Made by a program: the position numbers and the translations under genes. Shown piece by piece: positions 1 to 64,000 of a DNA stretch of 64,000 nt. The DNA is taken from assembly GCF_010681825.2 (NCBI RefSeq), contig NZ_CP066776.1, positions 1,612,001 through 1,676,000 of the forward strand, read 5' to 3'. How positions within the stretch are numbered: position 1 is the stretch's first letter; each line of letters begins with the position of its first letter. A model generated the notes under the pieces. It saw nothing but the letters and a program-made list of their open reading frames with translations, had not been told where the DNA came from and made no database searches. This stretch comes from Sulfuriroseicoccus oceanibius (GTDB lineage Bacteria > Verrucomicrobiota > Verrucomicrobiia > Verrucomicrobiales > SLCJ01).

Positions 1-5
1 ACCGG

Positions 6-1925
6 TTAAAATGGGTCGTCATTAGCTGGATCCGGCGCGGGTTCCTGAGCTTTTGGTGCTGGTGAGGCGGTACGTGACGGCGCATCTTCAGGGGGCGCAG
101 TATTCTTAAGACGATTTTGCAAGGCAAGCACTTCTTTTTGAAGAGCGAGCAAATCAGAAGCGGGGAGGGATGGGTCGCGCAGTCTAGCTTTTGCCACGCC
201 CAGTCGCGTGCGGATCGATTGACGGCGCAGCCTTTCCAAGGCGTCGAGCACGCAGTCTTGTAACTTTTCGGTAGGTAATGGCTTGTCCAGCACACCGAAG
301 AAGTACGCTTCTTGCTCGTTCGGGCGATGGCTTAACCACGCATTTACACTGCTAGGGTTGTCTGCGTCGAACTCTGCGTCGAGGATCTCAGTGAGGATTG
401 TGCCGTGTTCGACGTCGTCGAGCCATTCGCGTTTCCACTCAGAGGTGGCGATGATCTTGCGGCCCTTCTCTGAAGACAGGGCAATGTGGCAGAGCAGCTC
501 AAGCACTGCAGAGTTGATCGAGAACTTGGGGGCAACGGGTTCGGCGTCGTGTGGGATGTCGCCGCGGGCTTCGCTGGCAGCGGCACGGCTGCGCTCCTGG
601 TTTTGGCTGCGGCTGCGGGCGGTTGCGACTTCTTTCATCAGCAACTTGTCATCCACACCGAGGCGGGCGGAGACTTTGTGCACCACGGTCTCACGCAACA
701 TTTTGTCCGATAGTTCGCCAATCTTCTCCGCCAGTTCGCGCGCCAGTCGCGTGCGGTCACCGACATCGCTCATATTGATCTCCGACACCTTGTGCCCGAG
801 CAGGTAGTCGTAGAAGTCCACCGCGTTGTCGATCAGTTGGCGGAAGGCGTCGACGCCATCGCGCTGGATGAAGGAATCCGGGTCATCCCCTTGAGGCAGG
901 CGGGCAACGCGGACGACCAGCCCAGCATCTGCGAGCTCTTTTTGCGAGCGTTCGGCAGCTTTGACTCCTGCGGCATCTCCATCGTAGCAGATGACGACGG
1001 TTTCCGTGTAGCGGCGCAGCATGCGTGCGTGATCCGGAGTGAAGGCAGTGCCGAGTGGGGCGACGATGTTTTGCACGCCGTTCTCGCTGGCGGCGATCAG
1101 ATCGATCTGTCCCTCGCACAGGATGGCGTGCTTGGCCTGACCGATCGGGCGCTTGGCTTTGTTCAGTCCGAAAAGCAGCTTGCTCTTGTTGAAGACGATG
1201 GTCTCCGGTGAGTTGAGGTACTTTGCCATCTTCGACTCGGGGTCGAGCAGGCGGCCGGAGTAGCCGACGACGTCGTCGTAGTCGTTGAAGATGGGGAAGA
1301 TCAGGCGGTCGCGGAAGCGGGTGTAGAGTCCGCGTGACGGGTCGTGTTCGTCTCGCAGCGAGGCAATGCCGGCATCGACCAGGGCGCGGCCGCGCAGTCC
1401 TTGTTCACGGGCCCAGTCGAAGAATTCGCGATCGGATGCCGGGGCGTAGCCGATCATCCAGTTGAGCGCGGTGTCTCGTGAGAGTCCGCGGTTCTTCAGA
1501 TAGTCGCGGGCGTGTTGTGCATTCGGCGACTTGAGCAAAAGCTCGTGATAGTACTCGGCGGTTTTGCGCAGCGCGGTCAACGCTTGCGAGCGGCGCTTGA
1601 GCTTGGCTTCTTCTTTAGGGTCGAGTTGTTGTTCGACCAGTGCGATACCGGCGCGGTCCGCGAGCTTCTTGATGGTGTCCTGGAACGAGATGTTCTCGTA
1701 ATCCATGACGAAGCGGATGGCGGTACCTCCGGCGCCGCAGCCGAAGCACTTGAAGCTCTGGCGGCTGGGGCTGACGTAGAAGGAGGGTGTTTTTTCCTGA
1801 TGGAATGGGCAGTTGGCGCGGAAGTTGCCACCGACGCGCTTGAGCGGAAAGTAGCTTTCGACCAAGTCGACGATGTTCGTCGCTTGGAGCACTTGTTGAA
1901 TGGTTTCTTCCGCAATCCTCTTCAT
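6..1925 (-). CDS. dnaG: DNA primase DnaG
   Basis: Makes the RNA primers used at the replication fork. The N-terminal CHC2 zinc finger is visible with ligands Cys39, His42, Cys60 and Cys63 (motifs CPFHQEKTPSF and CFGCGAGG). The TOPRIM region follows, with CEGQIDLIAA and CYDGDAAG motifs carrying the catalytic acidic residues. The C-terminal third is helical and should bind the DnaB helicase; the extreme C-terminus is a Pro/Ala-rich tail. I chose the ATG at 1925 (639 residues) because MKRIAEETI matches the usual start of the family; an in-frame TTG at 1976 would add 17 residues. A GAGGA lies directly against this ATG, so the start is not decided by the ribosome site. Confidence 0.97.
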   Translation of the reverse strand: MKRIAEETIQQVLQATNIVDLVESYFPLKRVGGNFRANCPFHQEKTPSFYVSPSRQSFKCFGCGAGGTAIRFVMDYENISFQDTIKKLADRAGIALVEQQLDPKEEAKLKRRSQALTALRKTAEYYHELLLKSPNAQHARDYLKNRGLSRDTALNWMIGYAPASDREFFDWAREQGLRGRALVDAGIASLRDEHDPSRGLYTRFRDRLIFPIFNDYDDVVGYSGRLLDPESKMAKYLNSPETIVFNKSKLLFGLNKAKRPIGQAKHAILCEGQIDLIAASENGVQNIVAPLGTAFTPDHARMLRRYTETVVICYDGDAAGVKAAERSQKELADAGLVVRVARLPQGDDPDSFIQRDGVDAFRQLIDNAVDFYDYLLGHKVSEINMSDVGDRTRLARELAEKIGELSDKMLRETVVHKVSARLGVDDKLLMKEVATARSRSQNQERSRAAASEARGDIPHDAEPVAPKFSINSAVLELLCHIALSSEKGRKIIATSEWKREWLDDVEHGTILTEILDAEFDADNPSSVNAWLSHRPNEQEAYFFGVLDKPLPTEKLQDCVLDALERLRRQSIRTRLGVAKARLRDPSLPASDLLALQKEVLALQNRLKNTAPPEDAPSRTASPAPKAQEPAPDPANDDPF

Positions 1926-2023
1926 TCCTCGTGGGGCAAGACGGCAACTGAACACCGTATTAATGCCCTCTGCCAAGCGGTAACTACGAATTAGTCTGTG
2001 TTTTTGCCGATTGAGGCTGTGGC

Positions 2024-2476
2024 TTACACCTTTGCACGGCTCTTTTTCGGCGCTTTTTTAGTGATCTTCTTGCCCGCGGCGGGCTGCTTGCTCGCTTTTA
2101 CAGCCTTTTTCTTTGGGGAGCTGGCCTTGGCGGTCACTTTTTTCCCGGGAGTGGTCGACTGGATGGATGCTGTGATGGTCGACGTGTCGACGATTGAATT
2201 GGTTTCTCCCCATTCATTGGCGATGTAGTCGTCTGCGGCATCGTCGTTGAGCCACTGTCCGTCGGCGGTGAGGAACTTGTAGGCGAACCGTTGGTTGGCC
2301 GGAAGGCTGATGCTTGTCCCTAGATGCCCGCTCTTGCGCAGTGACAGCGTGTGAACGCCGGGCGTCCAGTCATTGAAATCACCGAGGACCGAGACGGCGA
2401 CGGTTGGATCTTCGAGTTTGAGTTTGAAGGTCACCTGGCAGCGTGCGCCGGTCTTGGAGAATGATTTGCTGATCAT
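2024..2476 (-). CDS. CBM48/AMPK-type glycogen-binding domain protein with Lys/Ala-rich tail
   Basis: The first 100 residues form a single glycogen-binding early-set domain like the N-terminal module of branching enzymes and the AMPK beta subunit. It shows the motifs VLGDFNDWTPG and AYKFLTADGQW and the closing NEWGETNSIVDT. No catalytic domain follows. Instead residues from about 110 to 150 are a basic low-complexity tail rich in Lys, Ala and Pro with KKAVKA and KKAPKK blocks, like histone H1-type tails. Such a tail would bind nucleic acid or polyphosphate, which is inference. It is on the same strand as dnaG with about 100 bases between them. The domain call is firm and the function unknown. 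Confidence 0.85.
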   Translation of the reverse strand: MISKSFSKTGARCQVTFKLKLEDPTVAVSVLGDFNDWTPGVHTLSLRKSGHLGTSISLPANQRFAYKFLTADGQWLNDDAADDYIANEWGETNSIVDTSTITASIQSTTPGKKVTAKASSPKKKAVKASKQPAAGKKITKKAPKKSRAKV

Positions 2477-2618
2477 TGTTTCGCTTCTGTGTTGAGTGTT
2501 GGGGCGGTGAATATGTCACCGGGGTTTGTTATTCAGATGTAAAAAATATGACGTAATCAGAAATCGTGCCGATTTGGTAGGATTTTTGATTTGTCGGTGA
2601 TTTGTATTGAGGGGGATA

Positions 2619-2654
2619 CAAAAAAAGCGGGCCGCCCGGAGTGGGCGACCCGCT
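2619..2654 (-). terminator. Rho-independent terminator of the gluconolactonase-like gene
   Basis: Read on the minus strand, AGCGGGTCGCCC and GGGCGGCCCGCT form a hairpin followed by seven T. It lies 20 to 50 bases past the stop of the SMP-30 gene. Confidence 0.85.
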
Positions 2655-2672
2655 GAGAGGAGGTGGCTGGTC

Positions 2673-3539
2673 TCAACCTTTGAATTGTGGTTGGGGGGCG
2701 CCGGTGGCACCGACTCCGCGCACGACAAAAAGACTGCCGGCTTGATCTTCTTCGATGGATTTGTGGATTCCGGTGGTGACGTAGAGGTCTGTCATGTCCG
2801 GTCCGCCGAAGGCGACGGCGGTGGTTTCGACACATGGGAAGTCGATGCGGCGCTCGCACTCGCCGGTGGCGGGGTCGATGCAGAGAACGCATCCGCCGTG
2901 ACAGAAGGCGACCCACAGACGGTCCTGGGTGTCGATTGCCATGCCGTCTGGTGACGCGTCGACCATGGGGTCTGTGTCTGCGACGTCGCGGCGGTTGGTC
3001 AGCGAGCCGGTGGTGGAATCGTAGTCGAACGCGCTGATCTTGCGGGTGGCGGTATCGATGTAGAAGCAGGTGGAGCCGTCTTTGCTCCAGACGATGCCAT
3101 TGGAGTTAGTGACGTTTTCCACCACTTTGGTGATGGAGTGATCGGGATCTACGCGGTAGAGGGCTGCTTCCGGTTTCTTGACCATCGAGATGGTGCCGGC
3201 GAAGAGCCTGCCGTCCGGCGCGCATTTGCCGTCGTTGAAGCGGTGCGTTTCGATACCGGCTTCCGGATCTCCGATGGTGGTGAGAGATCCGTCAGTGACA
3301 TTCAGGATGTGGATGCCGTTGTCGCCGCCGATGATCAGATCGTCCGATCCGTAGCGGGGGACGACGAAGCCGACGCGCTCGCCGACTTCCCACGATTGTT
3401 CATCGCCGGAGGCGGGGTCGAATGAGACGACGGTGTGTTGCTCGATATCGACGTAGAAGAGTCGTTGTTTTTCAGCGTGCCAGATCGGGCCTTCGCCCCA
3501 GGTGGAGATGCGGCTGCCAATGCGTTCGGGATGGGTCAT
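2673..3539 (-). CDS. SMP-30/gluconolactonase/LRE-like beta-propeller protein
   Basis: A six-bladed propeller of the SMP-30/gluconolactonase family, 288 residues, the usual length. The likely reaction is hydrolysis of an aldonolactone using one divalent metal. The three metal ligands expected in the family are visible: Glu in WGEGPIWH near the N-terminus, Asn in NSNGIVW and Asp in ASPDGMAID. There is no signal peptide, so it should be cytoplasmic. It diverges from rex across a 184-base intergenic region and has its own terminator. The substrate cannot be told from sequence; L-arabinolactone, gluconolactone and other sugar lactones are all possible. Confidence 0.9.
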   Translation of the reverse strand: MTHPERIGSRISTWGEGPIWHAEKQRLFYVDIEQHTVVSFDPASGDEQSWEVGERVGFVVPRYGSDDLIIGGDNGIHILNVTDGSLTTIGDPEAGIETHRFNDGKCAPDGRLFAGTISMVKKPEAALYRVDPDHSITKVVENVTNSNGIVWSKDGSTCFYIDTATRKISAFDYDSTTGSLTNRRDVADTDPMVDASPDGMAIDTQDRLWVAFCHGGCVLCIDPATGECERRIDFPCVETTAVAFGGPDMTDLYVTTGIHKSIEEDQAGSLFVVRGVGATGAPQPQFKG

Positions 3540-3626
3540 GGTCAGAGAATGTTTAGGTGGATCTTGCGGGGCATTGTGGCGCGTCGGGCTGGTGGGGCAA
3601 CGGGTTTTCGAGGAAAATTCGAGTCA

Positions 3627-3652
3627 TGTGAAAAAGTTCGGGATTTTTCACA
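3627..3652. promoter_or_regulatory. Operator-like inverted repeat between gluconolactonase gene and rex
   Basis: TGTGAAAAA and TTTTTCACA are perfect inverted arms separated by 8 bases, 72 bases upstream of rex and 88 bases upstream of the divergent gene. The arms contain TGTGAA/TTCACA, the core of Rex boxes, but the gap between the hexamers is 14 rather than 4, that is one extra helical turn. It may be an autoregulatory Rex site or a CRP/FNR-type site with added spacing. Confidence 0.45.
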
Positions 3653-3723
3653 AGTGGCGGCGATAGTAGGCCGCAGTCCGGCGGGATCGTGAGTTATTCC
3701 TCGGAATTGCGCACGATTTAATT

Positions 3724-4359
3724 ATGAGCGACCAGCCCACCAATTTGACCGTTCCGAAGAAGACTCTGTACCGGTTGTCGATCTACCAACGTTGCTTGCG
3801 ACGATTGGAGGAGAGCGGTGTGGAAACGGTGTCGTCCGAGTCGCTGGCCGGAGTTGCCGGGGTGAAGTCGACCCAGCTGCGCAAGGACCTGGCTTGTCTC
3901 GGGCAGTTCGGGATTCGGGGGATCGGCTACGAGGTGGCAGGGCTGACGGCTATGATCCACGATGTGCTGGGGCGCAACCGGCTGAAGCCCGTGGTGTTGG
4001 TCGGTGCTGGTAATTTGGGCTCTGCCTTGCTGCGCTATGGAGGCTTCCGCAAAGAGGGCTTCGAGATTATCGCCGCGTTTGATACCGATGATGAGAGCGT
4101 TGGGCGCGAGGTGGATGGGGTGAAGGTGTTGCACCAGAATGAGCTTGAGCAGGTGATGCGTGAGCATCGGGTGAAGATGGCGATTCTGGCCGTGCCGGGG
4201 GGGGCGGCGCAAAAGGTGACCGACAACCTGGTGGACAGCGGAGTGCAGGCGATTTTGAACTTTTCACCAGCGGTGCTCGAAGTGCCCGAAGATGTCGTGG
4301 TGAAGAGCGTGGACTTGGCCGTGGAGCTCGAGAACTTGAGCTACTTCGTGCGGGATTAA
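3724..4359 (+). CDS. rex: Redox-sensing transcriptional repressor Rex
   Basis: Rex senses the NADH/NAD+ ratio and represses fermentative and respiratory genes when NAD+ is high. Residues 11-70 hold the winged-helix DNA-binding domain with the family motif KSTQLRKDLACLG and the linker GIRGIGYEV. The Rossmann fold begins at VLVGAGNLGSALL (GAGNLG at 94-99), followed by AAFDTD, which selects the NADH ribose. The C-terminal helix ends in LENLSYFVRD. Length (211) is typical. It is first of four co-directional genes, followed by tonB-, exbB- and exbD-like genes. An operator-like inverted repeat lies just upstream. Confidence 0.97.
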   Translation: MSDQPTNLTVPKKTLYRLSIYQRCLRRLEESGVETVSSESLAGVAGVKSTQLRKDLACLGQFGIRGIGYEVAGLTAMIHDVLGRNRLKPVVLVGAGNLGSALLRYGGFRKEGFEIIAAFDTDDESVGREVDGVKVLHQNELEQVMREHRVKMAILAVPGGAAQKVTDNLVDSGVQAILNFSPAVLEVPEDVVVKSVDLAVELENLSYFVRD

Positions 4360-4365
4360 TCGGCT

Positions 4366-4400
4366 GTCACACAATCCGCACAAGGGGAGGCTTGTGTGAC
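4366..4400. repeat. Inverted repeat between rex and the TonB-like gene
   Basis: GTCACACAA and TTGTGTGAC are perfect inverted arms with a 17-base loop, starting 7 bases after the rex stop. No T-run follows, so it is more likely an operator or attenuator hairpin than a terminator. The CACAA/TTGTG cores resemble Rex half-sites. Confidence 0.5.
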
Positions 4401-4444
4401 GCTGACGTGCAGCGTATGAATCCGGCGCGGATTCTTTGATTTCC

Positions 4445-5626
4445 ATGTTGGTTCGTCCCCTCCATTTGTGGCTTGGAGCAGTTTGCTCTGTGATCGCGGT
4501 CTTTATGATCGTGGTGGCGATGGATGTGTTGTGGACGTTGGTTCTCAAACAACGCGACGAGATGCCCGTGGAGGAAATTGTGGCCGCTGAGCCGGACAAA
4601 GAGGCGGACGCGGTTACCGAGGATTTGGCGGCGGAGGATCAGGAACCGGACAAAGAAGTGGCGGAGGTGATGATTTTGCCGCCGACGAGTTTTGTGGTGC
4701 GCGCTGCCGAGGATCTGCCCGCCGAATGGGAAGAAGAGGTTCTGGTGGAAGAAGAAATAGTGGAGCCGAGGAAGCGGTTCACAGAATTTAGCGAGGCGGT
4801 TGGCATGAAATCGCTGACGCCGCCTGAGGACACGGATCGGATTAGTTCGGAGGACATGGCTGCTGGATCTTCGATGGATGCCGCGGATCCGAATGGCGAG
4901 GACGTGCCAACGACTGCTGATGGGCGGGCCGATGACCGTTTGGCATCGCTGATCGATAGTCAGCTAGGCAATGCGGACAGCCCTGGAAATGGTGGTGAAG
5001 GGGATGGATCGGGCGCGGTGGAGACACCTCCGACCGAGGTGGTGCCGGTAGCTGATACCGTGGATGTGAATGAGGGGGCGTCCAAGTCCGTGGACGAAGT
5101 GGAAGCAATTCCAGGATTGGATCAGGTGGCGGTAGAGTTCCGTGACGGACAAGTGGATGGGGAAGGCGAGGGGGATACCGAGTTGGATGAAAGTGGCGCG
5201 GGACAACCGCAAACCGCTCAGATGGCGGGAGGGTCCGGCGATGTGCAGCGTATCAAGCGCCGATTCAAGGGGCGCACCAACCGCAATGGAATCGATAGCT
5301 TGGCGGCGCGGGGGACTGCGTCGGGGCGGTATTTGGCGGCTATTTCAAAGCGTATCACCCGCAACTGGCAGAGGGCGTGCCACGATCCGGTGAACGGCCA
5401 GCACATTACCAATGGCATGATCAAAACCACGGTCACTGTCGGTCGCGACGGCAGCGTGGATCGCGTCGTGGTCGAGTACGCGGAGGGAGCGACGACCGTG
5501 CAGCAGAACTTTACCCGGGAAGCGGTGGAGAATACGAAACTTCCGGCATTCCCAGACGACTTCCGCGACGAGGTCGGTGACGAGCCCATTGAGGTGGAGT
5601 TTGATTTCCTCTTTTTCGTTCGTTGA
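4445..5626 (+). CDS. TonB-like energy transducer protein
   Basis: A single membrane segment lies at about residues 6-30. A long acidic, Glu/Asp/Gly-rich periplasmic linker follows to about residue 270. The C-terminal 110 residues form a TonB-C-like domain running from YLAAISKRITRNWQ to the end, with the core TTVTVGRDGSVDRV. The protein would carry energy from the ExbB/ExbD motor encoded directly downstream to outer-membrane receptors. At 393 residues it is longer than a typical TonB (about 240) and has a Glu-rich rather than Pro-rich linker. I chose ATG 4445; an in-frame TTG lies 9 bases upstream. No strong ribosome site is seen. TolA is an alternative name for the same role. Confidence 0.8.
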   Translation: MLVRPLHLWLGAVCSVIAVFMIVVAMDVLWTLVLKQRDEMPVEEIVAAEPDKEADAVTEDLAAEDQEPDKEVAEVMILPPTSFVVRAAEDLPAEWEEEVLVEEEIVEPRKRFTEFSEAVGMKSLTPPEDTDRISSEDMAAGSSMDAADPNGEDVPTTADGRADDRLASLIDSQLGNADSPGNGGEGDGSGAVETPPTEVVPVADTVDVNEGASKSVDEVEAIPGLDQVAVEFRDGQVDGEGEGDTELDESGAGQPQTAQMAGGSGDVQRIKRRFKGRTNRNGIDSLAARGTASGRYLAAISKRITRNWQRACHDPVNGQHITNGMIKTTVTVGRDGSVDRVVVEYAEGATTVQQNFTREAVENTKLPAFPDDFRDEVGDEPIEVEFDFLFFVR

Positions 5627-5673
5627 GCCCGCTGATTCTTAATCCCTTTCGAGCCTTTAAACCTATTTAATCC

Positions 5674-6366
5674 ATGAACTTCATGACCCCATTTATTGTT
5701 GCCAACACCGTGCTTTATAGTTCGATCGGTGAGTTTTTCGAGCAGGGCGGTTTCTTCCTGTGGCTGATTCTTGCTTGTGGTGTCGGTTTGATTTTCATCA
5801 TCGCAGTGCGCGCGTTTGCGATGCGTACCGACCGTACGATGCCTCCGGGGTTGTGGAAGGCATTGGGCCAAGCGGCGGGGCAGGACGGCAAGCCGACCAT
5901 GGAGCCGTTGTATGCTGAGTTGGACAAGAGCGAAGATGAGTCGCCGCTGCGTGAGATCATCGTGACGGCCTTTGATGAGGCGAACCTCGGGGCAACCGAG
6001 GAGGAAGTGGGCAAGGCGGTGGAGGTCAAAGCACGCCGGATGATGGTGGCGATGCAGTGGGGTCTCAGCGCGATGGAAGTGATCATCACGATCAGTCCGT
6101 TGCTGGGGCTGTTGGGAACGGCTGCGGGATTGGTGCAGGTGTTTGGCGGGCTCTCCGAGGCGGACAAGGATGTTGGCGAGATTGCCTTTGGTATCGGGCG
6201 GGCATTGTCCACAACGATTGCCGGTTTGGCTGTGGCAGTTCCGGCGGTGATCGCGCATTCGGCGATTACCCGCAAGGTGGAGCTGCGCGCGACCGAAGCA
6301 GAGGTCGCGTTGCTCGGCTTGGTGAGCAATTTGAACCGCGCACGCCGCAAGGGAGACGCGGCTTAA
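5674..6366 (+). CDS. exbB: MotA/TolQ/ExbB proton channel family protein
   Basis: Inner-membrane proton channel subunit that powers TonB-like proteins. Membrane segments are seen near residues 20-45 (FFLWLILACGVGLIFII), about 130-160 (VIITISPLLGLLGTAAGLVQ) and about 170-200 (STTIAGLAVAVPAVIAH). The SPLLGLLGTAAG and IGRALSTTIAGLAVAVPA motifs are the family hallmark. Length 230 is usual. It sits 47 bases after the TonB-like gene and 42 bases before the ExbD gene, so the three genes should form one complex. ExbB and TolQ cannot be separated by sequence alone; TonB context favours ExbB. Confidence 0.93.
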   Translation: MNFMTPFIVANTVLYSSIGEFFEQGGFFLWLILACGVGLIFIIAVRAFAMRTDRTMPPGLWKALGQAAGQDGKPTMEPLYAELDKSEDESPLREIIVTAFDEANLGATEEEVGKAVEVKARRMMVAMQWGLSAMEVIITISPLLGLLGTAAGLVQVFGGLSEADKDVGEIAFGIGRALSTTIAGLAVAVPAVIAHSAITRKVELRATEAEVALLGLVSNLNRARRKGDAA

Positions 6367-6408
6367 GCATCGTCAGATGGAGATTCGACCGACTCTACAT
6401 TTCAAGCC

Positions 6409-6894
6409 ATGAACATTCTCACCCGAAAACGTCATCGTCCGGTCGTGCCGGTGTTGTCGATGATCGATATTCTGGCGATCTTGCTGATTTTCTTCGTCGT
6501 GACGATGCAGTTCAAGACGGAGGACGATCAGGATCAGGCCTCGGAGTCGGCACAAACGACGACGGAGGAACAAACTGTGGTCGAGCGGCGGTTGGATATT
6601 GAGTTGCCGACTGCATCGAACATTGGCGGAACCGCTGCAGCACCGGCTGATGTGGTGATTTCAATCGACCAGCAGGGCAAGGTTTTCGTGGACGGCAACG
6701 AAGCGCCGACGCCGCTGGAGATGCATGCCTTGCTCGAAGAACGCAAAGTGATGAGCAATGGACTGGCTCGGTTTGAACTTGAGCCGGACCGTCGCGCGCC
6801 ACTGGGGACTCTGATTACAGTGTGGGACGTGCTGACGGCGGCTGGAATTGATGTAAAGGACGTGCCGGCGCGATTGCAGGGGGCTGCGGAGTAG
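6409..6894 (+). CDS. exbD: Biopolymer transporter ExbD/TolR
   Basis: Small single-span partner of ExbB. After a basic N-terminus, the membrane helix is SMIDILAILLIFFVVTMQF with the proton-carrying Asp at residue 20. A periplasmic domain of about 120 residues follows, including VVISIDQQGKVFVDG. Length 161 is slightly above the usual 140 because of a Glu/Thr-rich stretch after the helix. It is last in the rex-tonB-exbB-exbD run. Confidence 0.92.
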   Translation: MNILTRKRHRPVVPVLSMIDILAILLIFFVVTMQFKTEDDQDQASESAQTTTEEQTVVERRLDIELPTASNIGGTAAAPADVVISIDQQGKVFVDGNEAPTPLEMHALLEERKVMSNGLARFELEPDRRAPLGTLITVWDVLTAAGIDVKDVPARLQGAAE

Positions 6895-7312
6895 GTCGCT
6901 GCGTGTGGCGGAACCGGACGTGGTTCGTTTTCTGGGGGGGCGCAGATGGCGCGGATTCGCGCGAATTTTCTCTAGAAGGAGGAGGTGTGCCGACGCTGTG
7001 TGAGTGGCCCTCGGGTAGGTCGTTGGCTTCGTCGGTATCTCACGCTCGGCCGGCTGGGGGGGGGGATTGCGGAAAACCCAGGGTGTGGTCGCCTGGGGCT
7101 CCCGTCACCCTGGGCTGGTTTGCGAGTCCCTTTCAGGGACGGCCCGCCGTGGGGGGCGCCGAACGGTGCTGCGTCGGACGGACCTCTTTATCCTTATCGT
7201 TATCCAGATCCTGATCGGAGCGCAGCGACTCCACGACAACCTTTCGGCGACACAACCGAATAGGTAGAGATTCGCCTGATGATGATCGAACCTCGGGGCG
7301 GTTGGCAAATGC
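6895..7312. other. Intergenic region with a two-copy palindromic repeat
   Basis: No credible gene. It holds copy 1 of a repeat whose second copy is near 50.7 kb (core 7073-7140). Arms CCCAGGGTG (7077-7085) and CACCCTGGG (7106-7114) form a hairpin. A TTATCC-rich low-complexity patch at 7195-7218 resembles patches near 36.3 and 51.2 kb. Confidence 0.7.
7031..7142. repeat. Palindromic interspersed repeat, copy 1
   Basis: The core 7073-7140 is nearly identical to 50701-50769, with two substitutions in the first 55 bases. Similarity extends upstream through GCTCGGCCGG. The centre is a hairpin with 9-bp arms. The sequence is not coding: readings in several frames are open but have no start context. 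Confidence 0.75.
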
Positions 7313-7813
7313 TTAGCGGGATGCGTGTTGGCGGTCGGCCTGCTCGAACTGGGCGATGACGGATTCTTTGGTCAGCATGATGATGGTGCAGACTCCGAGA
7401 GCTGTGCCGACGGGGATGCTCAGGCAGTTGAGTCCGCTGACGATGAGGCAGAAGATGCGGTTCTTGCGCTTGAGGAGCGATAGGCCGCAGATGGTCTCAA
7501 TTGCCACGAATCCGAGGATGATGATTCCGATGGCCAGATAGAACCAACCCAAGGTGTCGAACATCTCCGTCACTATTCCGGGGGGAGGGGAGGCGTTCAT
7601 GTCGGGCCCGCCTTGCATGGGGTCGATGTTGGTGATGCTATTCATCAAGGTGAATTGGAGCATCAGAAATGGAATGGCGAGCAGGTAAAGCCCGGCGAAG
7701 ATGAAGTGGAAGATAGCCAACAGCTTGAGATTCTCGTTGTCCCTGCGTGCGGGATCTGTGGGCGAAGGCGTGTACAGCGGCGGTCCCTGTGGCGGCGGTG
7801 TGTTTGAGTTCAT
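7313..7813 (-). CDS. Small multi-span membrane protein, unknown function
   Basis: I do not recognise a named family. The 166-residue protein starts with a Pro-rich cytoplasmic segment and has hydrophobic segments at about residues 30-52 (IFHFIFAGLYLLAIPFLML), 88-110 (FYLAIGIIILGFVAIET) and 120-145 (CLIVSGLNCLSIPVGTALGV), so three to four membrane spans. The pattern LLAIFHFIFAGL is shared with small four-helix proteins common in Verrucomicrobia and Bacteroidetes, which is from memory. It lies upstream of repeats and next to, on the same strand as, the amidase gene. Confidence 0.75.
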   Translation of the reverse strand: MNSNTPPPQGPPLYTPSPTDPARRDNENLKLLAIFHFIFAGLYLLAIPFLMLQFTLMNSITNIDPMQGGPDMNASPPPGIVTEMFDTLGWFYLAIGIIILGFVAIETICGLSLLKRKNRIFCLIVSGLNCLSIPVGTALGVCTIIMLTKESVIAQFEQADRQHASR

Positions 7814-7870
7814 GCTGAAGGTTTAGCATCAACCACCAGCCGGAGGGCATGAGAATGTTGTTCTCAAATT

Positions 7871-8518
7871 CTAATACCCGAAATAACGAGCGATGCCCTC
7901 TGCGATGAGCTTCGAAATGGCGCGCTGGTACCAGGCCGAGTTGGCGCGCTTACGCTCCCATGAGTTGGAGATAAACCCACATTCGACCAGAATGGCAGGG
8001 TGTTTGGTGTCGCGCAGGACTTTGAAATTTCGGCGACGGATGCCACGGTCCTTGCTGCGGACGTGCTCCATCATGGCGGTCTGGACGTTGGAGGCGAGCT
8101 TTCGCCCTTTTCGGCTGAGGTAGTAGGTCTCGATGCCGCGCACCGAGCGGTTGGTCGATGCATTGTAGTGAATACTGACGAAGATGGCTTTGGGGTAACG
8201 GTTGGCGATCTGTGCGCGTTCGCTGAACGGTACGAACTTATCCGTGCGGCGGGTCATGACGGTGCGAAAGCCGCGGCGTTTGAGTTCTTTTTCGAGCTCC
8301 TTGGCGGTGGCCAGAGCGACCCTGCTCTCTCGAACGCCTCCCCAGTAGGCGCCTTTGTCGATCCCTCCGTGCCCAGCGTCGATGACAATCACGGTGCGCG
8401 CGACCGCAGTCCCAATGAACACGAGTGCCACCATCAGAGCGCACCACCATCCGGAAGAGGAGGTGCGCAGGGAGGCATGGGCTGGGCGCGGGTACGGCAT
8501 CGGGGGGGGATTGCTCAA
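7871..8518 (-). CDS. N-acetylmuramoyl-L-alanine amidase (Amidase_3 family)
   Basis: Zinc amidase that cuts the bond between MurNAc and the stem peptide of peptidoglycan. A hydrophobic N-terminal segment at about residues 24-42 (WWCALMVALVFIGTAVA) is a signal or anchor. The catalytic domain shows the zinc ligands His in VIDAGHGG, Glu in VRESRVA and His in SIHYNAS, and the catalytic Glu in ILVECGFISN. The family core is complete in 215 residues with no SPOR, AMIN or LysM domain, so targeting must come from elsewhere. An ATG at 8518 is used; the first 20 residues are Pro-rich. Confidence 0.93.
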   Translation of the reverse strand: MSNPPPMPYPRPAHASLRTSSSGWWCALMVALVFIGTAVARTVIVIDAGHGGIDKGAYWGGVRESRVALATAKELEKELKRRGFRTVMTRRTDKFVPFSERAQIANRYPKAIFVSIHYNASTNRSVRGIETYYLSRKGRKLASNVQTAMMEHVRSKDRGIRRRNFKVLRDTKHPAILVECGFISNSWERKRANSAWYQRAISKLIAEGIARYFGY

Positions 8519-8636
8519 TTAGTTTGGATTTCCAAAATAGTGGCCACAGCTTGCACAAGCAGCGGGGGCGATGCACGTAGAAATTTGCGTTCTTTCCGTG
8601 GAAATTGTGCAGATTTCGGGCTAGGTGTCCTGCGCT

Positions 8637-9062
8637 ATGACAATGCATGACATGCCTTTTGTGAACTCGTGCCTCAATGCGACGGCAGTGGTCTTTTTGA
8701 CGGTTGGGTTTATTGCCATCAAGATGGGAGCAAAGGAGTTGCACCGGAAGATGATGGTGTCGGCATTTGTGACGTCGGCGATCTTTTTGGTAGGCTATGT
8801 GGCGCACAAGATTTACGTCAAAGGGGTGCACACTCCGTTTCCTGGTGAAGGAACGTGGAAGGCGATCTACCTGACAATGCTGGCATCTCACGTGATCTTG
8901 GCGATGGCGATTGTGCCGATGATTTTGATCACGATGAAGCATGCGATCAAAGGAGACTTTGAGAAGCACCGCAGGATTGCTCGCTGGACCTTCCCGATCT
9001 GGTATTATGTATCGATCACGGGAGTCTTGGTGTATTGCTTCCTTTATGTCTGGTTTGTTTAA
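8637..9062 (+). CDS. DUF420 membrane protein (cytochrome oxidase assembly related)
   Basis: Four membrane helices: about residues 8-28, 38-58, 80-102 and 118-140. Sequence motifs (ELHRKMMVSAF, YVAHKIYVKG, THP-like loop and KGDFEKHRRIARWTFPIWYYVSITG) fit the DUF420 family, whose Bacillus member CtaM is needed for cytochrome aa3 oxidase assembly. Start ATG 8637 is preceded by AGGTG at suitable spacing; a second ATG lies 6 bases later. It overlaps the next gene by 17 bases, which suggests coupled translation. The role in heme-copper oxidase assembly is by family only; no oxidase genes are in view. Confidence 0.85.
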   Translation: MTMHDMPFVNSCLNATAVVFLTVGFIAIKMGAKELHRKMMVSAFVTSAIFLVGYVAHKIYVKGVHTPFPGEGTWKAIYLTMLASHVILAMAIVPMILITMKHAIKGDFEKHRRIARWTFPIWYYVSITGVLVYCFLYVWFV

Positions 9063-9729
9063 TCGCTTGCTGAGCAGGGCGGCTTGGTTGTTTGGATACG
9101 CGTTGGTGACGGGTGCGCTGGGCGGGCCGCTGAAGTTTGACGTGACGTTGCGGGAGGCGGATGCGACGCCCGAGCAGGATCGGGTGCCGGTGAGTTTCCC
9201 GTACCACAACCCACACGACATCGCGGTGGAGATTGTGGAGTTCCGCAGCACTTGCGGGGCGTGTCTCACTGCGGGGCCGAAGCAAAAGGTGGATCCCGGT
9301 GGCAAGAGTGCGGTGGATGCCTTGTTTCTGGTGGGGGCGGTTGGCGGCAAATTGGAAAAGAAACTAACCGTTGTGATGCGCGATGCGAACGGTGCGTTCC
9401 ACGAGCAGGACTTAACGGTGAGGGTGACGGTGCCGGAAGTGGTCCAAGTGCGGCCGAAGAAGTTGGAGTGGGCGCTCGGTGGCGAGGGCGGGGAACAGGT
9501 TTTCGATGTGAAGATCCCCGGCGACGATCCGATCCACGTGACGGCGGCACGTTGTACGCGTCCTGCGTTTGCGGTGATTGTTGACGAGGTCGAGAAAGGC
9601 CGGCATTACCGCGTGCGGGTGACTCCGAGCAAATTGGATGTGCCGCAATTGGGGTTGCTCAAGATTGAAACGGACTGTCCGATCGAGAAGTATAAAAATC
9701 ACATCGTATTTGTGGCGGTTCGCGAGTAG
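9046..9729 (+). CDS. DUF1573-type secreted/anchored protein
   Basis: A short hydrophobic N-terminus (residues 8-26) is followed by two immunoglobulin-like halves. The first contains VSFPYHNPHDIAVEIVEFRSTCGACLTA, summarised by the STCGAC motif that replaces the CGCT motif of DUF1573 proteins. The second half repeats the pattern at VFDVKIPGDDPIHVTAARC. The family is common in Bacteroidetes and PVC bacteria and is thought to act in the periplasm. The ATG at 9046 lies inside the end of the DUF420 gene. No ribosome site is evident, which fits translational coupling. Function is unknown. Confidence 0.75.
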   Translation: MSGLFNRLLSRAAWLFGYALVTGALGGPLKFDVTLREADATPEQDRVPVSFPYHNPHDIAVEIVEFRSTCGACLTAGPKQKVDPGGKSAVDALFLVGAVGGKLEKKLTVVMRDANGAFHEQDLTVRVTVPEVVQVRPKKLEWALGGEGGEQVFDVKIPGDDPIHVTAARCTRPAFAVIVDEVEKGRHYRVRVTPSKLDVPQLGLLKIETDCPIEKYKNHIVFVAVRE

Positions 9730-9774
9730 GTTGGCCGCAGAATTTTTGGACTCGCGCGTTAGATTCCTTCCCCT

Positions 9775-10248
9775 ATGTATCGATTTTTTATTCAAGTGCT
9801 CATTGTCACCGTGTTGATCGGTGTGGCTTCGTTGGTGGTGAAAGCAGTGCATCCGGATGGATCCACGCTGGATGTGGGGATCACAGAGGCGGATTTGCGC
9901 GATGGCGAAATCCTTGTAGAGGAAGCTTTGAAGAAGGCGGAGGAGAATGGAGTGCTGTGGGTGGATCTGCGCCCGCGCGCGGAGTATGCCGATGAGCACA
10001 TCGACGGCGCGATCAACGTGTCGGTGCTCGAGGGCGATAACTTGTCCCAAGAGCTTTTCAATCTGGAGATGAGCGGCGGCGTGGAGCTCGATTCGACCTC
10101 CGTGATTTTGTACTGTGCCTCGACCGAGTGCGACGAAAGCCACCGGGTGCTCGAGGAACTGCGCGAGCTGAATTTGCCGATCAAGACCCACGTGCTTGCC
10201 GGCGGCTGGCCTGAATACAAACGTGTCATGCGCACGCTGGAGAAGTAG
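9775..10248 (+). CDS. Membrane-anchored rhodanese-like protein
   Basis: An N-terminal membrane anchor (residues 4-22) leads into a rhodanese domain: WVDLRPRAEYADEHIDGAINV is the substrate-side signature (DLRPRAEY at 64-71) and Cys114 in LYCASTECDESH is the active-site cysteine that carries persulfide sulfur. The active-site loop has two cysteines, Cys114 and Cys119. The fold ends with HVLAGGWPEYK. It follows DUF420 and DUF1573 genes and may serve periplasmic thiol or metal chemistry linked to oxidase assembly, which is inference from context. The sulfur acceptor is unknown. Confidence 0.88.
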   Translation: MYRFFIQVLIVTVLIGVASLVVKAVHPDGSTLDVGITEADLRDGEILVEEALKKAEENGVLWVDLRPRAEYADEHIDGAINVSVLEGDNLSQELFNLEMSGGVELDSTSVILYCASTECDESHRVLEELRELNLPIKTHVLAGGWPEYKRVMRTLEK

Positions 10249-10376
10249 TCGGGAGTTCTCTATGGTTCTGTTTTGTGATCCGCAGATTACGCCGATTGCT
10301 GAGATTTTATGACGAGTGAGTTGGAGCTTTGAGTGAAGAGGTAGTAATCAGGGTGCCTTGTGGTTAGTTTTTAGCT

Positions 10377-10844
10377 ATGAAGAAGCTTTATAGTTTGGCT
10401 GTAGCTGTCTGCCTCAGCTTGTTGTGGTCGCCTGAGGCAGCTGCAGCCGAGGAAGGTTCACTAGATGCTGTCGAGTGGCTCGATCGGGCGCACGTTTTGA
10501 TCGGGAAGTGGGAGTCCACTGAGCTCGTCGGGCTGCCGGATGGGGTTGAGTCGTTCACTATTGAGTTTTTCGGGGACGGGTCGGTGACGACCGTGATTCA
10601 GAGGAAGCCGGAGCGTGTAGATGGGCGAGAGATCGCAGTGCCCCCGGCTTCGGACGATCGTTTTTATGCCGTAGGGAATGGAGTGATTTACATGATCATG
10701 GATGATGCTCCGGCGGGACAGGCTCATGCCAAGCGTGGAGGTGATGAGTTGTTTAATTATGAGCTGAACGGCGGCAACTTGCTGACTCTGACCCTCAAGC
10801 GAAGGGGGCGGCCTCTCGTCATGAAGTTGAAAAGGGTCCGATAG
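10377..10844 (+). CDS. Secreted hypothetical protein, lipocalin-like size
   Basis: I do not recognise the family. A signal peptide is clear (residues 1-24, ending AAAAEE). The mature protein of about 130 residues is predicted beta-rich with repeated aromatic-turn patterns: VLIGKWESTEL, FTIEFFGDGSVTTVI, FYAVGNGVIYMIMD and LLTLTLKRRGRPLVM. The GKWES motif with alternating strands looks like the short lipocalin-type domains found in secreted proteins. It is alone on its strand, between the rhodanese gene and the convergent pilT gene. Confidence 0.75.
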   Translation: MKKLYSLAVAVCLSLLWSPEAAAAEEGSLDAVEWLDRAHVLIGKWESTELVGLPDGVESFTIEFFGDGSVTTVIQRKPERVDGREIAVPPASDDRFYAVGNGVIYMIMDDAPAGQAHAKRGGDELFNYELNGGNLLTLTLKRRGRPLVMKLKRVR

Positions 10845-10883
10845 GCGTTCCAATGGGGAATCTCTATTTGGATAATCTGCGGA

Positions 10884-10924
10884 CAAACAAAAACGCGCGC
10901 TCCGGGTCGTCCGAAGCGCGCGTT
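10884..10924 (-). terminator. Terminator of the pilT genes
   Basis: Arms AACGCGCGCT and AGCGCGCGTT (10892-10901 and 10915-10924) form a strong hairpin. Read on the minus strand it is followed by TTTTTGTTT. It may also stop the convergent secreted-protein gene. Confidence 0.85.
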
Positions 10925-10950
10925 AATTTTTAGCTTGTCTGTCCGGGGAG

Positions 10951-12060
10951 TTAGTCCTCGTCCGGAGCTCCGCCGGTGGCGTTGCCGAGTTCCTGTTGCT
11001 CTTGTGGCAGGAACTTCTTGAAGCGGGTCTTGTCGATGGACTTCATGTAGGCCTCGAGCGGAGTGACCATGCCTTGGCGCAGGCGATCCCAAATTGCTTC
11101 GTCCATGAACTGCATGCCGTGCTGCTTACCGCCGGTGATGACGTCGGTAAGCTTCTGGGTGGCACCTTCACGAATGATCGCGCTCACCGCCGGCGTGCTG
11201 ACGAGCACCTCGTTGACCGCGGTCCGGCCTGGCTTGTCGCTGCGCTTCATGAGCAACTGGGCGACGACGCCACGCAGCGATGCCGCGAGCATGGTGCGCA
11301 CCTGGCTTTGCTGGTCGGATGGGAAGACGTCGACCAATCGGTCGACGGTCTTACGGGCGTTGTTGGTGTGGAGCGTACCAAAGACCAACAGACCGGTTTC
11401 CGCGGCGGTGAGGGCCAGCGAGATGGTTTCCAAGTCACGCATCTCACCGACGAGCACGATGTCGGCATCCTCACGCAGCGCGGCGCGCAGGCCATCGGCG
11501 AACGACGGAGTCTGAATTGGGACTTCCCGCTGGGTGATGATGCTGTTTTTGTTGCGGTGGACGAATTCGATCGGTTCCTCAACGGTCACGATATGGCGTG
11601 ACATGTTGGTGTTGATGTAGTCGATCAGCGCGGCGAGCGTGGTGGACTTACCCGAGCCGGTCGGGCCGGTAACGAGCACGAGGCCGCTGCGCAGGTGGCC
11701 GAAGGATTTGACGACCTCCGGGATGCCCAGGTCGTCGAGCGTGGCGATCTTGGTAGGGATGATACGGAAGACGGCGGCGAGTCCGTATTGCTGCTTCAGG
11801 TAGTTGCAGCGGAAACGCGAGTCTTCGTCCATTTCGTAGGCGAAGTCCAAGTCGCCTGTCTCCATGTACTTGGCGAAGGCGTTGGGTTCGCAGATTTCCG
11901 AAAGGAGGGCCTGCATCACGTCGTGGGTGAGCACGGGCTCGCCTTCAAGGGCGGTTACAGCGCCGTGGACACGCACCTTGGGTGGCTGTCCTTCGGATAG
12001 GTGGAGGTCGGATCCGCCGACTTCGATGAGTGCGCGGAAGTAATGGTCAATTTGAGCCAT
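10951..12060 (-). CDS. pilT: Type IV pilus retraction ATPase PilT
   Basis: Hexameric ATPase that disassembles the type IV pilus for twitching or uptake. Walker A is GPTGSGKST at residues 132-140, the Asp box is TVEEPIEF, Walker B is VLVGEMRD and the His box is FGTLHTNNA. The C-terminal AVSAIIREGATQKL stretch corresponds to the PilT AIRNLIRE motif needed for retraction. Length 369 is normal. The ATG at 12060 is preceded by an AACTCCC/CCACC context without a strong site. It lies 27 bases after a second PilT-like gene on the same strand, so both should be co-transcribed. Confidence 0.93.
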   Translation of the reverse strand: MAQIDHYFRALIEVGGSDLHLSEGQPPKVRVHGAVTALEGEPVLTHDVMQALLSEICEPNAFAKYMETGDLDFAYEMDEDSRFRCNYLKQQYGLAAVFRIIPTKIATLDDLGIPEVVKSFGHLRSGLVLVTGPTGSGKSTTLAALIDYINTNMSRHIVTVEEPIEFVHRNKNSIITQREVPIQTPSFADGLRAALREDADIVLVGEMRDLETISLALTAAETGLLVFGTLHTNNARKTVDRLVDVFPSDQQSQVRTMLAASLRGVVAQLLMKRSDKPGRTAVNEVLVSTPAVSAIIREGATQKLTDVITGGKQHGMQFMDEAIWDRLRQGMVTPLEAYMKSIDKTRFKKFLPQEQQELGNATGGAPDED

Positions 12061-12087
12061 GGTGGGTTTGAAAGGGAGTTAGGAGGT

Positions 12088-13182
12088 TCAAACTTGGAAG
12101 TACTGCTGCATCGAGGTTTTGTCCTCGCAGCGGGAGAGGGCTTCTTCCTGGGTGATCAAGCCCTTGTCGTAGAGTTTGCGGAGGGAATCGTCCATCGTGA
12201 TCATGCCGACGTTCTTACCGGTTTGCATCACGCCCGGAAGCATGAACGTCTTGCCTTCCCGAATACAGTTGGCGGCGGCCGGCGTGTTGACGAGCAGCTC
12301 AAGCGCGAGCTCGCGGCCTGTACCGTCGGCCCGTGGGACGAGCTGCTGGGAGATCACGCCACGCAACGATTCACTGACCATGATGCGGATCTGCTCGCGC
12401 TGGTCGATAGGGAACACATCGAGCACACGGTCGAGGGTTCGGGCAGCACTACCGGTGTGGAGAGTTCCAAGCACCAAGTGGCCGGTCTCCGCAGCGGTGA
12501 TGGCGAGTGAGATGGTCTCAAGGTCGCGCATTTCCCCCACCATGATGACGTCCGGATCTTCACGCAGGGCGCCACGGAGCGCCTTGGCGAACGACTCTGT
12601 GTGGGTGTGGACTTCGCGTTGGTTAATGTGGCAGCCCTTGGACTCGAAGACAGCTTCGATTGGATCTTCGAGGGTGATGATGTGGTCTTCGCGGTCCTCG
12701 TTGATGTAGTCGACGAGCGCGGCGAGCGTGGTCGATTTACCAGAGCCGACGGCGCCGGTAACGAGAACCAGTCCGTTCTGATACTGCGTCAACGGTTTGA
12801 CGGCATGAGGGAGTTGAAGATCATCGACACTGCGGATGTTCGTGTTGATGATACGGAAGGTCATGTCCAGCCCAAGACGCTGGCGTACGACGGAGGCACG
12901 GTAACGGCCTTCCTCGTTGGAGTAGGCAAAGTCGACGTCGCCGACTTTGTCCAAGCGTTCCTTCTGTTCTGGGGTCAGGAAGCGGTCGGCGAGACGTTCC
13001 GCGTCCTCGGCTGTGAGTGGAGCCGCGTTTTCCCAAATGGGCTGGAGCACGCCGAAGCGGCGCCAGGTTGGCGGGGCTGCAGTTGCCAGGTGGATGTCGG
13101 AGCATTCGTACTCCTTGCCGATGTGGAGGTACTCGTCGACGGAAGACAGGACGGGTACGGTATCTTCTGTGGTGTTATCCAT
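12088..13182 (-). CDS. Second PilT/PilU-type ATPase
   Basis: A paralogue of the adjacent PilT: same domain order with Walker A GAVGSGKST (143-151), TLEDPIEAV, VMVGEMRD-like Walker B (IMVGEMRDLE) and LGTLHTGSA. The C-terminal motif AANCIREGKTFML replaces AIRNLIRE. The two proteins differ throughout, so this is an old duplication. Tandem PilT paralogues often split into a main motor and an accessory motor (PilU type), which I infer here. It is transcribed first, upstream of pilT. Confidence 0.9.
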   Translation of the reverse strand: MDNTTEDTVPVLSSVDEYLHIGKEYECSDIHLATAAPPTWRRFGVLQPIWENAAPLTAEDAERLADRFLTPEQKERLDKVGDVDFAYSNEEGRYRASVVRQRLGLDMTFRIINTNIRSVDDLQLPHAVKPLTQYQNGLVLVTGAVGSGKSTTLAALVDYINEDREDHIITLEDPIEAVFESKGCHINQREVHTHTESFAKALRGALREDPDVIMVGEMRDLETISLAITAAETGHLVLGTLHTGSAARTLDRVLDVFPIDQREQIRIMVSESLRGVISQQLVPRADGTGRELALELLVNTPAAANCIREGKTFMLPGVMQTGKNVGMITMDDSLRKLYDKGLITQEEALSRCEDKTSMQQYFQV

Positions 13183-13359
13183 GAGGGGTTTTCTTTGGAA
13201 TGCCTGGCAGAGGGAGTGGTCGTCGCCGGTTGAAACAGGTTTGTTAAACTAACGAGTGTTTCAATGCCCTGAGCCGTGACATTCTTTAGTAAAAAGTGGA
13301 TGTAGCGAAGGTTCGCAAAACGGACAGTGACACGATCATCTGATCGCGCCACTGGAAAT

Positions 13360-13734
13360 TCAGCGTGATGTGCGACCTGAGACGAGAGCGTCGACTTGTT
13401 TGGTGGCCCATTTTTTAAGCATTGGCTTCACTACCAAACCGGTAGCAAAACCAAGGCCGGTACGCACGAGGCCCTTTTTTTTCTTTGGTTTGTCCTCCGA
13501 TTTCTTCGATCCGGTGAGTGAGGCTGCTAATGCGACGCCTCCACCCAATGCCGCCGAGGTCACCGCGACCGGGTACTTTTGGAAGATACCCTGAGCCTGG
13601 GTTTTGAGGTCGAGCCGTTGGCGCAAACGGGCCTGCGAACGTCGAAGATCCGCACGCGATGCGTTGAGTTCGGCGACCAATCTCTGCTTGAGCTCGTGAT
13701 CGTCTAGTGCTTCTTCGATGTTTGGTTCAGCCAT
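13360..13734 (-). CDS. Hypothetical YqjK/DUF-type small protein with membrane patch
   Basis: 124 residues. An acidic-basic helical N-terminus (ELKQRLVAELNASRADLRRS) could form a coiled coil. A Gly/Ala hydrophobic patch follows (VTSAALGGGVALAASL) and then a Lys-rich linker (KKSEDKPKKKK) and a second hydrophobic stretch. Its ATG lies 31 bases inside the end of the upstream holin-like gene, so translation is coupled. The order resembles the enterobacterial yqjD-yqjE-yqjK cluster, and I suggest a YqjK-like role on that basis only. Confidence 0.65.
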   Translation of the reverse strand: MAEPNIEEALDDHELKQRLVAELNASRADLRRSQARLRQRLDLKTQAQGIFQKYPVAVTSAALGGGVALAASLTGSKKSEDKPKKKKGLVRTGLGFATGLVVKPMLKKWATKQVDALVSGRTSR

Positions 13735-14213
13735 TCGCGGTCGTGTTCGAATTGTTTGAGAGATTCGCTGAAGCGGTCCGGGTTGCTCAGATTGCGCTTG
13801 CCTGAGAAAAATAGCAAAAGCGCTAGAATGAGATGAGCTGCGGCGATGATCAACGTGGCGATCGGCCAGCTGTCAGGACGGTAATGTTCTGCAAGACCGA
13901 TCAGCCCTGCGATGATGAGTAGATAGAAGATGACTCCGAAAAACGCTGCGGCTGCCAATCTAGCGGCCGCTCCACCAATCTCTGATGCTGCCTCCTTCGC
14001 CTCGATACCCAGCAATTGTGCCCGGGCGGACGCATAGCGTGCAGCTGCTTGCTTGAGATCCTCGGCATCTTGTTTGAGACCTTCAAAGTAGCCGGGGTCT
14101 TTTGCGCTGCCGGTTGGGGCGTCTGCTGCTGGCCGTGGCTGGGACGGTGGCTCGTCATGATGCATTGGCGGGTCGCTGGAATCGGGTGGGAGAGGCTGTG
14201 AGTCGGAGTTCAT
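13704..14213 (-). CDS. Phage holin-like/YqjE family membrane protein
   Basis: Residues 1-45 are Pro-rich and disordered. A helical amphipathic region follows (DLKQAAARYASARAQLLGIEAKEA), then two membrane helices at about 85-107 (AAAFFGVIFYLLIIAGLIGLA) and 115-138 (ATLIIAAAHLILALLLFF). This is the architecture of the YqjE/putative Actinobacterial holin family. It is not evidence of a prophage, since no phage genes are near. It lies between the YqjD-like gene and the small overlapping gene and should be a membrane-stress or ribosome-tethering component by analogy. Confidence 0.75.
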   Translation of the reverse strand: MNSDSQPLPPDSSDPPMHHDEPPSQPRPAADAPTGSAKDPGYFEGLKQDAEDLKQAAARYASARAQLLGIEAKEAASEIGGAAARLAAAAFFGVIFYLLIIAGLIGLAEHYRPDSWPIATLIIAAAHLILALLLFFSGKRNLSNPDRFSESLKQFEHDREWLNQTSKKH

Positions 14214-14242
14214 GCGGGATGTTTGCCCAACAAGCCAAAGAA

Positions 14243-14273
14243 TGCCGTGTGAATCAACTGGTGATCCACACGG
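14243..14273. repeat. Hairpin between the YqjD-like and holin-like genes
   Basis: GCCGTGTG and CACACGGC are perfect arms around a 15-base loop. On the minus strand it is followed by ATTCTTT, so it may act as a weak terminator or processing site. Confidence 0.5.
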
Positions 14274-14338
14274 CGTGAATTGGTTGACCGCTTCCTCGCC
14301 AATGGGGGGGGCGACTGGTCAGTTGGCTGAATAATGTC

Positions 14339-14725
14339 TTAGCGACGGAAAAGCAGACCGACGACGAACCCTACACCGAGGGCGGTGCAGATGGCTTTGG
14401 TCGGGTTATCGCGTACGTATTGCTCACCGGTCTCGTGATACTGTTTTGCGCGCTCTTTGGTGACGGCGATTTTCTCTTCGGTGAGGTGGGAAATACGGTC
14501 CTTGCGATCGACTGCAGCGGTGCGCAGGCGGTTGCCTGTGGACGATGCCGACTCACGCAGGTGGTCTGCCTTGGAGGTGGCTGCGGACTTGAGCTGTTGG
14601 GCTTTTTCCGATGCTGCAGCGCGCAATTCTTCAGCAGCTTGGACAGCGTGTGCTTTGGACTCCTTGAGATGGCTGCCGCTCTCTTTGAGGTGGTCGCCGG
14701 TATTAGGTGCTGTGGATTCGTTCAT
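14339..14725 (-). CDS. YqjD/ElaB/DUF883-like membrane-anchored stress protein
   Basis: 128 residues with a long helical, Ala/Ser/Lys/Glu-rich N-terminal region (repeated HLKES and AAEELRAAASEK patterns, positions 12-60) and a C-terminal anchor of YVRDNPTKAICTALGVGFVVGLLFRR type (GVGFVVGLLF glycine zipper). This DNP...G...GxxxG...RR tail is the hallmark of the DUF883 family. Its E. coli member YqjD binds ribosomes at the inner membrane in stationary phase. The family call is firm and the ribosome role is by homology. Confidence 0.88.
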   Translation of the reverse strand: MNESTAPNTGDHLKESGSHLKESKAHAVQAAEELRAAASEKAQQLKSAATSKADHLRESASSTGNRLRTAAVDRKDRISHLTEEKIAVTKERAKQYHETGEQYVRDNPTKAICTALGVGFVVGLLFRR

Positions 14726-14923
14726 GATCAGAAAGTTTGGTTTGGGTTATCAAATGAAGGCCGAAGCCCTTGGTTCCATTTGAGCCGCAATGGTTCGATT
14801 CCGGCAAGCCTCAATTCCTCCAATTTGCGAGGAAAATCACAGTGCCTGGACTGCAAAAATGATGACGGGGCGTGTGTTACAATGCTCCCTGCGTTACTTC
14901 GCGGGGAAGTGTGGCGTGGTGTG

Positions 14924-15163
14924 CTACTCGGCCGCGTCTGCTACTTTCTCGACCAAACGGGCACTGCTGAAGTCAAACGGTGAGAACTGGGCGATCCAGC
15001 GGCTTCCTGGAGTGACTGTTTCAGCTTGGTCGGCAAGTTTCATGGGCAAAACGGCAACGAAGCGGTAGCCGTTTTTCGCCACTGCGTGGAAGGCCTTGTG
15101 GGTCAGGTTGCCGGTGATGGTGATCTCGGTGGTCACCTCTGGGTTGTCTGCGGATTTGCTCAT
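14924..15163 (-). CDS. Divergent IF-1-like S1/OB-fold protein
   Basis: 79 residues from the ATG at 15163 (an upstream in-frame start at 15208 gives 94). The pattern GNLTHKAFHAVAKNGYRFVA, then a basic-neutral turn, then VTPGSRWIAQFSPFDFSSARLV aligns with translation initiation factor 1, in which the corresponding end is LPGDxVxVExSPYDLxxGRI. The PG, SP, D and AR/GR positions are kept, but the SGKMR turn of IF-1 is replaced by LPMKLAD. It is therefore likely a paralogue rather than the main IF-1. It may act in translation or as a cold-shock-like RNA binder. Confidence 0.7.
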   Translation of the reverse strand: MSKSADNPEVTTEITITGNLTHKAFHAVAKNGYRFVAVLPMKLADQAETVTPGSRWIAQFSPFDFSSARLVEKVADAAE

Positions 15164-15208
15164 GGTCTGAAATTTACCATCAGGCGATCCGTCGGAAATG
15201 CAAGCCAC

Positions 15209-15452
15209 GGGCGTCTTGTGGGGGGCGCTGATTTGCGGCCTTCGATAATTGACTCGAAAGGGGAGGTGGGTTCGTCACGTTCGATTGTGGTCCGCGTTGG
15301 GTACGGGCTGGGGTGGGGGCGGTTGTTCGCTAATTTTGCGTCCATCGCCGGAATTCATCTTTGCCCGATTGAGAAACTTTCTTAATGTACCAACGCAATT
15401 GGATCCGCATCGACGGTGCGGATCGTTTTATCGTTTATCGAGACCCATTGAT
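15209..15452. other. Leader region of the lipoprotein gene with a hairpin
   Basis: No gene. A perfect hairpin GATCCGCA/TGCGGATC at 15402-15424 is followed by GTTTTA and lies 29 bases upstream of the lipoprotein ATG. It could be a terminator or leader structure. Confidence 0.5.
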
Positions 15453-15950
15453 ATGAAAGCTCTACTTTTTCCGCTCACCTTGCTCGGGGTGGTCGCTCTA
15501 TCATCCTGTGTTAACCCGGCTCTTACCGCGTCACCTAATCGTTATGGATACGAGGGGACTGTGACGGGTGGGGGGACTGCTCCGATTCCTCCGGTCGATC
15601 CGGGGGCGACGGTTGCGGTCAGTGACCCGGGGCCTGTTTCCACTGCGTCGGTGGATGATCCCGCGCCAATTGACTTGGATACCACGCCCACCCCGCCACG
15701 GAACCCAGTGACGACACCTGACCCGGATCCAGAGCCGGCACCGCCATCGAATGTGGCCGGCAACAATGAAAAGCCTGCCGAGCCTGAGCCCAAGTTGGAG
15801 ATTCCTTACGCTATCCCGGTGCCAGGCAAGGAGGGATTGGTTTACAGCCCGCATAACAAAGATGCAGGGCATGCCGACGTCCGCGGCATGCGCCCCGGGG
15901 TGATCGTCGAGGATCCGTACGCGCCAGGGAAATACTTCCGCGTGCCTTAA
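15453..15950 (+). CDS. Pro-rich lipoprotein with C-terminal DPYAPGKYFRVP motif
   Basis: A lipoprotein signal with lipobox LSSC (Cys21 or so) opens the protein. A Pro/Thr/Asp-rich linker of about 90 residues follows. The final 45 residues hold PYAIPVPGKEGLVYSPH and then a GMRPGVIVEDPYAPGKYFRVP-type ending (GMRPGVIV followed by DPYAPGKYFRVP). I recall this short C-terminal module in many Verrucomicrobia cell-surface proteins; its function is unknown. It has its own terminator and no co-directional partner nearby. The start is the ATG after an in-frame open stretch that begins at 15249. Confidence 0.75.
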   Translation: MKALLFPLTLLGVVALSSCVNPALTASPNRYGYEGTVTGGGTAPIPPVDPGATVAVSDPGPVSTASVDDPAPIDLDTTPTPPRNPVTTPDPDPEPAPPSNVAGNNEKPAEPEPKLEIPYAIPVPGKEGLVYSPHNKDAGHADVRGMRPGVIVEDPYAPGKYFRVP

Positions 15951-15970
15951 TCGGCTGTAGTTTTTGACTG

Positions 15971-16016
15971 ATCACGGTCGGAGTGGATGGATTGCCGCTC
16001 CGGCCGTGATTTTTTA
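15971..16016 (+). terminator. Terminator of the lipoprotein gene
   Basis: A 16-bp stem with two G-T pairs (ATCACGG arms) around an 8-base loop is followed by six T. It lies 20 bases after the stop codon. Confidence 0.9.
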
Positions 16017-16078
16017 TATAGTGACGGGACTTGAGGGTTGCGTTGCTTTTCGGGTGGGGGGATAGGAGTGGAGAATTT

Positions 16079-16945
16079 ATGAAGTGTGCAGTGAAATCAG
16101 TCGCGGTTATTGGCCCTGGTGTGTTGGGTGGTTCGCTGGCATTGGCATTGAGTGATGCCGGGCTGGAGGAGTTGCGTTTGTGGGGGCGGCGTGAGGCTGC
16201 GTTGGATGGAGCGATTGGTGCTGGTTTTTCGGGGCGTGTGACGACGGATTTTGAGGAGGCTGTGCGTGGTGTGCAGTTGGTGGTGCTGGCGGTGCCGGTG
16301 GGCGTGATGCCCGATTTGGCGCGGCGTATCGCCAATTTGCCCGAAAGTGAGCGACCTCTGTGGGTGACTGACGTGGGGAGTGTGAAGGGCTCGCTGGCAG
16401 GGGAATTGCCGGCTGTGCTGGATCCAGCGGGAGTTTCGTTTGTCGGGGCTCATCCGATGTGTGGTTCTGAGCAGTCGGGGATCGGGGCGGCGGACCGGAA
16501 CTTGTTCCGCGGGGCACGTTGTTTCGTTTGTCCGGGCGAGACGACGTCCGACTCCGCTCTTGAGGTGGTGCGGAGCTTTTGGTCCGAGGTCGGTTGTGAG
16601 GTTCACAGTATCGATGCGGCCGAGCACGATGCTGTGGTGGCGAAAATCAGTCACTTGCCGCATGTGTTGGCTGCAGTAGCTGCGATTGGTGCGCTCCGCG
16701 AGGATACGGAGATGGGGCGCTTCGCGGGTAATGGCTTGCGTGACACCAGTCGGGTGGCCAGCGGGGGCGTGGCGATGTGGACGGAGATTTTATTGGAGAA
16801 TCAACAAGCGGTGGCCGAGGCCCTTAAGGAGGCTGGCAAAACGCTTGAAGCTTTCGAGCAGGCCGTTGCGCAAGCGGATGCCGCGCGATTGACCGCGTTG
16901 TTGGCAGAGGCCAAGGCTTTGCGCGATGACTTGGCTACATTGTGA
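16079..16945 (+). CDS. tyrA: Prephenate dehydrogenase (TyrA)
   Basis: Oxidises prephenate to 4-hydroxyphenylpyruvate in tyrosine synthesis, using NAD(P)+. The Rossmann signature VIGPGVLGGSLALAL opens the protein, AHPMCGSEQSG is the family active-site motif and KISHLPHV carries the substrate-side His residues. Start ATG 16079 has GGAG ten bases upstream, giving 288 residues; an in-frame GTG at 16031 lacks support. It has no chorismate-mutase or ACT domain, so it is the simple form. Its 3' end overlaps the open frame that leads into aroA, and aroA starts 67 bases on, so the two are probably co-transcribed. Confidence 0.94.
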   Translation: MKCAVKSVAVIGPGVLGGSLALALSDAGLEELRLWGRREAALDGAIGAGFSGRVTTDFEEAVRGVQLVVLAVPVGVMPDLARRIANLPESERPLWVTDVGSVKGSLAGELPAVLDPAGVSFVGAHPMCGSEQSGIGAADRNLFRGARCFVCPGETTSDSALEVVRSFWSEVGCEVHSIDAAEHDAVVAKISHLPHVLAAVAAIGALREDTEMGRFAGNGLRDTSRVASGGVAMWTEILLENQQAVAEALKEAGKTLEAFEQAVAQADAARLTALLAEAKALRDDLATL

Positions 16946-17012
16946 GAAACCACCGACGCCACCTAGACGATTTCGCACTGCTTTTTTTGATCTTTTGTTC
17001 AACCCTACTACA

Positions 17013-18347
17013 ATGCCGCTAATGAAGAATTTGACCATCCATCAGGCCGATCCGGTGCAGGGTGAAATCTCGGTGCCTGGAGATAAAAGCATCTCCCACC
17101 GATCCGCGATTTTTGCCGGTTTGGCGAATGGGACATCCCATATCGAGGGGTTCCTCGCCAGTGACGATTGTTTGTGTACCGCTCGTGCCATGGAAGGTAT
17201 TGGCGCCACGGTGACTCCTGCCGAGGGCGAGGACCCACAGCGGCCGACCAAGCTTACGATCACAGGTGTTGGGATGAACCTGCAGGCCCCACAGTCTGAG
17301 ATTGACTGTGGTAACTCGGGTACCGCCATGCGCCTGCTCGCAGGTGTGCTCGCCGCCCAGCCATTTGAGTCGACTCTCGTGGGCGATGCTTCTTTAAGCG
17401 GTCGTCCGATGGGGCGCATCATCACGCCGATCCAGTTGATGGGTGCCGAGGCGGAAGGTGTGGGCGAGCGCCAGACTGCGCCGCTTACCATCCGTGGCAA
17501 TGAAGTGCACTCCGTGCATTACACATTGCCAATGGCCAGCGCCCAGGTGAAGAGCTGCGTGTTGCTTGCCGGTATGTTCTGTGAGGGGCGCACCAGTATT
17601 CATCAGCCGGCGGAAACCCGCGACCATACCGAGCGTATGTTTGTCCATTTCGGGGTGCCGGTGGAGACCGATGGCAAAGGGTTGGTCGCTATTGAGGGCC
17701 CGGTGAAGCTGGATGCCCGCGACATCACCGTGCCGGGCGATATCTCCAGCGCCGCATTCTGGTTGGTGGCTGCTGCTACCCGTCCTGGTGCCAAACTGAT
17801 CGTGCGGGGTGTGGGCTTGAATCCAACCCGCACAGGTATCCTCGACGTGCTCAAACGCATGGGGGCGGATATCAAAATTACCGTGACCAGCGGGCCGGAC
17901 GATGGTGAGCCAATGGGCGACATCGAAGTGACCGGTAAGAAGTTGCAGGGCGTGGTGATGGAAGGCGATGAAATTGCCAACATTATCGACGAAATCCCAG
18001 TGCTGGCAGTGGCTGGCGCGCTTTCCAATGGTGTCACCGAAATTCGCGACGCCGCCGAGTTGCGCGTCAAGGAAACCGACCGCATTAGCGCCGTGGTGAA
18101 AAACCTCAAGGCCATGGGAGCTGACGTTACCGAGCGTGACAGTGGTATGGTCATCCGAGGTGGGGCGTTGTTGCACGGAGCCGAGCTTGAATGCTTCCAT
18201 GACCACCGTATCGCGATGGCATTCGCCGTGGCCGGGATGACCGCCAAAGGTGAAACCGTGATCAAGGATGTGGCGTGTATCGATACGTCGTATCCGGGCT
18301 TCGATAGCGTATTGGGCAATGCGCTGGCGGGAGAACCCCTCGGCTAG
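17013..18347 (+). CDS. aroA: 3-phosphoshikimate 1-carboxyvinyltransferase (EPSP synthase)
   Basis: Joins phosphoenolpyruvate and shikimate 3-phosphate in the sixth step of the shikimate pathway. Motifs: PGDKSISHRSAI at the N-terminus binds the substrate, GNSGTAMRLLAG follows, and IIDEIPVLAV and ETDRIS and DHRIAMAF lie in the C-terminal half. The Asp in DEIPVLAV is catalytic. Residue Gly-Asn-Ser-Gly-Thr-Ala with Ala at the usual Gly96 region suggests the class II tolerant type, though I cannot be sure. Start is ATG 17013 or ATG 17022; neither has a strong ribosome site. Length is about 444. Confidence 0.96.
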   Translation: MPLMKNLTIHQADPVQGEISVPGDKSISHRSAIFAGLANGTSHIEGFLASDDCLCTARAMEGIGATVTPAEGEDPQRPTKLTITGVGMNLQAPQSEIDCGNSGTAMRLLAGVLAAQPFESTLVGDASLSGRPMGRIITPIQLMGAEAEGVGERQTAPLTIRGNEVHSVHYTLPMASAQVKSCVLLAGMFCEGRTSIHQPAETRDHTERMFVHFGVPVETDGKGLVAIEGPVKLDARDITVPGDISSAAFWLVAAATRPGAKLIVRGVGLNPTRTGILDVLKRMGADIKITVTSGPDDGEPMGDIEVTGKKLQGVVMEGDEIANIIDEIPVLAVAGALSNGVTEIRDAAELRVKETDRISAVVKNLKAMGADVTERDSGMVIRGGALLHGAELECFHDHRIAMAFAVAGMTAKGETVIKDVACIDTSYPGFDSVLGNALAGEPLG

Positions 18348-18374
18348 AGTGGTTGAAATTAAATTTTCTTAGTG

Positions 18375-19034
18375 ATGAACCGAGTGATTTCTATCGATGG
18401 TCCGGCGGCGTCGGGCAAGAGCAGCGTCGCCAAGGCGCTGGCGAAGATTTTGGGTTGGTCGTTTGTGAACTCTGGTGAGTTTTATCGCGCGACGACTTGG
18501 GCAATGTTGGATGCCGGCGTGGACGTCGATAATGAAGTAGCTGTGGCAGAGGCAGCAGGCTCGCTGGAGCTCTCCGCAGAGATGGTCGACGGGATTTCCC
18601 AAGTGACTATCGAGGGTAAGCCGGTGGCATCGGAGTTGATGTCTTCGCCCGAGGTGAATGGTGCGGTTTCCAAAGTAGCGCGGGTCCCTGCGGTGCGGGA
18701 GCTGGTAGTCGAGCGCCTGCGTGCGTTGGCTGATGCTTACGAAGTGACGATGGAAGGTCGCGATATCGGGTCGGTCGTGTTTCCTGAGACTCCCTATAAA
18801 TTCTATGTCGACGCTTCCGAGGAAGTCCGGCAGCAGCGTCGTGCTGCCCAGGGGCTGACCGACCAGATCGCCCAGCGTGATCGCGCGGACTCCCAGCGCA
18901 AGAGTGCGCCGCTGACCATCCCTCAGGGCGCCGTGATTATCGATAGCTCGGAGATGACCATCGATGAGGTGGTCACTGAGATCGGCGATAATTTGGAGAA
19001 CGGAGACTTTGACTTTGGAGGGCCCCGTCCATGA
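18375..19034 (+). CDS. cmk: Cytidylate kinase
   Basis: Phosphorylates CMP and dCMP. P-loop GPAASGKSS is at residues 9-17, and GRDIGSVVFPETPYKFYVDAS contains the CMP-specific Arg and Asp region (GRDIGSVVFP). The 219-residue length is typical. It starts 27 bases after aroA and overlaps plsC by 4 bases (ATGA). The order aroA-cmk is shared by many bacteria. Confidence 0.95.
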   Translation: MNRVISIDGPAASGKSSVAKALAKILGWSFVNSGEFYRATTWAMLDAGVDVDNEVAVAEAAGSLELSAEMVDGISQVTIEGKPVASELMSSPEVNGAVSKVARVPAVRELVVERLRALADAYEVTMEGRDIGSVVFPETPYKFYVDASEEVRQQRRAAQGLTDQIAQRDRADSQRKSAPLTIPQGAVIIDSSEMTIDEVVTEIGDNLENGDFDFGGPRP

Positions 19035-19648
19035 TCTACCGCTTTTTCCGCTTCCTCTGCTGGGTTGTCTTGAAGGTCGGCTTCAAGCATAAGGTCGTGA
19101 ACCGCGAAAATCTGATCGAAGATGGACCGGCGCTGATTGCTTCTAACCACGTCAGCTTTCTCGACCCACCGGCGGTGGGTGTGAGTTTTCACAACCATAT
19201 CAACTACCTGGCGCGCAAGACGCTCTTCAAGGGGTTCTTCGCCTGGTTGTTGCCGCGTCTGTATTCGATCCCGGTCGATCGTGACGGATCGGATATGAGC
19301 AGCTTGAAGAAGATCATTAGTCTGCTCAAAGGTGGCGAGCGTGTGTTGTTGTTCCCAGAGGGGACTCGATCCGACGACGGCGAGGTCAAGTCTGCCGAAC
19401 CTGGGGTGGGGCTGGTGATTGCCAAGAGTGGAGCCCCCGTGCTTCCTGTTCGCGTTTTCGGTGCGTACGAGGCGCTGTCCCGTCATCACGAGAAGGTGAA
19501 GTTCGTGCCGATTACCGTTGTCGTTGGTGAGCCCGTGGATTTCTCCGAGATCGAGGCCCAGGGGCTCAAAGGTAAAGCACTTTATAAAGCGTACGCCGAT
19601 AAGACGATGGAGGCCATTGCGGCACTTGAGTTGCCAGAACCGCGCTAG
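19031..19648 (+). CDS. plsC: 1-acyl-sn-glycerol-3-phosphate acyltransferase (PlsC family)
   Basis: Adds the second acyl chain in phosphatidic acid synthesis. Block I is NHVSFLDP (His and Asp of the HX4D motif), block III is FPEGTRSDDG and block IV is VVIAKSGAPVLPV-like (VIAKSGAPVLPV). A hydrophobic N-terminal stretch (FFRFLCWVVLKVGF) binds the membrane. It overlaps the end of cmk by 4 bases and ends before a clear terminator. 205 residues is at the short end of the family but complete. Confidence 0.92.
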   Translation: MIYRFFRFLCWVVLKVGFKHKVVNRENLIEDGPALIASNHVSFLDPPAVGVSFHNHINYLARKTLFKGFFAWLLPRLYSIPVDRDGSDMSSLKKIISLLKGGERVLLFPEGTRSDDGEVKSAEPGVGLVIAKSGAPVLPVRVFGAYEALSRHHEKVKFVPITVVVGEPVDFSEIEAQGLKGKALYKAYADKTMEAIAALELPEPR

Positions 19649-19660
19649 ATGAGACTTACT

Positions 19661-19691
19661 GCCGGTACCCATCCAGGGTGCCGGTTTTTTT
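19661..19691 (+). terminator. Terminator of tyrA-aroA-cmk-plsC
   Basis: GCCGGTACCC and GGGTGCCGG form a stem with a loop of five bases, followed by seven T. Confidence 0.9.
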
Positions 19692-20204
19692 GTGCCCACG
19701 GCGAATGGGCTTTGCGTGAGGCGTTGCTGTCGACTCCCGGGGTGTGCGTGCCTGTTGATCTGTGGTTGTGGGGGGGGGCGAATTCGAATTTTTAGTGAAT
19801 ATTCGTACCGTCGTACGTTGCTGGATTTCAGCGGGTTGAGGGGTGGGTGCGGGGTGTGAATATGCGAATAATTCGCACCTTCCGCCTCAAAATGAGTTGC
19901 GGGGACTTTGGGCGTGCGTATACTTCAAGCCCGGCCGGAACGAGCCGGACGCGAACGACGCGAAGTCGATCGCCTGCTGCTTCAACGAGAGTTGAGCGAA
20001 GGTGGTCGTTTTTTTATGTCCGAGCGTGTGAGATCTTTTGAAAAGTTGGATTCGTGCTGGCCGGAGAGTGTCAGTATGAATTGGAGAAGAAAAGGCTAAA
20101 ATGTGTACTGTGCGGTGACAAGTTTATCGCACGGGTCTGGCAAGTGGCTGTGGAGCTGCTTGATCGGACTGAAAACTTTTTGGCAATACGCCAATACCAA
20201 TTTC
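19692..20204. promoter_or_regulatory. rRNA operon upstream region
   Basis: No convincing gene. A 13-base palindrome GCGAATAATTCGC (19864-19876) and nearby GTGAATAT motifs lie about 330 bases before 16S and may bind a regulator. A short open reading frame at 19908-20099 has no recognised family. A small hairpin TTGGC/GCCAA at 20180-20194 lies just before 16S. I cannot place the promoters with confidence. Confidence 0.45.
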
Positions 20205-21759
<1,555 letters not shown>

Positions 21760-21956
21760 TAATTTGACCGGTCCGTCTCACGGAATCATCCGGCAAATAG
21801 GTCGACGCCTAAGTGCTGCTTGCAGCATAAGTCTGGAAACAGGCAGGCGCAGTCAGGGAAGAAATGAACTGACAACTCACAACCTTGAGTGCGTTTGGAA
21901 TCGCGCAGTGCACATTTTAGTCTTTACTTCTCCTTCCACAAAAACCGTTTTCCAAC

Positions 21957-22032
21957 GGGGGTATAGCTCAGTTGGTAGAGCGCCAGCTTTGCAAGCTGGA
22001 TGTCTGGGGTTCGAATCCCCATGCCTCCACCA
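21957..22032 (+). tRNA. tRNA-Ala (TGC)
   Basis: Cloverleaf with acceptor GGGGGTA paired to TGCCTCC, D loop, anticodon stem CCAGC/GCTGG and anticodon TGC at 21990-21992, T arm GGGGTTCGAATCCCC and encoded CCA. It lies in the 16S-23S spacer and comes before tRNA-Ile. Confidence 0.96.
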
Positions 22033-22116
22033 ACGTCTTCAAGTAGCGAGTAGGAAGTAGGGAGTAGGAAGGGAAACCTTGCTACTAGCTGCCAGCTACT
22101 GGCTACGCCAAATGAA
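22033..22116. repeat. Inter-tRNA spacer with GTAGGAAGTAGGGAGTAGGA-like short repeats
   Basis: A purine-rich stretch of near-repeats (AGTAGCG, AGTAGGA, AGTAGGG, AGTAGGA) is followed by GCTACTAGCTGCCAGCTACTG. It resembles the GGGAAGTC repeat at 31.3 kb in composition and unit style but not in sequence. Confidence 0.5.
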
Positions 22117-22193
22117 GGGCCTGTAGCTCAGTTGGTTAGAGCGCGCGCTTGATAAGCGTGAGGTCACAGGTTCAAGTCCTGTCTGGCCCACCA
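22117..22193 (+). tRNA. tRNA-Ile (GAT)
   Basis: Cloverleaf with anticodon GAT at 22151-22153, T arm ACAGGTTCAAGTCCTGT, encoded CCA. Acceptor GGGCCTG pairs with CTGGCCC except for a T-T mismatch at the sixth pair. It lies between tRNA-Ala and 23S, the reverse of the Ile-Ala order found in most bacteria. Confidence 0.95.
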
Positions 22194-22248
22194 TTTATTG
22201 AGACGTTGTTGGTTTGAGTGGAACGACGGTGACCCAAAAGAGATGGTT

Positions 22249-22338
22249 CTTTGATATCTGTATGCAGGATAAAAAGTAATATAGAAATACAATTTCATTG
22301 TGTGACAATGATTTCTATCCTGACGTCTAGTAGAAATA
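22249..22338 (+). other. 23S 5' processing-stem arm
   Basis: TTGATATCTGTATGCAG (22250-22267) is the reverse complement of CTGCATACAGATATCA downstream of 23S at 25329-25344; a further TCCTGACGT pairs with ACGTCAGGA at about 25274-25282. The long double strand should be cut by RNase III to release 23S. A boxA-like GGTTCTTTGA precedes it. Confidence 0.75.
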
Positions 22339-22403
22339 CTAACAACGGCAAATTTTGTAATGATCCTCCCTTGAGGGGGTGAGTTACTTACTGATCTAAA
22401 TCA

Positions 22404-25244
<2,841 letters not shown>

Positions 25245-25487
25245 GTTTAGATTGGTTTTATTTCTCTAAACGAACGTCAGGAATGACGGGAATCGAAAGA
25301 CACAAGATTGTGTTTCTTATTACCTCTTCTGCATACAGATATCAGTGAATCACCCCAAGGAGGTTCACTCACACGTCAGCTCAGACTGAGTTGTTCGCGT
25401 AGATCTTTTTTCATCAAGTTCTGAAACCAGGCAACTGGTCATCAGATTACCAGCCACGAAACGAATGAATCGGCATCGTGGCTGCCA

Positions 25488-25602
25488 TCTGGTGGCTATA
25501 GCACGTTGGTCCCACCCGGTCCCATCCCGAACCCGGAAGTGAAACGACGTTGCGCCGATGGTAGTGTGGCGATAGGCCATGCGAGAGTAGGTCGCCGCCA
25601 GA
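25488..25602 (+). rRNA. rrf: 5S ribosomal RNA
   Basis: The arms TCTGGTGGC and GCCGCCAGA close the molecule. Internal CCCACCCGGTCCCATCCCGAACC and GAAGTGAAACG motifs, and the final GCGAGAGTAGGTCG, are the 5S hallmark. Length is 115. It is last in the operon. Confidence 0.95.
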
Positions 25603-25612
25603 ACTTGATGGT

Positions 25613-25646
25613 CCCCATCTCCGAATAGGAGATGGGGATTTTTTTT
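25613..25646 (+). terminator. rRNA operon terminator
   Basis: CCCCATCTCC and GGAGATGGGG form a perfect 10-bp stem with loop GAATA, followed by nine T. It lies ten bases after 5S. Confidence 0.96.
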
Positions 25647-25691
25647 GCCCTGAATTCGGGAGGTGAGTACTGGTGGGACGGCGGTGGAGAA

Positions 25692-25721
25692 ATAGGCCCT
25701 GATAGGGCCTATAAGACTTAT
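25692..25721. repeat. ATAGGCCCT palindromic mini-repeat
   Basis: ATAGGCCCT and AGGGCCTAT are inverted with a 3-base loop, followed by palindromic ATAAGACTTAT. A related ATAGGTCCTAT occurs at 34083-34093. Both are short, between genes, and of a kind common in Verrucomicrobia. Confidence 0.45.
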
Positions 25722-25830
25722 GGGAAGGTTGAACGAGCACGGCGTGGTGCTTTGTGAACGGACGGTGAATTCGATGTGAAGTGTCCCTTTGTGATGGTTG
25801 GTGGTTCTTTGGTCCGTTATTGAGGGGGCT

Positions 25831-26547
25831 GTGAGAGCGATATCTTTAATCCGAATTGGCTTGTTGGGGGGTATTGCGTGTTTTGCTGTGCTGGCATTGC
25901 ATCCGGTCAACAGCACACTCCTGAGGATTGGAGTGTTAACTTGTTTGGTGGGGGCGTGGATTGGGGCATTGGTTTTGTGGTGGATGCGTCGAACCTTCCG
26001 GGTTTGCTGGTTAATGTTGCCGTTGATTTTTGCGGTTCCATTTTTGCTGCCCGGTCGCCCGATTGATGCGGAAGAATTGCGGGACGATTACGTGGCGAGG
26101 ATGTCGGGATTTGAAGGCACCTCCTATCATTGGGGCGGTGAGACCGAGCGGGGGATTGATTGTTCTGGTTTGCCCAGGCGTGCGTTGCGTGATGCTCTGT
26201 TGGTGTACGGGGTGCGGCACGCCAATGGCAGGGCATTGCGGTTGTGGCTTGAGCACTGGTGGTTTGATGCCAGTGCCAGAGCGTTGAGTGAGGGCTACCG
26301 CGATTACACGGTGCCACTGGGGGCGGGTGGGAAGATCCGCGACATGAGCTATGATGGGCTGTTGCCCGGCGACTTGGCGGTGACGACCGATGGTGTGCAC
26401 GTCCTGGCCTATTTGGGGGAGGAACGGTGGATCCAGGCGGACCCGGGGATTGGCGAGGTGGCAGTGCTTCACGGCCGCAACGACTGTAACATCTGGTTTT
26501 CGCGGCCAGTGACCATGCATCGCTGGAGGCTTCTTTCCGGCGGGTGA
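25831..26547 (+). CDS. Membrane-anchored NlpC/P60 family cysteine peptidase
   Basis: Two to three membrane helices occupy residues 5-75. The C-terminal domain is NlpC/P60: SYHWGGETERGIDCSGL contains the catalytic Cys111, and TTDGVHVLAYLG contains His190. These enzymes cut peptidoglycan stem peptides. The GTG at 25831 is preceded by GAGGGG at good spacing; an in-frame TTG at 25798 is an alternative. The catalytic third polar residue cannot be fixed. It is unusual to have membrane helices before rather than a signal peptide, so the enzyme would face the periplasm from the membrane. It overlaps the next open frame by 4 bases but not the chosen start of the next gene. Confidence 0.8.
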   Translation: MRAISLIRIGLLGGIACFAVLALHPVNSTLLRIGVLTCLVGAWIGALVLWWMRRTFRVCWLMLPLIFAVPFLLPGRPIDAEELRDDYVARMSGFEGTSYHWGGETERGIDCSGLPRRALRDALLVYGVRHANGRALRLWLEHWWFDASARALSEGYRDYTVPLGAGGKIRDMSYDGLLPGDLAVTTDGVHVLAYLGEERWIQADPGIGEVAVLHGRNDCNIWFSRPVTMHRWRLLSGG

Positions 26548-26600
26548 ACGGGGGATTCGAATTGTATGTAGCTCAGGGCTGGATTTACACTGCTGGTTCA

Positions 26601-27326
26601 ATGAGGAGGTGGATCGTATTGCTTTTGTCGGTGCTTTGTGGCGGCAGTGGGCTCTCTGCCGAGCCTGTGCGGCATGTGATCAATGGGGTGGCGTACCGCG
26701 TGCTGACGGTTTCGCCGGAGAAGGTGCGGATTGTGTGGAAGGACGGCGAGGGGAGGATTCTTCGGCGGTTTCCGGCGGCTGCGCGTTATCTTGATGAACA
26801 GGGTGAAAAGGTAGCCGCGTTGATGAATGGCGGGATTTTCGAGCCTGGCGGAGTTCCGAGTGGGTTGTTGGTGGTAGCGGGTGAGCAACAGCAGCCGCTG
26901 AATCTGGCCGACGGTAATGGGAACTTCTTTCTCAAGCCCAATGGTGTGTTTTTGATCGGCGCCAAGGGAGCCGCAGTGGTGCGGGCGAATGAGTATCCAG
27001 CGCATGCCGCCGGGGTGCGCTGGGCGGTGCAGTCGGGGCCGCTTTTGATCAGGGCTGGTAAAGTGCACCCCGCTTTTCTCAAGGATTCCGACTCTAGGCT
27101 TCATCGGAATGGTGTCGGCGTGAATGACAAGGGGGAGGTGGTTTTGATCATCACCGAGATCCGTTCGGCCAAGAAGCCCAACTTGTATGAGTTCGCCCAA
27201 GTGTTCGCACGCTTTGGTTGTCGTGACGCACTGTTCCTCGATGGAGATATCAGTCAGCTACGTACCGGGAAATCGATGACGCGGTTCAGCAACCGGTTTG
27301 GCTCGATTATTGCGGTGGTGGAGTAG
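26601..27326 (+). CDS. Phosphodiester glycosidase family protein (DUF2233)
   Basis: A signal peptide (residues 1-21, ending GLSAEP) precedes a domain of the NAGPA/DUF2233 family. Motifs are NGGIFEPGGVPSGLLV, VQSGPLLI, RNGVGVNDKGEVVLIITE (RNGVGVNDKGEVV) and ALFLDGDISQL; the Asp/Asn/Gly residues at these points form the family active site. The human member uncovers mannose 6-phosphate; bacterial ones act on cell-envelope phosphodiesters. The ATG at 26601 sits in CAATGAGGAGG. It follows the NlpC/P60 gene and both may remodel the envelope. Confidence 0.85.
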   Translation: MRRWIVLLLSVLCGGSGLSAEPVRHVINGVAYRVLTVSPEKVRIVWKDGEGRILRRFPAAARYLDEQGEKVAALMNGGIFEPGGVPSGLLVVAGEQQQPLNLADGNGNFFLKPNGVFLIGAKGAAVVRANEYPAHAAGVRWAVQSGPLLIRAGKVHPAFLKDSDSRLHRNGVGVNDKGEVVLIITEIRSAKKPNLYEFAQVFARFGCRDALFLDGDISQLRTGKSMTRFSNRFGSIIAVVE

Positions 27327-27648
27327 AGGGGAGGAAGTGGTCGCTGCGCTCCGTTGGGTTTGGTGGCCGGGTACAATCCGGCGAGCCTGGGAGCGCTACG
27401 GTTGGCAACGTATTTTTGCTTTCAATGCCACCGAGGGCTCAGAGTCCACAGAGGATCGGGTAACCACGAAGGGCGCGAAGATCACGAAGGTTTCGTTGCG
27501 GGGTTTCGGGGGTGGAGGTCGACAGAGATCTCGTCCAGCCAGAGCTGCGCGTGGTTTGGAGGGGCACAAAAAATGGGAACCGAACGAGTGGACGTCCGGT
27601 TCCCTGAGATGAATTGATGATCTGCTGCGGTGTTCGAGGATCAGCTGA
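27327..27648. other. Intergenic region with degenerate CACGAAGG-type repeat
   Basis: No gene. The stretch 27459-27500 contains ACCACGAAGG, GCGCGAAGATC and ACGAAGG, a short direct-repeat type known from many environmental genomes. The 3' end holds a terminator hairpin for the convergent kamA gene. Confidence 0.6.
27566..27604 (-). terminator. Terminator of kamA
   Basis: On the minus strand GGGAACCG and CGGTTCCC form a stem followed by ATTTTTTG. It lies 45 bases past the kamA stop. Confidence 0.8.
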
Positions 27649-28815
27649 TCAGCACTCGACCTTTGGCGAGCTCTGCTTGGCTTCAGGGTAGGAGAAGCGC
27701 TTGTTTTCGAAGTTGCGGATCAGGACGTGATCGTTGTCGTGCTCGAGCAGGTAGTTCGGGTTCATTGGAACCTTGCCGCCGCCGCCCGGGGCGTCGATGA
27801 CGTATTGTGGCACGGCGTAGCCGGTGGTGTGGCCGCGCAGTCCTTCGATGATTTCGATGCCCTTTTCCACGCTGGCTCGGAGGTGGGCCGACCCTTTGAT
27901 CAGGTCGCACTGGTAGAGGTAGTACGGACGGGTGCGGCACATCAGCAGCTTGTGGACGAGGGCACGTTGGACTTCGACCGAGTCGTTCACGCCGGCGAGG
28001 AGCACCGACTGGTTGCCGAGCGGCACGCCGTGGTTGGCGAGGCGCTCAAGGCCGGCCTTGACCTCGCTGGTGAGTTCCTTCGGATGGTTGGCGTGAACCG
28101 AGATCCAGAGTGGGTGGAACTTGGCGAGCATTTCGCACAACTGTGGAGTGATGCGCTGCGGTAGGAAAATTGGGATGCGCGAGCCGATGCGGATGAACTC
28201 GACGTGTTTGATCGAGCGCAAGCGCGTGAGTATTTTCTCGAGTTTGGCGTCGGAGAGGAGCAATGGGTCGCCGCCGGAGAGCAGGACGTCGCGGATCTCC
28301 GGGTGTTCTTCGATGTAGCGGAATGCCATTTCGAACTGGAGCTCCAAATGCTGGTCGCCCACGCCAGAGACCACGCGCGAGCGGGTGCAGTAACGGCAGT
28401 AGGAGGCGCAGCGGTCGGTGACGAGAAAGAGGACGCGGTCCGGGTAGCGGTGGACGAGGCCGGGGACGGGCATATGGCTATCCTCGCCGCATGGGTCGGC
28501 CATTTCTTCCTTGGAGAGCTGGGTTTCCTCGACGCGTGGGATGACCTGTCGGCGGATCGGGCAGTTGGGATCGTTGGCGTCGATCAGGTTGAAGAAGTGA
28601 GGGGTCACGGCCATTGCGAGTTTCGATCCGGTGAGGATGATGCCTTCGCGTTCTTCGTCGGTGAGATTGATGTGGCGTTCGATCTCCTCGAGTGTGGTGA
28701 CTCGGTTCTTGAGTTGCCACGTGTGGGAGTTCCAGTCGGCTTCCGAGATGTTCTGGTCTGCCCAGTAGCCGGGAGCTGCGGAGGAGAAGGATTTGTCGGT
28801 GGACGAGATAGGCAT
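27649..28815 (-). CDS. kamA: Lysine 2,3-aminomutase
   Basis: Radical SAM, PLP-dependent enzyme that converts L-lysine to beta-lysine. The iron-sulfur cysteines are Cys136, Cys140 and Cys143 in DRCASYCRYC. The AdoMet region is followed by the PLP/substrate motifs GYAVPQYVIDAPGGGGKVP, summarised by DAPGGGGK with the PLP lysine. The GVNDS motif and the substrate Asp in YVIDAP are kept, which favours a true aminomutase over EpmB. Length 388 is slightly shorter than the clostridial enzyme (416), mainly at the C-terminus. No beta-lysine acetyltransferase (ablB) is beside it; the neighbour downstream is an unrelated hypothetical. Confidence 0.93.
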   Translation of the reverse strand: MPISSTDKSFSSAAPGYWADQNISEADWNSHTWQLKNRVTTLEEIERHINLTDEEREGIILTGSKLAMAVTPHFFNLIDANDPNCPIRRQVIPRVEETQLSKEEMADPCGEDSHMPVPGLVHRYPDRVLFLVTDRCASYCRYCTRSRVVSGVGDQHLELQFEMAFRYIEEHPEIRDVLLSGGDPLLLSDAKLEKILTRLRSIKHVEFIRIGSRIPIFLPQRITPQLCEMLAKFHPLWISVHANHPKELTSEVKAGLERLANHGVPLGNQSVLLAGVNDSVEVQRALVHKLLMCRTRPYYLYQCDLIKGSAHLRASVEKGIEIIEGLRGHTTGYAVPQYVIDAPGGGGKVPMNPNYLLEHDNDHVLIRNFENKRFSYPEAKQSSPKVEC

Positions 28816-28898
28816 AATAAATGTTCTTTTCGTGACCGTGGGGGAGGTACTTGTAGCACTGGATACCCAGAGCTGGCAAAAATTGCATAGAATTGCCG

Positions 28899-29816
28899 CT
28901 AATTACGCGCGGGCTGGGGCGTCGGGCGAGGGGCTGTGGTGTCCGGGGCGATGATGGCGTCCAGGGCGGCGATGAGTTCTTGCCTGAGAATTGCGGCGCG
29001 TGCGGCCAGTTCCCGCTGCGCTTGTTCATAGGCGCGGCGGCCGCTGGTAGTCTCCACGGGGATCGCCTCGTAGCCGAAGGGTGAGAGGTCGTAGGCGGAT
29101 GCTCGCATGTCGATTTCGCGGCAATCGATGGCGAGTGCGAAGCATTTCCAAACCAGCTCTGACGGGATCCACGGGGTGGATTTGTACGCCCACTTATAGA
29201 GGTCCATGTTGCTGTGAAGGCAGGCGGGTTGCTCCATTTCCTGCCGCGAGTCGTAGGTCGGCTCGAATCGGTTCATCGGCCGTGCGTCTTCGGCGAAGAA
29301 GCGGAAGGCATCGAAATGAGTGCAACAAAGCGGGCGGGATTCGACTACGGCATCGATCTCTTCCTGGGACAGGCGCAGTTCGAGGGTCTTCTCGTGGCGA
29401 ACTTCCCGGCCTCTGTAGACCATTGCCCACTCATGGAGCCCGAAGCAGCCGAATTGTCCGGGGCGATTGGCGGTGCGGGTTAATAGCTGACGGATCCAGT
29501 CGAGCCGCGTGCGCACTTTTTCGGGCAGGCCGTCGGAGGCGATGACGGAGACGCCCTCGCGATGCTGGAGGAACTGACTGCGCACGATATCGTGCGCGGC
29601 TTGAGCTGGGTCCTCCATCACTACGTCCACTCCGGGGCTCCAGCGTTCCAGCTGAGCCGGAGTGAACGAGTAGTAGGTGAAGAGGAAATCGTAGACCGGA
29701 TGGGGCTTGCGGATGGACTTGCGCTTGCGCCAGGCGTCGGTCCACGGGCGGACTTGCTCCACATAGCGGGCCGCGGCTTGTTGCCAAGCGTCGGAGCTGA
29801 GATGTGGGCGGGTCAT
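28899..29816 (-). CDS. Conserved hypothetical, annotated elsewhere as 3-methyladenine DNA glycosylase-like
   Basis: A 305-residue soluble protein with a conserved N-terminal signature KPHPVYDFLFTYYSFTPAQLERW and, in the middle, the Cys-rich PLCCTHFDAFRFF and YDSRQEMEQPACLHSNMD motifs. I recognise the pattern from actinobacterial proteins that databases label 3-methyladenine DNA glycosylase, a label I would not trust without test. The C-terminal 60 residues are helical with an Ala/Arg/Glu-rich coiled-coil look. It lies upstream of kamA on the same strand with an 83-base gap. Confidence 0.7.
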   Translation of the reverse strand: MTRPHLSSDAWQQAAARYVEQVRPWTDAWRKRKSIRKPHPVYDFLFTYYSFTPAQLERWSPGVDVVMEDPAQAAHDIVRSQFLQHREGVSVIASDGLPEKVRTRLDWIRQLLTRTANRPGQFGCFGLHEWAMVYRGREVRHEKTLELRLSQEEIDAVVESRPLCCTHFDAFRFFAEDARPMNRFEPTYDSRQEMEQPACLHSNMDLYKWAYKSTPWIPSELVWKCFALAIDCREIDMRASAYDLSPFGYEAIPVETTSGRRAYEQAQRELAARAAILRQELIAALDAIIAPDTTAPRPTPQPARN

Positions 29817-30075
29817 GGGGAAATGATGGGCTGGTTATTAGTGGATGGGGATTTGGTGGGGGCTGCTGAGGGAGAGCGGGACGCTCCGGCAAGATCGCGC
29901 GTTCGCCATTGCTGGTGTGTGGGCGCTTAGCCAAGGAGGCGCTTGCCGTATGTTTGCTTGAATTGGACCGGTATGAACTTCCTCATTGGGCGGAATGCAG
30001 TGCTTCGCGGAAGCGGTTCCATCCTGTCGATCATGTGAATCCTGTCAAAAATAGACCAGCGAGAGCTCCGCGTCA

Positions 30076-31272
30076 TTACCACGAGGCGATGGCTTCGAGC
30101 ACAAAGCCTTTGAGGTATTCTGTTTCCGGGATGCCGAGGATGATCGGGTGGTCCGGACGTTGTCCGTGGGACTCGAGCAGGCGCAGGTTGCGTTTGGCGT
30201 CGACTGCTGCGCCGTTGATCATTTCCAGGTATTCGCTGCGGCTGACGTGGTGTGAGCAGGAATAGGTGACCAAGAGGCCACCCGGAGCGAGCAGCTTGAG
30301 CGCGCGCAGGTGGATCTCTTTGTAGCCGCGCATCGCGTTGGGCAGGGTTTTCCGGTTCTTGGTGAACGACGGAGGATCGAGAATGATCATGTCGTACTGT
30401 TCGGTCGGATTGCCGTCGTCGTCGATGTCCTTGGTCGCGGCTTTGAGGTAATTGAAAACATTACCGGCGACCCACTCGATTTGCTCACTGAGGCCATTGG
30501 CTTCGGCGTTCTTCTTGGCGCGTTCGATATCGGGCTCCGAAATGTCGATGGCTTTGACTGATGTGGCACCGGCGTTGGCGCAGGCCAGCGCGAAGCCTCC
30601 CTGATTGGTGAAGCAGTCGAGCACACGCTTGCCCTCGGCAAGCTTGGCGACGGCGGCGTAGCTGTCGATCTGGTCGAGGTAGAAGCCAGTCTTCTGGCCG
30701 CCGAGCAAGTGGGTGGTGAAGGTGATGCCATTGATTTCAATGGTGACCTCGCCCGGGTCGGTGCCGAAGAGTACTCCGTTGCGTTCTTCCAATCCTTCGG
30801 CGCGACGGATTGGTGCGTCGTTGCGTTCGATGATCGATTGCGGCTCTACCAGCTCAACGAGCACTTTGGTGATGATGTCCAGGTGTTGATCCATCGCCAA
30901 GGTGGTGGTTTGAACCACCAAGTGGTCGCCATAACGGTCTACGATGAGACCAGGCAGGCCATCGGATTCACTCCAGACCAAGCGGCAATAGCGAGGGTCG
31001 ATCGGACTCGACGTGCGGTGGTCGATCGCGCGTTCGATGCGGCGACGGAAGAAGTCTTCGTTGAGCTTCTGCTTCCGGCGCGAAATGCGACGAGCGATGA
31101 TGAGCGAGTTCGGGTTGTAGATACCACTGCCGAGGACGCGGTTTTTGAGGTCCTTGAGCATGACGACATCTCCCGGGTTTGGATCGCCGGATGCGTGGTC
31201 GACTTCGTAGGCCATGACCCAGTCGTGACCGTGGAAAATGCGGGAGCGAGATTTGATGAAAAGGCTGGCCAT
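30076..31272 (-). CDS. Class I SAM-dependent rRNA methyltransferase (RlmI-like)
   Basis: Resembles RlmI, which methylates C1962 of 23S rRNA (m5C). An N-terminal PUA-like domain begins at MASLFIKSRSRIFHGHDWV, a middle EEHD-like domain follows, and the methyltransferase domain contains GVLDCFTNQGGFALACANAGA-type motif I (VLDCFTNQGGFAL), DPPSFTKNRK and YSCSHHVS with the catalytic Cys. Start is ATG 31272 (398 residues). A longer open frame to 31482 reads through 8-bp repeats as LPDFPTSR octapeptides and is not part of the gene. Its upstream region is interrupted by the IS element. Confidence 0.93.
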   Translation of the reverse strand: MASLFIKSRSRIFHGHDWVMAYEVDHASGDPNPGDVVMLKDLKNRVLGSGIYNPNSLIIARRISRRKQKLNEDFFRRRIERAIDHRTSSPIDPRYCRLVWSESDGLPGLIVDRYGDHLVVQTTTLAMDQHLDIITKVLVELVEPQSIIERNDAPIRRAEGLEERNGVLFGTDPGEVTIEINGITFTTHLLGGQKTGFYLDQIDSYAAVAKLAEGKRVLDCFTNQGGFALACANAGATSVKAIDISEPDIERAKKNAEANGLSEQIEWVAGNVFNYLKAATKDIDDDGNPTEQYDMIILDPPSFTKNRKTLPNAMRGYKEIHLRALKLLAPGGLLVTYSCSHHVSRSEYLEMINGAAVDAKRNLRLLESHGQRPDHPIILGIPETEYLKGFVLEAIASW

Positions 31273-31324
31273 GATGTGACCACAACAAACAGCAAGATCG
31301 CGTTGTCTCAAACGGGAAAGATAG

Positions 31325-31458
31325 GGGAAGTCGGGAAGTCGGGAAGTCGGGAAGTCGGGAAGTCGGGAAGTCGGGAAGTCGGGAAGTCGGGAAGTCGGGA
31401 AGTCGGGAAGTCGGGAAGTCGGGAAGTCGGGAAGTCGGGAAGTCGGGAAGTCGGGAAG
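31325..31458. repeat. 8-bp tandem repeat (GGGAAGTC), left part
   Basis: About 16.75 perfect copies of GGGAAGTC, directly upstream of the rlmI-like gene. Eight is not a multiple of three, so the repeat reads as a different peptide in each frame (GSREVGKS, LPDFPTSR). Together with the right part at 32796-32871 it was once one array of about 25 units. Confidence 0.95.
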
Positions 31459-32795
31459 GGTAGTGTGCCAAAGCTTCTGCAAAAAGGGTCATGATGATTG
31501 ATTAGGTTTTTAACAAAACAAGAACCCCTAATCGTCACACCATGACCCCACGACCAGATAAGACCACAACGCCGCAGTTGAAAAGTATTCTTGCCGAGCA
31601 GGAAGATTTTCTGAGGCCCTTGGTTCAGAAATTGATGCAGGAGATGCTCGAAGAAGAAATGAACGAGACACTCCAGGCGGTAAAATCAGAACGCAGCGAC
31701 AGACGCCGAGGTTATCGCAGCGGCAGTTATCAACGCAGTCTCCTGACACGGGTAGGAAGGATCGAGCTGCGCGTCCCTCAAGATCGCGACGGACTCTTCA
31801 GCACCGAGATCTTCGATCGCTATCAACGCAGCGAGAAGGCTTTGGTAAGCACCCTGATCGAAATGTACGTGCAGGGCGTCTCGACACGTAAAGTCGCGCA
31901 GATCACCGAGGAGCTCTGCGGTCACCGGGTCAGCGCCAGTGTGGTAAGCAGGCTGAACAAAACGTTGGACGAAGAGCTTGAGAACTTTGCCCGACGCAAG
32001 CTCAACCACGCTTATCCTTACCTCATCCTGGATGCCCGCTACGAAAAGGTTCGAGAGAACGGCGTGGTGCGCAGCCAGGCTGTGTTGATCGCCATTGGCA
32101 TCAGTTGGGATGGCCGACGGGAGGTCCTTGCTACCGAGCTCGATCAAAGGGAAAGCGGAAGCAGCTGGAAGAACTTCCTACTTCAACTCAAGCAACGCGG
32201 ACTGACGGGTGTTGAGTTCTGCGTGACTGATAACCATGCCGGCCTGCGACGAGCTATCAGCGAAGTGCTTCCCGAGGCGCTGTGGCAACGCTGCTACGTC
32301 CACTTCCTTCGCAACGCTCTTGATCATCTACCTCGCAAGCATGACGACGACTGCTGCACCGAGCTGCGCTGGATCTATGACCGTCGAGACATCAATGAAG
32401 CGCGTCAGGATCTGCGGGCATGGTTGGCGAAGTGGGGAGGCAAATACCACAAGCTCTGTGACTGGGTCGAAAGTGAGATCGAAGAAACGCTCACCTTTTA
32501 TCGACTTCCCAGAGAGCATCACAAGCATCTCAAAAGCACGAATATGCTCGAGCGACTCAATGAGGAGATTAAGCGTCGTACGCACATTATCCGAACCTTC
32601 CCCAACCAGGCTGCAGCCCAACGTTTAATCCGGGCTGTCACGCATCAAGTCCATGAGCAGTGGATCGATCAACACCGCTACCTGAACATGGATCACCTCA
32701 AAGAAGCCCAAAAGCTCAGCCTTACTTCAAATCAAACGTCCGCAGCCTGATCATCATCCATCAAACCCTTTTTGCAGAACTTGACGTACATAACC
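31459..32795 (+). mobile_element. IS256-family insertion sequence in the repeat array
   Basis: The element is 1337 bp. Its ends are imperfect 31-bp inverted repeats, GGTAGTGTGCCAAAGC then TTCTGCAAAAAGGGT on the left, and the reverse complement of the right end is GGTTATGTACGTCAAG then the same 15 bases (23 of 31 match). TCGGGAAG flanks both sides, which is the 8-bp target duplication expected of the family, but it is also the repeat unit, so the duplication cannot be told from the array. The single transposase frame is intact. Confidence 0.93.
31542..32750 (+). CDS. IS256-family transposase
   Basis: 402 residues, the normal length for the family. The catalytic triad is visible as Asp in LILDARYEKVR, Asp in FCVTDNHAGLRRA and Glu in STNMLERLNEEIKRRTHIIRTFPN (MLERLNEEIKRR). 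The N-terminal region with RGYRSGSYQRSL and LRVPQDRDG binds the inverted repeats. No frameshift or stop is seen, so the enzyme should be active. ATG 31542 is 83 bases inside the left end. Confidence 0.96.
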   Translation: MTPRPDKTTTPQLKSILAEQEDFLRPLVQKLMQEMLEEEMNETLQAVKSERSDRRRGYRSGSYQRSLLTRVGRIELRVPQDRDGLFSTEIFDRYQRSEKALVSTLIEMYVQGVSTRKVAQITEELCGHRVSASVVSRLNKTLDEELENFARRKLNHAYPYLILDARYEKVRENGVVRSQAVLIAIGISWDGRREVLATELDQRESGSSWKNFLLQLKQRGLTGVEFCVTDNHAGLRRAISEVLPEALWQRCYVHFLRNALDHLPRKHDDDCCTELRWIYDRRDINEARQDLRAWLAKWGGKYHKLCDWVESEIEETLTFYRLPREHHKHLKSTNMLERLNEEIKRRTHIIRTFPNQAAAQRLIRAVTHQVHEQWIDQHRYLNMDHLKEAQKLSLTSNQTSAA

Positions 32796-32871
32796 TCGGG
32801 AAGTCGGGAAGTCGGGAAGTCGGGAAGTCGGGAAGTCGGGAAGTCGGGAAGTCGGGAAGTCGGGAAGTCGG
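32796..32871. repeat. 8-bp tandem repeat (GGGAAGTC), right part
   Basis: About 9.5 copies that continue the left array in the same phase after the IS element, ending at GGATCGGG. The first eight bases are the right-hand copy of the target duplication. Confidence 0.94.
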
Positions 32872-33413
32872 ATCGGGTGAGCTTATTCACAAATTCACAG
32901 CCGCGGAAATGAGGGGGCTGAAGGGGGAGCGAGGACCTAGATCAGGTGATTCTCGTGCTCGTTTGAGTGAGAGGATTGGTCTGTGAATAACGGGTGTTTT
33001 CGGAGAGGGGAAGTCGCTGATCGCTGAGTTATTGTCTGCGGATTGAGATGGGCGAGCGGATCTCTGTGAGCAATTTGCGTGGCTGAAAGGGCTCGTTTCG
33101 GAGCAGGGGGATCGCCGCCTGCAGAGAGGACTCATAATTCTACTCAACTCCCAACAGGCACGTTTTGGACGTTGTATGTTAATAAATGGGGTTTCTACGC
33201 AGTTATCACCAGAACTTTGATGGTTAAATGATTGCGGATCTTGGGTTCTATCCCCGCAAGGTTATTCACTGCGGATTGTGAATAAGTTTCAGGGTCGCGG
33301 TGCGCAGGCTTTATGGTGGTTCGAGCGATAAATCAGAGCATTCTAGTGATTATGGTTGCCGCTCAGCGCCTTCTCCGTAAATTGCGTAATTAATTTCAAA
33401 CAACGATTTCTCC
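32872..33413. promoter_or_regulatory. Upstream region of the winged-helix regulator with repeated TTATTCAC motifs
   Basis: No gene. TTATTCACA is at 32883-32891, its complement TGTGAATAA at 32982-32990, TTATTCAC at 33262-33269 and TGTGAATAA at 33277-33285. The last two form a perfect 8-bp inverted repeat around 8 bases. CTGTGAAT also occurs as complement at 32893-32900. The motif matches TTATNCACA, the DnaA box consensus, as well as a plausible operator. TGCGGATTG-type words recur at 33036, 33233 and 33270. Confidence 0.6.
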
Positions 33414-34055
33414 ATGCTTTTTCACATTCTTCGTGACCTGTGCCGCCCGCAGTGGTTTGACATCCTCCTTGTGTTAAAAAAGTCGTCCGGACGCTCGGTT
33501 GGTGAGATTGCCGAGGAGCTTGGGCGGAGCTACATGGGCATCAAGCAGCACTGTGTTTCGATGGAGAAGATTGGCTATCTCGATACGTGGCGACGCCCGC
33601 GAAAGGTGGGGCGTCCGGAGAAGATTTACCGGCTCACGGAGAAGGCGGAGGGGTTGTTTCCGCAGGCGGGGAATGAGCTCGCTATGGGGCTGCTTCAAGT
33701 GGTCGGTCAAGTGCACGGAGTGAATGCTCCGGAGAAGCTTTTGTTCAACCATTTCCTGGCGAAGGCGAAAGCGTACCGTAACAAGGTGCGGGGCAAGAGT
33801 GTGGTCGAGCGTGCCACGGCGCTGGCGAATCTGCGTGACCTTGACGGGTACATGGCGCGCTGTACGTACGACCAGGAGGATGGGTTCCGCATCCTAGAAT
33901 ATCACAACCCGATGCAGGCCTTGATGGATGCCTACCCCATGGCGGCGAAGGCGGAGGAGCGGATGATTGAGCAGGTGCTTGAAACGCGGATCACTCGCGA
34001 CACCATCGTCTCAGGATCACAGAAGGTGAATGTCTTCCAGGTGGACACGCTTTAG
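33414..34055 (+). CDS. Winged-helix transcriptional regulator, SufR-like
   Basis: 213 residues. The N-terminal domain is a winged helix with the recognition region SVGEIAEELGRSYMGIKQHCVSMEKIGYLDTW and the wing motif RRPRKVGRPEKIYRLTEKA (GRPEKIYRLT), as in the SufR/ArsR-like group. The C-terminal part is helical and ends in DTIVSGSQKVNVFQVDTL. SufR-type proteins use Cys ligands for an iron-sulfur cluster in this half; here only one or two Cys are present, so cluster binding is unlikely. It is a single gene behind a long leader with repeated motifs. The regulated genes are not known. Confidence 0.75.
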   Translation: MLFHILRDLCRPQWFDILLVLKKSSGRSVGEIAEELGRSYMGIKQHCVSMEKIGYLDTWRRPRKVGRPEKIYRLTEKAEGLFPQAGNELAMGLLQVVGQVHGVNAPEKLLFNHFLAKAKAYRNKVRGKSVVERATALANLRDLDGYMARCTYDQEDGFRILEYHNPMQALMDAYPMAAKAEERMIEQVLETRITRDTIVSGSQKVNVFQVDTL

Positions 34056-34119
34056 GTCAGCGGTCGAGGTGGGGTGGCGGAAATAGGTCCTATGGACAAA
34101 AAGTGCCGCTACTGCTCCG

Positions 34120-34587
34120 CTACTTTGCGGTCAGGGCGGTTTTGCGCTCCAGCCAGCGGGCGGCTCGGGTGGCGACACCTCCGCCGAGTTTGCTGTCGGT
34201 GGTGTCGATCACGCGGCGGATTTGGTCGATGAGTTTGCCGTTTCCTGCCCAGTGTTTATGGACGACTGAGGCGTCGACCTTGTTGAGCAATTGGTTCAGG
34301 CACCAGGCGGCGAGGGCGACGTCATCGGCGTAGCCGGCCGGTCCCATCAGAGCCTCAGGCATGAGGTCGATTGGAGCGGCGAAATAGGTCAGAGCCGCGG
34401 CAACCTGTGCTTTGTGTTTCAGCGGTACTTCGGGATCCGCTGACAGCTTGCACAGCAGGTGGAAGAAATCAGGAGCCAGCAGCAAGGTGTTGAGCAGGTG
34501 GTGGCGTTTGCCGCCTGGAGTTTTGGCCCAGCGGGTGATCTTGCTGCGCAGGCGCAGGTAGAAGTCGTGGTTGGCGTCCTGATTCAT
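34120..34587 (-). CDS. YkvA/DUF1232 domain protein
   Basis: 155 residues. The DUF1232 core is ALTYFAAPIDLMPEALMGPAGYADDVALAAW, with the conserved PIDLMPE and YADD motifs (YFAAPIDLMPEAL then GYADDVALA). The protein is otherwise helical with a basic C-terminus. Family function is unknown; it is often membrane-associated. It is a lone gene on the minus strand between the regulator and the aldo/keto reductase. Confidence 0.85.
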   Translation of the reverse strand: MNQDANHDFYLRLRSKITRWAKTPGGKRHHLLNTLLLAPDFFHLLCKLSADPEVPLKHKAQVAAALTYFAAPIDLMPEALMGPAGYADDVALAAWCLNQLLNKVDASVVHKHWAGNGKLIDQIRRVIDTTDSKLGGGVATRAARWLERKTALTAK

Positions 34588-34672
34588 TGCTGCTGAAAAA
34601 AGAGGAGTGCGGGTAACCAGCGGTGCGAGAAGGTTGATCCCTCTATTTTCCGCCGGCTACCCGCAACTCAGA

Positions 34673-35788
34673 TTACCACGACTGTCCGAGGTTGTAGCGA
34701 TCGGCGATGTCTACCAGATCGTCACGCATTGGCCATTCGTCAGGTCGGGTGCTGGTTTCGTGGCGTTTGCTGGCGCCTTTGAGATCCATGCAGCCGGTGT
34801 TGTCGCCGATGCGGGTGATCTCGGCCACTTCCTCTTCCGAGAAGCGCAAGTCGCGCGGGGTGGCGGCGAGTTCGTTGATCTTGTCCTCGTAGCGTTTGGC
34901 TTCGCCTGCTTCGTCGATGAAAGTTGGGACGACCGATTTGACGGCAGGGTGGGAGAGGTTCCAGATGGTGGCCATTTGGATTGGGGTGAGGCCGTGCTTC
35001 TCGGCGATTGGCATCATTTTCTCCAGCTTGGCGTAGCCGTGTTCGACCCAGCCTTCCGGGCGGTAGGTGCGGTGGTCGCCGGCTTTGAATTCGTGGCCTG
35101 GTTTGACGTCGCCCCAGAAGATGCCGCCGTAGTCGGCCACTCGGGTGAGCACGTCGATGCCGAACTTTTCAGCTGCCGGCAGCGCGAGGTTGCCTGGCCA
35201 TGGTTCGTTCGGGTTAAGGATGAGCATCGCCCAGTCGATGGCTTCGTGGTAGTCCTCGAAGCACTTTACGATATCGAGGGTGAAGCCGTTGGCTGGCCCG
35301 GGGGCAATCCCGAGACGGTCGGTGAGGCCGGCGTCCTTGGCTTTCACCATGGCTTCCCAGACTTCAGTTCGGGTGTAGCCGCGTTCGTCCGGGTTGTGGA
35401 GCATGAGCAAATCGAACTTCTCCGCCTTGCAGCGCTCGAGGGATTTCTCGGTCGCCATTTTGACGTAGTCTGCGTATTCGCGCGGGCTGCGAAGTTCCGG
35501 ATCGGTGAAGCGTGGGTAGCCGCGGTTTCCGACGCGTTGGCCGGTGTAAAAATCGTGGCCGATGGTGCCGACGAGGCAATAAGTTGAGCGGTCGATTCCT
35601 TCCAATGCCTCGCCGAGGAACTGATCTGCGCGGCCAACGCCGTAGACGTCGGCGGTGATGAATGTGCGGATTCCGGAGTTGTATGCGTGGCGGATGACGC
35701 TGCGGAAGCGTTCGTCCTCAAGCGGTTTGCCAAAATGCATGAATTTTCCGCCGGACCACGTGCCATAAGCTATGTCTGTGAGATTCAT
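34673..35788 (-). CDS. Aldo/keto reductase
   Basis: A TIM-barrel oxidoreductase that uses NADPH. Motifs of the family are ITADVYGVGRADQFLGEAL with the catalytic Asp and Tyr (TADVYGVGRADQ) and LDLLMLHNP with the catalytic His. The C-terminal part has the cofactor-binding segment PTFIDEAGEAKRYEDKINEL (PTFIDEAGEAKR). 371 residues is on the long side. The substrate is unknown. It is followed on the plus strand by tRNA-Gln. Confidence 0.88.
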   Translation of the reverse strand: MNLTDIAYGTWSGGKFMHFGKPLEDERFRSVIRHAYNSGIRTFITADVYGVGRADQFLGEALEGIDRSTYCLVGTIGHDFYTGQRVGNRGYPRFTDPELRSPREYADYVKMATEKSLERCKAEKFDLLMLHNPDERGYTRTEVWEAMVKAKDAGLTDRLGIAPGPANGFTLDIVKCFEDYHEAIDWAMLILNPNEPWPGNLALPAAEKFGIDVLTRVADYGGIFWGDVKPGHEFKAGDHRTYRPEGWVEHGYAKLEKMMPIAEKHGLTPIQMATIWNLSHPAVKSVVPTFIDEAGEAKRYEDKINELAATPRDLRFSEEEVAEITRIGDNTGCMDLKGASKRHETSTRPDEWPMRDDLVDIADRYNLGQSW

Positions 35789-35928
35789 GGCGCTACGATT
35801 CGCCGACAGGGGGTGGGGATCAAGTGCCGCTGAAACTTTTTTGGTTTTTCCTTCATGGAACGACTTGCATGCTCCTCAAAGCGTGCTTTTATAGAGCCGT
35901 TCACCGGAAACGGCGGACACATTACAAC

Positions 35929-36002
35929 TGCCCCGTAGTGTAATGGTAGCACATCTGATTTTGGTTCAGCTAGTTAAGGTTCGAATCCTTGCGGGGTAGC
36001 CA
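35929..36002 (+). tRNA. tRNA-Gln (TTG)
   Basis: Acceptor TGCCCCG pairs with CGGGGTA, followed by G and encoded CCA. Anticodon loop TTTTGGT gives anticodon TTG at 35961-35963. T arm AAGGTTCGAATCCTT is perfect. The outermost pair of the anticodon stem is a T-C mismatch. Confidence 0.94.
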
Positions 36003-36021
36003 TTTTCGCCTGAAAAGGCAC

Positions 36022-36059
36022 AAGCCGCTCACTGGTAATTCCGGTGAGCGGCTTTTTTT
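36022..36059 (+). terminator. Terminator of tRNA-Gln
   Basis: AAGCCGCTCACTGG and CCGGTGAGCGGCTT form a 14-bp stem with one G-T pair, followed by seven T. Confidence 0.92.
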
Positions 36060-36775
36060 GTGTTTCGGCGCCGTGGGGGGGGCGATGGGTTCTCACGCAA
36101 ACACTCGAAGATCCCAAAGGGGTGAGGAATAGCTGACCATGATCGGAAAACAAGGAACTCACGCAGAGACGCGGAGACGCAGAGGTTATTTTCGACGGAA
36201 TCGCAGATGGTCCTGGGTGATTTATATGACCAACATGGTTCCCATTTTTAGGATCGTGGTGTCTTCGTGGTTGGGCCTCAATTGCCTGCCTGCGCCGCGG
36301 CCTTCTTATCCTCATAGGTGTCCTTATCCTGGCTGCCAGCGATGAAAAAGCGGCGTCTGTGAATTGCGTCGTGCCTCACGCAAAGCCCCAAAGATCCCAG
36401 AGGGGAGATAAGCAACTTTGGGTCTTTGTGTGGGGCGAATCCTTGGTTGCATAGCGGTCGAGGTGCTTTTCGATAAAGAAGAGGTTCGGGTAAAGATAAG
36501 GAGCTGGTCGAGGCTTGCTGATCCTCTGCGTCTTCGCGTCTCTGCGTGAGGGAACTTTTCCGGTGCGGGTATTTGGCTTTTGTGATCCGCTTTTTCCGTC
36601 GAATCCGCCCCGTCTGAATCAGGTACAATTTCCCTTGCTTAGCTGGGGGATGGCTTTAGATTCGCAGCTCACTCATTACCGTGGGATGTCGGAGCTTTGC
36701 TGGTCTGCGGTGCCATAAGCAAAGCATTAGCCAAGTGATCTAGTTAACCAAGTAACCAAACCAAGAACCAACATT
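36060..36775. other. Intergenic repeat cluster upstream of rpsA
   Basis: No gene. It holds several interspersed repeats: CTCACGCAA-type words at 36092 and 36374, a CACGCAGAGACGCGGAGACG word at about 36159 with its complement at 36520-36550, a TTTGGGTCTTTGTGTGGGG word at 36418, and a TTATCC-rich patch at 36302-36331. The last 50 bases (CCAAG/CCAAA-rich) are the untranslated leader of rpsA. Confidence 0.7.
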
Positions 36776-38491
36776 ATGAGTCTTAACCCGACCGAAGTGT
36801 CGCCAGAACTTACGCAGCTCATCGAAGAGAACACGCGCGAGTTCCGCGAGGGAACGATTGTCAAAGGTATCGTCCTCGAAGTTAAACCACAGGTCATCCT
36901 CGTCGACGTGGGCTATAAGTCCGAGGGCGCGATCCCTGTAGCAGAATTTGAAGATGAAGACGTGGAGGTGGGTGACGAGATCGAAGTCCTCCTCGAGCGT
37001 CTTGAGAACGATGAGGGAATGGTCGTGCTCTCGAAAGAGAAGGCCGCTCATCGCCAGAACTGGGAGAAGATCGTCGGCGTTTACGAAGCTGGTGGTCTCG
37101 TCAAGGGCAAGGTCAAGGGTGCCGTCAAGGGTGGCCTCATGGTCAACGTTGGTGTGGAAGCATTCCTTCCTGGTTCGCAGATCGACATCATCCCACCACG
37201 CGATCTCAACGAGTACGTCGGCAACGTGTACGAGTTCAAGATCGTCAAGATCAACGACGACCGCAAGAACGTGGTTCTCAGCCGCCGCGAAGTCATCGAG
37301 GCAGAGCGCGCAGAGCTTCGTGCCAAGTTCCTCGAGGAAGTCAAGATCGGCGACAAAGTCACCGGCATGGTCAAGAACATCACCGACTTCGGTGCGTTCG
37401 TGGATCTCTCGGGCATGGACGGTCTCCTGCACATCACCGACATGAGCTGGGGCCGCATCAACCACCCATCGGAAATGCTCACCATCGGGCAGAACGTGGA
37501 AGTGGTGATCCTCGACGTGAACAAAGAGAAAGAGCGTGTTTCGCTTGGCCTCAAGCAGCTTACCGACAACCCATGGGAAGACATCGAAGCGAAGTTCCCA
37601 GTGGGCCAGGCCATCAAGGGCCGTGTCACCAAGCTTGTTCCTTACGGTGCCTTCGTCGAAATCGAGAAGGGTGTCGAAGGTCTTATTCACGTGTCCGAGC
37701 TTTCCTGGACCAAGCGCATCTCGCGTCCTAGCGACGTGCTTGAGCTTGACCAAGAGCTCGAGGCGGTCGTCCTCGGCATCAGCAAGGACGAGCAGAAGAT
37801 CTCCCTCGGCGTGCGCCAGCTCGAGACCAACCCATGGGACGAGATCGAAGAGCGTTACCCAATCGGTACCACCATCAAGGGCGAAATCCGCAACCTCACC
37901 GCTTACGGTGCGTTCGTGGAGCTCGAAGACGGTATCGACGGTATGATCCACGTGTCCGACCTTTCCTGGACCCGCAAGATCAACCACCCGAGCGAAGTCC
38001 TCAAGAAGGGCGAAGAAATCGAAGCTCAGGTGCTTTCGATCGACAAGGTCAACCAGCGCATCAGCCTCGGCGTCAAGCAGCTTGAGACCGATCCATGGGC
38101 AGAAATCGACGGCCGCTTCAAGGTCGGCGATCTCGTCAAGGGAACCGTCGCCAAGATCGCATCGTTCGGTGCCTTCGTTCAGCTCGAAGACGACATCGAC
38201 GGCCTCGTCCACATCTCCCAGCTTTCGGAAGAGCACGTGGCCAAGGTCAAGGACGTGGTCAAGGTGGGCGACGAAGTCGAAGCTCGCGTTATCAAAGTCG
38301 ACCGTGCAGAGCGCCGCATCGGCCTCTCGATCAAGGCTGCCGACTACGACGAAGAGAGCCTCCGCAAGGAGACCCAGGCATTCGAATCGCTTCGCCCATC
38401 GACCGACATGGTCGGACTGGAGCAGGCATTCAACAACCTCTCGTTCGACGACTGGAGCCCATCCAGCAAGGACGAAGAGGGCGAGGGTTAA
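36776..38491 (+). CDS. rpsA: 30S ribosomal protein S1
   Basis: Single-stranded-RNA-binding ribosomal protein that helps mRNA binding. Six S1 domains can be seen in 571 residues, each with a VKGxV start and a G-A-F-V turn, for example GAFVDLSGMDGLLHITDMSW and GAFVEIEKGVEGLIHVSELS. The first two domains are divergent, as in E. coli. The leader has no Shine-Dalgarno but has CCAAG/CCAAA repeats before ATG 36776, which is typical of autoregulated rpsA. Codon use is strongly biased (translation-optimised). A terminator follows within 50 bases. Confidence 0.97.
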   Translation: MSLNPTEVSPELTQLIEENTREFREGTIVKGIVLEVKPQVILVDVGYKSEGAIPVAEFEDEDVEVGDEIEVLLERLENDEGMVVLSKEKAAHRQNWEKIVGVYEAGGLVKGKVKGAVKGGLMVNVGVEAFLPGSQIDIIPPRDLNEYVGNVYEFKIVKINDDRKNVVLSRREVIEAERAELRAKFLEEVKIGDKVTGMVKNITDFGAFVDLSGMDGLLHITDMSWGRINHPSEMLTIGQNVEVVILDVNKEKERVSLGLKQLTDNPWEDIEAKFPVGQAIKGRVTKLVPYGAFVEIEKGVEGLIHVSELSWTKRISRPSDVLELDQELEAVVLGISKDEQKISLGVRQLETNPWDEIEERYPIGTTIKGEIRNLTAYGAFVELEDGIDGMIHVSDLSWTRKINHPSEVLKKGEEIEAQVLSIDKVNQRISLGVKQLETDPWAEIDGRFKVGDLVKGTVAKIASFGAFVQLEDDIDGLVHISQLSEEHVAKVKDVVKVGDEVEARVIKVDRAERRIGLSIKAADYDEESLRKETQAFESLRPSTDMVGLEQAFNNLSFDDWSPSSKDEEGEG

Positions 38492-38540
38492 TCCTGAAGC
38501 CTCTAGATCCGGTCGCCTGACCGGATGCCTAATCTAAAAG

Positions 38541-38577
38541 TAACCGGAGTGCGGAAACGCGCTCCGGTTATTTTTTT
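38541..38577 (+). terminator. Terminator of rpsA
   Basis: AACCGGAGTGCG and CGCGCTCCGGTT form a stem with a GAAA loop, followed by ATTTTTTT. Confidence 0.93.
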
Positions 38578-38705
38578 GCTTAGAAGGAGGGCTTTGGATT
38601 AGGGATTGAATGGTGGATTGTGGGATGTGCTTAAGGCTGAGTGATAGGTGCTAAGATTGCGTTTATGCGGTCTTGACAGTTGACGATGCGTGGCGACTGT
38701 CGGCG

Positions 38706-40217
38706 ATGACCAAGTCTGATTCGACTCCTCGCCGTGAGACCATGCCGGAAGCCGACGTTGTATTGATCGGTGGAGGTGTGATGAGTGCCACCCTTGGGGT
38801 GTTGCTCAAGCAACTCGACCCATCGCTGAAGATCCAGATTGTGGAGGCGTTGGCGGAAGTGGCCAAAGAGAGCTCCAATCCGTGGAACAATGCGGGCACC
38901 GGACACGCAGCTTTGTGTGAGTTGAACTACACCAAGCAGGCGGCTGATGGATCGGTGGATATTTCCAAGGCGATTCAGATCAACGAAATGTTTGAGGCCT
39001 CGAAGCAGTTCTGGGCATATCTGACGGAGAAGGGGATTCTCGGGGATCCGCAGAGCTACATCAACGCGGTGCCGCACATGAGCTTTGTGCGTGGTGAGAA
39101 GAACAAAGAGTTCTTGCGTAATCGTTTCGAGAAGATGAGCGCGCACCACTTCTTCGCGGATATGGAGTACACCGAGGAAGCGGACGAAGTTTCGAAATGG
39201 GCGCCATTGCTTGGTGCTGGTCGAGATGGCGAGGAAGTGGTGGCAGCCACCCGTGCCGAGGGCGGAACCGATATCAACTTCGGTGCGCTGACCGAGGGCT
39301 TGGTGAACTTCCTGGCGGCTCAGGATGGTGTGAAGATCGCAACACACCACCTGGTGAAAGATTTGAACCGCACTAAAGACGGCAAGTGGAAGTTGAGCGT
39401 GCTCAACAAAGATCTGGGCGTGGTGCGTGAGGTTGTAACTCCATTTGTGTTTGTCGGTGCCGGTGGCGCGAGTTTGCCATTGCTGCAGAAGTCGGGCATT
39501 CCGGAAGGCAAGGGTTTCGGCGGTTTCCCTGTGAGCGGTCAGTTCCTGGTGTGTGATCGCCCGGAGGTGGTTGAGCGTCACGAGGCGAAAGTTTACGGCA
39601 AGGCTGCAGTGGGGGCGCCACCGATGTCGGTGCCACACTTGGACACCCGTGTGATCGACGGCAAGAAGACTTTGTTGTTCGGCCCGTTTGCGGGCTTCTC
39701 GCCGAAGTTCCTCAAAGAGGGGTCGCTGCTGGACCTGCCGGGTTCGGTGAAGATGACCAACCTGGTGCCTATGTTGGCGGTGGGGATTGATAACATGGAT
39801 CTGACCAAGTATCTGATCGACCAGTGCATGCAGACCAGTGACGACCGCATGGCGGAGTTGCGCGAGTTCTTCCCAGAAGCGAAGGCGGAGGACTGGCGTC
39901 TGGAGATTGCTGGTCAGCGCGTGCAGGTGATCAAGAAACACCCGCGCAAGGGTGGGGTATTGCAATTTGGTACCGAGCTGGTCGCGGCGGGTGATGGCTC
40001 ATTGGCCGCTCTGCTGGGTGCGAGTCCGGGTGCATCGACTGCAGTGTCGGTGATGCTCGACGTGTTGGAGAAGTGCTTTGCTGGTCGATTGGACGAGTGG
40101 CGTGACAAGTTGGGTGAGATTGTGCCTGGTTACGTGGCGGATACAGTGAACGATGCCGAGGCGTATCGCTCGATCCGCGAGCGCGTGGACAAAGTGCTCA
40201 AGCTGGCCGCAGAGTAG
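38706..40217 (+). CDS. mqo: Malate:quinone oxidoreductase
   Basis: FAD enzyme on the inner face of the cytoplasmic membrane that oxidises malate to oxaloacetate and passes electrons to quinone. The FAD-binding motif [19 protein letters not shown] (LIGGGVMSA) is at the N-terminus, followed by [21 protein letters not shown], summarised by [19 protein letters not shown], a hallmark of Mqo. The C-terminus has [21 protein letters not shown], with the family [10 protein letters not shown] motif. I chose ATG 38706 (503 residues); an upstream TTG is in frame at 38673. The next gene, menG, makes menaquinone. Confidence 0.95.
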
Positions 40218-40274
40218 CGGGCGGGTTCCCAGAGGCTCGGTTTGGCGGGTCGCTGGTGATCGCAGATAGATTGC

Positions 40275-40308
40275 TGAGGCCGGGCGTGGATGCGCCCGGC
40301 CTCATTTT
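40275..40308 (+). terminator. Terminator of mqo
   Basis: TGAGGCCGGGCG and CGCCCGGCCTCA arms with loop TGGATG, followed by TTTTG. Confidence 0.85.
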
Positions 40309-40366
40309 GTGTGCGTGCATTGGGAGCGTTGGCGAATGAGCGGTGGCAATTGGTGGGGGATGATGT

Positions 40367-41065
40367 ATGTCATTAGCGAAGATAAAAGCCATGCAAGATC
40401 CCAAATACGTCCGCAGTGCCTTTGCCCGAATCGCCGATCGTTACGTGGTGACCAACCATGTGTTGAGTTTGGGGATTGATGTGTTGTGGCGCAAAAAGGT
40501 CGGACGGATTGTCGCGGCCGAGCAGCCGAAAGATGTGCTCGACCTGGCGACGGGCTCGGGGGATCTGGCGGCGGAGATCCAGGGGCGCGTGCCCGAGGCG
40601 ACTGTGGTGGGTGCGGACTTCTGCGTGCCGATGCTCGACGAAGCGCGCAAGCGCGGGCTCAAGCATCTGGTGGCGGCCGACGGGATGGCCTTGCCATTTG
40701 CCGACAACTCATTCGACGTGGCGACGGTGGCGTTTGGTTTGCGCAATATGGCCTCGTGGGACCAGGGGTTGAAGGAGATGGGGCGCGTGTTGCGTCCGGG
40801 GGGCTTGTTGCTGGTGCTCGACTTTTCGTTGCCGACCGGGATCCTGCGTGCGCCGTATCGGTTCTATTTGCACAAGGTGCTGCCGAACGTGGCGGGCACG
40901 TTGACCGGCCAGCGCGATGCGTATGCGTACCTTGGGGGGACGATTGAGAAGTTCCCTTCGGGCGGAGACATGGTGGCGATGATTGAGCGCAATGGCTTGC
41001 GCGATGCGAAAGCGGATCCGTTGTCGTTTGGTGTGGCGTCGATCTACACCGCGCGCAAAGGCTAG
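40367..41065 (+). CDS. menG: Demethylmenaquinone methyltransferase (MenG/UbiE)
   Basis: Adds the last methyl group in menaquinone synthesis. It has MenG/UbiE signatures: YDxxN-like start (RYVVTNHVLSLGID), AdoMet motif I VLDLATGSGDLAAEI, ADGMALPFADNSFD, VAFGLRN and the GGLLLVLDFSLP motif. ATG 40367 has GGGGGA 7-12 bases upstream. 232 residues is the normal length. Together with mqo it suggests a menaquinone-based respiratory chain, as expected for the phylum. Confidence 0.94.
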   Translation: MSLAKIKAMQDPKYVRSAFARIADRYVVTNHVLSLGIDVLWRKKVGRIVAAEQPKDVLDLATGSGDLAAEIQGRVPEATVVGADFCVPMLDEARKRGLKHLVAADGMALPFADNSFDVATVAFGLRNMASWDQGLKEMGRVLRPGGLLLVLDFSLPTGILRAPYRFYLHKVLPNVAGTLTGQRDAYAYLGGTIEKFPSGGDMVAMIERNGLRDAKADPLSFGVASIYTARKG

Positions 41066-41286
41066 GGCGTTGATCCAACAGGTTCCCGTTTGATAGATTG
41101 CGGTGCCGATCCAGCTGTCGTTGCGGTGTGGGGCAGCGGGGGGGAATTGTCTTGGATGGGCTTTGGTCGGCCTCGTGACAAATCCGCTGTGGTCACCGAA
41201 AATGGTTGCGTCGATGGCCGATCCGGTCTCACCTTGTCGCTTCCCCGATAGCCGGGGAATTAGAAGAAAATCTCCCCATCATTGCT
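41066..41286. other. Upstream region of argF
   Basis: 221 bases without a gene. A hairpin TTCCCCG/CGGGGAA lies at 41241-41259, about 30 bases before the argF ATG, and could affect translation. No ARG box or other known operator can be named. Confidence 0.4.
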
Positions 41287-42201
41287 ATGAAGCACCTTCT
41301 CGGAATCCAACACTGCACCGCCTCGGACCTTGAACGCATGATTGAACTCGGCGAAGCCGCCAAGCGTGATCGCGGCAGCGCCCATAGCGCTCATGCCAAG
41401 TTGCTCGACAACCAGGTCTGGGGACTGATTTTCAGCAAGGCTTCGACCCGTACGAGGGTTAGCTTCGAAGTGGGCGTGCGCGAAATGGGCGGCACCTCGC
41501 TCTACCTTTCGGCCCGTGATATGCAACTCGGACGTGGCGAGCCGATCGAAGATACCGCCCGCGTGCTCGGACGCATGGTGCACGGCGCGATCATCCGCAC
41601 GTTCGAACAAAGCGACGTCGAGACATTTGCCAAGTACTCGGGCATTCCAACCATCAACGCGCTGACCGACGAAGAGCACCCATGTCAGATCATTGCGGAC
41701 CTCCTGACCGTGCGCGAGCGCTTCGGTACCTGGGAAGGACGCAAGATCGTCTACCTCGGTGACGGCGACAACAACATGTCCCGTTCGTGGATGTGGGCGG
41801 CCGAGCGACTTGGCTTCGAGCTCGTCATTGCCGCACCGGAGATGTGCATGCCTTCGAAGGAATACCAGCAGCAGTTTAGCTCGGGGCACGTGACCTTCAC
41901 TGGTGATGTGGAATCGGCTGTGGCAGACGCCAGCGTGCTCTACACCGATGTCTGGGTGAGCATGGGCCAGGAAGACATGGAAGATAATGGCCGCGAAGCC
42001 GCGCTTCAGGCATTCCAGGTCAACCACGAGATGGTCAAGAAGGCTGCGGACGATGCGATCGTATTGCACTGTCTTCCAGCCTACCGTGGCAAGGAGATCA
42101 CCGCCGAGTTGCTCGAGGAGCGCCAGCAGGAGATCTTCACCCAGGCCGAGAACCGTCTGCACGCGCAGAAGGGTGTGATGCAGTACCTCGTGCGCGGCTA
42201 A
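41287..42201 (+). CDS. argF: Ornithine carbamoyltransferase
   Basis: Makes citrulline from ornithine and carbamoyl phosphate in arginine synthesis. Carbamoyl-phosphate motif STRTR is at 53-57 in SKASTRTRVSFEVG, HPCQIIADLLTV carries the second phosphate-site residues, and VLHCLPAYRGKEI carries the ornithine-site Cys (HCLPAYRGKEI instead of the common HCLPAHRG). 304 residues is typical. ATG 41287 is chosen; an in-frame upstream start at 41206 has no site. It is 34 bases before hisC, so both are likely co-transcribed. Confidence 0.95.
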   Translation: MKHLLGIQHCTASDLERMIELGEAAKRDRGSAHSAHAKLLDNQVWGLIFSKASTRTRVSFEVGVREMGGTSLYLSARDMQLGRGEPIEDTARVLGRMVHGAIIRTFEQSDVETFAKYSGIPTINALTDEEHPCQIIADLLTVRERFGTWEGRKIVYLGDGDNNMSRSWMWAAERLGFELVIAAPEMCMPSKEYQQQFSSGHVTFTGDVESAVADASVLYTDVWVSMGQEDMEDNGREAALQAFQVNHEMVKKAADDAIVLHCLPAYRGKEITAELLEERQQEIFTQAENRLHAQKGVMQYLVRG

Positions 42202-42234
42202 CCGCGCGCTGAACAATCTATCCATTCATTTGTT

Positions 42235-43335
42235 ATGAATTCATCTATTTGGGATATTGCCCACCCGCAGTTGCGTGACCTGGTGGCTTACGAGCCAGGC
42301 AAGCCGATCGACGACGTGGCCCGCGACATGGGCTTGGAGCCGGACCAGATCGTCAAGCTGGCGTCGAACGAGAACCCATTGGGTCCGTCGCCGAAGGCGA
42401 TCGAGGCGATGGCCGACGCGGTCAAGGGAGTGAACATCTACCCGGACGGAGCGGCGTACCATTTGCGCAATGCCATTGCCGACAAGTTCGACCTCAAGCG
42501 AGAGAATGTCGTGCTGGGGTGTGGCTCGAATGAGATCATCGAGCTGCTTGGGCACGGCTTCCTCAAGCCGGGCACCAATATCGTGACCGCCGACCATGCG
42601 TTTGTCGTCTACAAGCTGATGGCGACGCTTTTTGGTGCGGAGACCAAAGAGATTGCCGACCCTGGGTTCGTGCACGATCTCGATGCGATGGCCGAGGCGA
42701 TCGACGAAAACACGCGTGAGGTTTTCATCGCTAACCCGAACAACCCAACCGGTACGCTCGTGGATCAGGAGGCGATTGACCGCTTCATGGAGAAGGTGCC
42801 GGATCACGTGATTGTGGTCTTTGACGAGGCGTACTATGAGTTCCTCGACACTCCGCCGGACACGCTCAAGTACGTGCGTGAAGGGCGCAACGTGGTGGTG
42901 CTGCGTACGTTCTCCAAGATCCAGGGGCTCGCAGGAACGCGCACCGGTTATGGGTTGATGAAGCCTGAACTTGCCGAGGTGCTGCAGAAGTGCCGTCAGC
43001 CATTCAACACGAACATGGTGGGCCAGGCCGGAGCATTGGCGGGCTTGCTCGACGAAGAGCACCAGCAGAAGACCAAGGCGCTGACCGACGAAGGGCGTGA
43101 GTTCTTCCAGCAGAGCTTCGAGGAAATGGGGCTGGAGTACGTGCCGAGCTTTGCCAACTTCGTGTTGGTGAAGGTGGGCGACGGCGATAAGCTTTTTGCC
43201 GAGATGATGAAGAAGGGCGTGATCGTGCGTGCGATGCGCGGATACAAACTGCCTGAATGGGTGCGCATTTCGATTGGCACGATGGATGAGAACCGTCGCT
43301 GCATCGAGGTGATGAAAGAGTTGCTCGGCAAATAG
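42235..43335 (+). CDS. hisC: Histidinol-phosphate aminotransferase
   Basis: PLP enzyme of the aspartate aminotransferase fold; catalyses the seventh step of histidine synthesis and often also aromatic transamination. Motifs are LASNENPLGPSPKA, IANPNNPTG, VFDEAYYEF and TFSKIQGLAGTRTGYG, in which the Lys binds PLP. 366 residues fits. ATG 42235 is preceded by TTTGTT without a clear ribosome site. In this neighbourhood (argF, hisC, SDR) it may instead serve as an aromatic aminotransferase with tyrA, which cannot be decided here. Confidence 0.93.
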   Translation: MNSSIWDIAHPQLRDLVAYEPGKPIDDVARDMGLEPDQIVKLASNENPLGPSPKAIEAMADAVKGVNIYPDGAAYHLRNAIADKFDLKRENVVLGCGSNEIIELLGHGFLKPGTNIVTADHAFVVYKLMATLFGAETKEIADPGFVHDLDAMAEAIDENTREVFIANPNNPTGTLVDQEAIDRFMEKVPDHVIVVFDEAYYEFLDTPPDTLKYVREGRNVVVLRTFSKIQGLAGTRTGYGLMKPELAEVLQKCRQPFNTNMVGQAGALAGLLDEEHQQKTKALTDEGREFFQQSFEEMGLEYVPSFANFVLVKVGDGDKLFAEMMKKGVIVRAMRGYKLPEWVRISIGTMDENRRCIEVMKELLGK

Positions 43336-43358
43336 CCGGCAACGGGTTCAGAGTTCCC

Positions 43359-44027
43359 ATGACGATGAGTTCTTCGGTCCATCAGGATGCACCTGTGGTG
43401 GTGATCACTGGTGGGCGCGGAGGGCTGGGGAGTGCCCTGGCTAAAGCCTTTGCCGAAGCTGGCTGGATGGTGCATGCGCCGGGGCGCGATGCGTTGGATG
43501 TGGCGTCTGCCGAGTCGGTGGACGCCTATTTTTCCCAACTGGGTGCGGTGGATGTGCTGGTCAACAACGCGGGCATTACGCGCGATACGCCGTTGCTCAA
43601 GATGAGCGAGGCCCAGTGGGACGAGGTGATCGATGTGAACTTGAATGGCGCGGCACGATGCGCGCGCGCTGTGGTGCGTGGGATGGTGAAACGGCGGCGG
43701 GGGGCGATTGTCAATGTGTCGTCGTACTCGGCGCTGAGCGGGCCAGCTGGGCAGGCGAACTACGCGGCCGCCAAAGCGGGGCTGATTGGGTTCACCAAAG
43801 CACTAGCGAAAGAAGTAGGGGGCCGAGGCGTGCGGGTGAATGCGGTGCTGCCTGGTTTTCTTGAGACGAAGATGACCGACCAAGTCAGTGATGCGGTCAA
43901 GGAGCGGGCCCGGGCGGCGCATGCGTTGGGGCAGTTCAACACGGCAGAGCAGGCGGCTGAGTTTGTGGTCAACTTGGTGCGGATGGATGCTGTGTCTGGT
44001 CAGGTGTTCCAGCTTGACTCGCGTTAG
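43359..44027 (+). CDS. 3-oxoacyl-ACP reductase-like SDR
   Basis: Short-chain dehydrogenase with the NADP motif VVITGGRGGLGSALA, the NNAGIT motif and the catalytic Ser in NVSSYSALSGPAG and Tyr-x3-Lys in NYAAAKAGL. Active-site Asn is in DVNLNG. Length 222 is slightly short for FabG because the segment between the first two motifs is compressed, with VHAPGRDALDVAS next to it. It follows hisC by 23 bases. The substrate may be a beta-ketoacyl-ACP or a PHA-type acetoacetyl-CoA. Confidence 0.88.
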   Translation: MTMSSSVHQDAPVVVITGGRGGLGSALAKAFAEAGWMVHAPGRDALDVASAESVDAYFSQLGAVDVLVNNAGITRDTPLLKMSEAQWDEVIDVNLNGAARCARAVVRGMVKRRRGAIVNVSSYSALSGPAGQANYAAAKAGLIGFTKALAKEVGGRGVRVNAVLPGFLETKMTDQVSDAVKERARAAHALGQFNTAEQAAEFVVNLVRMDAVSGQVFQLDSR

Positions 44028-44150
44028 CGTGGCAATGGTAGGTCGGGGAGCGCGAGCGAGGTGGAGGTGTTGTCGGTGTTTTTCAAATTGTCGCGAGCTA
44101 TTTACTTTTTATGTGGTCTTTTGATTCCTGACTGGGATAAGTTACTCGTT

Positions 44151-44729
44151 ATGAAATTTCATACCCCATTTGGATTGAGTCGGTGCCTGCGGTCCTTGGC
44201 CGTCGTGGCGTGTTCGCTTTCGGTTGTGCTGCCGGCGGCTGCCGACAGGGGAGGGAAGACGGTGGATGGTTTGTTCCGCGAGGCGCGAGTTGCTTATGAA
44301 CGTGGCAACTACGAGGTGGCAGAGGAGGGGTTCCGCAAGATCTTGCGCCAGATGCCGAACCACATCCCGTCACGCGCATATTTGAAGAAGGTCAAAGATG
44401 CCAAGGAGGCTGCGGAAAAGGTGGAGTTCAAAGATGAGTTGTCGGCACTGGTGATCAAAGAGGTGACTTTGAAGAACGCATCGCTCAATGAGGCGGTGGA
44501 CTATCTGCGCAAGAAGGTGCCGGAGTTGGTCAAGGTTTCCGATAATCCCGGGCTCAACGTGAACTTCGTCGTGTTTGCCAGGGCGGAAGAGGCGGACAAA
44601 GAGACCATCACTGAGTTGAGTTTGAACAACATCCCGGTGACCAAGTTTATTGATTATGTCGGGAGGATGTCGGGATTCGTTCCGGTGTATTCCGACGGGA
44701 TTGTCGAGCTGCGTCCGGCGGAGCGGTAG
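44151..44729 (+). CDS. Exported TPR/STN-like protein
   Basis: 192 residues. A signal peptide ends near AAADRG (residue 29). The segment LFREARVAYERGNYEVAEEGFRKILRQMPNH is a single TPR-like helix pair. The C-terminal part ALVIKEVTLKNASLNEAVDYLRKKVPEL with NNIPVTKFIDYVGRMSGFV resembles the secretin/TonB short N-terminal (STN) domain (NNIPVTKFIDYV). I do not recognise a named family; similar proteins are frequent in Verrucomicrobia. It has its own terminator and follows the SDR gene. Confidence 0.7.
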   Translation: MKFHTPFGLSRCLRSLAVVACSLSVVLPAAADRGGKTVDGLFREARVAYERGNYEVAEEGFRKILRQMPNHIPSRAYLKKVKDAKEAAEKVEFKDELSALVIKEVTLKNASLNEAVDYLRKKVPELVKVSDNPGLNVNFVVFARAEEADKETITELSLNNIPVTKFIDYVGRMSGFVPVYSDGIVELRPAER

Positions 44730-44753
44730 TCTGCGCGAACGTACTGATTTTCA

Positions 44754-44791
44754 GCCGGCGTGTCACCAGGGTGGCCGCCGGTTATTTTTTT
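44754..44791 (+). terminator. Terminator after the STN-like gene
   Basis: CCGGCG with GTCACC arms and GGTGGC with CGCCGG arms form a bulged stem, followed by TTATTTTTTTG. Confidence 0.7.
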
Positions 44792-44852
44792 GATCGCGGT
44801 GAGCTTGTTATGCATTGGGGCAGGGACCTTCTTTCGGTAGGGTCATGCGGAT

Positions 44853-45593
44853 ATGGCTCATCCCTCATTGGCATTCACAGACCACCGGCCGTGGCCGCTA
44901 CCCGACCAGCGGTGGCGCTGGCGGCAGTCGTGGAATGATTTGGCTTTCGTGCACTACAAGGTAGACGCGAAGCGGCTGAGGGAGTTGGTGCCTGCCAAAT
45001 ATGAGATCGACCGGTTTGCGGGCGATGCGTGGGTTTCGGTGGTGCCGTTTATGATGGAAGATGTGGCGCCGCAGGGGATGCCTTGTGTGTTTCCCTTCCG
45101 TAGCTTTCCCGAGTTGAACTTGCGGACATACGTCACCCACGGCGGCAAGCCCGGTGTCTTTTTCTTCAGTCTCGATGCGGCGAACCTGCCATTGGTCGTC
45201 GGGGGCAATGCAATATATGGGGTTCCGTACAAGTATGCGCGAATGGCTTACATTCAGCGTGACGGAGTGCGGGAGTTTGTGAGCCGCCGCTATGGTAGTG
45301 CGGTGAATTTCCGCGCGATGATCAAACCGCTGGGACCGGAGTTTGAGGCGGCCGCAGGTACGCTTGAGGAATGGCTAAGCGAGCGCTATTGTCTCTACTC
45401 AGTGGGCGTGGCAGGCGCTTATTACCGAGTGGAGGTTCATCACAAGAAGTGGCCGCTGAGGGAGTGCGCGGTCGAGCTGATTGAGAATGATCTGCTCAAG
45501 CCCTTCGGGCTGGAGGTCGACGAATCCAGCGCGCTGTGTCATTTCAGTCCGGGTGTGGATGTGGTGTCGTTTCGGCCTGAGCGTCTGGATTAA
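44853..45593 (+). CDS. DUF2071 (YqjF-like) protein
   Basis: 246 residues. The start has RWRQSWNDLAFVHYKVDAKRLRELVPAKYEIDRFAGDAWVSVVPF, which matches the family in motifs WNDLAFVHYKVD, LRELVP and DAWVSVVPF. Middle motifs ELNLRTYVTHGGKPGVFFFSLDAANLP (NLRTYVTHGGKPGVFFFSLD) complete it. The family is of unknown function with a lipocalin-like fold suggested. It overlaps the agmatine deiminase gene by 4 bases at the convergent ends. Confidence 0.9.
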   Translation: MAHPSLAFTDHRPWPLPDQRWRWRQSWNDLAFVHYKVDAKRLRELVPAKYEIDRFAGDAWVSVVPFMMEDVAPQGMPCVFPFRSFPELNLRTYVTHGGKPGVFFFSLDAANLPLVVGGNAIYGVPYKYARMAYIQRDGVREFVSRRYGSAVNFRAMIKPLGPEFEAAAGTLEEWLSERYCLYSVGVAGAYYRVEVHHKKWPLRECAVELIENDLLKPFGLEVDESSALCHFSPGVDVVSFRPERLD

Positions 45594-46666
45594 CCCAGCG
45601 CAGGTTGTTGCTGCGAGATGCAGTGAAGCGCCCCGCCTTCCTGGACCAAGTCGAGGCAGTCGATTGGGATGATTTGGCGGTCAGGAAAGAGCTCGGCAAG
45701 AATTGTCTGGGCGCGCTCGTCGTTCTTCGGCTGGCGGAAGGTCGGCATCAGAACGGCCCCATTGAGGATGAGGAAATTGACGTAGCTGGCGGGAAGCACC
45801 GGCAAGCGCCAGCCCGGGACCTCGCAGGCCTCGGGTTGGGGCATTTCGACGATGCGGAATGGATTGCCGTCGGCATTGCGGAACGAATGCAAGCGCTTCA
45901 AGTTGCTCTGGAGCACCTGATGGTTCGGTGATTGTGGGTCGTTGTCCACGGCGGCGACGATGGTCCGGTCGTCTGTGAAGCGAGCCAGGTCGTCGATGTG
46001 GCCGTCCGTGTCGTCGCCTTCGATGCCAGATTCGAGCCACAGGATGTCGCGGACGCCGAGGAAGTCGCGCAACTTGCACTCGATCTGCTCGCGGGTGAGG
46101 TGTGGGTTGCGGTTCGGGTTGAGCAACACGGCTTCGGTGGTGAGCAATTGGCCGCGGCCGTTGATCTCGATCGATCCTCCTTCGAGGATGATCCCGGCAT
46201 TATAGCGCTTCAGCCCGAGAGACTGCGCAATTTGCGATGGGATGGTGTCGTCGGTGTCGAATGGAGTGAACTTTTCTCCCCAGCCGTTGAACCCCCAATC
46301 GGTGAGCGCGAGTGAGTTGGTTTTCGGGTTCACCACAAAGATTGGTCCGTGGTCTCGGCACCAGACGTCGTCATGCGGGTGGGCGAACAATTCGCAACGA
46401 TCCATCACGGCGCCAGTCTGCTCGAGCATCTGGCGGATGGCCTCGTGGTCTGCCGGTCTGGCGTTGATCCGCACAGGCTGGAAGCGGCTGATGGCGGTCG
46501 CGATTTCAGCAAACTTGGACTGGATCACATCGGCGCCGTCGGTGGCGCTCCAATGTGGGTTGTCGCGGTTGGGCCAGCTGAGCCAGATGGCGTCCTGAGC
46601 TGCCCATTCCGGGGGCATGGCGTAGCCCGACGCGGCGGGCGTGGTCGATTCGGCCTGTGTGGTCAT
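45590..46666 (-). CDS. aguA: Agmatine deiminase (porphyromonas-type peptidylarginine deiminase family)
   Basis: Converts agmatine to N-carbamoylputrescine in polyamine synthesis. Active-site motifs are WCRDHGP (Asp and Arg), EGDDTDGHIDD with the catalytic Asp and His, and GGALHCIS near the C-terminus with the nucleophilic Cys. 358 residues is typical of AguA. No arginine decarboxylase or N-carbamoylputrescine amidase is in this window. It lies 21 bases after the degenerate hydrolase gene on the same strand, so they should be transcribed together. Confidence 0.92.
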   Translation of the reverse strand: MTTQAESTTPAASGYAMPPEWAAQDAIWLSWPNRDNPHWSATDGADVIQSKFAEIATAISRFQPVRINARPADHEAIRQMLEQTGAVMDRCELFAHPHDDVWCRDHGPIFVVNPKTNSLALTDWGFNGWGEKFTPFDTDDTIPSQIAQSLGLKRYNAGIILEGGSIEINGRGQLLTTEAVLLNPNRNPHLTREQIECKLRDFLGVRDILWLESGIEGDDTDGHIDDLARFTDDRTIVAAVDNDPQSPNHQVLQSNLKRLHSFRNADGNPFRIVEMPQPEACEVPGWRLPVLPASYVNFLILNGAVLMPTFRQPKNDERAQTILAELFPDRQIIPIDCLDLVQEGGALHCISQQQPALG

Positions 46667-46687
46667 GAGACGAGGCGGGCGATGGGC

Positions 46688-47557
46688 TTAGGCCTGGAGT
46701 GTGCTTTCCAAGTCCGATGGCGGCAGCAGGCCTTCGCCGATGAGGAAGCTGTCGGCAGCGAGGATGGAGTTCTCGTAGAGACGCTCGTTGACGTTGAGAT
46801 TGTAGAAGCTGTTGTCGACCCCGTCGTAGGGGATGAGCTCGCAGTGGTTCTTCTTGCGCTTCATGCTGCGGGCGAAGCGCTGGGAAACTTTGATCGGGAG
46901 GGTACGGTCCTTCGAGCCGTGGGCGATGAATGTGGACGGTGTTCCTTTCTTGATCTGTTTGATCGGGTTCAATCCGCGGATGGCCGAGCGAGTGGCGAAC
47001 CATGGCAAGGCGCTTGGAATGAGGCGCAGGTCGAGCAGAGGGTTGAAGAAAACCTGGGCGACGGGCAGCACGACGGGGACGTCGACATCCTTGTCTTCGC
47101 GCAGGCCCATGCCGAGCACGGCGGCCAGCCAGGCGCCACCGCCACCTCCGGCGACGACGACTCTTGATGGATCAATGCCGAGCGGGCCGGCGTTGTTGAT
47201 GACTTCCTTCCACGCATCGCGGGCATCCTGTAGGGCGTCGATGATGCCGTTGCCTCCGGTGTCCCGGATGCGGTAATCGACGGCGATGGCGGTCATGCCG
47301 CGGTAGGCGAAGTGCAGGCAATGCGGGGCGAACTGACTGACTTGTCCGCTGTCCCACATGCTGCTGAAAAAGAAGAGGATGGCTGGAACTCCGTTGGGCG
47401 AACGCACTGCGGCGTCGGGATCCGCGTGGAAGACGTAGAGCGCGCGGTGCTCGCATTGGTCGTCTTCATCTCCGTAAAGGAAATGCTCACCTCGTGCGAG
47501 GAGTTCTCGGTTCCGGTCTACGGAACGGATCGCACGCTGAGCGGTGAGGGAATTCAT
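46688..47557 (-). CDS. Alpha/beta hydrolase-fold protein lacking catalytic residues
   Basis: Hormone-sensitive-lipase-type fold. The oxyanion and elbow region reads IDPSRVVVAGGGGGAWLA where active enzymes have GDSAGG or GGSAGG, so the nucleophile Ser is Gly. The Asp is present in HGSKDRTLP, but the region of the catalytic His (YDGVDNSFYN, normally GHGF) has no His. It therefore looks like a pseudoenzyme or a hydrolase with a changed mechanism. Start chosen is ATG 47557 (289 residues). It lies upstream of aguA, to which it may be coupled. The codons for the glycines are GGC/GGT, two changes away from AGC/AGT. Confidence 0.8.
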   Translation of the reverse strand: MNSLTAQRAIRSVDRNRELLARGEHFLYGDEDDQCEHRALYVFHADPDAAVRSPNGVPAILFFFSSMWDSGQVSQFAPHCLHFAYRGMTAIAVDYRIRDTGGNGIIDALQDARDAWKEVINNAGPLGIDPSRVVVAGGGGGAWLAAVLGMGLREDKDVDVPVVLPVAQVFFNPLLDLRLIPSALPWFATRSAIRGLNPIKQIKKGTPSTFIAHGSKDRTLPIKVSQRFARSMKRKKNHCELIPYDGVDNSFYNLNVNERLYENSILAADSFLIGEGLLPPSDLESTLQA

Positions 47558-47735
47558 GGGCGAACGGAGGGAAATCGGAGTGAGATGCAATTCCGCGTGG
47601 CGATCCTGTAGCGCGGGCATACATGATTGCCGCAATCGACAATTTCGGCAACAGGAAACGGTTGCTCAGTGCCGCCAAAAATTCCCGTGATACGGGCTGG
47701 TCATCGATTGGGGATCGCGGCAGGGTGGGCGCGTG

Positions 47736-48731
47736 ATGACAATGAGTGCTTCAACAATTGGAATTTCGTCGCGCTTTGTGACGGTGGCGATGCGGCTGAT
47801 GATGCTGGTTTTGTGTCTGGCTCTGGTGGTGCCGGCGACAGCGCAGGCACCGGGAGCTGGGGAGCGTGAGCTGCGTGATCGCTTGCAACGGGTGTATCGG
47901 GCGTGGGCCGGGGCGATGCGTGACCGCAATCTGGATGCGTGGCAGAGCTCATCGACCCAGGCGTTACAGAATGAGGTGCGCAACCAGATCGTGTCGCAGA
48001 AGCTGCCGTACCCACGGGCTTTGTTTGAGTCGCCGTTGATGGCACCGCAGGTTTCGCGTCTGCGTTTTGTCAGAGCGCGTCAGGTAGGTGACGAGGCGCA
48101 GTTGGTGTATTTCGGGCGCTTTGACGCGGGCTTGATCGAGGAGGGCAAGCGTCCGCCGGAGAATTTGTTGGTGATTTGGTTTGGTAGAGAGCAAGGCGGA
48201 TGGGCTGTCGGGCGGATTCAGATGCTCGATCTGGATCCGATGCCGGAAGTGCGGGCGAAGATGCGGCGCTTCGATTACAGCTTTCTCGACGAGCCGGGGT
48301 TCGTGGTGGACGGGGTGCTGCCCAAGGTGGCCAAGCTGGCGCCACGGCCCGACTTCATTGGCAAAGTGTTCGCGATCTCTTTTAACGAGAGCACAGAGGT
48401 CATGATCAACGGTGTGAGTGATCATTCCTTTGGCGCCACACGGGCCGCCCAGTTGGTGCTGGGTGGGTTCAAGCGAGGAGAGAATACCGTGAGCGTGAAG
48501 GTTTCCCCATTGGCTGAAGGTCAGGAGCCGGCGGATACGCTGGATGACAATGCGCCGTACGTGATCCGCTTGTATTTGATGCCGGACGATCCGAGCAAGC
48601 AGTTCCCTGTGATTGTTTGGCGTTATGAGTCGGAAGACGGGACGGCACCGAGCGAGCCGATTGAGGCGACCTTCGTGATCGATGACAAGGTGATCGAGCA
48701 ACGTTACCGCCGACCGGATTCAGCGCGGTAG
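47736..48731 (+). CDS. Secreted hypothetical protein with N-terminal SnoaL-like and C-terminal domains
   Basis: 331 residues with a signal peptide at residues 10-35 (ending ATAQAPGAG). The region after it (LQRVYRAWAGAMRDRNLDAWQSSSTQALQNEVRNQ) resembles a NTF2/SnoaL-like opening helix, which is a guess. The second half, from about residue 195, has beta-strand patterns such as GKVFAISFNESTEVMINGV and PYVIRLYLMPDDPSKQFPVIVWRYE (VIRLYLMPDD). I do not recognise the family. It follows the divergent hydrolase gene and has a terminator. GTG 47733 is an alternative start. Confidence 0.7.
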   Translation: MTMSASTIGISSRFVTVAMRLMMLVLCLALVVPATAQAPGAGERELRDRLQRVYRAWAGAMRDRNLDAWQSSSTQALQNEVRNQIVSQKLPYPRALFESPLMAPQVSRLRFVRARQVGDEAQLVYFGRFDAGLIEEGKRPPENLLVIWFGREQGGWAVGRIQMLDLDPMPEVRAKMRRFDYSFLDEPGFVVDGVLPKVAKLAPRPDFIGKVFAISFNESTEVMINGVSDHSFGATRAAQLVLGGFKRGENTVSVKVSPLAEGQEPADTLDDNAPYVIRLYLMPDDPSKQFPVIVWRYESEDGTAPSEPIEATFVIDDKVIEQRYRRPDSAR

Positions 48732-48759
48732 TCCTGCGCTGTGACGTTTTCATCCAACA

Positions 48760-48795
48760 AAAGCCAGCCTCTCGTTATGAGGGCTGGCTTTTTTG
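48760..48795 (+). terminator. Terminator of the secreted hypothetical gene
   Basis: AAAAGCCAGCC and GGGCTGGCTT arms with a 10-base loop, followed by TTTTTTG. Confidence 0.9.
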
Positions 48796-48963
48796 ATGGG
48801 CTGGCGTGCTGGCCCGCATCCGAGGCAGTACGGATGACCGTATCTCATGACCCGTCCGCGTGGTTAGCTCGCGACAATGGCGCGTGAACCCACATTTCGT
48901 GAGGACCACCATGGTCGATCGGCTGGCGGGAAACGGAGCCTGAAAACTGTACCTCGATACCCA

Positions 48964-50538
48964 ATGAAACGAACAAAATTGTTCTCAGCCAAACGGATGG
49001 CGCTTGCATGGTTGTGCGGCGTCGCTTCGGCGGTGAGCCTCTACGCCGCTGACAAACCCAATATTCTAGTCATCTGGGGCGATGACGTCGGTCAGTCCAA
49101 CATCAGTGCCTACACCCGCGGGCTGATGGGGTACACTACGCCGAATATCGATCGGATCGCCAACGAGGGCATGTTGTTCACCGATTATTACGGCGAGCAA
49201 AGTTGTACTGCCGGGCGCTCGTCCTTCATCATGGGGCAGAGTGTGTTCAGGACGGGACTGTCCAAGGTCGGGCTGCCGGGAGCCAAGGAGGGGATGATGG
49301 TCGAGGATCCTACAATCGCCGGGTTGCTCAAGGATCAAGGGTACGCCACGGGGCAATTTGGAAAAAACCACCTTGGGGATCGGGACGAGCATTTGCCCAC
49401 CAACCACGGGTTTGATGAGTTTTTTGGCAATCTGTACCACTTGAACGCGGAAGAAGAGCCAGAGAACTACGACTATCCGAAGGACCCTGAGTTTCATAAA
49501 AAGTTCGGTCCTCGTGGTGTGATCAAGTCCACGGCCGGAGGTGAGATTGAGGATACCGGGCCGCTGACCAAAAAGCGCATGGAAACGGTGGATGATGAGA
49601 CGGTGGCCGCTGCCATCGATTTTATCCGGCGTCAGGAGAAGGCTGGGAAGCCTTGGTTTGTTTGGTGGAGCGGAACCCGGATGCACTTCCGCACCCATGT
49701 GAGTGAGGAGAAGATGGCGCAGATCAAGAAGCAGTACCCGAATGCGGATGAGTACACCTGCGGCATGCTGGAGCACGATATGCATATCGGTCAGTTTCTC
49801 GACCTTCTGGACGAATTGGGGATCGCCGATAACACGATTGTGCACTATTCCACAGACAACGGTCCGCACTACAATACGTGGCCGGATGCGGCGTCCACTC
49901 CGTTCCGAGGAGAGAAGAACACGAACTGGGAGGGCGGATGGCGCGTTCCTTGTGCTGTGCGCTGGCCGGGGACGATCAAGCCGGGATCCGTGAGCAATGG
50001 AATCGTCCACCACATGGACTGGCTGCCTACATTCCTGGCGGCTGCAGGGAAGGCGGATATCAAGGAAGACCTGCTTGATGGTTATTCCAGTGAGGCTCTG
50101 GGGCGTGACTACAAAGTCCACCTCGATGGTTACGATCTTACCGAGCATTTGAAAGAGCCTCAGGCAAAAGCTAGCCCGCGTAAGGAGGTCTTTTATTTCT
50201 CTGATGATGGGGATCTGACCGCACTGCGTTACTTGGATTGGAAGGTGATCTTTATGGAGCAGAAAACCACGGGAACCTTCCGCGTTTGGATGGAGCCGTT
50301 TGTTCCGCTGCGTGTGCCATTGATCTTCAACCTGCGTCGTGACCCGTACGAGCGCGCTGAAGAGACCTCGAACACGTACTACGATTGGATGATCGATCGT
50401 GCGTTCCTGCTGGTGCCGGCGCAGGCATTTGTGGGTGGGTTCCTTGAGACCTTCAAAGAGTTTCCTCCGCGTCAGGAGGCGGCGTCTTTCTCACTCGATA
50501 AAGTGATGAGGAAACTGAGTGAGGGCCCAAGTAGTTAG
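48964..50538 (+). CDS. Arylsulfatase (sulfatase family S1)
   Basis: 524 residues with a signal peptide (1-28, ending YAAD). The metal and catalytic motif is DKPNILVIWGDDVGQSN at the N-terminus, with Cys81 in SCTAGRSSF as the formylglycine precursor (CxAxR type). Further motifs are TGQFGKNHLGDRDEHLPTNHGFDEF (GQFGKNHLG and HGFDEFFG) and STDNGPHYNTWPD. A formylglycine-generating enzyme would be needed. It carries a long open frame ahead of the ATG, which lacks site support. Verrucomicrobia typically carry many sulfatases for degrading sulfated polysaccharides, so the substrate may be algal. Confidence 0.92.
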   Translation: MKRTKLFSAKRMALAWLCGVASAVSLYAADKPNILVIWGDDVGQSNISAYTRGLMGYTTPNIDRIANEGMLFTDYYGEQSCTAGRSSFIMGQSVFRTGLSKVGLPGAKEGMMVEDPTIAGLLKDQGYATGQFGKNHLGDRDEHLPTNHGFDEFFGNLYHLNAEEEPENYDYPKDPEFHKKFGPRGVIKSTAGGEIEDTGPLTKKRMETVDDETVAAAIDFIRRQEKAGKPWFVWWSGTRMHFRTHVSEEKMAQIKKQYPNADEYTCGMLEHDMHIGQFLDLLDELGIADNTIVHYSTDNGPHYNTWPDAASTPFRGEKNTNWEGGWRVPCAVRWPGTIKPGSVSNGIVHHMDWLPTFLAAAGKADIKEDLLDGYSSEALGRDYKVHLDGYDLTEHLKEPQAKASPRKEVFYFSDDGDLTALRYLDWKVIFMEQKTTGTFRVWMEPFVPLRVPLIFNLRRDPYERAEETSNTYYDWMIDRAFLLVPAQAFVGGFLETFKEFPPRQEAASFSLDKVMRKLSEGPSS

Positions 50539-50558
50539 TGGCTGGAATTTGTGTGTGT

Positions 50559-50602
50559 GCCCGTTCCTTCATGTATTTGAGGGGGCGGGCTTTTTTTGTG
50601 AT
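50559..50602 (+). terminator. Terminator of the sulfatase gene
   Basis: GCCCGTTCC and GGGGGCGGGC arms with a loop of about 13 bases, followed by TTTTTTTG. Confidence 0.8.
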
Positions 50603-50640
50603 TGGGGATGCGGACGGGCGTTTCGGCGCGGGGGGGTGGC

Positions 50641-50769
50641 CATCGGTATTCCGTTGCGCTTCGGTGGTGTCACAGGCTCGGCCGGGTGGGGGGCGTGCGC
50701 AAAACCCAGGGTGTGGTCGCCTGAGGCTCCCGTCACCCTGGGCTGATTTGCGCTTCCCCTTCAGGGATG
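50641..50769. repeat. Palindromic interspersed repeat, copy 2
   Basis: The core 50701-50769 matches 7073-7140. The hairpin arms are CCCAGGGTG (50705-50713) and CACCCTGGG (50734-50742). GCTCGGCCGG-like sequence precedes the core in both copies. Confidence 0.75.
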
Positions 50770-50834
50770 ATGTTGGTGGGGCCGGTGTTGAAATTGGCTC
50801 CCTTGATGATCTTGGGGGGGATTGCGTGCGGTTT

Positions 50835-51200
50835 CCCATCGCCGACAGCAATGCCGTCCCACCAGCGCTGCGCGTGCGTGGTTCGGGCGCCAAACGGATG
50901 ATGGCGCATTGCGAGCAACGACAGGAGAGCCATTGGTCCATCGGGGAATGGTCGGCAAGCGTGTTGCGATGGAGCTATCCCGCGGCGGCGGGATAGAGAG
51001 TGGTTCACGTCATTCTGAGGGATTCACCACAGCCCACTTGAATCCCTCAATCCTCTAATCTGTGGAAAAAAAAAACGCGACCAGCGGTGACCGACGTGCC
51101 GTTCGCCTATTCCGGAACTGGTCGCCCTTCGGGATCTTTGGGGCTTTGCGTGGGATTACCCATCGACGGCAGGAATGCCTTACCACCAGCGCTGCGCGTG
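50835..51200. repeat. Pair of 42-base direct repeats
   Basis: 50835-50876 and 51159-51200 share 37 of 42 bases, ending in the identical CACCAGCGCTGCGCGTG. They flank repeat-rich sequence and are not coding in a convincing frame. Confidence 0.75.
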
Positions 51201-51307
51201 GGTAATGGGTTTCCTTGTCTTTATCCTCATCCGAATCTTTATCGGATTTGCGTGGGTCGAAGGCGGGGAATGCCGGTCAGTGTGCAGGGAATCTGGACCG
51301 ATCCGGG

Positions 51308-51742
51308 CTAATCCTGCGAGGGTTTGCGGCGCAGGTCTTTTTTGCGCGAGTGGCGGGTTTTCGCCTCTCTGTGGCGTTTTTTTGCGGCGGCGCCGGGTTT
51401 CCGGTGTTTGGCGCGTTGGGCGGCGCGGCGGCGTTTCTTTGCCAGCGAGTGTTGTTGGTTGAGCTCTTCGATCTTTTCGAGAAGGCGTTCGCGGGCGAGG
51501 AGTCGGTTGCGGCTGCGTGAGCGCGAATCCTGGCATCGGATGTCGATGTTGAGTCCGATGTGCCGGAGCTGGACGCAGGAGTGGGTTTTGTTGATCTTCT
51601 GGCCACCGGAGCCCTCTCCCAGAGTGAAGCGTTCGATCAGGTCTTCTTCCTCGACTCCCAAGTCGGCCAGTCTGCGGTTGATTTCACTCAGCGGGTCGCA
51701 TGGGATTTGATCGGATTCGTGGTTCTGGCTCGGCTCTGTCAT
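51308..51742 (-). CDS. Peptide chain release factor-like protein (ArfB/YaeJ type)
   Basis: 144 residues with a GGQ loop (46-48) in GEGSGGQKINKT, the peptidyl-tRNA hydrolysis motif of class I release factors. It has no codon-recognition domains, and a long basic C-terminal tail (KKRRRAAQRAK and so on) that in ArfB enters the mRNA channel. It should rescue stalled ribosomes. The tail is rich in Arg/Lys and the gene is compact. The ATG at 51742 is the only good start. Confidence 0.88.
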   Translation of the reverse strand: MTEPSQNHESDQIPCDPLSEINRRLADLGVEEEDLIERFTLGEGSGGQKINKTHSCVQLRHIGLNIDIRCQDSRSRSRNRLLARERLLEKIEELNQQHSLAKKRRRAAQRAKHRKPGAAAKKRHREAKTRHSRKKDLRRKPSQD

Positions 51743-51815
51743 GGGGATTAGACTTCCGTAAGATGCTCTAATTTGGCATCTTGTCGAGTGATCGGGGAGT
51801 GCCGGTCACACCATT

Positions 51816-52010
51816 ATGAGAAGCGACGACATCGATCTGGAAGTCGAAGTGGCATGCCCTTACTGCGGGCAGTCTTTTACCATGTTGGAACCCCCGCCAC
51901 CGGATCGCCCCTGCATCCTGGATTACGACTGTGAGGTGTGCTGTCATCCGCTGGTGTTGACCTTGGAGGGGAGCGGTGAATTGGCCGCCGCGACTTGTCA
52001 CGGCGAATAA
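51816..52010 (+). CDS. CPXCG motif-containing cysteine-rich protein
   Basis: A 64-residue protein with a zinc ribbon: CPYCG at the N-terminal side and CEVCCHP on the other, with a conserved acidic-hydrophobic surrounding (VEVACPYCGQSF, LDYDCEVCCHPL). This small family has unknown function. Its stop codon touches the left end of a MITE-like element, which may have supplied the last bases. Confidence 0.9.
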   Translation: MRSDDIDLEVEVACPYCGQSFTMLEPPPPDRPCILDYDCEVCCHPLVLTLEGSGELAAATCHGE

Positions 52011-52212
52011 TACCATTTAAACGGTCACCTTGTCGGAACCGATGGGGATTGAGTGAGTAGGATCAGAGATGAAGAAAGTGATCTTGGCGGGATCTTTTTG
52101 AGTGATGCTGCGTTGCTCACAGCTCAGGTAGCCCTCTAGCATCGCGGTTCGCGCCTTACCTCACTCGAATAAGCTCTCCGCCATTCCGCCAACTTGACCG
52201 TTCAAATGGTAT
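52010..52212. mobile_element. MITE-like element with 30-bp inverted termini
   Basis: The left end begins ATACCATTTAAACGGTCACC and the complement of the right end begins ATACCATTTGAACGGTCAAG; about 26 of 30 bases match. The 203-base interior has no gene of its own and holds words such as CTCACAGCTCAGGTAGC. The element abuts the stop codon of the CPXCG gene. No clear target duplication is visible, so transposition is inference. No other copy was seen in the window. Confidence 0.65.
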
Positions 52213-52390
52213 AAGCATCTGGTTCGGGACCGGCGTAGTAGGCACAACCGTGGACTAAGGGCGGAGATGGCACGATTCTATGGTGGCGCGATCGTTGGGA
52301 TCGCGTTATCGATTCGGGGTCATGATCGTACTCGACACCCGCGAACTTACCTCCTGCACGCAAATTGATTGGTCCCGTTGGCGTCCTACG

Positions 52391-53698
52391 ATGCACGCCA
52401 CGTTGTTGTTTGTAATGATTGACGGGCGGATCTTGTTGATGCGCAAGAAGCGGGGGATTGGCGCGGGCAAGGTCAATGGTCCGGGAGGTAAGATTGATCC
52501 GGGCGAGAATGCGGCGTCCTGCGCGGTGCGCGAGGTGCGTGAGGAGTTGATGATTGAGGTTGAGCCTGAGGCGTTGCTCAAGCGGGGCGAGTTGTTTTTC
52601 CAGTTTCGCGACGGGCTCTCGATCCACTGCACGGTATTCTCGTGCGATGCGTATTCGGGGGAACCGACCGAGACCGACGAGGCGGTGCCGATGTGGTGTG
52701 ATGTGGATGCGGTTCCGTATGACGAGATGTGGGCGGACGACGCGCGTTGGCTACCACGCGTCATTGAGGGGGATAACTTCTGCGGGCATTTCATTTTTGA
52801 TGAGGATGAGATGATCGACGAGGACGTGGTTTTTGGAGGGGAGGCCGAGCGACGCTGGGTGGATGGCGACGGTGTGGGCGTGCCGCGCTTTGCCAATGCG
52901 CTGAGTTACGGCGTGGGGAGTACCAGTTTCCGTCCATGCATTGACCTCCACTCAGGGCAGGTGAAGCAGATCGTTGGGGGCTCGTTGACGGATGATGGCG
53001 AGGGGTTGAAGACAAACTTTGTGAGTGAGCGTGATGCGGCGTGGTTTGCTGCCAAGTACAAGCAGGACGCGCTGCGAGGCGGGCACGTGATCAAGTTGGG
53101 GCCGGGCAATGACGAAGCCGCGCGCTCGGCATTGGCCGCGTATCCGGGCGGATTGCAGATCGGCGGTGGCATCACTGCGGAGAATGCGGCCGAGTGGATT
53201 GCTGCAGGGGCGTCCCACGTGATTGTCACGTCCTATCTTTTCGATTCGGAGGGCAAGTTCCGTCAGGACAGGCTCGATGCGCTGGTAGCAGCTGTCGGGC
53301 GCGAGCGCCTGGTGATCGACCTCAGTTGCAGGCGTCAATCGGATGGAGGCTGGGTGGTTGCGATGAACCGCTGGCAGACATTGACCGACATGACGCTGAA
53401 TCGGGAATCGCTCGAGCGGCTTGCCGAGTTCTGCGATGAATTCTTGATCCACGCGGCCGATGTCGAAGGGATGTGCGGAGGAATCGATGAAGAGTTGGTT
53501 CAGGCGCTGGGTGAATGGTCGCCGATCCCGGTGACGTATGCCGGCGGTGCTCGATCGATTGACGATTTGGAGTTGGTCAACCGGTTGAGCAACGGGCACG
53601 TCGATCTGACGATTGGTAGTGCGTTGGATTTGTTTGGCGGTGACTTGATCCGCTATGACGACTGTGTGGCCTTCAACCGCGAGGGGGAAAAGCGGTGA
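52391..53698 (+). CDS. Nudix (MTH1-like) and HisA fusion protein
   Basis: 435 residues in two domains. Residues 1-150 are a Nudix hydrolase like MTH1: RKKRGIGAGKVNGPGG, with the Nudix box G33-x5-E39-x7-R47-E48-V-x-E51-E52, and MWADDARWLP. Residues 179-435 are a HisA (ProFAR isomerase) of the eukaryotic HIS6 type: FRPCIDLHSGQVKQIVGG, GGHVIKLGPGNDEAA, VIDLSCR and YAGGARSIDDL. The catalytic acids should be Asp185 and Asp310. The frame is unbroken between them. Possible independent starts for HisA exist (GTG about 52860). An in-frame ATG at 52322 is an alternative start. The next gene overlaps by 4 bases. Confidence 0.85.
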   Translation: MHATLLFVMIDGRILLMRKKRGIGAGKVNGPGGKIDPGENAASCAVREVREELMIEVEPEALLKRGELFFQFRDGLSIHCTVFSCDAYSGEPTETDEAVPMWCDVDAVPYDEMWADDARWLPRVIEGDNFCGHFIFDEDEMIDEDVVFGGEAERRWVDGDGVGVPRFANALSYGVGSTSFRPCIDLHSGQVKQIVGGSLTDDGEGLKTNFVSERDAAWFAAKYKQDALRGGHVIKLGPGNDEAARSALAAYPGGLQIGGGITAENAAEWIAAGASHVIVTSYLFDSEGKFRQDRLDALVAAVGRERLVIDLSCRRQSDGGWVVAMNRWQTLTDMTLNRESLERLAEFCDEFLIHAADVEGMCGGIDEELVQALGEWSPIPVTYAGGARSIDDLELVNRLSNGHVDLTIGSALDLFGGDLIRYDDCVAFNREGEKR

Positions 53699-54573
53699 GC
53701 CCGGTATTAGCGGATTCGGGACATTGGTTCGGCGCGTTGGGGGCGGCGACGATATTCACGCTGGCAGCGGTGCCCTTGGTGTTGGGCGCGCGCAAGCGGC
53801 GACGACGCACGCGATGGATGGAGGAGGGGCTGCCGTCAGAGGACCAGCAATTGTTGGCGGAGCGGGTTTGGTTTTACCATTTGGCGCCGGATGAGGTGCG
53901 CCGTGACTTTGACCGTGTGCTACGGGTGTTTCTCGAGGAGAAGCGATTTGAGGCGTGCGGAGGGCTGGACGAGGTCACGCGCGAGATGCAGTTGGTGATC
54001 GGTGCACAGGCTTGTTTGTTGGTGTTTGGGCGTGCCCGTTCAATGGGCGCCAAAGCGCTGGCGCCGTATGACAAGCTGGCGTCGATCTTGATCTATCCGA
54101 GTACCTTTGTCGCACGGCGGGAAGGTGTGTGGGATGAGGATGATCAGGGTGATGTGTTGCTAGGTGAGTCGTGGTCGACGGGATCGTTGATCCTGGCGTG
54201 GGACTCGGTGGAGCGAGGATTGGAGAACCGTCACGACGGACACAACGTGGTGATGCATGAGTTTGCGCATCAGCTGGACCAATCGGATGTGGCTGATGGT
54301 GTGCCTGAGCTGTCTAGCAGTGAGCAGGCCAGGCGCTGGGCGGCTGCATTTGCGCCGGCCTACAGGCGCTTGCTGGATGCCGTTGAGGACGGCCGCCGGT
54401 CTGTGCTGGATGAGTATGGTGCGACCAACCCTGCGGAGTTTTTCGCGGTCGCTACCGAGACGTTTTTTGAGAAACCCCGCCAACTGCAGGAAGACGAGCC
54501 GGAGCTCTACGAGCAACTCAAGCGGTACTATCATCTCGATCCACTTGGCTGGCCGCGGGTGCGTGAGCAATGA
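53695..54573 (+). CDS. mtfA: Zinc-dependent peptidase MtfA
   Basis: 292 residues with the HExxH motif HEFAH at 188-192 and the third-ligand Glu in NPAEFFAVATETFFEKP. The opening helical region contains LSxE and DEVRRDFDRVLRVFLEEK. In E. coli the protein controls the glucose PTS regulator Mlc; here no Mlc is in view. A hydrophobic N-terminal stretch (12-32) could anchor it. The GTG start overlaps the Nudix-HisA stop by 4 bases (GTGA), so translation is coupled. Confidence 0.9.
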   Translation: MSPVLADSGHWFGALGAATIFTLAAVPLVLGARKRRRRTRWMEEGLPSEDQQLLAERVWFYHLAPDEVRRDFDRVLRVFLEEKRFEACGGLDEVTREMQLVIGAQACLLVFGRARSMGAKALAPYDKLASILIYPSTFVARREGVWDEDDQGDVLLGESWSTGSLILAWDSVERGLENRHDGHNVVMHEFAHQLDQSDVADGVPELSSSEQARRWAAAFAPAYRRLLDAVEDGRRSVLDEYGATNPAEFFAVATETFFEKPRQLQEDEPELYEQLKRYYHLDPLGWPRVREQ

Positions 54574-54585
54574 GCGTTAGCCCCA

Positions 54586-54939
54586 ATGAAGGCTCCAAAT
54601 GAAAAACAGCGCGCCCGCTTGGTTCGGGCGTCGCGCAAGGCGGCAAAGCGCCAGACGGTGGCTTCGCGCGAGGCGGTACGCAGTCTGCGCGTGCAGACCG
54701 TTGCTACGTGGAAGCGTGTGGTGCTGGCTGTTGCCGGCGTGTTGTTGATGAGCCTGGCCGCTGTGGTTTACGTGACTCAGGGGGCTCTGGTCGGCGCTGC
54801 GTTGATCGGGACCACCGGGGTGGGCGTGCTGATCTTCGGAGTGGTCGGCAGGAAGCACTCCATCGATCGAGCGATCCGCGGGCTCGACGCGTCTGTGAGC
54901 AACCAGTTGATCGATGCGATCTTCGATCAACTGGGGTAA
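54586..54939 (+). CDS. Small membrane protein, unknown function
   Basis: 117 residues. The basic N-terminus (RARLVRASRKAAKRQ) is followed by two hydrophobic segments, VVLAVAGVLLMSLAAVVYV and LIGTTGVGVLIFGVVG. I do not recognise it. It starts 12 bases after mtfA, so it is in the same operon, and ends ten bases from the convergent phoU gene. Confidence 0.7.
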   Translation: MKAPNEKQRARLVRASRKAAKRQTVASREAVRSLRVQTVATWKRVVLAVAGVLLMSLAAVVYVTQGALVGAALIGTTGVGVLIFGVVGRKHSIDRAIRGLDASVSNQLIDAIFDQLG

Positions 54940-54948
54940 TCCGATGTG

Positions 54949-55614
54949 TTAAACCGCTTCTTCGTTGAGGAAGAGTACCTCGCGGGCGACGTTGATGCTT
55001 TGTTTGACCACGTTGCGCATGCAGCGGGCGACGACGATCAGGTCGATGACTGTTTGCAGGTCTTCCGCGCTCGAGCCCTCGACGAGTTCGTCAGCGAGGT
55101 TGTCGATGGTTTGGTTGATTTGTTCGCGCAGAGGTTTGCTGGCTTCGATCGACTCGACGGCGAGCTCAGGGTTGCGCTCCGTGTAGGAGATGAGGCAGTC
55201 CTCGAAGTGCTTGCGGGTGGAGACGTAGAGGTGCTCCATGCCGTCGGCGAGGCGGTGTTTCGGGGTGGTGTTGAGTACCAGGGCCCGGCGGGCGATGGTC
55301 ACGCTCTGGTCGCCGATGCGCTCGAAAGCACTGCACAAGTGCATGCTGGCGATGGTGGTGCGCATGTCGATGGCGACGGGGCGGAAGCGCAGCTGCAACT
55401 CGATCAGCGCACGGTTGATCTCATTTTCCAGCCGGTCGATCTGGTCATCCGCCTCGATGGTCGCTTCGCAGAGTGCGTTGTCTCGGGTCAGGAACCCTTT
55501 GGCCGCATCGGCTAGAGCCGCACGACTGCGGCTGGCCATCGTGAGCAGGTCTTGATTGACCCGCTTGAAGGCTCCTTCGAGTTCCGAAGAAATGTGAGGT
55601 GTTTGGTTGATCAT
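54949..55614 (-). CDS. phoU: PhoU-family phosphate regulator
   Basis: 221 residues with two PhoU-type three-helix repeats, including EADDQIDRLENEINRALIELQLRFRPVAIDMRTTIASMHLCSAFERIGDQSVTIA (key motifs ENEIN, RPVAIDMR and FERIGDQ). Acidic ExxxD motifs bind metals. PhoU modulates the Pst transporter and PhoR. It lies after pstB on the same strand, the usual order. Confidence 0.93.
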   Translation of the reverse strand: MINQTPHISSELEGAFKRVNQDLLTMASRSRAALADAAKGFLTRDNALCEATIEADDQIDRLENEINRALIELQLRFRPVAIDMRTTIASMHLCSAFERIGDQSVTIARRALVLNTTPKHRLADGMEHLYVSTRKHFEDCLISYTERNPELAVESIEASKPLREQINQTIDNLADELVEGSSAEDLQTVIDLIVVARCMRNVVKQSINVAREVLFLNEEAV

Positions 55615-55725
55615 CTGGAGGAGGTACCGGGTTGCGGTAGAGGGTGGGGCAGTTTATCCGCCAAGCGGGAAATCGGCGAGCCGCGAATGTGCGACGGGAT
55701 GGATCCGTGACGAGTACTTGGAAAC

Positions 55726-56520
55726 TTAGCCGAAGCGGCCGGTGATGTAGTCTTCGGTTTGTTTCTTCGATGGGTTGCCGAAGATCTTCTGGGTACGGTC
55801 GAACTCGATCAGCTCACCGAGGTAGAAGAATGCGGTGTTGTTTGAGACACGGCTGGCCTGGGACATCGAGTGGGTGACGATGACGATGGTGAATTCGGAG
55901 GCGAGTTCGGTGATCAGTTCCTCCACTTTGGCGGTGGCGATGGGGTCGAGAGCCGAGCATGGCTCGTCCATCAGGATGATCTTGGGCTGCACGGCGATGG
56001 CGCGTGCGATGCACAGGCGCTGCTGCTGGCCGCCGGAGAGACCGAGGGCGCTGGAGTGGAGGCGGTCTTTGACTTCCTCCCAGAGGGCGGCGCTGCGGAG
56101 GGATCGTTCCACGGCTTCGTCGAGGCGCTTTTTGTTCTTCTCACCGGCAATCCGCAGGCCGTAGCTGACGTTGTCGTAGATCGACTTCGGGAACGGATTG
56201 TACTTCTGGAATACCATGCCCACATGCTTGCGCAGCTGAATGGCATCGACCTTGGGAGCGTTGATATCCTGGCCCAGAATACGGATTTCGCCTGTGGTGA
56301 TCTTCGAGCTGTCGACCAGATCGTTCATGCGGTTGAGGCAGCGAAGGAGGGTGGATTTGCCGCAACCCGACGGGCCAATGAACGCGGTGACTTCTTGCGC
56401 CGGGATATCCAGCGAGATGTTCTTGAGCGTATTGGTTTTGCCGTTGTCGTAGCTGAACGAGAGGTCGTCGATCTCGATGAGAGCCGACTTTTCGGTGGTC
56501 GATTCAGGTGTGGTGGACAT
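55726..56520 (-). CDS. pstB: Phosphate ABC transporter ATP-binding protein PstB
   Basis: 264 residues. Walker A is GPSGCGKST at 49-57, the signature is [14 protein letters not shown], Walker B ends at [12 protein letters not shown], and the D- and H-loops follow. The family-specific [12 protein letters not shown] segment is [13 protein letters not shown]. It lies between the phoU and pstA genes. Confidence 0.97.
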
Positions 56521-56562
56521 GAGAATGGGGACGGTTGAAAGTGATCGGGAAAGGGGTGGATC

Positions 56563-58689
56563 TTACCAGGAAAGCTTCTTGCGGGCGCGGATGCGGAGCC
56601 AGACGGAAAGCCCGGCGAACAACATCACGACGAGAAGGAAGAGGAGCGTGGAGCCGTACTGCATTGGCTCGGTGAACTCGGACTGCGGGATGCGGCCTGC
56701 GACAGTGTAGATGTGATAAGGCAGGGCTTGAACCGACTGGAAGAAGAATGATTCGATGCCGCTGAGCAAGCCGTCGTTACCGATTCCTTCCCAAGGAAGT
56801 TCCGAGCGGGCTGCCACGGCGGCGGTGAACATGATCGGTGCGGTTTCACCGGCGACCCGAGTGATGCCCAGCACCGAGGCGGTCAGGATGCCAGGGAACG
56901 CATAGGGCAGAACTGCGGTGCGGATGGCTTGCCATTTGGAGGCACCCAGTGCGAGTGACGCTTCGCGGAAGCCCATCGGCACGGCTCTGAGTGACTCCTC
57001 ACAGGAAGTAATGATCACAGGTAGCACCATGATGGCCAGGGTGAGACCACCGGCGAGGATGGATGTGCCCCAGCCCTCGAACGAGAGGTAGGTGCGGCCG
57101 GTGTAGAATTGCTTCGCGCCGGCGACAGTGGCTGCGGTGGTGGCTTCGCTGGTGCTGGTGCCTTTTTCGAAGATCATGATCGAATCCCGCTCGGCCTTGC
57201 GCAGCGATGGTTGCTCAATGGCTGGCCACAATGGGATGCGGAACGCGTCTTTTGAGTTTGGAGTCGACGTCAGGCGCGGAGCCAGCAACACGAACAATCC
57301 AAGGCCGAACAGACCAAAGATAATGGAAGGGACGCCTGCCAGGTTGAGCATCGCCAGACGCACGCTTTTAAGGTAGACGCCGTCTTTCGAATATTCGTTG
57401 AGGAAGACTGCTGCCGAGATGCCGACGAAGAGAGCGACGGTAATGCAGAGTGTGACCAGAAGCGCGGTTCCCACGAGTGGTCCGAGCACGCCGCCGCCGG
57501 AATACGAGTAGGTGTCTTCGTTGGCGATCTTGAGCGAGTCGTTGAGTTCCGCCATTGCCACGCGTTCGCGGTTAGGCATGGAGAGGTCGACGGGTTCCGG
57601 GATGTCGAAGGTGACGAGATCGCGGGTGGTGGTGCGGGTTCCCTTTGAGGTGAGTGGGATGTGTGGCTGGTCGGCCTGGAAGCCGGCGAGCTCGTTTTGT
57701 GGCAGCACGAGCGTGACCGGCTTGTCGAAGTCGGCGACGATCACACCGTCCGGCGAGCTTTGGCGGAGGCCGATGTTCGCTCCTGGGTTGGTGGCCTTGA
57801 TGGTGAATGCGAGATCAAATGGCAACTGGTAGCGGCCGGCCGAGACGATGACCTTGCGGCGGGTCTCTGTGACTTCGCTCGCGGTCGATGATGCCACCGG
57901 CAGCGGTTGGTCGGTATCCGTGACTTGTTCGAAGAGGTCGTCGCTAAAGCGGAGGGATTGCTCCGATGGGATCTCGACTTCGAATGGGGTCGACTCCGGA
58001 TCATCTTCGGCAGGAATGCCCTGGACGATGAAGATCAACTCGGTGGGGTCGAGCGCGGTGAGTGTGGATTTGGTGAGAGTGGTGCGGCCGGCTGGAACGA
58101 CGATGTCGTGTACGGTGTTTTCGAGTACCAGTGGTTCGTTGGCCTTGAGCTCAAGGGACGATTCCACACCAGCACCGATCTGCTGCCAGGTGGCTTCGTC
58201 AAAGACGAGGGTGGTATCGTTCTCGAAGCCAATTGCCAGCGTGGTGTCCTTGCTGCGTTGGTTGAAATTGACGTACAAGTCGTCGTTGTGTTCTTCAAGC
58301 GTGCTGAGCCAGCCGTCCATGATCAAATGGGAGCCTGCAGCCAGTTCGAAAACTTCGAGAGTCGATGTCTCGGTGGATTCGGTGAGGTTTGCCGGCTCGA
58401 AGTCCGGATTGTAAATGCCGAGTACCTCGAAGTCCTCCTTTTGCATGCGGATGCCCTTGGACTGGTCGAACTCGCTCACGACGAGTGTTTCCGGGCTGCG
58501 GGTCAGGAAGTGGCTTCCGTATTGCCACAGGACCGGCGTGCCTTGGTAGATGATCTTGCCGAAGATGAACGCGGCGCAAAGAAGGATGAAGTAGGTTGCT
58601 GCGATGAACAAACCGCGCACAGTGAGTTCTTTGGAGCGGCCTTGCTTCTTGCGGCCTACAAACGGGACATTGGATGGTGCCTGGCTCAT
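56563..58689 (-). CDS. pstA: Phosphate ABC transporter permease PstA, enlarged
   Basis: 708 residues against about 290 for classical PstA. TM1 is at about 27-48. A periplasmic insertion of about 350 residues follows, predicted to be beta-rich, with repeated VxVP, FExEIPSEQ and LVLPQNEL segments. The permease core begins near residue 398 ([19 protein letters not shown]) and has the EAA loop [23 protein letters not shown] second insertion of about 60 residues lies in the core between two helices (after [11 protein letters not shown]). The family motifs are kept. Confidence 0.92.
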
Positions 58690-58756
58690 GGGGAAATCAG
58701 GGATGGGGTGGCAACAATTGGAAGGTGTGCTGGAAATCGTGGATCCGGATGGGCGG

Positions 58757-60739
58757 TTAGTTGTGCTTGGAGAACTTTCTGACCACTTTTTGGGCGACGA
58801 AGTTGAGCACGAGGGCGATTAGGAACAGAACCAAGCCCACCATGAAGAGGGCCCGCCAGTGCAAGCTGGCTTCGCTGACCTCACCCATTTCCTGAGCGAT
58901 GATGCCGGTCATGGTGTGTGACGGATCGGTGATGACGCCGAGGCCTTTGGAGAAGTCTGGGACTGCGATGCGGTTGCCGGCCACGAGGAGCACGACCATG
59001 GTTTCGCCGATCACGCGGCCGAACCCGAGCAGCACGGCAGCGAGGATGCCGGAGAGCGCGGCGGGGAAGACGACTTTGAGGACGGTTTGGAGCTTGCTGG
59101 CACCGAGTGCGAGGGAAGCTTCGGTATTCGCTCGTGGGACGTTGTTGAGGGCGTCTTCGGCAAGGGTGAAAATGGTTGGGATCGCCATGAACGAGAGCAG
59201 CGTGCCTGCGTTGAGCATGTTGAGGCGCTGGTCAATTGGGAAGCCTGGAAGCAGGTCGGCGAGCCATTCGGTTTTGCTGATGGTTTGAAGCAGTTCGCCG
59301 AGCACGAGAATGCCGAAAAGGCCGAGAACGATCGATGGGATCGCGCCGATGAACTCAATTGCCGGCTTGATCAGATTGCGCTCGGTTGGAGACGACAACT
59401 GGTTGACGTAAACCGCCGCACCAACCGCGAACGGGACGGAGATGACCAAGGCGATCAGGGCGATAATCAATGACCCTGAGAAGAGTGGGGCGAGTCCGTA
59501 GAAGTCCTGCCATGAGCTGTTGGTGACCCATTGTTTGCCAAAGAAGAAGCCGAAGAACGTGCGGGCTCCGGAGTAGTTTTCCTCGTGGTTCCAAGAGCGG
59601 ATTTGTTGGCGGGCTGTGTTGGTGACCTCTTCGAGCTCCTTGGCTTTGATCTTGGCCTGGTTGAATGCCTTGCGGGCTTTGTTGTCGGTGAGTAAGCGTT
59701 CGTCAAGCATTGGCAACGCGGCGCGGGTGCCCTGCAAGAGGGAGTCGATGGCGGCGGCGTGGCGGTCGCGCGAGGCGTAGAGCGGGGCATTGCGCTCGGC
59801 GTAGGCCGGAGGGGTGGTCAGAATACGCGCGGCTTCGATTTCGGCGCGGCGGCGGTCTTCCTCGGTGGTGAGGTTGGCGGCGCCTTGTTCCAGAGCGGCG
59901 CGGCGGGCGATGGCGCTCTTGTAGGCTTCGGCGAGGCCCTTGGTTTTCAGTGCATGCGGGACGAGCTCGTCGATCAACGCGTCGAGCTCCGAGCGTGACT
60001 TGCGCAAGGCGTTGAGGCCGTCGAGGAATGGCGCGAGAGTCTCAACCGCTTTTGCTTTTGCCTCGTCGCGCTCGGCCTTGGTTTGGGTGATGAATGGGTG
60101 TTCTTCGTCGGTGGCGATCTTGTGTTGTACCGCTTCGATCGCGCGCTTGAAGTCGTCCTTGCTTGGTTTGCCCTCAGGGCGCTCGAGGTCTTCAATGGTG
60201 GCTTCGGCGAGCCAGTTGTCTGTCAGTTCTTTGATCCGGACATTGGCCTGGGCGATCTCTTTCTCGGCGGCGGTTTTGATTGATGGGTCAATCTCAGCGG
60301 CGATGGATTCGGCGCGCTCCTGGGCGCGGTCCTTGAGTTTGCGTGGTCCCTTGGCTGCCTTCTTGGCGTTGTAGAGGAGCTCGTTGTAGGTCTCGAGTAC
60401 GTCTTCCCACTGCTGGGTGCGTCCGTAGACCTCCTTGCCGTAGGCCTGGGCGGTGAGGGAGACCACCTTGCGGTGAGCCGACGACTCCTCGCGCATGTAG
60501 TCGACAAATTCCTGACCGGACAAGCGGTAGACGCGCAAGCTCTCGCGGTAGTCCGGGAAGAAGAACACAGCTTCCTTTGCGAGGAAGAAGCAGATCGCTG
60601 CGATCACCACTACCGCCGTGGCCGCGTTGGTGCCGAAGAAGGACTTGATGAGCGACTGTACCCGGATGCCAAGAATGCGTTTCTCACCGCGGCTCTTCTT
60701 GAACGGGTTGTCGTGCGAATTGCGCTTGCTGATCTTCAT
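58757..60739 (-). CDS. pstC: Phosphate ABC transporter permease PstC, enlarged with periplasmic coiled coil
   Basis: 660 residues against about 310 for E. coli PstC. TM1 lies at about 35-57. Then about 340 residues follow that are rich in Ala, Lys, Glu and Arg, with long helical and coiled-coil patterns (for example [17 protein letters not shown] and [16 protein letters not shown]). The permease core starts near residue 410 ([20 protein letters not shown]) and has EAA loop [24 protein letters not shown] 60739 is chosen. Enlarged PstC and PstA share the plan TM1, insertion, core. Confidence 0.9.
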
Positions 60740-60793
60740 GGGGCGATAGCTGGAAAGTGACCGGAGCAGATGCCCGGAATTTGCCACAAGAAA

Positions 60794-60828
60794 GACCGCA
60801 TAGTTGGCCCGGAGGCAACTATGCGGTC
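60794..60828 (-). terminator. Attenuator-like hairpin between pstS and pstC
   Basis: GACCGCATAGTTG and CAACTATGCGGTC form a perfect 13-bp stem with a 9-base loop, followed on the minus strand by TTTCTTG. It lies between pstS and pstC and may allow more pstS than pstC mRNA. Confidence 0.7.
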
Positions 60829-60874
60829 TGTGACGAATTAGTCGCAGAAAACGATTCCGCGCTGTGAGGTGTGC

Positions 60875-61690
60875 TTACTTGGCAGCGATGAAGCCGACCT
60901 TTTCAATCACTTTGCCAGCGATTGGCGAGGTGGTGGCCCAGTCGATGAACTTCTTCACTTCACCGGTAGGCTGACCCACGGTGTAGTAGTAAAGGTTACG
61001 TGAAAGGGCGTAATCCGATGCGTTCTCCGGGGTTGGAGCCACGCCTTCAACCTGCACTGGCTTGATGCCGTCCTTCTTGACGTAGGCAAGACCAACGTAA
61101 CCGATGCCATTTGGGTTCTCGGCGCACTCGGATGCGATCTGCTCGTTGCCAGCCATCTTCTGGGTAGCCGAACCGTAGTCGCGCTTGTTCATGCCAAGCT
61201 TCTGGAAGGTCTTGTAGGTGCCGGATGCGGTGTTGCGGGTGTACACAGCGATCTTGCCTGGCTTGCCGCCAACTTCACTCCAGTCGGTGATGTCACCGGT
61301 GAAGATACCTTCGATTTGCTGCTTGGTGAGGTCGCTCACGCCGTTCGACTCATTAACGATAACGGCGATCATGTCGACGCCTGCGACGTGCTCGACGAGG
61401 TCTTTGCCAGCAGCGGTGAACTTGTTCTTCTCCTTGTCCTTGGCGCCGCGGGAGCTCATGCCGATGTCAGCGGTTCCACCTTCAAGTGCGGTGAATGCCT
61501 GGGAGGACCCTTCAGCGGCGATTTCGAAGTTCACGTCGTTGCCGAGAGCTTTGTAGGCTTCAGCAAGCTGAGGAACCATCTTGGCACCGAGGGTGTCGGA
61601 TCCTTTGATCGCGATCTTGTTCTGGGCGGTGGCGGCGATGGTCAGAGCGGCGCCGGTGGCAACTGCGAGGGCGATAGACTTGAGTGTCAT
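60875..61690 (-). CDS. pstS: Phosphate-binding protein PstS
   Basis: 271 residues from ATG 61690. A signal peptide runs to about residue 22. The mature protein binds phosphate: KGSDTLGAKMVPQLAEAY and the SRGAKDKEKN and TGDITDWSEVGGK segments are family motifs, with YTRNTASGTYKTFQ in the phosphate-binding hinge. It is first in the minus-strand pst operon. Confidence 0.95.
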   Translation of the reverse strand: MTLKSIALAVATGAALTIAATAQNKIAIKGSDTLGAKMVPQLAEAYKALGNDVNFEIAAEGSSQAFTALEGGTADIGMSSRGAKDKEKNKFTAAGKDLVEHVAGVDMIAVIVNESNGVSDLTKQQIEGIFTGDITDWSEVGGKPGKIAVYTRNTASGTYKTFQKLGMNKRDYGSATQKMAGNEQIASECAENPNGIGYVGLAYVKKDGIKPVQVEGVAPTPENASDYALSRNLYYYTVGQPTGEVKKFIDWATTSPIAGKVIEKVGFIAAK

Positions 61691-61978
61691 TTTTTCTTTG
61701 GGTTGGTGTGTAAGTAGAGGGTGTTGGGCGGTGACAGCCAGAGGGGATGTCCTGCCCAAGCGATAAAACACAAACCGATTTTTGTGGGTTCTGCCAACGC
61801 TTGGATTGTCACAAAAATGACTTCTATGCTGGTGTTGTTTAATGCGTTGCTGTGGTATCTTCGGCGATCCGTAAATACAGACGCGCGCTGCGCGTGACTA
61901 ACATTTATAGCGCATTTTTAGCGGTGCTTGTGTCTGTGTGGCTTTACTTAACGAATTCCCATTTCACTATCTGATTCC
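61691..61978. promoter_or_regulatory. Divergent pstS/phoU2 promoter region with candidate Pho-box half-sites
   Basis: 288 bases without a gene. TTGTCACAAAAATGACTTCT (61806-61825) resembles a Pho box (repeats of CTGTCAT-like words); this is a weak match. No firm -35/-10 can be named. Confidence 0.35.
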
Positions 61979-62680
61979 ATGTCTGATTCCGGCCATATTT
62001 TGACCCAGTTTGATGATGCTCTGAAATCTCTTGGCGCCGATGTCGCCGGACTGAAACCTGTATTGGTAGGGGGCCTGGAGGCCGTCGAGCGTGCATTGAT
62101 GGCCGGCGATGTGCGCGGGCTTCAGGATGTGCGGGAAGAGGCAGCCTCCATCGAGAGGTCGGTGGCGGATGTGGAGAATGCCGGGCGATTGATCCTGGTG
62201 CGCTTCCGCCCGGTCGCAACGGATCTTCGTTATGTCTTGGCTCGAGTTCGCGTTTGCTCCGTGGCAATGGAGTTGGCGGAAGAGTTGGCCGAGCTTGCAA
62301 AGCGTGCCCTGGCATTGGTAGAGGCCAACGAGGCCGGGGAGCCGGATGTGCTTGCCGAGATGCAGCGGGTACGCCCGTTGTTTGACATGGCGGTGAACGA
62401 GCTGCGCGATGGCTTGGATGCTCTCGAGGGGCCGGATGTCGATCTGGCTGCATCGGTGCGCCGCCGGGACGCGGAGCTTGACCAACTGCATGCGCAGTTG
62501 ATCTCGGACTTTATCGACAGCCTCTCCAGCGATGGGCGGGGGAAGGCACACAGTGCGCGCTGGTTGGTAGATGCTGTGTTCCTGGTGCGTTCGATTGAGC
62601 GGGTGGGGGATCTGGCGAAGAACATCGCCGACGAGGTTGTGTTCGTCGCCACAGCCAAGGCGGATTATCACGCTGGTTGA
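61979..62680 (+). CDS. Second PhoU-like protein
   Basis: 233 residues with PhoU-type repeats, including RRVRPVATDLRYVLARVRVC-like motif (RFRPVATDLRYVLARVRVC), and FLVRSIERVGDLAKNIADEVVF. It is a paralogue of the phoU at 54949. It opens on the plus strand away from pstS. One of the two may act on PstB or PhoR and the other on a separate system. Confidence 0.9.
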   Translation: MSDSGHILTQFDDALKSLGADVAGLKPVLVGGLEAVERALMAGDVRGLQDVREEAASIERSVADVENAGRLILVRFRPVATDLRYVLARVRVCSVAMELAEELAELAKRALALVEANEAGEPDVLAEMQRVRPLFDMAVNELRDGLDALEGPDVDLAASVRRRDAELDQLHAQLISDFIDSLSSDGRGKAHSARWLVDAVFLVRSIERVGDLAKNIADEVVFVATAKADYHAG

Positions 62681-62861
62681 TATATAACGTAACTGTCACA
62701 TACGCGGCGTAGACTCCTAACGGCAAACGATCTAGGTATCGCCGTCGATCGGGAAAGTGGTTCAGAGCTGCCGGACGGATCGAAACACCTTTCCGCTGGG
62801 CGTTGGCTTGTGATTCAGGGCGATGCCGAGCGGTTTGAAAAACACACCATCCATAATCTAG
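62681..62861. promoter_or_regulatory. Porin upstream region with Pho-box-like half-site
   Basis: CTGTCACA is at 62693-62700, about 160 bases before the porin. No second repeat at the right distance is clear. An AT-rich TATATAACGTAACTG stretch may be part of a promoter. Confidence 0.35.
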
Positions 62862-63998
62862 ATGAATACAAACTACCTCAACGTTAAGGCAGCAGCTGTT
62901 GCTTCCGTGGCGCTCCTCGGTGCTTTTTCGGCACAGGCAGGTGAGTCGGCCAAGTCGACCAAGGCACCAATCGCTCCAGCGGTCGAAGAGACCCCACTTT
63001 GTGAGAAGATTTTCAAGGCGACGACCTTCAAGTTCGACAACGACATCGTCAACGAATTCAAGATCATCGGCCGCTACCAGGGACAGTACCACTGGGTGGA
63101 CGCCAACCAGGGTAACGAAGATTCGTACGAAACACGCCGCTGGCGTATCGGTGCCCAGGCCAAGATGTTCAACAAGAAGTTGAAGATCAAAAACAACTGG
63201 AACATCGACGGTCTTGACGACGACGGCGACGACGTCGCTTTCGACTCGATCGACGAAGCTGTGGCCTCCCTCAAGGTGACCGACGGATTCACCCTTTCCG
63301 CTGGTAAGCAGAAGCCTGAGATCACCCGCGAGTACAGCATCTCGTCGAAGAAGATCCTTACCATTGAGCGTTCCGCGATCGTCAACCAGCTGACTCCTGA
63401 GAAGGCTTGGGGTGTGCACGGTGAATTCGGTGCAGACAAAGTGACCATCCACGGTGGTGTGTACGCTTCGCAGTTCGAAGGTGAGTACGACGAGTGGTTC
63501 GACACCGACGGTGGTGCGTTCTTCCTTGGTAGCATCGGCTACGAGCTTGGTGAGAAGCAGGACATCCGCCTCGACTACACCTACACCGACCAGAGCGGCA
63601 ACGCGGCTCCAGGTGCTGAGAACGTGGTCTCCCTGAGCTACGACGGTCAGTACGGTGACTTCCGCCTGATCGCTGACGTCATCGGCGGTTTCGGTGGTGG
63701 TACCGACGTGACCGGAGTGGTGCTTCTTCCATCCTACAAGGTTACCGACAAGCTCGAAGCTGTGGGCCGCCTCCAGTACTCCGACGGAGACGTGGTGATC
63801 CAGAAGCGCTACGAGCGTCGTGTGGCTGACAAAGCTGCTGAAGACTACTTCGCCGCTTATGCTGGCTTGAACTACTACGTTTGCAGCCACAACCTCAAGT
63901 TCATGGCTGGTGTCGAGTACGCTAACGCGACTGGTCACGGCTCGGACACAGGGTTCGACGGATTCACCTACCTCGTGGGTGCCCGTTTGTACTTCTAA
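62862..63998 (+). CDS. Phosphate-selective porin O/P family outer-membrane protein
   Basis: 378 residues with a signal peptide ending SAQAG (residue 27). The mature barrel is beta-rich with alternating aromatic and charged residues, as in IGRYQGQYHWVDANQG and IRLDYTYTDQSG, and ends in LVGARLYF with a C-terminal Phe, the outer-membrane insertion signal. Motifs such as SAGKQKPEITREYSISSKKILTIERS and AWGVHGEFG match the OprO/OprP-like porins. In this context it should bring phosphate across the outer membrane for PstS. Codon use is highly biased, as in an abundant protein. It ends two bases before the window end. Confidence 0.88.
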   Translation: MNTNYLNVKAAAVASVALLGAFSAQAGESAKSTKAPIAPAVEETPLCEKIFKATTFKFDNDIVNEFKIIGRYQGQYHWVDANQGNEDSYETRRWRIGAQAKMFNKKLKIKNNWNIDGLDDDGDDVAFDSIDEAVASLKVTDGFTLSAGKQKPEITREYSISSKKILTIERSAIVNQLTPEKAWGVHGEFGADKVTIHGGVYASQFEGEYDEWFDTDGGAFFLGSIGYELGEKQDIRLDYTYTDQSGNAAPGAENVVSLSYDGQYGDFRLIADVIGGFGGGTDVTGVVLLPSYKVTDKLEAVGRLQYSDGDVVIQKRYERRVADKAAEDYFAAYAGLNYYVCSHNLKFMAGVEYANATGHGSDTGFDGFTYLVGARLYF

Positions 63999-64000
63999 GC

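Follow-up and report, generated by a model that had tools for sequence, protein, structure and literature searches.

What a nucleotide-cleaving Nudix domain does at the head of an enzyme of histidine biosynthesis is the question raised by one gene of the verrucomicrobial bacterium Sulfuriroseicoccus oceanibius. The gene lies in a stretch of 64,000 nucleotides of contig NZ_CP066776.1 (positions 1,612,001 to 1,676,000, forward strand), here called the window, and belongs to a genome available as one contig of 3.5 Mb that is 95.5% complete. An earlier note on this DNA, made from its letters alone, described a single unbroken frame in which an MTH1-like Nudix domain is joined to HisA. This description was borne out, as positions 52391-53698 form an open frame throughout (435 aa) and both domains are matched by profile.

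Structure of the fused gene

The start proposed for this frame, 52391, is probably not the true one. The frame is also unbroken from 52322 to 53698 (458 aa), and a comparison of N-termini revealed that the free-standing Nudix relatives and the window protein share an 'IDW..W.P..ATL' stretch located N-terminal of the Met at 52391 (in the window protein, TQIDWSRWRPTMHATLL). Since this stretch is conserved in the relatives, the true start of the fused gene (52322..53698, + strand) is probably ATG 52322, which is preceded by TCGGGGTC and has an SD-like GGGG upstream. The 4-base overlap with the next gene was confirmed at 53695-53698; this mtfA-like gene (53695..54573, +), the product of which is a Peptidase_M90 (MtfA) protein (Pfam, 255 bits), is probably co-transcribed with the fused gene.

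Other genes in the surroundings include one divergent to the fused gene (51308-51742, -), which encodes a protein made of a lone RF-1 domain and a basic tail, similar to ribosome rescue proteins of the RF-H / ArfB type. A sulfatase-like protein (48877-50538, +; PNILVIWGDD, CTAGRSSF) and, just downstream, a phosphate-uptake cluster of PhoU-, PstB- and Pst permease-like genes (54949-58689, -) were judged by eye.

The Nudix domain (52391..52834, +) matches the Pfam NUDIX family at residues 9-123 of the 435-aa numbering, with 58 bits against a cut-off of 21. Its best solved relatives in the PDB are MTH1 proteins (E 1e-30), and a Foldseek search with the AlphaFold model of the domain (mean pLDDT 87; its tail is disordered) placed MTH1 structures at the top, with TM-scores of 0.87-0.94 (about 0.93 by target length), so that both sequence and structure comparisons uphold its MTH1-like character. 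O6-methyl-dGMP and N6-methyl-dAMP are among the ligands of the best-matching MTH1 structures. The Nudix box (GKIDPGE...REVREELMI, 52487..52555, +) had been called full, which holds for the catalytic glutamates, all of them present, but not for the xGU part, in which M takes the place of G at a position that is variable in the family.

In human MTH1, residues N33, W117, D119, D120, F72 and T8 bind the base and sugar, and F27 and M81 contact the 8-oxo group (PMC4801406). An alignment of 43 Nudix rows showed that T8, N33, F72, W117, D119, D120, W123 and F139 are kept in every row. Conversely, F27 and M81 are not kept, both being I in the window protein and variable in the family, and therefore 8-oxo-dGTP may not be the substrate; judging from these positions, the preferred one may be another modified purine nucleotide. 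The window Nudix shares with MTH1 / NUDT1 the fold, the catalytic glutamates and N33, W117, D119, D120, T8, F72 and W123, but it is 34-40% identical to it, has lost the G of the Nudix box, carries replacements at W32 and F35 as well as at F27 and M81, and is fused to HisA. In the tree, a long branch separates the bacterial Nudix clade from zebrafish MTH1.

The HisA domain (52922..53695, +) follows a Nudix tail and linker (52835..52921, +). Residues 178-430 match TIGR02129 (hisA_euk) end to end (model positions 1-255; 400 bits against a cut-off of 229) and the nearest structures are yeast HIS6 (E 5e-90) and plant HISN3, in full agreement with the proposal of a complete HisA of the yeast/plant HIS6 type. 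The catalytic Asp pair of HisA sits in the strand-1 motif and in the VIDLSC motif, and when aligned with yeast HIS6 both motifs (CIDLH in strand 1, and VIDLSC) are intact. What distinguishes this protein from other members of the hisA_euk class is the N-terminal Nudix extension, as HisA stands alone in other Verrucomicrobiales. The fused copy is the only hisA_euk of the genome.

Relatives and origin of the fusion

In nearly all of the 94 genomes of the order there are two separate genes, one for hisA_euk (57-77% identical) and one for an MTH1-like Nudix (about 47-63%). In G001, the sole other member of the genus examined, the two are neighbors, the Nudix stop being followed by 13 nt and by the hisA ATG in a different frame. 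The stretch between points shared by both genomes measures 49 nt in G001 but 24 nt in the window; this net loss of 25 nt removes the Nudix stop and the hisA ATG and so yields the fused frame. The genes flanking the pair differ between the window and G001, evidencing that the pair stayed together through rearrangement. In trees both window halves pair with their G001 counterparts, with good support for Nudix and moderate support for HisA.

No second genome with a Nudix-HisA fusion was found among the 94 genomes of the order or in a search of genome contigs. At about 40 other Nudix loci, inspected with the E. coli his proteins as queries and in many cases over flanks of only 1.5 kb, no his gene was detected beside Nudix except hisA in G001; adjacency in one genus is roughly what would be expected by chance in about a hundred genomes inspected. 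The earlier note had counted relatives in which the two genes are always separate as evidence against the fusion. They are indeed separate in all the others, but adjacent in G001, and the fusion still stands: it is real, probably recent and possibly species-specific. In the open-access literature, with few subscription journals covered, no description of a Nudix-HisA fusion or of a Nudix HisE was found.

Both halves had also been regarded as more eukaryotic than bacterial. This is correct by profile, but the form is an ordinary one in the phylum. An origin by transfer from eukaryotes was rejected, as hisA_euk is standard in the phylum, which makes such a transfer unnecessary, and the yeast and plant rows stand on long branches. 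Each half is ordinary for its lineage. A verrucomicrobial-type hisA_euk (68% identical) was also observed in a MAG contig labeled 'Paceibacterota', probably a mis-binned contig.

Two alternative readings concern the junction itself. That the frame is an artifact of sequencing or assembly, made from two overlapping genes, is barely credible: only one genome shows the fusion, and with a single wrong base upstream of 52913 HisA would still be left a GTG to start from, but the Nudix tail, which can be aligned with the separate G001 Nudix through to its end, remains in frame with it to about 52900, leaving ~12 bases free of long homopolymers. A one-base error could mimic the fusion only within about 52901-52912, given the extent of this alignment and the fact that HisA would have no start codon if the error lay at 52913 or beyond. 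It is also quite improbable that most HisA is translated on its own from an internal in-frame GTG (52913..52915, +), in which case the cell would contain the fused chain plus free HisA, or mostly free HisA. This GTG precedes the conserved FRPCIDLH by five codons and is close to the starts of relatives, but only a weak GAG lies at Shine-Dalgarno distance from it and the upstream frame is intact.

HisE in the genome and in the phylum

In step 2 of histidine synthesis HisE cleaves PR-ATP to PR-AMP and pyrophosphate; the Nudix domain might be its non-orthologous replacement, the fusion to HisA (step 4) then reflecting membership in the pathway. We consider this reading doubtful, and the evidence on both sides is as follows. 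In the source genome, scored with the TIGR03188 and PF01503 profiles, there is no TIGR03188 match and the sole PF01503 match is a canonical MazG; the fused protein has neither domain. HisI, HisF, HisC and HisA are all present over their respective cut-offs. Thus, of the two genes that the earlier note had suggested to look for elsewhere in the genome, hisI is present but HisE was not found by profile. In the window, hisC (42244-43317) is the only other his gene found, as had been stated. The bond chemistry of HisE (or HisIE), NTP to NMP plus pyrophosphate, is the same as that predicted for Nudix; however, HisE has an all-alpha fold of the MazG superfamily, unrelated to Nudix, and the window domain could match it as a functional analogue only.

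The distribution of both genes favors a replacement to some extent. Taking E <= 1e-35 as the threshold for Nudix presence (the best match of the next genome was 1e-20), HisE was recognized in 70 and Nudix in 86 of 289 Verrucomicrobiota genomes, and none has both (expected 20.8). Within the order HisE occurs in only 4 of the 94 relatives, all of them in a genus read as Akkermansia. Among 59 genomes of this genus there are 37 with HisE, nine with Nudix and again none with both; in the 23 that carry hisA_euk, Nudix is present in 9/15 without HisE and in 0/8 with HisE (p 0.007, uncorrected for relatedness). In addition, three genomes of the genus that lack HisI and hisA_euk lack Nudix too. In the four HisE-plus loci seen in this genus (L115-L118) HisIE adjoins hisF, hisG or a standard bacterial-type hisA, the latter found in two of them, a gene set that differs from the rest of the genus, in which his genes are scattered. 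The HisE-plus members look as though they had exchanged the scattered pathway for this set, with Nudix gone in all of them.

Other observations argue against the replacement. Counted by family, the overlap between HisE and Nudix is 1 versus 3.9 expected (p = 0.04), which makes the exclusivity weak. Of 271 HisI-positive Verrucomicrobiota genomes, 203 have no recognized HisE and 118 have neither HisE nor Nudix, including one of the genus read as Akkermansia that is available as a single contig (G085) and encodes HisI and HisA. If these 118 are prototrophic, another enzyme, either unrecognized or of the MazG type, must perform step 2; one study rates gut Verrucomicrobia as able to make every amino acid except threonine, with the HisE step counted as optional (PMC9026213). 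Beyond the Verrucomicrobiota, members of this Nudix clade are found together with HisE in Acidobacteriota, Pseudomonadota and Myxococcota, and no alignment column among the 43 Nudix rows separates HisE-plus from HisE-minus hosts. The base-edge residues that would meet the purine N1 are invariant and identical in both kinds of hosts, and PR-ATP would present the phosphoribosyl that it carries on N1 to the Asp pair of MTH1 (deduced from PMC4801406), which argues against PR-ATP as the substrate. The suggestion that Nudix could replace HisE thus gains some ground in that the searches of the genome gave no HisE and that HisE never occurs with Nudix in the phylum, but the pocket is MTH1-like and neither gene is present in many of the relatives.

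Alternatively, the MazG protein may hydrolyze PR-ATP and so serve the HisE step, a possibility that we entertain tentatively and that is compatible with the explanation preferred below. A precedent for a replaced HisE is provided by Desulfovibrio, in which the MazG-family protein DVU1186 substitutes for HisE (PMC5764234), although DVU1186 has a MazG fold rather than a Nudix fold and is not fused to HisA. The MazG of the source genome scores 303 bits to TIGR00444, and MazG-like matches occur in most HisE-minus relatives. On the other hand, the source protein is a canonical two-domain MazG, a type also present in HisE-plus genomes, and no his-gene neighbor of it was seen. The surroundings of hisI were inspected for a HisE candidate in 20 genomes, in which the his genes are scattered; a MazG located 4 kb from hisI-hisG in one of the loci (L197) was rejected as a lead as sugar-transporter-like genes lie between them.

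A proposed bifunctional protein from two neighboring genes

The explanation that we prefer, to which we assign about an even chance, is that of a bifunctional protein arising from joined neighboring genes and combining HisA and nucleotide-pyrophosphohydrolase activities, with no functional link between them required. The single frame, the two domain types, the lack of a second hisA_euk and the adjacent but separate pair in the sister species are seen directly; both enzyme activities, the Nudix substrate and the one-chain product are predictions. According to this explanation, a small local deletion would have joined an MTH1-type Nudix gene to the adjacent hisA, with loss of the Nudix stop and the hisA start. 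The C-terminal barrel would be the ProFAR isomerase of the cell, and the N-terminal domain would cleave a modified purine nucleoside triphosphate to the monophosphate and pyrophosphate, as MTH1 does, an activity that need not be tied to the histidine pathway. As the Nudix clade also occurs in HisE-containing bacteria, its basic role is probably not that of HisE. Against this explanation counts the fact that house-cleaning alone accounts neither for the non-overlap of HisE and Nudix in the phylum nor for the lack of a recognized HisE.

Fusions often reveal functional links, and the link in this case points to the HisE gap in the Verrucomicrobiota. It is unlikely, yet worth stating, that the phosphoribosyl-ATP diphosphatase missing in a large part of the phylum is this MTH1-like Nudix, which would then represent a second fold for step 2, revealed by the fusion. 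That a recognized HisE is lacking so widely in the Verrucomicrobiota is a more interesting finding than the fusion itself.
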